Source of the DNA: Thermoproteota archaeon | GTDB lineage: Archaea > Thermoproteota > Thermoprotei_A > Sulfolobales > Ignisphaeraceae | DNA length: 32,625 nucleotides | NCBI GenBank assembly: GCA_030550585.1 | Contig: JAUQPB010000001.1 | Location: forward strand, 738,525 to 771,149 | Direction of reading: 5' to 3' | Shown: piece by piece, positions 1 through 32,625 of the stretch | How the letters are laid out: each line of letters starts with the position of its first letter | Numbering within the stretch: position 1 is the first letter of the stretch | The notes under the pieces: generated by a model | Database searches by the model: none | Told to the model about the DNA's origin: nothing | The model's input: only the letters and a program-made list of their open reading frames with translations | Position numbers and translations under genes: made by a program

Positions 1-118
1 AGAAGAGAGGCACAGTCGAGCTCTTAGATAATTATGAGAGAAACAAGGTCAGCAACACCCCCGCAATTCCAGTAATTGCACCATCATCAGCTATGTATTG
101 ATGGTATTTGAATAGACG

Positions 119-155
119 TTGACCTCCTCCCACCCTAAAGGGCGAGGCTCTCAGC
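119..155 (-). mobile_element. IS200/IS605-like right-end remnant
   Basis: Read on the minus strand this stretch goes AGCCTCGCCCTTTAGGG then TGGGAGGAGGTCAA. A GC stem closed by a TTTA loop and followed by GGGAGGAGGTCAA is the usual shape of the right end of archaeal IS200/IS605-type elements, where it also forms the 3' end of the guide RNA of TnpB. No tnpA or tnpB coding sequence is visible between this site and the next gene at 280, so only the end remains, or the element lies outside the window to the left. The rest of 1-279 shows no gene; the tandem AGGTCATTCCC/AGGTCATTTC at 189-209 is the only other repeat seen. Confidence 0.5.
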
Positions 156-279
156 TGTAAATTACACCATAATGAGTATCTTTTCCCAGGTCATTCCCAG
201 GTCATTTCTAAAAAAATGTCGTCTCTTGTTAGCACAACTCTTCCATCGTCCTTAGCTATGCATACTACCTCAGTTTTGT

Positions 280-420
280 CTACCCCACTATTTTTTGGGC
301 AACGTATAGGGCTATTAACACTGCTATTACATCTATTGCCATGTTCACATACTTGTTATAGATGTTTAGAACAATGGTTATGTAGGTCAATGGCAAGATT
401 ATTAGGGCTACTATGATCAT
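280..420 (-). CDS. small predicted membrane protein, 46 aa
   Basis: This short frame starts at ATG and runs to TAG. The product begins MIIVALIILPLTYITIVLNI and continues with NKYVNMAIDVIAVLIALYVA, giving two hydrophobic segments of about 18-20 residues with a short polar turn at residues 21-26. It follows the ABC permease gene by 36 bases on the same strand and in the same frame as that gene after its stop, so it could be a subunit co-transcribed with the exporter or a detached C-terminal piece of it. I do not recognise a family. The hydrophobic pattern and position support it; its length keeps confidence moderate. Confidence 0.4.
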   Translation of the reverse strand: MIIVALIILPLTYITIVLNIYNKYVNMAIDVIAVLIALYVAQKIVG

Positions 421-456
421 GCCAACGATTATTAGTTTTAGTGTTGATCCCGTTGG

Positions 457-1224
457 TCACCACCTCAGGGCCAGCTCCACAATCCTATCCCTATATATGT
501 AGTACAAGATAATAAAAGCTATCAGCCCTATAAGCGACACTACGTATAGAGGGCCAGCCATATTTGATGCTAGAGTGCTTAAGGCTTGAATATCCTTAAT
601 GCTTTGGTTGCTCTTGTAAATAGTGACAGGTGCTACAGTGGTTACAGCTATTAATAGCACTGTCCTCACCAAGTTGGCCAGCTTGGGCTCAAGCAACAGA
701 GAAACCAACGACAATAAGAGGGTGAGCGAGGCTATGGAAATTAGTAGTGAGAGTATTAGCAATATGGGCAGCAACAGGTTTATGCTAGTAAACATATTTA
801 TTATTATGTATGTAGCTACAACATATGGAACAACCGCAACGGCTCCGACTACCACTGCTGACAACATCTTTATAAAGAGAAACTCTCCAGCAGTATAAGG
901 AGAATACACCACTAGATATTCAAATACACGAACAAGCCTTTCTTGATCAATAGCAGCTGCGGCAGTTACACCGACAAGTAATGCCACCACCAAGTTATTG
1001 ATAGAGACGATCGGTAGAACCATCTGTAGCTTAGCCTCATTTGGAAGCAATGCCAAAGACTCCGACCTAAGCATGTTATAGATAGCAAGTGGGAATAATA
1101 TAATAATCAACACGATAATTAACGCTATTGAAAGTGCATTTGTTTTTAGTGTAAACAGGGCTTCGCGTAGCCCCATCTTCGCATACTCTCGAGCTTTACC
1201 TAGCCTCACCGCCCTCCCCCTCAC
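457..1224 (-). CDS. ABC-2 type transporter, membrane subunit
   Basis: The 255-residue product is almost entirely hydrophobic after a basic N-terminus, with about six membrane segments, including ALSIALIIVLIIILFPLAIY near residue 30, a pair around 108-150 and a last one near 225-243. Size and pattern match ABC-2 type permeases, which form the channel of export systems in the cytoplasmic membrane. The gene overlaps the 3' end of the ATPase gene by 29 bases, so the two are surely one operon. The first start is GTG at 1224; ATG at 1176 (reading MGLREALF) is an alternative that removes the overlap. The substrate cannot be told from sequence. Confidence 0.82.
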   Translation of the reverse strand: MRGRAVRLGKAREYAKMGLREALFTLKTNALSIALIIVLIIILFPLAIYNMLRSESLALLPNEAKLQMVLPIVSINNLVVALLVGVTAAAAIDQERLVRVFEYLVVYSPYTAGEFLFIKMLSAVVVGAVAVVPYVVATYIIINMFTSINLLLPILLILSLLISIASLTLLLSLVSLLLEPKLANLVRTVLLIAVTTVAPVTIYKSNQSIKDIQALSTLASNMAGPLYVVSLIGLIAFIILYYIYRDRIVELALRW

Positions 1225-2146
1225 TATAGTACTTTAGATATACATCTTCTAGCGAAGCCCTCTTTATCTCCAGGGTCTCGATATCTATTTTGTGTTCAAC
1301 GAGGTAGGAGAGTAGTTTGTGGACATCGTCCATGTTTCTTAGGCTAAGGCGTATGCTGTTCTCCGAGACCCTCTCGCTGTTTTCTGGAAATAGCTGAGAT
1401 ATATGCTCAATGCTATGACTATCTTTGCTGACTACTCTAGCAGTTATTGTGGTAGAGCTCAGATCGCTGAGAGTGCCGTGGTACACCACCCTACCTCTTC
1501 TAAGTATTGTTACGTAGTCGGCTGTTTCCTCAACATCTGAGAGGATGTGGGTGGAGTACAGTATGGTGGCGCTGTACCTATTTACATAGTCTCTCATAAA
1601 CTTCTTTACATTGGCTCTCCACACAGGGTCTAGACTGTTCAGAGGTTCGTCGAGTATAACAAGCTTTGGTTTCCCTATGAAGGCCCTCGCAATAACAGCT
1701 CTCTGCCTATTGCCAGCGGAGAGCTTGTTCACCTTCTTATCGAGTATCTCGTGTAGGCCAAAAGCGTCTGCTACATAGCCAATCTCATCTCTGCAAAGAG
1801 AACTGTTCTGAAGCTTTAGCTCGCAGAACCTCATGAGATTGTCATAAACAGTTAAACCCCCATAAAATCCTGTACCCTCACCAGCATAGCCAATGCTCAT
1901 CCTAACCCCTGGGTTTCGATAGGGATCCACACCAAACACCTCAACACTACCAGCAGTAGGCCTCAAAACACCCACAATTATCCTCAGCGACGTTGTCTTG
2001 CCGGCGCCGTTATGGCCCAGCAAAGCGTGTACAGTGCCCATCCTCACATCAAAAGAGACGTTGTCGAGGGCCACCACCCTCCCAAACCTCTTCGTCACAC
2101 CATCAAATTTCACAACATCTGAACCCCCCAACACAACATCCTTCAT
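1196..2146 (-). CDS. ABC transporter ATP-binding protein
   Basis: This 316-residue ATPase powers the adjoining permease. It has a complete nucleotide-binding domain: Walker A GHNGAGKTT (44-52), signature LSAGNRQ (142-148), Walker B LVILDEP (162-168) with D-loop SLDP, and the switch histidine in STH (200). Residues from about 225 on form the extra C-terminal domain common in NatA/DrrA-like exporters. The ATG at 2146 follows GGGGTGG by a few bases, a good ribosome binding site. A TATA-like box lies about 105 bases upstream. The gene is first in a minus-strand operon with the permease and a 46-residue membrane protein. Family assignment is firm; the substrate is unknown. Confidence 0.92.
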   Translation of the reverse strand: MKDVVLGGSDVVKFDGVTKRFGRVVALDNVSFDVRMGTVHALLGHNGAGKTTSLRIIVGVLRPTAGSVEVFGVDPYRNPGVRMSIGYAGEGTGFYGGLTVYDNLMRFCELKLQNSSLCRDEIGYVADAFGLHEILDKKVNKLSAGNRQRAVIARAFIGKPKLVILDEPLNSLDPVWRANVKKFMRDYVNRYSATILYSTHILSDVEETADYVTILRRGRVVYHGTLSDLSSTTITARVVSKDSHSIEHISQLFPENSERVSENSIRLSLRNMDDVHKLLSYLVEHKIDIETLEIKRASLEDVYLKYYSEGEGGEAR

Positions 2147-2250
2147 CTTGCCACCCCAACCAACCCTCGTCCACTACCCAAAACAGCCCTAACAATACAT
2201 CTACCTCCTATAGCCACACCACACCTACAGTAGGAACGCAGATCGGAGAG

Positions 2251-2262
2251 AATATTTAAACT
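2251..2262 (-). promoter_or_regulatory. TATA-like box for the first ABC operon
   Basis: On the minus strand the sequence reads AGTTTAAATATT, a good archaeal TATA box. Transcription would start near 2225, leaving a leader of about 80 bases before the ATPase ATG at 2146. This is inferred from sequence only. Confidence 0.4.
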
Positions 2263-2442
2263 TTTATCTTATTGGAAAACCAACGATGTAGAGTTTGCCA
2301 CCACTATAAATGGCTTATGGCAGAGCTTAACAAACTGAATAGAGTGCATGTATCCAACACGTAGTTGTCTTTGGCCGAGGCTCTGCCCCACTCTCACCAT
2401 GATGAGAATGTGTTCCTAGCCCCCAGTAAAACTCCTTAGAAA

Positions 2443-2478
2443 CTTGTGTCTCGATGTAGAATGGGCACCAGACACAAG
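2443..2478. repeat. perfect 9-bp inverted repeat
   Basis: CTTGTGTCT (2443-2451) and AGACACAAG (2470-2478) are exact reverse complements separated by 18 bases. It could fold as a hairpin in RNA or be the end of a lost element. No gene abuts it directly; the decayed surface-protein gene begins about 100 bases to the right. Confidence 0.45.
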
Positions 2479-2581
2479 CTACCGGGCATCAGCTATAGGG
2501 AGCTAGCTAGAATGATAAACAAAATCTTTTTATCTATGCCTACTACATTGCTTCTTCCCCAATACACAGCCGAGCCGTTGT

Positions 2582-3142
2582 ACTGCTACAAAGGGTGCTG
2601 CCCTAGAGTTTCTCGACACAACTATTAAGGAGTTCCACAAGAACTTAACTCCTGCCATCCACCGGCGGGTTCACAGTCAACATAGTGAACGGAACCGCCG
2701 AGGTCTCAGTTAAATCGCCTAGGTTTATAGCGAGAAACGTAACAGATGTAACATCAACGATTAAAGCGCTGTACTGGCTAGCTAGAGACATACCCGATGG
2801 AAAACCGGAGCTGACGCTACTAATGGCTAGGACTGTCAATATAGACCTAGCAGACTTTTTGGGAACCATACTAATAAATGATAAACCAGCTAAAGCCATT
2901 GTATTTGGGGACTTACTATCAGTAGAAATCATCCCAGCGGGCGGACAGGGCGACATAGGGAATATAACCACGTCGCAACCAAGTACTTCGCAACCACAAT
3001 CAACAACTAGCATAGCTCGACCAAGTACCCAAGCAACCACCACGCCTCAAGAGACAGGTGTTAGATTAGAGTACATTGCGTAGGCATTGTAGTAGCCGTC
3101 ATAGCGGTAGCCGCTGCTCTCATCGCGCTCAAGAAACGCTAG
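2582..3142 (+). pseudogene. frameshifted C-terminal remnant of a surface-anchored protein
   Basis: Three pieces in shifting frames together read as the C-terminal part of one secreted protein. The first (2582 to about 2657) encodes GAALEFLDTTIKEFHKNLTPA. The second (about 2655-3083) continues STGGFTVNIVNGTAEV and ends in a Ser/Thr/Gln/Pro-rich stalk from about 2975 on. The third (about 3065-3142) encodes a membrane anchor, GIVVAVIAVAAALIALKKR, then stops. A stalk followed by one C-terminal membrane helix with a basic tail is the usual design of archaeal surface or solute-binding proteins. No N-terminal half or signal peptide is visible upstream. The two frameshifts and the missing 5' end indicate a pseudogene. 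The exact family is not recognised. Confidence 0.65.
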
Positions 3143-3494
3143 CCAGTTATAATGGCAAAACCCTTTAAGCCTTTCAGCACAACTTTTTAAACATGCGTTA
3201 AACCCTTACCGACTTACGCCAACACTCTACTACTTCACGCCTCCTACTTGGAGGTGCCGGTACCATCTTTACCTTGCCGTCTCGCTTAGGCTAGTAGCAT
3301 GGTTCAGTTGAGCTACTAAGTAGCTCAGCACAGGGGAGAAGCACCATCACAACTGCTCCTATTGCAAGTAGTGTGAGCGGGGTTTCTCTGCAAGACCTCT
3401 ACAGTGCCTTACTCACAATAGTTAACTATGCCGTGTATATTTTTTCACCATCAACATATACTTCAATTTTTTGGAAACGTGATGCCTTTGAGAA
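3143..3494. other. gene-free stretch
   Basis: No supported gene is seen. It contains a palindrome GAGCTACT-A-AGTAGCTC near 3310-3326 and a weak CCTCC/GGAGG stem near 3240-3256. Short open frames in the right half are shadows of, or run into, the minus-strand gene at 3495. Confidence 0.45.
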
Positions 3495-3680
3495 CTATTT
3501 TAATCTTGTGTTTTTCATTATCTCCAACATCCATTTCAAGTTATTTTTGAATCCTATAGCATAGGTTTCCACAACTCTTCTTCCATCAACATCAACTATT
3601 AGTTTTCCAGTCCATTCAGAGTAACGTATGAAAATCTCATGTTTCTCTTGTTTCCCTATGATAAAACGATATTCGGTCAA
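3495..3680 (-). CDS. hypothetical protein, 61 aa
   Basis: The product begins MTEYRFIIGKQEKHEIFIRY and continues through WTGKLIVDVDGRRVVET to a lysine-rich end. The first 40 residues alternate hydrophobic and polar residues as in a small beta-sheet domain, with WTGKL and VDGRRV resembling turns between strands. No family is recognised with confidence. It lies on the same strand as the next small gene, 24 bases away, in a region rich in remnants, so it may be a truncated piece of a longer protein. The composition looks like real coding sequence. Confidence 0.45.
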   Translation of the reverse strand: MTEYRFIIGKQEKHEIFIRYSEWTGKLIVDVDGRRVVETYAIGFKNNLKWMLEIMKNTRLK

Positions 3681-3704
3681 TGTTATCCTAGGTGTTAGCG
3701 TTTC

Positions 3705-3908
3705 CTAGTCTCGACTAATAAATCTTTCACCAATACACACTTTATGCTTTGCACTTGGCTCTAGTGTGAGGGAGGTTTTTACGGGAGTTAGTAAGCCTAA
3801 TTTAAGCTCGTAGGCTAGGAGCTCTTCTAGCTCTTTGCAGTTTGGATAGCATCCCTCAACACATACCCAGAAAGCCTCATTGCGCCCTAACTCAATTATG
3901 TGATGCAT
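3705..3908 (-). CDS. hypothetical protein, 67 aa
   Basis: The frame starts at ATG (MHHIIELGRNEAFWVCVEGC) and encodes three cysteines in the first 24 residues (VCVEGCYPNC), then a helical stretch ELEELLAYELKLG and a C-terminal segment with one more cysteine. The four cysteines could bind a metal, but spacing does not match a standard zinc ribbon. I do not recognise a family. It could be a small independent gene or a fragment; the gene remnant ending at 4038 lies upstream on the same strand. Confidence 0.35.
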   Translation of the reverse strand: MHHIIELGRNEAFWVCVEGCYPNCKELEELLAYELKLGLLTPVKTSLTLEPSAKHKVCIGERFISRD

Positions 3909-4037
3909 CCCATGATAAGCGATGCACGAGATTTACCCTAGGTAGCCTAGAGAGTTAGGAACACACCTAAAACCTGCATCACTATGGGTGTGAGGAACTT
4001 GTGACTTTTTCACCGAAGGAATGCACCTAGACATTTG

Positions 4038-4199
4038 TTACCGATACTTGAAGTAGGTGTTGTCATTCCTCTTATCCACGTGTTCCTCGGGCATAACAAT
4101 GTATTTAGCGATTGAGTGTGCTTGTGCGGGGTTGTAGTTTACCTCCGCTACTAACTCTCCATAGATGGTTTCTAGCCTCCGGAGCCGGTGGACCCGGGT
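4038..4199 (-). pseudogene. 3' gene remnant cut off at the tRNA-like repeat
   Basis: On the minus strand an open frame with no start codon at its upstream end runs out of the tRNA-like sequence at 4174-4218 into protein-like sequence: ETIYGELVAEVNYNPAQAHS, then IAKYIVMPEEHVDKRND, ending NTYFKYR and TAA. The protein-like part begins exactly where the repeat stops (4173). This suggests that a recombination event replaced the 5' part of a gene by the tRNA fragment. The family is not recognised, so I cannot say whether the lost gene was an integrase, which would be the natural candidate. Confidence 0.4.
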
Positions 4200-4218
4200 T
4201 CAAATCCCGGCGGGCCCG
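4174..4218 (+). repeat. 3'-half tRNA-Arg(CCG)-like copy 1, possible att site
   Basis: The sequence fits tRNA positions about 29-73: anticodon loop CTCCGGA with anticodon CCG, 3' anticodon strand GCCGG, variable loop TGGAC, a perfect T arm CCGGG-TTCAAAT-CCCGG, 3' acceptor strand CGGGCCC and discriminator G. No CCA follows. The upstream bases do not supply a D arm or a GGGCCCG acceptor strand, so it is not a whole tRNA gene. The first 35 bases are identical to a second copy 960 bases downstream. Fragments spanning the anticodon loop to the 3' end are the typical attachment sites of archaeal tyrosine integrases. Confidence 0.65.
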
Positions 4219-4340
4219 TTGAAAACTTATCAGGACCATCGCTAACTCATGCTTGAAATGTATCAGTAGTTGAGACCCTGGAAGGACGCTGGTCTTTTTG
4301 CAGGATAGATTGTCGGGCGTGATTTATCCTAGAGTAGGGG

Positions 4341-4790
4341 TTAAGGTATAATCTTCAGCCAGGGTATTCTCTTGAAGTCCTCGTCAAAGGTTAGTATGGT
4401 GTCTATGCCGTATCGCTTGCAGGTTAAGGCTATGATAGCGTCTCCTGGAAGGAGTTTGTATTTTAACATAATTTCGTGGATTTCTTCTGTAGTCGCTACG
4501 TCTTGTAGAACAGCTATGTTGTTCTCCTCTACTAGCCTCCTAAGAGCCTCCAGCTCATCCTTCACGAAGTCGAGCCCGTGCTCAGCAACAATCCTGCGGA
4601 TATCATAAACTCCTCTTGCACCATACAGCTTGCTCGCCTTTACCCTAATTATTATGTATGATGCTTCCTCTATTGTTCTCAAGCTAGTGAATACCTCTTC
4701 GTGCCTAGCTAAGTGTCTGATAACTAGATCGGACTTGGGCTTGACATCGTGAAGTAAATAAATCAGAGCGTTTGAGTCTACGTATATCAA
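4341..4790 (-). CDS. PIN-domain toxin (VapC-like)
   Basis: This 149-residue protein is a PIN-domain ribonuclease, probably the toxin of a toxin-antitoxin pair that cleaves RNA when free. The acidic metal-binding positions are visible: D5 in VDSNAL, E41/E42 in TIEEAS, D117 in LPGDAIIAL and D136 in TFDEDF. Length is normal for archaeal VapC. Its ATG overlaps the stop of the upstream DUF104 antitoxin gene by four bases, so the two are translationally coupled. Both lie between two tRNA-like direct repeats, hinting at a mobile origin. The RNA target is not known. Confidence 0.87.
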   Translation of the reverse strand: MIYVDSNALIYLLHDVKPKSDLVIRHLARHEEVFTSLRTIEEASYIIIRVKASKLYGARGVYDIRRIVAEHGLDFVKDELEALRRLVEENNIAVLQDVATTEEIHEIMLKYKLLPGDAIIALTCKRYGIDTILTFDEDFKRIPWLKIIP

Positions 4791-5002
4791 AGCTGTTCTG
4801 CCTCCTCTATAGCCTCCTCTAAAAGCCCTTCGTCAACGGGGCCAAGCACTCCTCTATACCTTTGAAGCTTCCTAATACGTTCTTCAACATCAATAATTTT
4901 AACCAGTAGCTCTTCACCTTCAGGAAGCTCCAAAGGCTCCAAAGGCTTAAGAACCCCCTTCTCATACTTTACCCTGATAACCTTGGACACGCGTTCACCC
5001 AA
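4787..5002 (-). CDS. DUF104 (AF2212/PG0164-like) antitoxin
   Basis: The 71-residue product has the hallmark of this archaeal antitoxin family near its N-terminus: IRVKYEKGVLKPLEPLELPE followed by GEELLVKI, a short beta-rich DNA-binding or dimer part. Residues from about 38 to the end are helical and acidic and would wrap the partner toxin. It is directly upstream of the PIN toxin gene and overlaps it by four bases. The antitoxin is expected to neutralise the toxin and repress the operon. A second gene of the family, altered, lies at 5864-6157. Confidence 0.85.
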   Translation of the reverse strand: MGERVSKVIRVKYEKGVLKPLEPLELPEGEELLVKIIDVEERIRKLQRYRGVLGPVDEGLLEEAIEEAEQL

Positions 5003-5133
5003 TTACTATATATAGCTTTGGAGATTAAAACGTGTAGCAGGAAAATAACTCCACCGCTGGATAATACATAATCACTCCTACAAAAACGTTGTAAACACTC
5101 AACGGCTTCACGCAACATCCTTATATTGGTATC

Positions 5134-5181
5134 AGCCTCCGGAGCCGGTGGACCCGGGTTCAAATCCCCTCGGACCCGCCA
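5134..5181 (+). repeat. 3'-half tRNA-Arg(CCG)-like copy 2, possible att site
   Basis: This copy shares the first 35 bases with copy 1, from the anticodon stem to the T loop and three bases of the T stem. The rest differs: the 3' T strand is CCCCT, which pairs at only three of five positions, the acceptor strand is CGGACCC and the end is G-CCA. No 5' half is present upstream, so it is a fragment and not a working tRNA. The span between the two copies holds the DUF104/PIN toxin-antitoxin pair. It may mark the other end of an integrated element or of an earlier, diverged integration. Confidence 0.6.
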
Positions 5182-5264
5182 CAGCACTTATTAGCTCTCT
5201 ATAACTAGTGTAAATTTCTTTAGCTGGAGAAAATAGTTATTGTAAACATTACTCTAGCTGAGGA

Positions 5265-6010
5265 TTAGACAAAGTCTGCGATGGTATTGAGAACCGCTTT
5301 AGCAACTAAATTTTTGGTTCGCCTTAACCTCTGGGCGTCAAATCCTCTTATCCATTTTCCATCATGATGGAGCTCATCGGATACAGCTGCTATGATTCCG
5401 AGTTTCACGTTTCTTCAGCTACAGTCATTAAAGCAGTTGATTCCATGTCTACTCCATAAATTCGTTTAGAGGAATATTCTATAACTTTGCCGATGGTTTC
5501 TCTAAATATTGCATCAGTTGTCCAAACACCTCCCTTAATCACTTTATTTCCTTTCCTCCCTTTCAATTCAATTGCATACTTGTAGAGAGTCTCGACTGGC
5601 TTACTATCAGGCTTCGGCACATAGGAATTAGCAGGTATTTAGTGGAAACTTGTTCCTTCTTTACGTACTCACCATACTGGAATAAGCACATCACCAATTT
5701 TTAACGCTGGGCTAATCGCTCCAACATACCCAACAACCACGAATACTTCGCCGCCTATAGCCGTAAGGACTTCGAGAGCTGCTACAGTTGCAGGAGATCC
5801 AGGGAATGGAAGAGTAATGACCACTTCCTTACCATGATACACGCCTTCGTAACTCTTGAAAAGTCAGCCACTCAACTTTATAGGTTTGGTATATCCTAGC
5901 TCCCTCTCTAACTTCATAAAAAGTCTTGGTGCAAAGGCAATAACGACCCCTTTATTATGTAATATCTTATCTTTTTTAAGATCATAAGGATCTATAATTG
6001 ATTTTTCACT
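5265..6010 (-). pseudogene. decayed nucleoside phosphorylase (PNP/UDP family)
   Basis: Minus-strand segments line up as one phosphorylase. In order they read IIDPYDL..DKILHNKGVVIAF, then FPGSPATVAALEVLTAIGG with GYVGAISPALKIGDVLIP, then PANSYVPKPDSKPVETLYKY, GGVWTTDAIFRETIGKVIEY, GVDMESTALMTVAEE and VKLGIIAAVSDELHHDGKW. The VDMES motif and the SDE near the end are typical of the family, which splits nucleosides with phosphate. The frame is broken by TGA at 5861-5863, TGA then TAA near 5640-5670, and a one-base loss near 5405 in an A run. The 5' end is joined to an antitoxin-like sequence. It cannot make a full enzyme. Confidence 0.85.
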
Positions 6011-6157
6011 GTTACCAAAACTAGAAAATATTTCACTAACAGAGATTTTCTTATCCCTTACGATAACTATATAAGTCTCCTCACCTTCACTCATGTCAAG
6101 AGGTTCTAATGGTTTCAGTACTCCCTTCCCATATCTTACTTGTATAGTCTTAGGCAA
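5864..6157 (-). CDS. DUF104 antitoxin fused to phosphorylase N-terminus
   Basis: Residues 1 to about 45 are a DUF104-type antitoxin (TIQVRYGKGVLKPLEPLDMS then GEETYIVIV, close to the neighbour at 4787). Residues from about 53 on (IIDPYDLKKDKILHNKGVVI, ELGYTKPIKLSG) are the N-terminus of the nucleoside phosphorylase whose remains continue downstream in the same frame after a TGA. No toxin gene follows. The start is TTG at 6157, with an AT-rich promoter-like GATATAAAATAAT about 30 bases upstream. The open frame could be expressed as a 97-residue chimera, or be a dead product of a deletion that joined two genes. Confidence 0.55.
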   Translation of the reverse strand: MPKTIQVRYGKGVLKPLEPLDMSEGEETYIVIVRDKKISVSEIFSSFGNSEKSIIDPYDLKKDKILHNKGVVIAFAPRLFMKLERELGYTKPIKLSG

Positions 6158-6507
6158 TCCAGATACACTAATAGCTCTAAATATTATTTTATATCATTTT
6201 AAGACCTATGAGGGTATTCGCTATACTGCCGATAGTACCGGCGACTGTCCCAACATCTTCACTCTGTTCTGTTAGTGGCAAAGAGTAGTTAACTCAAGAT
6301 TTCGCGAAGGCGTGTTATTGTTTCTTGTTCTGCTTATGATCTCTAGTCTCGCGCAAACGTTATCCGGTCAGAGTATGGGGATTTCATAAATGTATGTAGC
6401 ATTCCAGGTACTAGAGACTTGCAGGTGGGGAATCTTCGTATACACTTTGATTAGAGAAGAACAAAGTTTTTTTAGCTTATTCCTTATGGATAGTTTTAGG
6501 GGTCTTG
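6158..6507. other. divergent intergenic region
   Basis: No supported gene is seen. The left edge carries an AT-rich promoter-like run (about 6180-6200) for the minus-strand chimera. The right edge carries AGTTTTTTTAG (about 6465-6475), a weak TATA-like box about 35 bases before the ABC ATPase start. AGGGGT just upstream of 6508 may serve as ribosome binding site. Confidence 0.4.
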
Positions 6508-7263
6508 ATGCATAAAGATCCACCAATGATTGTCGCTAAGGGTTTGGTGAAGAAATTTGGTGATGTGGTTGCGGTAAATGGGTTGTCTTTTTCTGTTCGC
6601 CGCGGGAGTGCTTACTGTTTAGTGGGTCCTAACGGTGCTGGAAAAACTACTACCCTGAAGATTGTTGTCGGTTTGCTTAAGCCTGATGCTGGGTGGGTTT
6701 TCATTGAGGGCTTCGATGTTCATTCTAATAGAGTTGAGGCTCTGAGGAGAGTTGGTTACGTACCTGACTATCCTAACCTCCCAAGTTACTTGACTCCTCT
6801 CGAGTTCATTTATTATGTTGCAGCTTTACGCGGCTTTAAGAGAGGAGACGTTGAAGAAGACATCAAGTACTATATCGACTTGTTTAATATGGCGGAGGAC
6901 GTTAAGAAACCTATAAGGGCTTTATCTCGTGGAGCTCTTCAGAAGACCGCTATTGTTGCTTCGCTAATAGTTAAGCCTAGAGTTCTAGTCATGGACGAGC
7001 CCTTAACAAACATAGAAATCGACACACAGATAATCTTTAAGAACGTTGTGAAGAAGCTGATGCGCGACGGTGTTTCCTTCCTCATTTCCAGTCACATGCT
7101 CTCACTAATTGAGGGCGTCTGCACAGACGTCGGCGTAATCGATAGGGGTAGGATGGTAGCTGAGGGCAGTATGGAGTCTATCATGAAGTTAGCTGGAGAG
7201 AGAGCTAGCTTCGAGGAAGTCTACATGAAGATTTTGGGGAGGGATATTGAGAGAGGTACTTAA
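6508..7263 (+). CDS. ABC transporter ATP-binding protein, second system
   Basis: This 251-residue ATPase has Walker A GPNGAGKTT (40-48), Walker B VLVMDEP (159-165) and a switch histidine in SSHML (196). Two parts are divergent: the signature reads LSRGALQ (139-145) instead of LSGGQ, and the D-loop region reads LTNIEID where GLDP is usual. Length is that of an ABC-2 exporter ATPase without the long C-terminal domain. I chose ATG at 6508 over the TTG one codon upstream. The permease gene overlaps its end by 17 bases, so they form an operon. The substrate is unknown. Confidence 0.9.
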   Translation: MHKDPPMIVAKGLVKKFGDVVAVNGLSFSVRRGSAYCLVGPNGAGKTTTLKIVVGLLKPDAGWVFIEGFDVHSNRVEALRRVGYVPDYPNLPSYLTPLEFIYYVAALRGFKRGDVEEDIKYYIDLFNMAEDVKKPIRALSRGALQKTAIVASLIVKPRVLVMDEPLTNIEIDTQIIFKNVVKKLMRDGVSFLISSHMLSLIEGVCTDVGVIDRGRMVAEGSMESIMKLAGERASFEEVYMKILGRDIERGT

Positions 7264-8881
7264 AATAGCTAAGGTAGTCTTCCTCAACCAGTTCATGTCT
7301 TTATGGAGACAGTATAGACCAGGAAAACTCTATAAGAAACCTGGACCTATCTTAGAAGCAATCATTTACGGTACGTTACTCCTCAGCTTGATTTACATAA
7401 TCCAGAGGAATCTACAGGAGTCTCCGATTGATTTACTTAATCCCCGCTTGCCCGAGGGTTGGCTACCAAACCTTATCACTGATATCATGTCGACCATCAT
7501 TCTTTTGTTTTTTCTCTATGCGTATTTTATGCGCGAGGACATAGCGACTATATCGCCGGACTTCGAATTTCTCCTATACCAGCCGTTGCGTCCCGGAGAT
7601 ATCTATGCTGGATTAGTTCTCGGGACGTTCGCGTTCAGCCTGATTTCGCTACTTCCAATGTTGTTGCTGCTTCTTATTCCTCCCTTGGCAGTGTATCGTA
7701 TTTCATGGTTTGGATTTCTGCTAATCTACTTATTCGCTCATATGCTACTGGTACTAGACCCTCTATTCTTTATCTCTTCGAGAATCTTACGTAGGTTAGG
7801 TCACCTCGGCACAGCGTCTGCGCTTATCCAGGCTTACTTAGCGTTTGGTGTAGCACACTCACTCTTTATTTCATACTCGCTTGGCCAGCCAAGCATCTCG
7901 CCCTTCTTAAGTTATCCCGTTAAGGGCTTATACCTAGTTGTCCTGAGGCTCTACAAGTTAGTTGGTTACTTGAGTTTCTTTATCTACTTTGTTGTGGCGT
8001 TCTCCATATGCTTGCTTGTCACTTCATCGCTTGGTAGGATGATTGAGGTGGCCGACTTAGTGAGCTTCAGAGACGTTTACGAGTTAAGGCTTTTGAGAGA
8101 ACTTAAAAAAGTTTTGAAGAGAGAAGGCTTAGTTAGCTGGGTTTCCCCTGCAGAAGCTTTGAGGCGTGTCGTGTTGGAGTTTACTGTCTATAATCCCCGA
8201 CTACTTCTTAGGAAGTATACTCCCATATTTGTATTGGTGCTTATTGTAGGCTTCGCTGTTAGGAGCTTTTTGCACAACACTGACTTAAATATGCAGTTCT
8301 ACCTGATTTCCCTTATTGCTGGTGCGGGAATTATGGGTTACGTGGGCTTTGTTAGGGAGTTGCTGGCTAACGACTTAAAGCACTTGTGGGTTTACAGAGT
8401 ATACCTAATTGACTTAAGTCCCTTAAGCAAGATCTTAACAATGAAGTACGTTGTTGTATCTCTCTTATGGATGTTCATCTTGGCTGGCTTAATAGCTTCG
8501 CTTAGTGCTAATTTCATTGTGTTCGTTGCCCCCCTCATAGTGTTGCCTGCATGTGTTTTCTCAGTATTCATAACTTTATTAATCGCTGTAGCTCTCCTTA
8601 AGAGGATCAAGCATCATGAGCCTGCTTCAGAGATTTATGCGCGTGACGGCTTACCTCTTACAGACCCTGTTTCTCAGTTGTTTTTCTGGCCTTTAGCTCT
8701 CTCAGCAGCGATAACTTACTTTAGCCTAGTAATCTGTTCCTTCATAGTCGTCTCAGGTTTGGTGAGCTACTTGTATGTGGCGGTAGCCTTGGTGGCTTCT
8801 CTGCTTGTTTCTTACGTGGAGTACATAGTATTCTCTAGAGTACTGGCTAGTGTGTATACTAAGTACGATGTTAATGTTTGA
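7247..8881 (+). CDS. large ABC permease, second system
   Basis: The 544-residue product is a polytopic membrane protein with roughly a dozen hydrophobic segments in two blocks (about residues 35-260 and 325-540), separated by a charged cytoplasmic stretch around 265-320 (LRELKKVLKREG). This resembles long ABC-2-like permeases with two repeated halves. It starts at TTG, overlapping the ATPase gene by 17 bases; a later ATG at codon 15 is possible. Its stop overlaps an ATG at 8874 that opens a decayed downstream frame. It probably forms the membrane part of an exporter with the preceding ATPase. Confidence 0.82.
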   Translation: MREVLKIAKVVFLNQFMSLWRQYRPGKLYKKPGPILEAIIYGTLLLSLIYIIQRNLQESPIDLLNPRLPEGWLPNLITDIMSTIILLFFLYAYFMREDIATISPDFEFLLYQPLRPGDIYAGLVLGTFAFSLISLLPMLLLLLIPPLAVYRISWFGFLLIYLFAHMLLVLDPLFFISSRILRRLGHLGTASALIQAYLAFGVAHSLFISYSLGQPSISPFLSYPVKGLYLVVLRLYKLVGYLSFFIYFVVAFSICLLVTSSLGRMIEVADLVSFRDVYELRLLRELKKVLKREGLVSWVSPAEALRRVVLEFTVYNPRLLLRKYTPIFVLVLIVGFAVRSFLHNTDLNMQFYLISLIAGAGIMGYVGFVRELLANDLKHLWVYRVYLIDLSPLSKILTMKYVVVSLLWMFILAGLIASLSANFIVFVAPLIVLPACVFSVFITLLIAVALLKRIKHHEPASEIYARDGLPLTDPVSQLFFWPLALSAAITYFSLVICSFIVVSGLVSYLYVAVALVASLLVSYVEYIVFSRVLASVYTKYDVNV

Positions 8882-9145
8882 CTTCACGGTCATTACGTTC
8901 GGGAAAAAGCATTGGTAGTGGTACAGGGAATATAAGACCCTAGACATCCTCAGAGGAAAGCGTAAGGTACACTACGTTGTCTACAGGGCCATGCTGAAAT
9001 CAGACACGGGTTCGAGCACGTCTTCAAGATGATGGAGACCTTGAGATTCAATGAAGTAGCCGAGATACTAGGAGTAGGCTTAGAGACCAAGAGGCTTATC
9101 TGCTTACGGAGTACACTAAGAACACATTTTAATTCCCTGCTTTGA
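8874..9145 (+). pseudogene. decayed third gene of the second ABC operon
   Basis: An ATG overlapping the permease stop opens MFDFTVITFGKKHW, followed by TAG and then, in the same frame, WYREYKTLDILRGKRKVHYV then VYRAMLKSD. After a frameshift near 9000 the reading continues GFEHVFKMMETLRFNEVAEI then LGVGLETKRL and stops at 9145. The pieces look like true protein with basic and helical character. The overlap with the permease stop suggests it was once translationally coupled. I do not recognise the family, so the lost function is unknown. Confidence 0.5.
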
Positions 9146-9168
9146 TTGTAGTAGATTAGGGTTAAGTT

Positions 9169-10107
9169 ATGCAGGAATTTGCTATTGTTGTAGAGAACGT
9201 GGAGAAGCGCTATGGTTCGAGGAGAGTTCTCAACAATGTGAGTCTAAGAATTGGAAGAGGTGTTATGTATAGCTTGCTGGGGCCTAATGGGTCTGGCAAA
9301 ACAACCTTGCTTAGCATTGTAGTCGGAGTTTTAAAGCCAGATGGTGGTAGGGTGTTGATCAACGGTAGACCTCCTGATGATCCAGATACCCGTTTGCACA
9401 TCGGCTACTGTCCGCAAGAGCCAGCAATCTATGAGCGTTTGAGTGGCTGGGACAACATTTTCTTCTATGCGAAGCTGTATGGAGTCCCAAAGGAGGATGC
9501 CTATAGAAGAGCGCGAGAATTGGCGGAGGCCATCGGCTTAGGCGAGTATCTGAAGGTGAGGGTCGGCAAGTACAGCGGTGGCATGATGAAGAAACTTTCA
9601 CTAATAGTGTCGCTACTACACGACCCAGATATACTTGTGTTGGACGAGCCTACAACAGGTCTCGATCCAAGTTCTAGACGCGAGGTCTGGGATCTTCTGC
9701 TAAAGCTGAGGAAAGAGGGTAGGACGGTGCTCATGGCCACGCACTACATGGACGAAGCCGATGTACTGTCAGATACCGTGGGGATCATGGACAGTGGTGT
9801 GTTGTTGGCAGAGGATCACCCGGAGAACCTCAAGAAGAGATATGGGCCCCCAGCCGTAGTAGCCATAAAGCTGGCCGATAAGCCCATGAACATAGACATC
9901 GGTAAGGCGGTTGAGGGGCTAGGCGATAGGTACTACCTCGATGGAGATACCTTGAAAGTCTATGTAGAAGACCCTGACGTAGTGCTTCCTAAGCTTGTTG
10001 AGAGACTCTACGAAAGGGGTATTCGAGTAGACTTCGTCAAGGTTGATCGCCCAACACTCGAAGATGTATTTCACAAGTTGACTGGGAAGAGGTTGAAGCA
10101 GGAATGA
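9169..10107 (+). CDS. ABC transporter ATP-binding protein (DrrA-like)
   Basis: The 312-residue product has all the ATPase motifs: Walker A GPNGSGKTT (38-46), Q-loop glutamine 83 in CPQEP, signature YSGGMMK (135-141), Walker B ILVLDEP (155-161) with GLDP, and the switch histidine 192 in ATHYMDEAD. The region after about 225 is the extra C-terminal domain found in DrrA-type drug and lipid exporters. The start ATG at 9169 is preceded by a TATA-like ATTTTAATT about 45 bases upstream. The permease gene follows with a four-base ATGA overlap. It drives export of an unknown substrate. Confidence 0.93.
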   Translation: MQEFAIVVENVEKRYGSRRVLNNVSLRIGRGVMYSLLGPNGSGKTTLLSIVVGVLKPDGGRVLINGRPPDDPDTRLHIGYCPQEPAIYERLSGWDNIFFYAKLYGVPKEDAYRRARELAEAIGLGEYLKVRVGKYSGGMMKKLSLIVSLLHDPDILVLDEPTTGLDPSSRREVWDLLLKLRKEGRTVLMATHYMDEADVLSDTVGIMDSGVLLAEDHPENLKKRYGPPAVVAIKLADKPMNIDIGKAVEGLGDRYYLDGDTLKVYVEDPDVVLPKLVERLYERGIRVDFVKVDRPTLEDVFHKLTGKRLKQE

Positions 10108-11393
10108 GACGCTCAGTTGTGTTAGCCTACGTATTGAAAGAGCTCAAGATAATGTTTAGCGATAAGGTTACAGTGTTTTGGTTAGTGGCTTGGCCGCTAA
10201 TCTGGGTTTTTATGACGGCATATGTATTTGTGTCACCAACTGCTCAATCGCCTGTTCAGCTCGAGCTAGGTGTTGTCAACTACGATACGACTCCCCAACA
10301 CAACCTTAGCTTCATTAGCGGGGACTTCATAAGGATTTTGAAGGAGGCGGAATTTAATGGGACAAAGATATTTAATGTAAGGGTGTACAGTAGTGAAGAG
10401 AAGCTGAGGGAAGACCTGAGGAAGGGGCGTATCGATGCAGGAATAGTTATACCGGCGAACTTCAGCTTGAGTCTTGTGATGGGCTCGGCTAGGCTAAGTG
10501 TCTTGATCGGGGCTAGGGACCCCTACTCCAGCTCAATAAGCTATTCAGTGATTAGCAGCTTCTTGAACGAGTTTGGGCGTAGAATCAGCTTGTACAAGGT
10601 GGAAACAGCGCTGGGCTACATAGGGCAATACAGCTTTGCCAACGCCTACACACCCATTAACATTAACTTTACAGACTATGTAAAGAGCTTCATGTATGGC
10701 TTGGCCGTGCCGATAAACGTTAGCTACGAGAATGTTAAGCCAGAGGCCCTGGCCACTAGACCAAATACACTTGGGTGGTATACCATAGGAGCTGTGGGGA
10801 TGATGTTTCTCTACTCCGGTTTCTCCTATGGAGCCTCAGCACTGCTATCTGAAAAAGAGCGTGGTACTCTGAGAAGACTACGCGCATCGCCTATAAAGGA
10901 GTCCGAGCTTGTTCTAGCGATTATACTATCTGGTATAGCACCACTAGTCATATCAGCTGTCATAGTCATAGTTGTCGGAGTTCTGACAGGAGCAAACATA
11001 GTGTTCAACCCTGGTAACCCACTCCACTGGCTGGTGCCTCTGCTAATCTTGGACGGGGCCTTTCTAAGCATAGGTCTCGGCATACTACTGTCTCTGCTGG
11101 CGAAAACAAGTCAGGGAGCTAGTGCTCTTGGAACAGCTCTAGGGCTAATGTTCTCTTTCACAGCGGGGATATGGTTCCCAGCATCAATGATGCCCAGCTG
11201 GCTACAGATACTATCGAAGGTCTTCTCACCAACATGGATATTCGACGCAATGAGAGCGATTATGGTGTTCAACAGAGGGCTAGACGAGGTGGCCCCAACG
11301 CTAATAAATGTGGCGTTGTCAACAGTAGCAGTAATTCTAGCAGATATAGCAGTATACAAGCTCAGGCTGAAGAAATATATCGAGGAGGCGTAG
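10104..11393 (+). CDS. ABC-2 type permease with extracytoplasmic domain
   Basis: This 429-residue membrane protein has one N-terminal membrane helix (about 22-43), then an outer domain of about 170 residues (GVVNYDTTPQHNLSF..IDAGIVIP), then five or six helices from about residue 230 to 420. The layout is that of DrrB/YhgE-like ABC-2 permeases, and the cytoplasmic loop EKERGTLRRLRASP (residues about 250-263) is a typical family motif. It is coupled to the ATPase gene by an ATGA overlap. It likely exports a lipid, drug or peptide, but the substrate cannot be read from sequence. Confidence 0.9.
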   Translation: MRRSVVLAYVLKELKIMFSDKVTVFWLVAWPLIWVFMTAYVFVSPTAQSPVQLELGVVNYDTTPQHNLSFISGDFIRILKEAEFNGTKIFNVRVYSSEEKLREDLRKGRIDAGIVIPANFSLSLVMGSARLSVLIGARDPYSSSISYSVISSFLNEFGRRISLYKVETALGYIGQYSFANAYTPININFTDYVKSFMYGLAVPINVSYENVKPEALATRPNTLGWYTIGAVGMMFLYSGFSYGASALLSEKERGTLRRLRASPIKESELVLAIILSGIAPLVISAVIVIVVGVLTGANIVFNPGNPLHWLVPLLILDGAFLSIGLGILLSLLAKTSQGASALGTALGLMFSFTAGIWFPASMMPSWLQILSKVFSPTWIFDAMRAIMVFNRGLDEVAPTLINVALSTVAVILADIAVYKLRLKKYIEEA

Positions 11394-11840
11394 CACAAAT
11401 ATTAAAGAATTCATTGAGGCACACCCCATGCATGACACGAACATCTCATCAAATGTCTACTAGTAATGCCAGTTACCATAGCTCTTACACAGATTCAATA
11501 CGAAGTTACATACGTACTCCACTTCTATACTTTTAACACGTCTTTATCTTTCCTACAGAAAGCCGCATAGTGAAAACATTTTCATGTGACAAAACTGTAT
11601 GAGGTTTAAGCCAGAAGATTCGGGGTTTAAATCCCAGTGGATTAGTCACAAGCACGCTCTATCGCTTTCTTCAATAAGTTGCGGAGGTGGCTAAAGGATA
11701 AGCTTATGTTTACGTTGCCTGGGGTATCCTAGGTAGTTGAAATGGACATAGATGACCATATATAACAAGTAGTCACCTATAACCTATTAGACTAAAAGGA
11801 AAAATGTGTGTTTAGATACAATAGGTTAGAGGTGGTGTTT
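11394..11840. other. gene-free stretch before the DUF433 gene
   Basis: No supported gene is seen. A T-arm-like hairpin GGGG-TTTAAAT-CCC occurs at 11622-11635 and TGTGAC/GTCACA pair across 11584-11650, but the intervening sequence does not fold as a tRNA. A CCTAGG-containing box (ATCCTAGGTAG) lies near 11725. Confidence 0.4.
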
Positions 11841-12077
11841 GTGGAGGAATTATTGAAGCGTATTGTTGTAGATCCGAAGGTTATGGGTGGTAAGCCAGTT
11901 ATACGTGGGACAAGAATAACTGTTGATCTAATATTAGAGCTTCTTGCTTCTGGCATGACCCCAGAGGAGATCGCTAAGGACTATAAGATAAGTGTTGAGG
12001 ATATACGAGCAGCGCTATTGTACGCTGCAAAGATTTTAGGGCGTGAGGAGGTAATAATTGTCGAGACGAAGACCTAG
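11841..12077 (+). CDS. DUF433 protein, antitoxin of DUF433/DUF5615 pair
   Basis: The product (78 residues) begins VEELLKRIVVDPKVMGGKPV and continues IRGTRITVDLILELLASGM with TPEEIAKDY, the DUF433 signature (GGKPVIRGTRI plus a helix-turn-helix-like half). Proteins of this family accompany DUF5615 nucleases and are thought to act as antitoxins. I chose GTG at 11841 because GAGGTGG (11829-11835) sits five bases upstream; an earlier GTG at 11808 in frame is less likely. The partner gene overlaps the 3' end by 20 bases. Confidence 0.82.
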   Translation: MEELLKRIVVDPKVMGGKPVIRGTRITVDLILELLASGMTPEEIAKDYKISVEDIRAALLYAAKILGREEVIIVETKT

Positions 12078-12417
12078 GCTACTTCTTGATGAGAATATTG
12101 GTTTAAGAGTTTATGAAGAGCTTAAGAGAAGAGGATATGAGGTACAAACAGTTATTGAGGAGTTGCGTGGCGCTTCTGATGAGGAGGTTCTCAGAATGGC
12201 TTCAAGCCATGACAAGATATTGGTAACTATGGATAAGGATTTTGGCTATTTAGCACAAGCGTACAATCCTCCAGGAATACTACTCCTAAGGCTAAGGATT
12301 CCTACAATATCACATAGATTGGAGGCGATTCTACGCGCACTACAGTTATGTGAAGAACTCTACGGCTATATAACGGTGGTAACGGAAACTCATATTAAGA
12401 GAAGGCCAATTAAATAG
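12058..12417 (+). CDS. DUF5615 PIN-like toxin
   Basis: This 119-residue protein carries the motifs of DUF5615 (Mut7-C-like PIN nucleases): LLLDENIGLRVYEELKRRGY at the start, DEEVLRMA in the middle and KILVTMDKDFGYLA around residues 54-67. Asp11, Glu12 and the MDKDF acidic pair would bind the metal. It starts at TTG inside the end of the DUF433 gene, so both are coupled. The pair is common in archaea and cyanobacteria and is predicted to be a toxin-antitoxin module. Target RNA is unknown. Confidence 0.82.
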   Translation: MSRRRPRLLLDENIGLRVYEELKRRGYEVQTVIEELRGASDEEVLRMASSHDKILVTMDKDFGYLAQAYNPPGILLLRLRIPTISHRLEAILRALQLCEELYGYITVVTETHIKRRPIK

Positions 12418-12775
12418 ATGTATCTTATCAAAGCGCCAAACACAGTATTCTCCTTATCACATAGAGTGCTGAAAGACTGTTGCAGAGTTTCTAGTTGTTT
12501 CTCCTGAAATGACGCAGATTTCAAATAGCTTCATACAACAAAATCATTGAGGTTGGTAGAACGTTTGTTTTCAACATGCATAAAAATATGGAGGTTGCTT
12601 AGCCATGGTCTGGTGCTTGTACCCGAAAGTTCTTTACATATGTTTTCAAGTTCATTTTCTAGGCGGTTTTTATAAGGGCTGTGTTGCTCGGTTAACTACC
12701 TTGATATAGCATATAGTATTGCTAATTGGAAGGGCAATCCATATATTCTTGCAGGATTCATCCACAGCTTTCTAA

Positions 12776-12976
12776 GCCATTGGAAAAGAGGTCATTGACG
12801 ATGGTAGATGTAGGAGCTGGAAAAAGTTAGGCCCAGGCTTTATATGGTTGATGTTAGAGGGTTTAGGTTACAGACCTTTTAATGTCTTGGCACCGCACCC
12901 TACTGTCGTTGCACCAGCTCTAATCAGCAATGGCGAAAAGAATTCTTGTGGCCATAGTATATTGCTCGAAGTATAA
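12776..12976 (+). pseudogene. possible gene remnant, unknown
   Basis: An open frame of 66 codons without an early start follows a TAA at 12773 and ends at TAA. It contains LGPGFIWLMLEGLGYRPFNV then LAPHPTVVAPALISNGE, which looks like real protein. Just upstream, another frame reads GNPYILAGFIHSFLSHWKRG, which could be the preceding part after a frameshift. No family is recognised. It may be the 3' end of a decayed gene. Confidence 0.3.
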
Positions 12977-12978
12977 GG

Positions 12979-12987
12979 TTTATAATT
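12979..12987 (+). promoter_or_regulatory. TATA box for the VapBC-like pair at 13020
   Basis: TTTATAATT lies 33 bases before the ATG at 13020, so transcription would start a few bases upstream of that ATG and the message would be nearly leaderless. Confidence 0.5.
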
Positions 12988-13019
12988 TGTAGTACGTATA
13001 ATATATTTGGCTATGTATT

Positions 13020-13250
13020 ATGAGTGTTGTTATATGTGTTCGTATACCGAGGAAGCTCAAGAAGCAGATGGATATGTTGAGGGGGTATGCTGATTGGAGT
13101 GAGGAGATCAGGAAGTTTATTGAGAGGCGTGTTGAGGAGCTTCATAGGGTGCGCGTATTGGAGGAGGTTCGCAAGGTGGTTGAGCAGCTCCCCGAGGTTT
13201 CCAGGGGCACGGTAACCAGGTATGTGAGGGAGGATCGTGATAGTAATTGA
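13020..13250 (+). CDS. VapB-like antitoxin (ribbon-helix-helix type)
   Basis: The 76-residue product begins MSVVICVRIPRKLKKQMDML and then WSEEIRKFIERRVEEL. A first beta strand with VRIP, followed by two helices with a W-S-E turn, is the pattern of CopG/ribbon-helix-helix antitoxins, which bind the operon promoter as dimers. The C-terminal part (VVEQLPEVSRGTVTRYVRED) would bind the toxin. Its 3' end overlaps the PIN toxin gene by 14 bases. The TATA box is about 33 bases upstream of the ATG. Confidence 0.8.
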   Translation: MSVVICVRIPRKLKKQMDMLRGYADWSEEIRKFIERRVEELHRVRVLEEVRKVVEQLPEVSRGTVTRYVREDRDSN

Positions 13251-13650
13251 CGCCTCTGCATTGGCAAAGTATCTTTTGAGGGAGGAGGGCTGGAGAGAGG
13301 TTGAGAGTCTTCTACTACAATCACCTATATACTCTATAGACCATGTGGTTAAAGAGGTTGCCAACGCCATATGGAGACACACAACGCTACACAGATACAT
13401 CTCCAGTGACATGGCCCTAGCCGTTTTCAGTCAACTCAAAAAGCTTGTAGACGAGAAGATAATAGTTCTCGAAACTCAGGAGAGGTACATAGACAAGGCA
13501 TTTAGCATAGCACTAGATAACAGCATATCTATTTACGATGCTCTATACATAGCCCAAGCACTAGAGAACAAAAGAAAGCTGCTTACAAGCGATAGAATAC
13601 AAGCAGATGTTGCAAACAAACTTGGGGTCGAAGCAATTCTAATCAAATAG
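13237..13650 (+). CDS. PIN-domain toxin (VapC)
   Basis: This 137-residue PIN nuclease starts at GTG and shows the family's acidic residues: D5 in VIDASALAKYL, E40 in VKEVANAIW, D101 in IYDALYIAQA and D119 in LLTSDRI. It is a metal-dependent RNase expected to be held inactive by the VapB-like product of the overlapping upstream gene. Length and motif spacing are those of standard archaeal VapC. The RNA it cuts is unknown. Confidence 0.9.
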   Translation: MIVIDASALAKYLLREEGWREVESLLLQSPIYSIDHVVKEVANAIWRHTTLHRYISSDMALAVFSQLKKLVDEKIIVLETQERYIDKAFSIALDNSISIYDALYIAQALENKRKLLTSDRIQADVANKLGVEAILIK

Positions 13651-13894
13651 CATTATAGTGTAATGACAAGGCATATTGAACGAGGTTATACCCGGTTTTC
13701 CACTTTGAAGCATGTGCTACCCTCTTTATTGTGCTTTTGTTCATTCAGAGGGTTTTCTTAAGCTCCTAGCATCCCTTATCATGCCAAGGGGGTAGCAGGA
13801 GATTGATGGCTGTATGGGGGTACTGGAGTTAGTATTGAAACTTTAGAAATCAATATGGGCAACTATTAGGTTTTGCGACTAAGCTACTGCAACC

Positions 13895-14947
13895 CTAGGT
13901 TGGTAAAGCTAGGTGTGGTCGCAATGCATATCCTCTTTTCCTCCTCTCTAATACTTTTAGGGTGAGCAGAGCTGTTGCAACACTAATTCCCAGACCCACT
14001 AGTATCAAGGTTGTGAAGCCATAATCGACTTTCTTGTGTAGCGAAAACTTTTCTGGGTAATTGCTGAAGAGTGCTAGGGCTGTGATTACTGTTGTTTCCA
14101 CGTTTGGGTCTCCCCTTGGTGTTAGGTCGCTGTTGTAGTGTGTCACCACACCGCCGTCAACCATAAACCTATTTATGTTGTCTTCAATCCACTCAACTAT
14201 TTCATCTCTTTGTCCTAGCGCCCTCATCAGGAAGTAGTATAGAGATAGCTTGTACGTCTCAAACAACCCGCTTTTGCTGTAAGCTATATCCCCAAATCCA
14301 ATGCCGAGCCACATCCCCTTCACATGATCCTTGTATCTCTGGATCTGCTCAAGGTTCTTATTCTTCAACTCTTGTAGAGATGCCAATATGACTAGATCTG
14401 CATAGTCTAGCCAGTCTGGCAATACCGAGCCGCTTACAACGTCAGCGTATATATAGATTGTTTCGCCTGTAACAGCCTTTTTAGCGCCAAGCGATAATCT
14501 CGACACCGTTTGGGGAGGAATAGAAATGTCTTTGAATAGCAGTATCCTAAGCCTGTTCCCATCGTCGTATAGAGTGGTGTTGTAGTGCGATAGAAAGGCC
14601 TCCACCATAGGTGCAATTCTGCTGCCACATATTCTAAGCACCTCAACTGCTAGCCAATTCGTATTCAAGTAACACACATCGGCCTCCACCTTCGGCGACT
14701 CTCTCAAGCATCCCGTGCCATCCCCAAAGTCAACAAAAAGAGACTCGAGAAAGAGACACATCTTCCTTAGTATAGTATTCGCAGCACCCCCTGCTTCTGT
14801 GACGCCATAAAAAGCATCTTCTGTTTTACCAATATACGTTATGGAAACTGTGAACACCAAAACTAGAGCTAGAGTTGAAGTCACGAAAGCCAAAGACAGT
14901 GTCTTGATCCACATTTTTCGCGCCACAGATACAGAGACTAAACACAT
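13895..14947 (-). CDS. secreted or membrane-anchored protein of unknown function
   Basis: The product (about 350 residues) has an N-terminal membrane segment (TLSLAFVTSTLALVLVFTVS), a long outer domain and a second membrane helix near the C-terminus (LILVGLGISVATALLTLKVL) followed by a basic tail ERRKRG. The outer domain is rich in helices and contains GDGTGCLRE, several cysteines and DPNVETTVITALALF, which is reminiscent of helical-toroid folds, but I do not recognise the family. ATG at 14947 is preferred because a TATA-like box lies near 14984-14996; GTG at 14968 and ATG at 14914 are alternatives. The gene diverges from the ASCH gene. Confidence 0.72.
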   Translation of the reverse strand: MCLVSVSVARKMWIKTLSLAFVTSTLALVLVFTVSITYIGKTEDAFYGVTEAGGAANTILRKMCLFLESLFVDFGDGTGCLRESPKVEADVCYLNTNWLAVEVLRICGSRIAPMVEAFLSHYNTTLYDDGNRLRILLFKDISIPPQTVSRLSLGAKKAVTGETIYIYADVVSGSVLPDWLDYADLVILASLQELKNKNLEQIQRYKDHVKGMWLGIGFGDIAYSKSGLFETYKLSLYYFLMRALGQRDEIVEWIEDNINRFMVDGGVVTHYNSDLTPRGDPNVETTVITALALFSNYPEKFSLHKKVDYGFTTLILVGLGISVATALLTLKVLERRKRGYALRPHLALPT

Positions 14948-14983
14948 TCCTAGGAAACCGTGTTGCACGGAAAAGGGTGAAGC

Positions 14984-15000
14984 GATTAAAAGTATTTAGG
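14984..15000. promoter_or_regulatory. divergent AT-rich promoter region
   Basis: GATTAAAAGTATTTAGG lies between the divergent genes. On the minus strand ACTTTTAATC is about 37 bases before ATG 14947. On the plus strand GTATTTA is about 24-29 bases before ATG 15021, which would make that message leaderless. Confidence 0.45.
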
Positions 15001-15020
15001 TGTTGCTGAAAGCGTGGTAG

Positions 15021-15713
15021 ATGGGTGATTTTTTGACTACTATTTATCTGAGAGGGCATATAATGGTTAAGAAAGAGTTTGCTGATCTTATATTGAGTGG
15101 GCTGAAGACTACTACGATTAGGCTTGGCAGGGTTGTGCCCAAGTCTAAGGAGGTTATTATTCATAGTGGTGGTAGGCCTGTTGCGAAGGCTGTTATAGAG
15201 GGTGTTGAGTATAAGAGGGTTGGGGAGCTTAGTGACGAGGATGCTAAGAGGGATGGCTATCAAAGTGTTGATGAGCTCATAAAGTCTTTGGAGAGGATAT
15301 ACAAGACCAAGATATCAAGCAACGACATTGTAACGATAATCAGGTTTAGGGTTGTGAAGAAGTTCAACGAGATAGACACAGACGATGTTTATCTGGGGCT
15401 TGAGCCCATAGACATTGCTAGGCTTGCCCACAGATATATATTTGATGAGCTTTCCGAAAAAGATAGGAGGATTGTGGAGGAGATGCTGAGGAGCAGAAGC
15501 ATAAGGACTGTTGCTATAAAGATGTTTGGGTCTCTCAACAAGAGGTGGATTGTCAGAAAAACCCTTAGAAAGTGTTTGGCGAAGTTGGTGTGGAAAGGCG
15601 TTATAAAAGTTGATGAGGATAGTCTCAGGAAACTGGCGGAGGTTTCGGGCTTTTGGAAAAGAGTTTATCTAGACTATGTGAAAAGCCGTAGAGGTGAAGA
15701 GGGCTCTACATAG
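15021..15713 (+). CDS. ASCH-domain protein with helical C-terminal domain
   Basis: Residues 1 to about 118 form an ASCH domain, a PUA-like fold thought to bind RNA: the N-terminus has RGHIMVKKEFADLILSGLKT then TTIRLGR, the strongest family signature, and DIVTIIRFRVV closes the barrel. Residues 119-230 are basic and helical (DRRIVEEMLRSRSIRTVAIK, LRKCLAKLVWKGVIKVDED) and look like a winged-helix or helix-turn-helix module. The start ATG fits a TATA box at about -27. An RNA- or DNA-binding regulator is a reasonable guess, but the target is unknown. Confidence 0.78.
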   Translation: MGDFLTTIYLRGHIMVKKEFADLILSGLKTTTIRLGRVVPKSKEVIIHSGGRPVAKAVIEGVEYKRVGELSDEDAKRDGYQSVDELIKSLERIYKTKISSNDIVTIIRFRVVKKFNEIDTDDVYLGLEPIDIARLAHRYIFDELSEKDRRIVEEMLRSRSIRTVAIKMFGSLNKRWIVRKTLRKCLAKLVWKGVIKVDEDSLRKLAEVSGFWKRVYLDYVKSRRGEEGST

Positions 15714-15718
15714 ATGTG

Positions 15719-16756
15719 CTAGAGTTTGATGACATTCTCCTTTCTGCTCATAACAATGTCGAATGCCACCTCAGCTGCTGCCTGCAGGTTGAAGCATAGT
15801 AGCATGAGTTTTTCGAAGAACGACTTCATCTTCAGATAGTCCTCTAAAGACTTGTACTTTGGTATGACGTCGGCCTCTAGACTGCTGACAAACTTTGTTG
15901 CCTCAGTTGCTAGATCAGCTGCTCTACTAGCTATCAACGGGTCTTGGCTTGTTATAGCCTGTAGTATCATGTCTATTGTGTAGTTTAGGTGTAGCTTCAT
16001 CTCCTCTAGCTTATCTCCAACAACCTCTCTAACAACATCTATCAACGCTGTTTTCTCGTTTAGAATCTGTGCTGCTTGGGCGAGGGAGTCCCCCACATCC
16101 TCCAAAGTCTTTATCAGCACTCTATACTCTGTTAGGAACTGGGAGGAGTTTTGCATGTTAAGTGCATATACATATCTTATGGCGAGGGCGTGAACCCTGT
16201 CCATCTCGAACTCCAGTTCTGTGATCTCCTTTAGATGGTCTGCCAAGCCACTTTTAATAGATGTTGTTAGATACTCTAGCATACTCTTTATAGTTGATGC
16301 CATTCTGCTTACAAGACTATCAATGCTGTACCTCTCTACATCGACAAAGTTCTGAATCACCACACCGTTTTTGGTTTGATCAATTATCTCAGCACCTATC
16401 AGCATCCTGACCATTGTTCTGATGCTACTCATTATATGTGGTGGTATGGAGTCACCCTCATACTCTATAACTATCTTGTCGTAGCCCACTATATACGAAG
16501 TGTACAACGCTCTCTGTATCAACTCCTCACTGGCATTTCTAGACAAAACTATTTTTATTTCCTTCTCCCTAGCCCTCCTCTCTGCAAGCTTCTGCGGAAC
16601 AACAACTAGAGAGCCATCGCTTCTAACCTCGAGGACAACAAGATCAGAGGGCTTCAAATCAACTGCTTTAACCCACTCGGAGGGAAGCGATATCATAAGC
16701 GTTGATTTTCCGAATCTCTGAACCTTTCTGGTTTCAACAATTTTTTGCATGCTCAT
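15719..16756 (-). CDS. AbrB-PhoU fusion, phosphate uptake regulator
   Basis: The 345-residue protein begins with a SpoVT/AbrB-type DNA-binding domain (residues about 1-55: KVQRFGKSTLMISLPSEWVK, with LVVLEVRSDGSLVVVPQ). Residues about 115-335 are helical and match PhoU, the family that senses or relays phosphate status (SMLEYLTTSIKSGLADHL, VGDSLAQAAQILNEKT). This fusion is common in archaea. It probably regulates phosphate transport genes, although none are nearby. It ends a few bases from the convergent ASCH gene and is preceded by a TATA-like box about 36 bases upstream. Confidence 0.88.
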   Translation of the reverse strand: MSMQKIVETRKVQRFGKSTLMISLPSEWVKAVDLKPSDLVVLEVRSDGSLVVVPQKLAERRAREKEIKIVLSRNASEELIQRALYTSYIVGYDKIVIEYEGDSIPPHIMSSIRTMVRMLIGAEIIDQTKNGVVIQNFVDVERYSIDSLVSRMASTIKSMLEYLTTSIKSGLADHLKEITELEFEMDRVHALAIRYVYALNMQNSSQFLTEYRVLIKTLEDVGDSLAQAAQILNEKTALIDVVREVVGDKLEEMKLHLNYTIDMILQAITSQDPLIASRAADLATEATKFVSSLEADVIPKYKSLEDYLKMKSFFEKLMLLCFNLQAAAEVAFDIVMSRKENVIKL

Positions 16757-16791
16757 AAATCTCTATACCACTAACCTACTTTGTTTAATCA

Positions 16792-16799
16792 GCTTAAAA
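16792..16799 (-). promoter_or_regulatory. TATA box for the AbrB-PhoU gene
   Basis: On the minus strand TTTTAAGC ends 36 bases before the ATG at 16756. Several other AT-rich boxes lie between 16800 and 16870, so the exact promoter is uncertain. Confidence 0.4.
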
Positions 16800-16951
16800 C
16801 TGTTTTTATACAATAATACACGGCCTTTAAAAATCTATTTTTGTAATCTAAAAACAGTTATCATTTGACCTAGCAAGTATATACAATTGGCATTAACACA
16901 AAATGTCTCTAATCAACAGGTATTGAATTAAAAAATGTGAATAGTATCTGC

Positions 16952-17575
16952 TTAGACCAGAGAAGGTGATGTGGCAGGAGCTGGTGCCGGAGCTGGGGCT
17001 CTCATCCTCTTGTTTATGCTATCGCCTAGCGCTACATACAGCAGTATCCAGCCTATGAAGCCTAGGATTTCCAAGAATATTGACAATATGAATAGTATGC
17101 CTGCCACCAGATACAGAGAGTTTTTCTCAAGATCATTCAGTTTTAGGCACATTATCAGCATACCGATATCGCCTAGTATCCCTAGTATAACGGCTACAAT
17201 GATTAAGAATACCCCAATGAAAACGATCAGAAGGGCCACCCCCACAAGCATCACTATAAAGCCCCAGAAAAAGCCTATGTAAATTAGTGTCGAAGCTGTT
17301 GAGAAGTCGGGGTTTATAGAGGCCAGTTTCCTCACACCCGGCAGAAACTTGCCCCACAACCCTATCAACGCTATTATAGCGCCTATTAAAAGAACGATGA
17401 TGATACCAATTAAAGCACCGATAATTGCTGTAAACCCTCCGGCGAAAACCGTTGTTACCAAGCTGAATATCACCGAAGCCAGTCCCACACCAATTAAAAT
17501 CCATGCTATGAACAGGTATAGTGCCCCCTCACGCATACTCTTATAGGCTTCGACATAAGGGTCTACACTACCCAA
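16952..17575 (-). CDS. DUF996 integral membrane protein
   Basis: The 207-residue product has about six membrane segments very rich in Ile, Leu, Val and Gly, arranged in pairs (ALYLFIAWILIGVGLASVIF, TAIIGALIGIIIVLLIGAII, LGFIGWILLYVALGDSINKR). This matches DUF996, an archaeal membrane family of unknown function. The C-terminus is a short Ala-Pro repeat (APAPAPAPATSP). The start is TTG at 17575 with GGTGG seven bases before it. The next gene upstream on the same strand, a DUF2283 protein, is 56 bases away. Confidence 0.8.
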   Translation of the reverse strand: MGSVDPYVEAYKSMREGALYLFIAWILIGVGLASVIFSLVTTVFAGGFTAIIGALIGIIIVLLIGAIIALIGLWGKFLPGVRKLASINPDFSTASTLIYIGFFWGFIVMLVGVALLIVFIGVFLIIVAVILGILGDIGMLIMCLKLNDLEKNSLYLVAGILFILSIFLEILGFIGWILLYVALGDSINKRMRAPAPAPAPATSPSLV

Positions 17576-17631
17576 ATCTGTCCACCTACCTTATCTTCTC
17601 CCTGGAGATATTTAAACTTTTGAGAGATTTG

Positions 17632-17853
17632 CTATTCCTGGACCAATTTTCCAATATCTTGGATCTCTATTTCGATTATCCTATTGTCTTTTATTCTAAC
17701 GACAATGTTGTTTTCTAGGAGTAGTGCCTTGTCGGCCTCTTCCTCGTCTATGATTATGTGGAGGGAGTCGGAGGCTCTATCGTATATTATCTTCGCTTTT
17801 TCAAGGTCTTTCAGATCTATTGTGTATATCTCCTCGCTACTCAATTTTCTCAC
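17632..17853 (-). CDS. DUF2283 protein
   Basis: This 73-residue protein has the DUF2283 pattern: KIIYDRASDSLHIIIDEEEA in the middle, then NIVVRIKDNRIIEIEIQDI, a small all-beta fold. The start is GTG at 17853. DUF2283 genes often lie in toxin-antitoxin-like pairs, but no nuclease gene is adjacent here. Its function is not known. It is on the same strand as the DUF996 gene downstream. Confidence 0.75.
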   Translation of the reverse strand: MRKLSSEEIYTIDLKDLEKAKIIYDRASDSLHIIIDEEEADKALLLENNIVVRIKDNRIIEIEIQDIGKLVQE

Positions 17854-17969
17854 AATGGTTTGATAGCCTTGTTATGGGAAAATATGTCTTTCTATATTCA
17901 TCAAATCATCTGTGCTTATAAGCTCTGTAAGCAAAGTAGGCTTAACCACGAAATCCGAGCTCGATTTGA

Positions 17970-18398
17970 ATGTCAAATCCCGAATCTGTAACAAAAATAA
18001 AGGATTTAAAACCAGGAATGGAAGGAATAACAACTGATGTAAGAGTTCTGGAGAGCTATGGCACAAGAACCATAGAGACAAAGGCTGGTATGAGAACACT
18101 TGGCGAATATCTTGTTGGCGACGACACTGGAAAGGTAAAGCTTGTTGTGTGGGGTCAAAAAGCGTCATCTCTAAATGTTGGCGATGTTGTGGAGATAAAG
18201 AATGCTTGGGTCACCTCATTCAAGGGAGAGGTTCAGCTAAATGCAGGTAAGAACAGCGAGTTTTCAAAGCTAAACGACGATGCGGTTCCAGCAGCTGATC
18301 AAATTCCGGATGAGATGCCTAAGGCGGAGGGTGGGGCAGCCCCGTCGAGACCTAGATACAGCAGAGGATTTAGAGGGAGAGGAAGGGGAAGAAGGTGA
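17970..18398 (+). CDS. ssb: single-stranded DNA-binding protein, single OB fold
   Basis: The 142-residue protein is the crenarchaeal SSB type. One OB fold covers about residues 8-105 (KIKDLKPGMEGITTDVRVLE, LGEYLVGDDTGKVKLVVWG, VGDVVEIKNAWVTSFKGEVQ, LNAGKNSEFSKL). A flexible tail follows, ending RYSRGFRGRGRGRR, which is basic and RG-rich. It binds single-stranded DNA in replication and repair. In the Sulfolobus protein the tail ends in acidic residues; here it does not. A TATA-like GCTTATAAG lies about 45 bases upstream. The PqqD-like gene overlaps its stop. Confidence 0.88.
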   Translation: MSNPESVTKIKDLKPGMEGITTDVRVLESYGTRTIETKAGMRTLGEYLVGDDTGKVKLVVWGQKASSLNVGDVVEIKNAWVTSFKGEVQLNAGKNSEFSKLNDDAVPAADQIPDEMPKAEGGAAPSRPRYSRGFRGRGRGRR

Positions 18399-18712
18399 AC
18401 AAAATGGCGGAGAACCAGCCACAACAACCGCAACGCCCAAGATGGAACGAGGTCTATAGAAAGAGAGGGACAGAGGTAGGGATAGACAAAGGAGACTTTG
18501 TTGTTGCTGTTGACGAGGAAAAGGCATATGCATTAGCACCTGCAGTATACTATGTTTGGAATATGTGCGATGGGGAGACAACTATAGGCAAAATTGTGGA
18601 GAGTCTTGCCGACGCCATTCAAGAGGATATCGACATGGACACTCTATACAATGCTGTTACAGATATCATCGATAAACTAGTTGAAGTACACCTGCTTGAG
18701 AAGGTGTCGTAG
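18395..18712 (+). CDS. PqqD-like protein
   Basis: The 105-residue product has a Gln/Pro/Arg-rich start and a PqqD-like domain from about residue 25 on: GDFVVAVDEEKAYALAPAVY, then YVWNMCDGETTIGKIVESLA and a last helix. PqqD-like domains are the recognition elements of peptide-modifying systems and bind leader peptides. No modifying enzyme or precursor peptide is adjacent, so its partner is unknown. Its GTG overlaps the SSB stop (GTGA), and an in-frame ATG lies three codons later. The coupling to ssb suggests a joint role or at least co-expression. Confidence 0.78.
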   Translation: MNKMAENQPQQPQRPRWNEVYRKRGTEVGIDKGDFVVAVDEEKAYALAPAVYYVWNMCDGETTIGKIVESLADAIQEDIDMDTLYNAVTDIIDKLVEVHLLEKVS

Positions 18713-18752
18713 AGACCCTAAACCTGTTGCCTATCAAACAACAAAGCTTTTT

Positions 18753-19550
18753 TTATCTCGATAACCTTGCTTGGTAAAGCGCAGACCTGGGATCGTCAGA
18801 TCTTCTCGCATATCCACATAGTAGTGTGAGCACGTAGAGCAGATCTCCAAAGCCTCTAACCTCATAGAATGTGGCTATATACCCCTCGCCAAATCCATAT
18901 AGTATCGAGTCCCCGTTGCCCAGCACCACAAGCTCGTTGAGGTAGACTGCAAGACTAGGCTCTATCCGAGGCTTAGCATACAACACATCTACGTTTTCAT
19001 ACCCCAACCTAATGTTGAAGCCCTTTGCCAGGTAGAAGAACAGAGTCTCCTTGACAGCAATCTTCGCGGCACCCCTGTAGGAGGTATTGTATTGTGTGGC
19101 CTCGGCCACACCCCCATCGCCAAGCTCTCTAACGCCTTCTTCATCAAGGTTTTCCCCAAAGCATATATGCGCTACACCGACCTGTTCATCAAGGTCTATG
19201 TCGATTCCGAGTTGTCTAGCCCTCTGGCTACACAACCCAGTTTTTGCATATGGGATCAAAACCCTTGTGTCAACCCAAAACGTTTCTGCAACTTCGTAAT
19301 AGTGTTGAAATGGTGTGTCAAAGCCTTTGCCACATATTATCGCAGATCCCGGTGCTAGCGATAGTCTTCTTTTGACGCCACCAAATATAGTTGTTATGGT
19401 GAAGGGCTCTACAGCTATGTGAACAGGGGTTTCGTGAGCCAATCTAAAAAGCTGTTTGACGTAGCCCACAAAATTCTCTTCGATGCCACTTCTAGAATCT
19501 ATTGCTATGCAACCCTCGACCACCTTCAAAATGGCCCACCATCTAAACAC
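18753..19550 (-). CDS. conserved-looking protein of unknown function, 265 aa
   Basis: I do not recognise this protein. It looks soluble and mixed alpha/beta, with features such as TTIFGGVKRRLSLAPGSAII then CGKGFDTPF near residues 53-79, EVAETFWVDTRVLIPYAKTG, EQVGVAHICFGENLDEEGVR and YLNELVVLGNGDSILYGFGE near the end. Several cysteines are spread through it. Codon use and length look normal for this chromosome. The gene is convergent with the PqqD-like gene and divergent from spt4, sharing one AT-rich promoter. Its message would start at the ATG, without a leader. Confidence 0.7.
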   Translation of the reverse strand: MFRWWAILKVVEGCIAIDSRSGIEENFVGYVKQLFRLAHETPVHIAVEPFTITTIFGGVKRRLSLAPGSAIICGKGFDTPFQHYYEVAETFWVDTRVLIPYAKTGLCSQRARQLGIDIDLDEQVGVAHICFGENLDEEGVRELGDGGVAEATQYNTSYRGAAKIAVKETLFFYLAKGFNIRLGYENVDVLYAKPRIEPSLAVYLNELVVLGNGDSILYGFGEGYIATFYEVRGFGDLLYVLTLLCGYARRSDDPRSALYQARLSR

Positions 19551-19574
19551 AAAAATACATTAACTTCTAACAAC

Positions 19575-19583
19575 ATTTTAAAT
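19575..19583. promoter_or_regulatory. shared TATA box between the unknown gene and spt4
   Basis: ATTTTAAAT is nearly symmetrical. It lies 25 bases before the minus-strand ATG at 19550 and about 48 bases before the TTG of spt4 at 19631, so one box may serve both divergent transcripts. Confidence 0.5.
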
Positions 19584-19630
19584 AGTGCTAGTGTGAGTCT
19601 AGAATAGGTTCCAGTGGTGGTGATAAGCAG

Positions 19631-19843
19631 TTGTCTAAAAGGCCTTCCAAAGCCTTCAAAGCATGTATAAAATGCAAGGCGCTTGTCCCAGCAGATACAG
19701 AGACATGCCCTGTCTGCGGATCGAAGGAGTTTTCAACTGAGTGGAGTGGGGTTGTGATTGTCCTAGACCCCGAGAAGTCTATGGTAGCAAAGCTTTTAGG
19801 TATAAAAACCCCGGGGAGATATGCTATAAAGGTTGGCGCTTGA
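19631..19843 (+). CDS. spt4: transcription elongation factor Spt4 (RpoE'')
   Basis: This 70-residue zinc protein is archaeal Spt4, partner of Spt5, which clamps onto RNA polymerase and makes elongation processive. The zinc knuckle is visible as CIKC (12-15) and CPVCG (27-31), and the motif TEWSGVVIVLDPEKS follows, as in the family. The start is TTG at 19631. It heads a plus-strand run with rps24e, rps27ae, kae1 and bud32, an order well known in archaea. Confidence 0.92.
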   Translation: MSKRPSKAFKACIKCKALVPADTETCPVCGSKEFSTEWSGVVIVLDPEKSMVAKLLGIKTPGRYAIKVGA

Positions 19844-19854
19844 TGGTGTGAAAA

Positions 19855-20193
19855 ATGAGTGGTGTTAAACTGGGGCATGCGGGTAAAACAATCAAGGTCA
19901 GCGACGATCTCTCCGTAACCGTGGTTAGAGAGGCTGAGAACAAGCTGTTGTCTAGGATTGAGGTTGAGCTGTATCTAGATCACATAACGAGGGGCACGCC
20001 ATCGAGGAAAGAAATACAGAAGATACTGTCGTCGATATATGGGGCTTCAGAGGATAGCATAATAGTGAAGAGGATATTGTCTGAGTATGGGAGGGGAAGC
20101 TCCAAGGTGCACGCTCATATATACCTCGACAAAAATGTTATGAGGGTTGTAGAGCCGAAATATATGCTTAAAAGGGTTGGGCTAGAGAGCTAA
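19855..20193 (+). CDS. rps24e: ribosomal protein eS24
   Basis: The 112-residue protein matches eS24 of the small ribosomal subunit: LLSRIEVELYLDHITRGTPS then RKEIQKILSSIYG and the DSIIVKRILSEYGRGSSKVH motif. Length is normal. It lies 11 bases after spt4 and 13 bases before rps27ae in one run of ribosomal and elongation genes. Confidence 0.94.
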   Translation: MSGVKLGHAGKTIKVSDDLSVTVVREAENKLLSRIEVELYLDHITRGTPSRKEIQKILSSIYGASEDSIIVKRILSEYGRGSSKVHAHIYLDKNVMRVVEPKYMLKRVGLES

Positions 20194-20206
20194 CAGGCAA
20201 TGGGGT

Positions 20207-20404
20207 GTGGGCAGATTGGCTGAAAAAACAAAGAGGTTTAGATCGCAACTCTACGAATACGACTATAAAGCGGGGACGATAAAGCTTAAGAACAGGCTCT
20301 GCCCAAGATGCGGCTCGGTAATGGCTTTTCACAGAGTTGGCAAGCCGAGGTGGCACTGCGGAAAATGCAACTACACTATATTTGTTGAGGAAAGGAAAAA
20401 GTGA
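20207..20404 (+). CDS. rps27ae: ribosomal protein eS27-type (S27ae)
   Basis: The 65-residue protein has the S27ae zinc ribbon CPRCGSVMAFHRVGKP then WHCGKCNY, four cysteines in two pairs, after a basic N-terminus RLAEKTKRFRSQLYEYDYKA. It is part of the small ribosomal subunit. The start is GTG at 20207. Its TGA overlaps the GTG start of kae1. Confidence 0.94.
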   Translation: MGRLAEKTKRFRSQLYEYDYKAGTIKLKNRLCPRCGSVMAFHRVGKPRWHCGKCNYTIFVEERKK

Positions 20405-21405
20405 TTGTTGTTGGCATAGAGTCTTCTGCACACACATTTGGTGTTGGAATAGTTACAGACGGCGATGAAGCCAATTTTATTTTGGCTGATGAGCGGGTAC
20501 AGTACATACCGAAGCATGGTGGGATACACCCAAGAGAGTCGTCTAGGTTTCTCGCGGAGAAGGGCCCACAGATACTGAGAAACGCCTTTGCAAAATCGTC
20601 TATAGACCCCCGCAGAATAGATGCTGTGGCAGTTGCTCTCGGCCCCGGCCTAGGGCCCTGTCTAAGGGTTGGCGCAACAGTTGCTAGAACCCTCTCCGCC
20701 TATTTGAACAAGCCTCTGGTTCCAGTAAACCATGCTGTGGCGCATGTTGAGATAGGCTCTAAGCTGACTGGGCTAAAAGACCCTGTGACAGTCTATTTGT
20801 CTGGTGGGAACACAGCTGTTATAGCATATATCGATAGGAGGTACAGGGTTTTTGGAGAGACTCTCGACATAGCTTTGGGGAATCTTCTAGACACCTTCGC
20901 TAGAGAGGTTGGCCTAGGCCCACCCTATGTGGTTGGTGGGATGCATGTTGTTGACAGGTGTGCTGAGGGTGGGAAGAGGATACTGCCCGACTTCCCCTAC
21001 GTAGTCAAAGGCCAGGACATGGCGTTCTCAGGGCTGCTCACAGCCTCTCTCAGAGCATATAGAAAGGGGGTCGACCTAAACGATATATGTCTAACCCTAC
21101 GCGAAATCGCGTACAACAGCGTCTTGGAGGTGTCCGCAAGGTGCTTGATGCACACAAAGAAGAGGGAGATAATGCTTGTTGGCGGCGTTGCTGCAAGCCC
21201 TATACTAAGAGAGAAGTTTGCTGAAATGGCCAAGATCTACGGGGCTTCAGTAGGTGTTGTACCACCGCAGTACGCTGTTGACAACGGTGTTATGATAGCG
21301 TGGACAGGTCTTCTCAGCTACAAAGCTGGAGTTGTAACAGATCTGAGATCAGCTATTGTCAGACAGAGATGGAGGATAGACGAGGTTGAGATCCCGTGGA
21401 GATAG
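20401..21405 (+). CDS. kae1: KEOPS subunit Kae1, tRNA t6A synthase
   Basis: The 334-residue protein is Kae1/TsaD, which transfers threonylcarbamoyl from its adenylate to A37 of ANN-decoding tRNAs. The start GIESSAH, the metal-binding H111 and H115 in NHAVAHVE, VYLSGGNTAVIAY near residue 130, and the C-terminal AVDNGVMIAWTG are all present. It starts at GTG overlapping the rps27ae stop, and bud32 starts inside its last codons. Many euryarchaea fuse kae1 and bud32; here they are separate overlapping genes. Confidence 0.95.
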   Translation: MIVVGIESSAHTFGVGIVTDGDEANFILADERVQYIPKHGGIHPRESSRFLAEKGPQILRNAFAKSSIDPRRIDAVAVALGPGLGPCLRVGATVARTLSAYLNKPLVPVNHAVAHVEIGSKLTGLKDPVTVYLSGGNTAVIAYIDRRYRVFGETLDIALGNLLDTFAREVGLGPPYVVGGMHVVDRCAEGGKRILPDFPYVVKGQDMAFSGLLTASLRAYRKGVDLNDICLTLREIAYNSVLEVSARCLMHTKKREIMLVGGVAASPILREKFAEMAKIYGASVGVVPPQYAVDNGVMIAWTGLLSYKAGVVTDLRSAIVRQRWRIDEVEIPWR

Positions 21406-22151
21406 AGCTCCCAGAGATAGTTAGGGAGATGCTCGGCGAGGAATACGTTGTTGTCAGCAGAAGTGGTATCAGCATTGGCAAGATGCTAGACTCTGTGGAG
21501 CTGCTTTCAATGGGGGCAGAGGCATACATATTCAAAGCGAAGTTTATGGGGGTAGACGCAATAGTTAAGTGGAGGTTTCCAAAGCCATATATGCCAAAGG
21601 AGCTGGACAACCAGTTGAGGAGGTATAGAACAGAGTTAGAGGCTAAGATAATCTGGAAAGCGCTTTCAATAGGTGTTAAAGTTCCGATACCCCTTTTCAC
21701 AGACCTCGAAGACTGTCTAATCATAATGACCTATGTAAATGGCGAGAACCTCAGAGATGTTGTTGGGGTCATAGACAATGAAAAGCTGTGCAACTTGACG
21801 AGAACAGTAGGCTTCTACACAGGGGTTTTGCACAAAAACAACATTGTCCACGGAGATCTGACAACAAGCAATGTGATTGTGGATAGAGACGATGTTTACA
21901 TCATAGACTTTGGGCTCTCCACAATCTCTAAAAGGGTTGAGGACAAGGCCATAGACATACACATATTCTTCAGATCTGTGGAGAGTGCCCACAGCAGGTT
22001 TGAGGAGCTTATGAAAAGGTGTTTTGTTGACGGATATAAAGACGCTGTTGGAGAGGATGCTGCAAACAGGGTTTTGAAGACTGTGAGGAATATTCGGCTG
22101 AGGGGGAGATACATAGCCGAGAGGAAGCTGAGGAGCGAGTGGATCCTATAA
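21396..22151 (+). CDS. bud32: KEOPS subunit Bud32, kinase/ATPase
   Basis: The 251-residue protein is a small atypical kinase of the KEOPS complex that activates Kae1. It has the ATP-binding lysine in AIVKWRFPK (K58), the catalytic loop HGDLTTSN (152-159) and the metal-binding DFG (171-173), followed by IRLRGRYIAERKLRSEWIL near the end. A family-typical Gly-rich loop is lacking (SMGAEAYIF). The GTG start overlaps kae1 by 10 bases, which ties the two subunits together in translation. Confidence 0.94.
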   Translation: MEIELPEIVREMLGEEYVVVSRSGISIGKMLDSVELLSMGAEAYIFKAKFMGVDAIVKWRFPKPYMPKELDNQLRRYRTELEAKIIWKALSIGVKVPIPLFTDLEDCLIIMTYVNGENLRDVVGVIDNEKLCNLTRTVGFYTGVLHKNNIVHGDLTTSNVIVDRDDVYIIDFGLSTISKRVEDKAIDIHIFFRSVESAHSRFEELMKRCFVDGYKDAVGEDAANRVLKTVRNIRLRGRYIAERKLRSEWIL

Positions 22152-22229
22152 CTCTGCATACTCTAGAAACCGTTGAGACAAACCCTTTTAAGCAACAGCA
22201 GTTGTTGTTCTGTACTTGGGCCTGCATCA

Positions 22230-22805
22230 ATGGAGATATTTTTCGCGACAAACAATATGAATAAGGTTAGAGAGGCTGAGGCAGTCCTAAGAGACTTTGG
22301 AATAAAGGTTGTGCCTGTAAACGTTAAGAAGATCGAGATTCAGCACGACTCTCTAGAGGAGATAGCGAAATACGCTGCGAGAATCGCCTATACAGAGCTT
22401 GGAAAACCTGTTGTTGTAGAAGACTCTGGCCTCTTCATAGACTCTCTAAACGGGTTTCCAGGCCCATACAGTAGCTATGTGTATAAAACCATTGGTTTGA
22501 GGGGGGTGCTAAAACTTCTAGAAGACTATAGAGAGATTGAGCTCAGAAGAGCGAGGTTCGTAGCAGTAGTAGCCCTAGCCCTCTCAGAAAGCGACATAAA
22601 GGTGTTTAGAGGGGTTGCAGAGGGGTTCATAGCATTCGAGATAAGGGGCTGCAAAGGCTTTGGCTACGACCCGATATTCATACCCATGGGATCCACCAAA
22701 ACCTTTGCCGAAATGGATGTAGAGGAAAAGGGGCTCTATTCGCATAGAGGCAAAGCGTTTAGAGAGCTTGGCGAGTGGCTGCACAGGATGCAGCAGAGGA
22801 GATAG
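22230..22805 (+). CDS. XTP/dITP diphosphatase (HAM1)
   Basis: This 191-residue enzyme removes non-canonical purine triphosphates. HAM1 motifs are clear: FATNNMNKVREAE at the start, VVVEDSGLFIDSLNGFPGPY, GCKGFGYDPIFIP and YSHRGKAFRELGEW. I chose ATG at 22230, since the longer frame from 22173 adds residues unlike the family and a TATA-like CCTTTTAAGC at about 22184 would place the transcript start just before this ATG. Confidence 0.92.
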   Translation: MEIFFATNNMNKVREAEAVLRDFGIKVVPVNVKKIEIQHDSLEEIAKYAARIAYTELGKPVVVEDSGLFIDSLNGFPGPYSSYVYKTIGLRGVLKLLEDYREIELRRARFVAVVALALSESDIKVFRGVAEGFIAFEIRGCKGFGYDPIFIPMGSTKTFAEMDVEEKGLYSHRGKAFRELGEWLHRMQQRR

Positions 22806-22895
22806 GTAAAGCCCGCAAATTGACTTATGAAAATTTATAAGTGTGTGGTGGCCGTATCTATAGAAGAATAGCGTATTGCATTGTGTGAATAGCTT

Positions 22896-23525
22896 ATGGC
22901 TGGCAAAAAGAGGGATAAGGGAGAGTCACATTCAACCAGACCAGCTAGACTAGGACCACCAAAATGGGTTAGGTACTCCCAGGACGAGATCGAGGCTATA
23001 GCGGTTGAGTTGGCTAAGATGGGGTACACCCCATCAATGATAGGGATTATCCTAAGGGACCAGTATGGGATTCCGCTAGTCAAGTCTGTTACAGGTATGA
23101 AGCTCACAAAGATTCTTGAGAAACACGGTGTTGCACCGCCTGTACCAGAGGATCTTCTTAGGCTAATGGCCAAGGCGGTCAATCTAAGGAGGCATCTATC
23201 TGAGCAGCCAAAGGATTTTGCAAGCAAGAGGGGGTTGATAGAGACAGAGTCTAAGATAAGAGCGTTGATAAGGTACTATAAGCGTGTAGGCAAGCTACCC
23301 CCAGACTTCGAGTACGACCCGGAGAGGGCAAAGCTCCTGGTTGCACAGTACCTTGGTGCAGCACTACAACAACAGGCTGCCACATCCGAGACGGCGGGCC
23401 AGACACAAGTCGGTACAGCAACAACACAGACAGCGGGGCAGGTGGCAGGATCGGCGGCAGCGACACCACCAGCACAAGAGACCCAGCCTGGGCAGCAGCC
23501 CGGATCTTCTGGGGCGCAGCAGTAA
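22896..23525 (+). CDS. rps15: ribosomal protein uS15 with long low-complexity tail
   Basis: Residues 1 to about 153 are archaeal uS15: [20 protein letters not shown], the [20 protein letters not shown] motif, and the core [20 protein letters not shown] near residues 114-133. The usual protein ends about there. Here a tail of about 55 residues (155-209) follows, made almost only of Gln, Ala, Thr, Gly, Ser and Pro ([19 protein letters not shown]). The tail is read in frame to TAA. A TATA-like TTTATAAG lies about 60 bases upstream. It precedes the Cdc45-like gene, an order also known in Sulfolobus. Confidence 0.92.
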
Positions 23526-23560
23526 GGCTCTAACAGCTCCTTCACATTTTCGCATTCTAA

Positions 23561-23570
23561 AGTATTTAAC
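23561..23570 (+). promoter_or_regulatory. TATA box for the Cdc45-like/pcc1 operon
   Basis: AGTATTTAAC sits about 27-36 bases upstream of the GTG at 23597, which supports that codon as the start of a leaderless message. Confidence 0.5.
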
Positions 23571-23596
23571 AGTTTTTGTCTTTTTCTACAAAAGCG

Positions 23597-24763
23597 GTGT
23601 GTGCTGTGGCTAGACAGTTCAAGGAGCTTATCGTCATGGTCAAACAGTTTAAGGGGGTCTACATAGTCTATGCCCCTACAATAGACAGTATCCTCTCGGC
23701 CTCTCTTCTCCTAAGGTTCTTTAAAGAGTATGAAGTAGATGTTATGCTGGCTCCATACTATTCAGCTCCCAAGCCCAGTGGCGAGGGGGTCACCATTGGG
23801 GTTGGGGTGATGCAGAGAACGCCGCTGGCCGGAACAAGATATGTTTCCATCGACGATTTTCTAGAGAGGGATGCAAGCGTTGTGCAGTCAACGTCTATAC
23901 ACCTTGTGAGAAACATTAAAAACTATTGGATTGTTCCAAAGGCTGTCGAAGCCCTATCAATGTCGGCCATGCTTTCGATAACCCGCTCCACACTCTACGA
24001 CGAAAATGTTGTGGAGATCCACAAAACTGTTTTGGAGGACGCTGTGTCAAAGGATCTTTGGGAGTATACACAGAGTCTCAGACTCTTCGGCTATCCAAGA
24101 CTAGATGTCGCCCAAGCTCTTACAAGAACTTTGGAGCCCTATATCGTGGGCGTGTCGCTAGACGATAAAGCGGGTTCAGAGATTGTGAGCAGGATTTTAG
24201 CCTCTAAGGAGAAGGACATTGTGAATGGCGTTGCCGAGGAGGTTGGAAAGATAGTCTCTGGATATGGGAGGGGTGCTCCAAGCGTTCTAGGGCCAAAGAT
24301 AATTGTTAAAAACGTTGATGAGGTTGTCGACCTCTATGAGACTGTATATGCAATTTCGTTTTACATTGATCTCAAGGGGGCTGAGCCCCCTCTGTACATA
24401 GCCTTGGAGCCTAAGATAGTGAGCTATGCCAAGGCTGCGATGTATTCAACTCTAAAGCAATTCAAAAACTTTATAGACAACTTGATAAGGGGGCTGGCGA
24501 TAAAAAGGTTTATAGTAAAGGGCATTAGGATAGGGGTTGTAGACATATCGACAGAGCCTAGTACACCACCTCTATACACTCTCTACAGAATCTTGAAGGG
24601 TGTTGGGCTGGCAGAGGATATAACGGTTTTCACAAACGGCAAGGAGTATCTACTGCCCGTACAACTGGTTGAGGCTAGGTGGCCGCTGGAGAAGGAGCTG
24701 AACATAGATAGAAACTATGTTGTGTTGCCAAACATACAAAGCGTTGGTGATGTCATAAAATGA
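23597..24763 (+). CDS. RecJ/Cdc45-like DHH-family protein, likely inactive
   Basis: The 388-residue protein has the fold pattern of the DHH phosphoesterase family, but the catalytic motifs are gone: where an active RecJ has a D-x-D signature, it reads YAPTIDSILSASLLLRFF. Its place just before pcc1 and after rps15 matches the crenarchaeal RecJ-like protein that binds GINS and stands in for Cdc45 in the replicative helicase. That role is an inference from family and context. The start is GTG at 23597 or 23606; an in-frame ATG also lies at about codon 15. pcc1 overlaps its end by four bases. Confidence 0.72.
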   Translation: MCAVARQFKELIVMVKQFKGVYIVYAPTIDSILSASLLLRFFKEYEVDVMLAPYYSAPKPSGEGVTIGVGVMQRTPLAGTRYVSIDDFLERDASVVQSTSIHLVRNIKNYWIVPKAVEALSMSAMLSITRSTLYDENVVEIHKTVLEDAVSKDLWEYTQSLRLFGYPRLDVAQALTRTLEPYIVGVSLDDKAGSEIVSRILASKEKDIVNGVAEEVGKIVSGYGRGAPSVLGPKIIVKNVDEVVDLYETVYAISFYIDLKGAEPPLYIALEPKIVSYAKAAMYSTLKQFKNFIDNLIRGLAIKRFIVKGIRIGVVDISTEPSTPPLYTLYRILKGVGLAEDITVFTNGKEYLLPVQLVEARWPLEKELNIDRNYVVLPNIQSVGDVIK

Positions 24764-25023
24764 TGTTAGAGCTTAGCATAGAGATTGTGATGAACGATGA
24801 AAACACTTGTAGATCTGTTCTAAACGCTGTTGAGCCAGACAACAAAACGGCTCCAAGTTCCATAGCCATAGATGTTACATGCCAGGGCAATGTCATGAGG
24901 GTGGTGGTTAGAGGCTCTAACACAAAGATCCTGACTTTTAGGAATACTGTAGACGATCTTCTAGAGCACATATCGATAGCTATGAAGACTGTCAAGGAGA
25001 TTCAGAGCACAGGCGCCTCCTAG
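24760..25023 (+). CDS. pcc1: KEOPS subunit Pcc1
   Basis: The 87-residue protein fits Pcc1, the small dimerising subunit of KEOPS: SIEIVMNDENTCRSVLNAVE, TAPSSIAIDVTCQGNVMRVV and a last helix DDLLEHISIAMKTVKEIQ. It is the size expected. Its ATG overlaps the stop of the Cdc45-like gene (ATGA). Kae1 and Bud32 are encoded about 2.6 kb upstream, so three KEOPS subunits are in the window; Cgi121 is not seen. Confidence 0.82.
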   Translation: MMLELSIEIVMNDENTCRSVLNAVEPDNKTAPSSIAIDVTCQGNVMRVVVRGSNTKILTFRNTVDDLLEHISIAMKTVKEIQSTGAS

Positions 25024-25049
25024 TATGCACCACGTTCTCTTTGTAGAGG

Positions 25050-25949
25050 CTATGGTATCTCCTCTATGTATCTAAATATTGAGTCGGCTATTATCGTAAC
25101 AATCTTGGAGTTTTTTGGAAGCTCTCTAGAAATCTTTACGGCTCCGACTATGTTTGCGCCTGAGGATATGCCTGCTAATATGCCCTCCTCTTTTGCTAGG
25201 TGGAGAGCCATTTCAAGAGCCTCTCTATAGGAAACCTCTACTATCCTGTCTATAACTGTCTTGTCTAGGAGTGGTGGAACATCTTTGTGTAGTAGCCCCT
25301 CTATCCTGTCCTCCCCAACGCCTCCAGCGAGCTTCGACCCCCTCGGGGTTACAGCCACTATCTTCACATCCCGTTTCCTCTCCTTTAGGAACCTGCCGAC
25401 ACCTGTTATAGTACCCCCTGTCCCAACACCCATGACAAAAGCATCTATATCGCCATTCATCTGCTCCCAAATCTCTCTGGCAGTCGTTTCGTAGTGGGCC
25501 AATGCGTTGTCCGGGTTTGCATACTGGTTTAGAAAAACAGTGTTTTTCTCTCTCGCAATCCTCTCAGCAATTCTTATGTAGTAGCTCTCCGAGGTCGGAT
25601 CCTCATCACCAAACATTATCTCTGCACCTAGAAACTCTAGTATCCTGACCTTCGCCCTGCTAGTGGATCTGGGTATAACTATAACTGGTTTTAGCCCAAG
25701 CCTCCTAGCAACAAACGCCACGGAAATAGCTGTGTTGCCGCTAGACGCCTCGACAATATAATCCCCTGGTTTTAGCCCAAACCTCTTTATGGCTCCTCTC
25801 ACCATGTACAGCGCTATCCTGTCCTTGTGACTGCCAGTAGGGTTGAAGTACTCCAGCTTTGCAAATAGCCTACAGCCGTTTTCCAAACCCACATTCTTAA
25901 TTTCTACAAGTGGGGTGCCCCCAACAAGATTCAGAATGTCTGGCACCAT
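25050..25949 (-). CDS. cysteine synthase-like PLP enzyme
   Basis: The 299-residue protein belongs to the cysteine synthase / cystathionine beta-synthase fold. The PLP lysine is K42 in NPTGSHKDR, the substrate loop is SSGNT (69-73) and the phosphate loop is GTGGTITG (176-183). It most likely makes cysteine from an activated serine and sulfide; whether O-acetylserine or O-phosphoserine is the substrate cannot be told. I chose ATG at 25949 since the family starts with the ILNLVGGTPL motif and a TATA box lies 26 bases upstream; ATG at 25997 is the longer alternative. Confidence 0.9.
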   Translation of the reverse strand: MVPDILNLVGGTPLVEIKNVGLENGCRLFAKLEYFNPTGSHKDRIALYMVRGAIKRFGLKPGDYIVEASSGNTAISVAFVARRLGLKPVIVIPRSTSRAKVRILEFLGAEIMFGDEDPTSESYYIRIAERIAREKNTVFLNQYANPDNALAHYETTAREIWEQMNGDIDAFVMGVGTGGTITGVGRFLKERKRDVKIVAVTPRGSKLAGGVGEDRIEGLLHKDVPPLLDKTVIDRIVEVSYREALEMALHLAKEEGILAGISSGANIVGAVKISRELPKNSKIVTIIADSIFRYIEEIP

Positions 25950-25974
25950 CCGGACACCAGTAAATGCTGGAGAA

Positions 25975-25983
25975 CTTATATTC
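25975..25983. promoter_or_regulatory. shared TATA box for the cysteine synthase and tmk genes
   Basis: CTTATATTC is 26 bases before ATG 25949 on the minus strand and 35 bases before ATG 26018 on the plus strand. It fits both divergent genes and supports the shorter starts chosen for each. Confidence 0.5.
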
Positions 25984-26017
25984 TGTGGCAAAGCCATAAA
26001 AGTTTTTGTGTATAGCC

Positions 26018-26611
26018 ATGCTAATAGTTTTCGAGGGTATTGACGCAGCCGGCAAAACTACTATGAGCAGAATGGTTGTGGAGCATATTCGGGGGAAAGG
26101 GTTTGAGGCATCTCTATTCTCATACCCCAACTACACATCGATATACGGTTCCATTATAAAGCTCTTTCTAGAGTCAAAAATATGGTTGTCTCACCAAGAG
26201 CTGTTCTTCCTATACATATTAGATATGTATAGAGAGAAGCAAGAGGTTGAAAAAGCGCTTGCAAGCGGGCGAATCGTTGTGATGGACAGGTACTACACCT
26301 CCACAATAGCGTATCAATGCTCTCTTGGATTCGACTATGAAATGGCGAAGAAAGTGATAGAGTATCTCGATATGCCAAAGCCAGACACAATAGTATATCT
26401 CGATATAGAGCCTAGAAAAGCTGTAGAGAGAAAGGCTAGACAGAAAAAGCTGGATGTATTTGAAAAAGATGTTGAGTTTCTTGAGAAAGTAAGGAAAATG
26501 TACTGGAGGCTAATAGGAGAGGGGTACCCAACGAAAAACTGGATTGTTGTAGACGCGAGCAAGAGTGTTGACGAGGTCTTCAGCTACATTATTGAGAGGC
26601 TACAGCTATAA
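26018..26611 (+). CDS. tmk: thymidylate kinase
   Basis: This 197-residue kinase phosphorylates dTMP to dTDP. It has the P-loop FEGIDAAGKTT (5-15), the DRYYTSTIAYQ motif around residue 85, and PDTIVYLDIEPRKAVERKAR, the lid and base region. The ATG at 26018 is preferred to the TTG four codons upstream, as the family starts directly with the strand that leads to the P-loop. It ends 22 bases before the convergent 5S rRNA gene. Confidence 0.93.
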   Translation: MLIVFEGIDAAGKTTMSRMVVEHIRGKGFEASLFSYPNYTSIYGSIIKLFLESKIWLSHQELFFLYILDMYREKQEVEKALASGRIVVMDRYYTSTIAYQCSLGFDYEMAKKVIEYLDMPKPDTIVYLDIEPRKAVERKARQKKLDVFEKDVEFLEKVRKMYWRLIGEGYPTKNWIVVDASKSVDEVFSYIIERLQL

Positions 26612-26633
26612 AGTTGATGTGCAAGAATTGGGC

Positions 26634-26766
26634 GGCGACCCGATCCCAGCTTGGGTGGGCTGCGGCCCCTCTCGGAAGCCACAGCCACACCCAACGCGGC
26701 TGGCTTAACTTCCGGGATCTGACGAGTCCGGGTGTTGCCCAGCCGCTATGGCCGGGTCGGGTCGCC
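26634..26766 (-). rRNA. 5S ribosomal RNA
   Basis: The minus strand shows the conserved 5S core: GGGCAACACCCGGACT, then CCCGGAAGTTAAGCC, then GAGAGGGGCCGCAGCCC and AAGCTGGGATCGGGTCGCC at the end. The ends GGCGACCCGA and TCGGGTCGCC pair perfectly over 10 bases and close helix I. The length of about 133 bases fits crenarchaeal 5S. It stands alone, away from 16S and 23S genes, as is usual in crenarchaea. The sequence is much richer in GC than its surroundings, as expected for rRNA of a hyperthermophile. The exact ends may shift by a few bases. Confidence 0.95.
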
Positions 26767-26780
26767 GATTGTTCTATTTG

Positions 26781-27101
26781 CTATTGCTGGGGTTTAAAAG
26801 ATTTTTGTGTCTTTTCCTGTGGGATAGCATATATCTTTGTTATTACTAGTAGCGAGTTGCATTTTGGGCAGTTCCCATCTACCTTCCCTATGAAGTCCCC
26901 CTCTCTGAACTCTCTCTCGATTGTATAGTCGTTTTGCTGGCATGTGGCAACAGTCATTATTTTGTAGCTTATTTTCTCACTTTCCACGAGCTGCTTTCTT
27001 CTTTTTGAGTAGTCGAGTGATGCTACCACTAGGTATATCAGCAGGCCCGCCATTATAATTGCAAGTATTATTGTTAGGGCATCTATTTGCATTGTGATCA
27101 T
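26781..27101 (-). CDS. membrane-anchored zinc-ribbon-like protein, 106 aa
   Basis: The product has one N-terminal membrane helix (about residues 7-28, ALTIILAIIMAGLLIYLVVA), a basic stretch SKRRK and a soluble C-terminal domain with a CPKC pair (about 79-82) and a single cysteine before it (VATCQQND), which may form part of a metal site. The start is ATG at 27101, directly after the stop of the DUF1512 gene, so they are co-transcribed. The longer frame from 27140 would overlap that gene. The family is not recognised. Confidence 0.75.
   Translation of the reverse strand: MITMQIDALTIILAIIMAGLLIYLVVASLDYSKRRKQLVESEKISYKIMTVATCQQNDYTIEREFREGDFIGKVDGNCPKCNSLLVITKIYAIPQEKTQKSFKPQQ
26793..26800 (-). 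promoter_or_regulatory. TATA box of the 5S rRNA gene
   Basis: On the minus strand CTTTTAAA lies 27-34 bases upstream of the 5S 5' end at 26766, the standard archaeal distance. It is within the last codons of the zinc-ribbon membrane protein gene, which ends at 26781. Confidence 0.6.
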
Positions 27102-27102
27102 G

Positions 27103-28209
27103 TTAGTATACACCAACGCTGTTTCCAATACCCACAACAATTACATTGTCCCCCGGCTTCGTCCTGTTCCTTATAATCTCTAAAACCTTTTGATAGGCTT
27201 TTTCAACGCCGTCTGCAATCTCTTTTGTCATCGGGGTTATCGCCTCGTCGTTGCTCATCTTAATTATTACAGCGTCTAGTGGTGCGCCACACTTTACAGC
27301 TGTTCTCTCAATCTCTATCTTCTCCGGCCCCACATCGCCTATCGCTGCTCCAGAGCCCTCTGCAACTAGTCCTGTTGGCTCTCCCTCGAGTTTTAGCGCT
27401 GCATCCACTGTTATGATTCTGGCAACTCTGTTCTCAAGCATCTCAGCAATTTTTGCAACGGCTTTTCCAGGTCTTCCAACTGTTGCTCCGGGTCCCTTCG
27501 CCTTTACCACATAGACTTTTCTGCCGTCTATCTCAACGATTGAGTATACAGTGTCTTCCTCAATATCTATTCTGGGTGCTAGCCCAGCGAGTTTGTAGGC
27601 CACCATGGGCCCTGCGGAATCTCCTATTGGAACACCTTTTATGAATGTGTCGACAGCTCTCACATAGGGCATGAGCTCTTTTAGCAACTGTGGGAGGAGT
27701 AGGTATAGCTGCATTAGAAGAACCCAGTTTTCGTACTTCTTTCCCAGCAGGTAGTAGTGTCTCAAAATCTTGAATACTGTGTAGAGGGCTGAGGCAACTG
27801 CTAGCGAAACCGCTATGTTGTTCAGCATGTGCCTGCCTATATTCGGCATAGAGTTTTGCAGATCCTTTTTGAACTTGTCTTCGTTGGCTGTTATTATGTG
27901 GTCAAGCCTCTTTATAATGTCTGTAGGCTCTATGGAGACAGGCTCTATAGCGAAGTAGTTCTCTAGAGAGTTTCCTATTATAGCATCTGCGTTGCTTACA
28001 CCAAGTTTCGATAGATATGTCTTCACCTTTGAGATGCTCTCTTTGACAAGGCCCTCAACGACTGTCAGCCTTGCTGCAACACCTTTTTCGTATCTCAGAA
28101 ACTGTGTTTTTTGTGGTAGGTCTGTGAAGAAGTATAGCATGAATACAAGCCAGAAGAGTATGGATATTATATTGTTCCAGTCGTTGTTGATCTGCATGTT
28201 TGTTGCCAT
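27103..28209 (-). CDS. DUF1512 protein
   Basis: The 368-residue protein matches DUF1512, an archaeal family of unknown function. It has an N-terminal membrane helix (ISILFWLVFMLYFFTDL, residues about 15-31), a middle region with a second hydrophobic stretch (NIAVSLAVASALYTVF), and a C-terminal soluble domain rich in Gly (KAKGPGATVGRPGKAVAKIA, VAEGSGAAIGDVGPEKIEIE, NVIVVGIGNSVGVY). It is followed without a gap by the zinc-ribbon membrane protein gene. Function cannot be inferred from sequence. Confidence 0.8.
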   Translation of the reverse strand: MATNMQINNDWNNIISILFWLVFMLYFFTDLPQKTQFLRYEKGVAARLTVVEGLVKESISKVKTYLSKLGVSNADAIIGNSLENYFAIEPVSIEPTDIIKRLDHIITANEDKFKKDLQNSMPNIGRHMLNNIAVSLAVASALYTVFKILRHYYLLGKKYENWVLLMQLYLLLPQLLKELMPYVRAVDTFIKGVPIGDSAGPMVAYKLAGLAPRIDIEEDTVYSIVEIDGRKVYVVKAKGPGATVGRPGKAVAKIAEMLENRVARIITVDAALKLEGEPTGLVAEGSGAAIGDVGPEKIEIERTAVKCGAPLDAVIIKMSNDEAITPMTKEIADGVEKAYQKVLEIIRNRTKPGDNVIVVGIGNSVGVY

Positions 28210-28294
28210 GTAAAGCGTTTTACCATCACCCTTCTAGTCGCATCATAGAAAACAGTCTTTTGCAGATATAAAACTTTTTGCTTAGCAATAAGGT

Positions 28295-29224
28295 CTAGGC
28301 GGCTTCTGTAGAGCAGCTTGTTGTCACTATCTTCTCCCCCCTGTCTGTGAACAGTACTGTGTGCTCGAACTGTGCCACCATACCCCTGCCCCTCTCGACT
28401 AGAACCGGATATGCTATAGCTAGACCGCTTTGGACAAAGGCTTTCACAGCCTTTTCGAGGAGCTCGAGGCTAAACCTATTTGTGTACCACCTCAATGCGA
28501 AGGGCAGCGTCTTTCTGTCGTTGTATATCGTGTTGAAGACTGTTTGAAGCTCTTGGCCAAGCTTCGAAAGCTTCTTGGGGTTCGGCCTGAGTGCATATAT
28601 CAGAGTCTTTCTGCTTTCTGTAACATATCCATCTCCACTTGTTGCGAAGGGCTCTATAGCATATGCCCTTCCAGGTTTGAACGACCCGAAAACAAGCCTA
28701 TCCCTGTAGTTTGGTATTACCTCGCCCGCATGTATAGAGAACCTGTCTAGGCTGTGCCCACTCAGATTGTATATTGGCTTGAAGCCATAGCTTTTTATAA
28801 CAGACTCGACTATGTGGCCAACCTCGCTGAACTTTGTCCCTATGTTGGCCGCTTCAACGGCTTTCTCCAAAGCTGTTTTAGCTGCTTCGCAAAGCATGTT
28901 GTATCTGTCGTCGAGTGTTACAGTGATTGCCGTGTCTGCTATGTAGCCATTCACATGAACGCCTATATCTATCTTCACGACAGCCCCCTCAGGAACTGTG
29001 AGAGTGTCTCCAGCCTCCGGCGTGTAGTGGGCTGCCACATCGTTTATAGATATGTTTACTGGAAACGCTGGCTCCCCACCCAACTCAGCAATCCTCTTCT
29101 CGATCTGCTCAGCAATTTCTATCACCTTCGCCCCCGGCCTAACAATCTTTGTGGAGTCTCTAAGGATTTTGCATGCTATTTGACCTGCCTTGACATAGCT
29201 CTCAATCTCCTCCTGCCCCATCAT
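28295..29224 (-). CDS. map: methionine aminopeptidase type II
   Basis: The roughly 309-residue enzyme removes the first methionine from new proteins. The metal site residues are in conserved places: VNISINDVAAHYTP with the first histidine, KIDIGVHVNGYIADTA with two aspartates, LSGHSLDRFSIHAGEVIPN, AIEPFAT and QFEHTVLF. The long insert in the C-terminal half is the type II mark. I chose ATG at 29224; GTG at 29236 is four codons upstream. It is divergent from the UPF0173 hydrolase gene. Confidence 0.94.
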   Translation of the reverse strand: MMGQEEIESYVKAGQIACKILRDSTKIVRPGAKVIEIAEQIEKRIAELGGEPAFPVNISINDVAAHYTPEAGDTLTVPEGAVVKIDIGVHVNGYIADTAITVTLDDRYNMLCEAAKTALEKAVEAANIGTKFSEVGHIVESVIKSYGFKPIYNLSGHSLDRFSIHAGEVIPNYRDRLVFGSFKPGRAYAIEPFATSGDGYVTESRKTLIYALRPNPKKLSKLGQELQTVFNTIYNDRKTLPFALRWYTNRFSLELLEKAVKAFVQSGLAIAYPVLVERGRGMVAQFEHTVLFTDRGEKIVTTSCSTEAA

Positions 29225-29319
29225 AGATCTTTGCACACCTGCGGACTGTCTGTAGCTAGAAACCTTTTTCGCAAACCTTTTTTACTGTTTGAGCGGAAAG
29301 CTTTTGTGAGGTGGTTGGA

Positions 29320-30015
29320 TTGGCTTTGATTAGGTGGCTTGGCCACGCAGCCTTTGTTGTAGAGGTTGGTGGCTACAGGTTTTTGGTCGACCCCTGGATA
29401 ACAAACCCCCTGTCTCCCTATAGAAGCGTCGAGTCCTTTGCTAGAGACTACCAAGAGATAGACTTTATTGTTGTCACTCACGGCCATGGGGATCACGTGG
29501 GAGAGGCTGAGGAGCTTCTAAAGAGGTATAAGAGGGCTAGGATAGTAGCTGTATATGAGCTCGCCGAGGAGATAGCTAGAAAGGCAGGGGCTGTCGACAG
29601 GTCTGTCCCAGCCAATATAGGCGGATATATAAGGCTTGGCCCAGAGATTGGGGCTGTCCTAACACCGGCTTTACACAGCTCCTCAACAGGCTCTCCAACA
29701 GGTGTTGTCATTTTGGGTGAGGGCAAGTCGCTCTACCACGCTGGGGACACAGGGGTCTTCGGGGACATGAGGCTTATCCACGAGCTCTACAAACCCGTTG
29801 TAGCTATGCTCCCAATAGGAGGGCACTTCACTATGGGTGTTGAGGAGGCTGTGAAGGCAGTTGAGCTCCTCAGACCATCTATAGCTATACCAATGCACTA
29901 CAACACATTTGATGTGATATCAGCCGACCCAAACAGGTTTGCGGCCCTAGTTAGGGAGAGGGTACCCGGGGTAGATGTGAGGATCCTGAAGCCCGGTGAG
30001 TCCATAAGGGTATAG
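29320..30015 (+). CDS. UPF0173 metal-dependent hydrolase (MBL fold)
   Basis: This protein of about 231 residues is a metallo-beta-lactamase-fold hydrolase of the UPF0173 type. The zinc motif THGHGDHVGEAEELL is clear, with LYHAGDTGVFGDM and IPMHYNTFD later, the usual third and fourth metal ligands. The N-terminus ALIRWLGHAAFVVEVGGYRF is typical. The TTG at 29320 has GAGGTGG a few bases upstream; GTG at 29311 is an alternative. Its substrate is unknown. The radical SAM gene follows after 13 bases. Confidence 0.88.
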   Translation: MALIRWLGHAAFVVEVGGYRFLVDPWITNPLSPYRSVESFARDYQEIDFIVVTHGHGDHVGEAEELLKRYKRARIVAVYELAEEIARKAGAVDRSVPANIGGYIRLGPEIGAVLTPALHSSSTGSPTGVVILGEGKSLYHAGDTGVFGDMRLIHELYKPVVAMLPIGGHFTMGVEEAVKAVELLRPSIAIPMHYNTFDVISADPNRFAALVRERVPGVDVRILKPGESIRV

Positions 30016-30028
30016 CCAAGGAGTTTAC

Positions 30029-30877
30029 ATGGATACGAAGCTCGGCGCCGGCTACAACCCCATAGAGCTCTCGAAAGCAGTTGAGAAGCTTGTCTCAGTG
30101 GATGTTGGAGGGGCTGTGGCGAGAAAGTACTTTGGGTTTGCGCCAACCAGATTCTACGGAGGCTCTGCAACAGGCTATGCAACAGGCTGCAACCTGCGAT
30201 GTGTATACTGCTGGAGTCTAGCCAGAAACGCTAGGGCTGTCGGGGACTACCACAAACCTGTTGATGTTGCAAGAAAGTTGGTTGGGATGGCCAGTCAAAA
30301 CGGCTATAGATTTGCTAGGCTGAGCGGGGGAGAGCCGACAATAGCTGTTGAGCACCTACTGCAGCTGCTAGACCACCTAAACATGTTTAGAGACATTTGG
30401 AGAGGGGTATTCATACTAGAGACAAACGGGATTCTAATAGGCTATGACAAGAGGTTGGCGGAGACGCTGAGCAGATACAGGTTTGTTGTGGCTAGGGTGT
30501 CTATAAAGGGCTGTAGCGAGGAGGAGTTCCACACGATAACGGGGGCGGAGAAGAGCTTCTTCAACACACAGATACAGGCAGTAAAAAACCTGTTGGACAG
30601 CGGCATAGAGACGAGAGTCGCAATAACAATAAGCTTCTGCAAAAAAGAGACTCTTGCGAAACTCCTCGAGAGGCTGGCGACAATAGATGCAAAGCTTGTG
30701 GACAGCATGGAGATAGAGTATGTAAAGCTCTATCCAGCAGTCCAGAAAAGGCTATGCAAAAAGGGCTTGGCGCCATGGATAGCGATAAAACCCCCAGACA
30801 AGATAGTAGACCAGGAGAAGTTCTATGAGCTCTGCAGAGAAGAGCCTCAGAGAAGCCATAGCGAAGGTAATAGCTAG
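30029..30877 (+). CDS. radical SAM enzyme
   Basis: The 282-residue protein has the radical SAM cluster CNLRCVYCW (cysteines 54, 58 and 61), the SGGEPT motif around residues 98-103 that binds SAM, and ETNGILIGY as a further strand. Length suits an enzyme with a partial barrel and little extra domain. It makes a 5'-deoxyadenosyl radical on an unknown substrate. Its last 53 bases overlap the next gene in another frame. The upstream neighbour is the UPF0173 hydrolase in the same direction, so one operon is likely. Confidence 0.88.
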   Translation: MDTKLGAGYNPIELSKAVEKLVSVDVGGAVARKYFGFAPTRFYGGSATGYATGCNLRCVYCWSLARNARAVGDYHKPVDVARKLVGMASQNGYRFARLSGGEPTIAVEHLLQLLDHLNMFRDIWRGVFILETNGILIGYDKRLAETLSRYRFVVARVSIKGCSEEEFHTITGAEKSFFNTQIQAVKNLLDSGIETRVAITISFCKKETLAKLLERLATIDAKLVDSMEIEYVKLYPAVQKRLCKKGLAPWIAIKPPDKIVDQEKFYELCREEPQRSHSEGNS

Positions 30878-31064
30878 AAACCCAACCGGAATAACATTCG
30901 AAGAGCTTAGAGACCAGCTAGAAACAGAAGAGCAGATATACATAGACGGCATAGAGCTGAGAAAAACTGTAGCCGAAATGATAAGACAGGGCACAATATG
31001 CAAAGAACCATCACCACAAAGAAAAAAGATGCTACTAAAACCATGCAGAAACACCAAACAATAA
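30825..31064 (+). CDS. small helical, possible winged-helix protein
   Basis: The 79-residue product reads SLREAIAKVIARNPTGITFE, then ELRDQLETEEQIYIDGIELR and KTVAEMIRQGTICKEPS, with a lysine-rich tail. Helix, turn, helix and a short basic end suggest a winged-helix fold, but no family is certain. It starts at ATG inside the radical SAM gene, 53 bases before that gene's stop, and ends 418 bases before the CRISPR array. The protein-like composition after the overlap supports it as real. Confidence 0.6.
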   Translation: MSSAEKSLREAIAKVIARNPTGITFEELRDQLETEEQIYIDGIELRKTVAEMIRQGTICKEPSPQRKKMLLKPCRNTKQ

Positions 31065-31482
31065 ACACATAGACTCCACAACGAGAAAACACAACAAAAA
31101 CCTTCTAAAAACAAAGTCCCAAGCCACATAGGTTTCCAGCCCACACAAAACAATAGAGTTTTAAGCTTTTCATCTCTTTCCATATTCTGTACATACAGTG
31201 CGGGGTCTGCCAAGATATTTAAGCTCTTTAAAAGCTTTTATGGGGTCTTCGCAACAATCTCTATGTATACAATTTTGTCAACTCCTTCTCAAAACTCTTT
31301 ATGGTGTTCATTGCAATAGCTGTATTGCAGCTATGGTCTCTTCAGATCATTGATGTTTTATGGCAATCGCATTGCGATTAACACTAATTTGCTTAAAAGC
31401 TTTTATACCAGATTCAACACATAGTATATTGAACTGCTTCGAATCCGCAAATGGAGACTCTCAAACAAGAGAACCAAGCACA
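31065..31482 (+). promoter_or_regulatory. CRISPR leader
   Basis: No gene lies in these 418 bases. The box TTAAAAGCTTTTAT occurs twice, in 31227-31240 and in 31392-31405, and the second could act as the array's TATA region, giving a start near 31430. Two palindromes stand between them: ATAGCTG-TATTG-CAGCTAT (31316-31334) and AATCGCA-T-TGCGATT (31365-31379). A repeat-like GAATCCGCAAATGGA occurs at 31441-31455, 42 bases before the first repeat. Placement upstream of the side from which spacers follow the ATTGAAAG end makes this the leader. Confidence 0.65.
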
Positions 31483-32523
31483 GAATCCAATAAATGGAAT
31501 TGAAAGGTATACGAACACCCTCTGTCCTAGGAGCTTGGGTCTCGTCAACTTGGAATCCAATAAATGGAATTGAAAGGTTATAGGCTATCACAGGGCTCTT
31601 ATCGACGGCGGCAAGCAAGAATCCAATAAATGGAATTGAAAGAGATAGGATTTAGTCAAATTAATGAGGCTTTTCTTGATCAGCTCCCTCGAATCCAATA
31701 AATGGAATTGAAAGCTGGCTCTGCCAACATCAGATCTACCAGCCAGTTGAAGAATCCAATAAATGGAATTGAAAGTCCATTAGCTTTAGAACCTCTCTGA
31801 ACATCGACAGCAGGATATCGAATCCAATAAATGGAATTGAAAGTTACGCTCACGACATATCTTACCCTATCGCTTAGTTGTTGGATGAATCCAATAAATG
31901 GAATTGAAAGCGTTAGTCTCATACGCGGCAATTTCAACGGCATTTTGTATGAATCCAATAAATGGAATTGAAAGAATCTTGGAAACTGGTCTATTATTTG
32001 CCATGCGAGGCTGTTGTGAATCCAATAAATGGAATTGAAAGTTATCATGTTTTCGATTTCTTGTGGTGTTAGTGTGATCTGCTTTGAATCCAATAAATGG
32101 AATTGAAAGAAAACAAGATACTATTCGAGAACAGTATAAGGTCTCAGAAAAGCTTCGAGAACCAGAATCCAATAAATGGAATTGAAAGACATCAACAACA
32201 ACACGCGGCACACGAACACCAATACCGGCTGAATCCAATAAATGGAATTGAAAGTTTCAAAAATTATTTTTTGTTTTGAATTTTGAGTTTGGGTTTGGGA
32301 ATCCAATAAATGGAATTGAAAGTAAATCTCTCTCTATCGCTCTCAGAACCATTACAACAGCAACTGAATCCAATAAATGGAATTGAAAGCAAGGAAATCT
32401 GATATCTGCATTACTCCAGTTCTATCGATAGCTGAATCCAATAAATGGAATTGAAAGTGATCGGGTCGTGCACCTTGAACTCAATCAGTTCGATGCGATG
32501 AATCCAATAAATGGAATTGAAAG
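31483..32523 (+). CRISPR. CRISPR array, 16 repeats and 15 spacers
   Basis: A 24-base repeat beginning GAATCC and ending ATTGAAAG occurs 16 times, all copies identical as far as I can see. Repeats start at 31483, 31553, 31619, 31691, 31752, 31820, 31887, 31951, 32018, 32086, 32165, 32231, 32299, 32366, 32434 and 32500. Spacers are 46, 42, 48, 37, 44, 43, 40, 43, 44, 55, 42, 44, 43, 44 and 42 bases. The last eight bases match the 5' handle of crenarchaeal crRNAs, so transcription is rightward. No cas gene is in the window. Short open frames in the array (for example spelling FNSIYWI or LSIPFIGF) are repeat translations and not genes. Confidence 0.97.
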
Positions 32524-32625
32524 ACAGAAATGCTTAGAGTTTGACTCATGGTAGACAAGGGCATTCAACTCTCCTTCTGCAACGTGTTATTGAGGGCTTG
32601 TACTGAGTTTGCTGAAGTCTGCGTC
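32524..32625. other. sequence beyond the last CRISPR repeat
   Basis: These 102 bases hold no further repeat, which is longer than any spacer in the array, so the array most likely ends at 32523. Nothing else is recognised before the window ends. Confidence 0.5.

What the first reader, a model, noticed from the sequence alone, without database searches (positions are those of the whole stretch)
4174..5181. Toxin-antitoxin pair between two tRNA-Arg 3'-half repeats
Two copies of a 3'-half tRNA-Arg(CCG)-like sequence, identical over 35 bases and 960 bases apart, flank a DUF104/PIN pair. One has a perfect T arm and no CCA, the other a damaged T arm plus CCA. This fits integration at a tRNA gene and a minimal element that carries a toxin-antitoxin pair.
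Basis: partly seen in the sequence, partly recalled or inferred. Interest (0 to 1): 0.62.

Follow-up and report, generated by a model that had tools for sequence, protein, structure and literature searches.

The report
Toxin-antitoxin cassette in tRNA-half array
In heat-loving archaea, small toxin-antitoxin gene pairs sit in rows behind arginine tRNA genes, each pair bounded by a copy of the tRNA's second half, so they look like tiny interchangeable cassettes that a tRNA-targeting recombinase inserts; the window holds one of them.

Summary
Two tRNA-Arg 3' halves, identical over 35 nt and 960 bp apart, flank an AF2212(DUF104)/PIN pair. It is followed directly by a truncated archaeal integrase, and the two halves lie at +10.4 and +11.3 kb.

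The larger result is that the unit recurs. In loci fetched by PIN similarity alone, 67 of 121 antitoxins have a tRNA-Arg 3' half on the opposite strand about 144-169 nt upstream (controls 4 and 0). Arrays [tRNA-Arg][TA][half][TA][half]... occur in several families of the order. They carry unrelated TA families (AF2212/PIN, DUF433/DUF5615, UPF0175/DUF3368, HEPN/MNT, PaREP1). A conserved arm precedes each core: three copies of one 8-nt site at fixed distance from the half, in four sequence types. Cassettes shared between genomes end at the cores.

I read these as ~1 kb non-autonomous integrative TA cassettes with tRNA-derived attachment sites, probably moved in trans by PF16795-type integrases. 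Recombination itself, and which integrase acts, are inferred. I found no published description in the open literature searched.

The parts
3290..4173 (.). Left flank: segment with a truncated gene X, 93% identical over 891 nt to G005:C12 (same genus); identity stops at the 5' edge of half 1
   Evidence: blastn and reading
4174..4218 (+). Half 1 (core): tRNA-Arg(CCG)-type 3' half from the anticodon stem to the discriminator base, no CCA, perfect T arm
4219..4340 (.). P'-side spacer between core and PIN stop; 122 nt here, 118-163 nt in most relatives
4341..4790 (-). PIN-domain toxin (149 aa, TTG start), acidic residues D5, E42, D117, D136 kept
   Evidence: PF01850 E 1.3e-19; alignment A1
4787..5002 (-). 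AF2212-like (DUF104) antitoxin, 71 aa, TTG start, overlaps the toxin start
   Evidence: PF01954 E 4.5e-17
5003..5133 (.). P-side arm, alignable over its length with the arms of L015, L127, L139, L152 and L244
5088..5117 (.). Degenerate type-B inverted repeat (cgTTGTaa..acGCAACA; TGTTGCA..TGCAACA in relatives), 16 nt before the core
   Evidence: (4 mismatches)
5134..5181 (+). Half 2 (core): same CCG-type sequence to the T loop, then CTCGGACCCG and CCA; damaged T stem
5864..6157 (-). Second AF2212-like antitoxin frame without a recognisable toxin or core next to it: probable remnant of another TA pair
   Evidence: PF01954 E 1.2e-13; no half upstream

Best explanation
The window holds one copy of a ~1 kb non-autonomous integrative cassette. 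Anatomy: a core (the tRNA-Arg 3' half from the anticodon stem to the 3' end), ~120-160 bp, a toxin gene, its antitoxin gene, and a ~150 bp arm with three copies of one short binding site ending 16-17 nt before the next core. Mechanism (inferred): excised cassettes are circles whose core matches a tRNA-Arg gene or the core of an earlier cassette. A tyrosine recombinase of the PF16795 archaeal family, supplied by larger elements at the same tRNA-Arg genes, crosses core with core near the anticodon loop, keeping the tRNA gene whole and leaving a displaced 3' half at the far end. Repetition builds arrays of different TA pairs. In this genome the cassette lies at the far end of a decayed element at tRNA-Arg(TCG). 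Shown: anatomy, recurrence, constant spacing, arm geometry, sharing of cassettes between genomes up to the core, and integrases next to tRNA-Arg. Inferred: recombination in trans, circles, and which integrase acts.
For: Sampling by PIN only: 67/121 antitoxins have a core upstream at ~144-169 nt (reverse strand 4, shuffled 0), and 65/106 PINs have a core or tRNA-Arg end, mostly 118-163 nt past the stop (controls 3, 1); first set 31/64 against 2 and 0. Arrays behind intact tRNA-Arg(TCG/CCG/GCG) carry many TA families. Arm: inverted-repeat-to-core distance is 16-17 nt in most arms of the main types; the third site matches the cassette's own type (A 43/53, B 13/20, C 18/26; foreign types at most 6/53). 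In PaREP1 cassettes (L135, L206) the genes point towards the arm, so it is not their promoter. The wobble letter of a half matches the adjacent intact tRNA-Arg in 43/57 against 26 expected, locus-level P 4e-4. Shared cassettes end at cores; L129 lacks two cassettes that L132 has between the same neighbours. PF16795 integrases lie directly after tRNA-Arg in G000, G040, G019 and G009, and a remnant follows tRNA-Arg(TCG) upstream of the window. Identity with G005 stops at the edge of half 1.
Against: No circle, excision or recombination is shown. Complete genome G022 has an array but no PF16795 match and only one XerA-like recombinase, so its cassettes may be relics. About half of the TA pairs sampled have no core. 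Cassettes with arm types A and B have no demonstrated cognate integrase; type D is the only type found at the far end of elements with an intact integrase next to the tRNA, apart from one type-B case (L139) where a TA pair lies in between. The window's own inverted repeat is degenerate, half 1 has no arm on its left, and the two halves do not form a simple attL/attR pair. No carrier was found among viral contigs.
Confidence: 0.66

Rival explanations
1. Relics: full-size integrative elements entered tRNA-Arg genes one after another and decayed; only the addictive TA pair and the attachment halves survive (cis-mobilizable elements by tandem accretion), with no mobility as ~1 kb units.
For: Integrase elements of ~9-17 kb sit at the same tRNA-Arg genes and some integrases are broken (L012, L132, L127). 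G040's TA pair closest to the window's lies in an interval with an integrase remnant at its left. Bacterial precedent for decayed elements that keep attL and attR: PMC5704250.
Against: Decay should leave random spacing; both spacings are held within ~20-40 nt over several families. Whole core-to-core blocks are shared at 83-90% identity between arrays of different genomes. Cassettes with one or two genes recur with unrelated TA families.
Confidence: 0.22
2. Homologous recombination and tandem duplication between repeated tRNA halves next to tRNA genes, with no site-specific recombinase; TA pairs accumulate there because they are tolerated.
For: The repeats are long enough for homologous exchange; a genus-type core is identical in several places.
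Against: Neighbouring pairs belong to unrelated TA families, so duplication cannot explain the arrays. The left edge of the core sits reproducibly near the anticodon loop, and the arm keeps a fixed geometry to it.
Confidence: 0.07
3. The upstream arm is only the antitoxin's operator and promoter; the tRNA half is incidental or acts as an RNA decoy or terminator for the TA operon.
For: The arm lies upstream of AF2212 antitoxin genes and carries a TATA-like box; many PIN toxins are known to cut tRNAs (own knowledge).
Against: The same arm layout (type C) occurs downstream of PaREP1 gene pairs on the other strand and at the far end of integrase elements (type D); arm type does not follow antitoxin family. 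T-stem covariation among orphan halves could not be shown.
Confidence: 0.05

Closest known systems
Cis-mobilizable elements (CIMEs) and tandem accretion of ICEs/IMEs in bacteria (reviewed in PMC5704250)
   Same: Elements without recombinase that keep attachment sites and stack in tandem at the end of one target gene beside integrase-bearing relatives
   Different: CIMEs are described as decayed large elements; here the unit is ~1 kb, of constant build, with TA pairs as main cargo, in archaea, and no conjugation genes were seen
Integrons and CALINs, including archaeal integrons (PMC9668308)
   Same: Tandem arrays of one- to two-gene cassettes, each bounded by a recombination site, often without an integrase gene beside them; TA cassettes are common in superintegrons (own knowledge)
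   Different: The recombination site is a tRNA-Arg 3' half with a long arm, not attC; AF2212/PIN cassettes keep their own upstream region and run opposite to the tRNA; the array starts at a tRNA gene, not attI; the candidate integrase is PF16795-type, not IntI
SSV1 and SSV-type integrative elements at tRNA-Arg(CCG) (PMC8371274)
   Same: Same target and same 3'-half core (the single viral hit of the core pattern is a 15,465-bp, SSV1-sized contig); the overlap region is the anticodon loop for Int-SSV1 (PMC8371274)
   Different: In that contig the attP core lies inside the integrase gene; the cassettes have no integrase and a different arm
TA islands of Makarova et al. 2009 (PMC2701414)
   Same: Clusters of TA pairs of different classes that tandem duplication cannot explain
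   Different: That work leaves preferential incorporation or cassette HGT as open possibilities; no tRNA half or integrase is linked to them there

Membership tests
AF2212/PIN (VapBC-like) type II toxin-antitoxin pair | PIN-domain toxin with conserved acidic residues | tested here: met
   PF01850 E 1.3e-19; D5, E42, D117, D136 conserved in A1
AF2212/PIN (VapBC-like) type II toxin-antitoxin pair | Small antitoxin gene directly upstream, overlapping | tested here: met
   PF01954 E 4.5e-17, 4787-5002, overlapping the toxin start
AF2212/PIN (VapBC-like) type II toxin-antitoxin pair | Toxicity and neutralisation | not testable with these tools
   No expression assay possible
tRNA-targeting integrative element | Intact tRNA gene at one end, displaced 3' half at the other, same orientation | tested here: met
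   tRNA-Arg(TCG) C4:732248 and halves at +10.4 and +11.3 kb
tRNA-targeting integrative element | Integrase gene in the element | tested here: inconclusive
   Truncated 179-aa integrase frame after the tRNA; none in the 960-bp unit itself
tRNA-targeting integrative element | Empty site in a close relative | tested here: inconclusive
   G006 and G008 have no core after tRNA-Arg(TCG) but local synteny is too poor for an exact empty site; G005 shows a breakpoint at half 1
CIME / non-autonomous element | No recombinase, attachment sites retained, tandem with related elements | tested here: met
CIME / non-autonomous element | Mobilised in trans or cis by a related element | not testable with these tools
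   Needs an excision assay
Integron cassette array | attC sites and an IntI integrase | tested here: not met
   Cassette boundaries are tRNA-Arg halves; PF00589 finds mostly one XerA-like gene per genome. Works like an array of cassettes but is not filed as an integron. No attC-specific search was run
Split or intron-bearing tRNA gene | The halves supply an otherwise missing tRNA | tested here: not met
   Intact tRNA-Arg(CCG), (TCG), (GCG) and (TCT) genes found

The most novel reading that the evidence does not exclude
Hyperthermophilic Thermoproteota have an integron-analogous cassette system evolved independently of integrons: tRNA-Arg 3' halves plus a three-site arm serve as attachment sites for ~1 kb TA cassettes, which tRNA-targeting PF16795 integrases shuffle in trans between genomes and between tRNA-Arg genes.
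Probability: 0.45. Interest if true: 0.85.

Novelty: new variant of a known kind. Interest (0 to 1): 0.7.

Why it matters
It gives a concrete, testable explanation for why toxin-antitoxin pairs cluster in genomes of heat-loving archaea: they are units of site-specific recombination parked behind tRNA-Arg genes. It would add a second kind of cassette array beside integrons and a source of matched integrase and attachment-site pairs with different arm specificities. The halves also give a simple signature for finding such arrays in MAGs.

Tried and rejected
1) Halves as split or trans-spliced tRNA genes: intact tRNA-Arg genes exist and no tRNA match covers the halves. 2) Integration at tRNA-Arg(CCG): that gene holds another, 17 kb element with a full 439-aa integrase. 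3) Viral carrier: no viral contig has a relative of the PIN; exact arm+core patterns A and C gave 0; the bare core hit only one SSV1-sized contig. 4) PF00589 misses the relevant integrases and sees mainly one XerA-like gene per genome; PF16795 finds them. 5) T-stem covariation in orphan halves as a sign of a functional hairpin: no consensus structure, uninformative control. 6) Exact empty site by synteny with G006, G008, G009: local gene order too rearranged. 8) Half 2 as a clean CCG/TCG hybrid: 2 against 3 differences, too weak to claim. 9) Literature: 8 searches of open PMC text found no description of tRNA-half-bounded TA cassettes; subscription papers and preprints were not covered.

Full report
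What is in the window. The 35-base repeat and the TA pair are exactly as described. The halves start in the anticodon stem and run to the 3' end: half 1 without CCA, half 2 with CCA and a broken T stem. ARAGORN and Rfam see no tRNA there. The window lies at C4:738525-771149 of a 1.76 Mb genome; homologous loci named in the genome collection come mainly from Acidilobaceae, Pyrodictiaceae and other Desulfurococcales-type MAGs.

Which tRNA gene. Intact tRNA-Arg(CCG) is at C4:242797, 0.5 Mb away. It is followed by a 439-aa PF16795 integrase and, 17 kb on, by a displaced half. The window's own tRNA is Arg(TCG) at C4:732248, 6.2 kb left of the window. A truncated integrase frame (179 aa, E 4e-47) overlaps its end, and the two window halves lie at +10,373 and +11,333. 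The layout is therefore [tRNA-Arg(TCG)][decayed element ~10.4 kb][half 1][TA][arm][half 2]. The same order, with an intact 444-aa integrase, is seen in G040:C47. A third tRNA-Arg gene in this genome, Arg(GCG) on C7, has a TA pair between the gene and a half, ~1.55 kb.

Recurrence. Loci of PIN relatives were fetched without regard to tRNAs. 67 of 121 antitoxins had a tRNA-Arg 3' half on the opposite strand within 500 nt upstream (4 on the other strand, 0 in shuffles), nearly all at ~144-169 nt; 65 of 106 PINs had one past the stop, nearly all at 118-163 nt. An earlier, partly overlapping set gave 31/64 against 2 and 0. Of 222 cores collected in the loci, 135 are orphan halves.

Arrays and cargo. 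Behind tRNA-Arg(TCG), (CCG) and (GCG) stand rows of cores with different TA pairs between them: AF2212/PIN, DUF433/DUF5615, UPF0175/DUF3368, HEPN/MNT, PaREP1 with a partner, and PIN_2. Some cargo is not obviously TA (L201:1994-2596 is a PEBP-family protein; L127:12381-13580 has no Pfam match). Cassettes are shared between arrays of different genomes with ends at the cores, for example L193/L195, L135/L180 and L132/L214. L132 has two cassettes that L129 lacks between the same neighbours. A similar cassette (84% over 835 nt) stands at Arg(TCG) in L132 with CTTCGG cores and at Arg(GCG) in L131 with CTGCGG cores. Over all arrays the wobble letter agrees with the local tRNA in 43 of 57 halves (26 expected; P 4e-4 when shuffled by locus). 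This is what exchange at the tRNA gene predicts.

The arm. Upstream of the core, 16-17 nt away in most cases, lies an inverted repeat with a 14-16 nt spacer; a third copy of the same site lies ~50 nt further out. Four sequence types exist (TGTTTCCA, TGTTGCAT, TGTCCCA, TGTTTCAG), and the third copy follows the type of the cassette. The geometry does not depend on cargo. In PaREP1 cassettes the arm is behind the genes, so it is not a promoter of that cargo. Type D is found at the far end of integrase-bearing elements in L013 and L127. The integrase has an HTH-like stretch near its N-terminus (seen by eye), a candidate arm binder; this is inference. The window's arm aligns with those of L015, L127, L139, L152 and L244, but its inverted repeat is degenerate.

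The left junction. Window 3290-4178 is 93% identical to G005:C12 and diverges exactly where half 1 begins; G005 has an uninterrupted gene there. So half 1 is a real breakpoint, but since the other side of that gene is not found after half 2, the history involved more than one event.

Mechanism and doubt. The simplest account is a non-autonomous cassette with its own attachment site, moved in trans by a PF16795 integrase. The main rival is a row of decayed larger elements in which TA pairs alone survived. Constant spacing and core-to-core sharing favour the cassette. The lack of any integrase other than XerA in G022, and of demonstrated circles, leaves room for the rival.

Literature. The 2009 TA survey reports islands of mixed TA pairs that duplication cannot explain (PMC2701414). 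The 2021 review of archaeal tyrosine recombinases has no match for 'toxin' (PMC8371274). Archaeal integrons use attC (PMC9668308). CIMEs are the nearest concept in bacteria (PMC5704250). No description of this system was found in the open text searched; that is not proof of absence.

Noticed in passing
31472-32523 (window): CRISPR-like array: at least 16 copies of GAATCCAATAAATGGAATTGAAAG spaced 61-79 nt, close to the end of the window
   Followed up: no
G000:C4:242797-259990 (L013): Apparently intact ~17 kb integrative element at tRNA-Arg(CCG) with a 439-aa PF16795 integrase and a perfect TGTTTCAG..CTGAAACA arm before the displaced half
   Followed up: partly
L015:3824-6450 (G000:C7:73.8-76.5 kb): Two tRNA-Thr 3' halves in inverted orientation with near-identical upstream flanks enclose ~2.5 kb with a 422-aa integrase; unusual inverted attachment sites
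   Followed up: partly
L130, L168, L182, L183, L190, L211, L236, L239: Many orphan cores have recurring non-tRNA T loops (TCCACTAA, TCCATGAA, CTAGAAA) between kept GGG and CCC stems; reason unknown
   Followed up: partly
window 4341-4475 and PIN genes of L129, L174, L210, L212, L234: The last ~107-134 nt of the toxin gene are 80-88% identical between genomes, in cases where the rest of the gene does not align at DNA level: possible exchange of toxin N-termini at a conserved 3' end
   Followed up: no
L014:2030 and L014:4766 (G000:C1): Another orphan tRNA-Arg(GCG)-type half, and 2.7 kb on a degenerate whole tRNA-Arg-like sequence
   Followed up: no
L127:13790-16660 (G040:C47): The TA pair most like the window's (89% DNA identity over 720 nt, another family of the order) lies in an interval that starts with core and integrase remnant and ends with a type-D arm and core
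   Followed up: yes
5405-5620 (window): Fragment of a PNP/UDP phosphorylase-like gene (PF01048, below cut-off), apparently decayed, right of half 2
   Followed up: no
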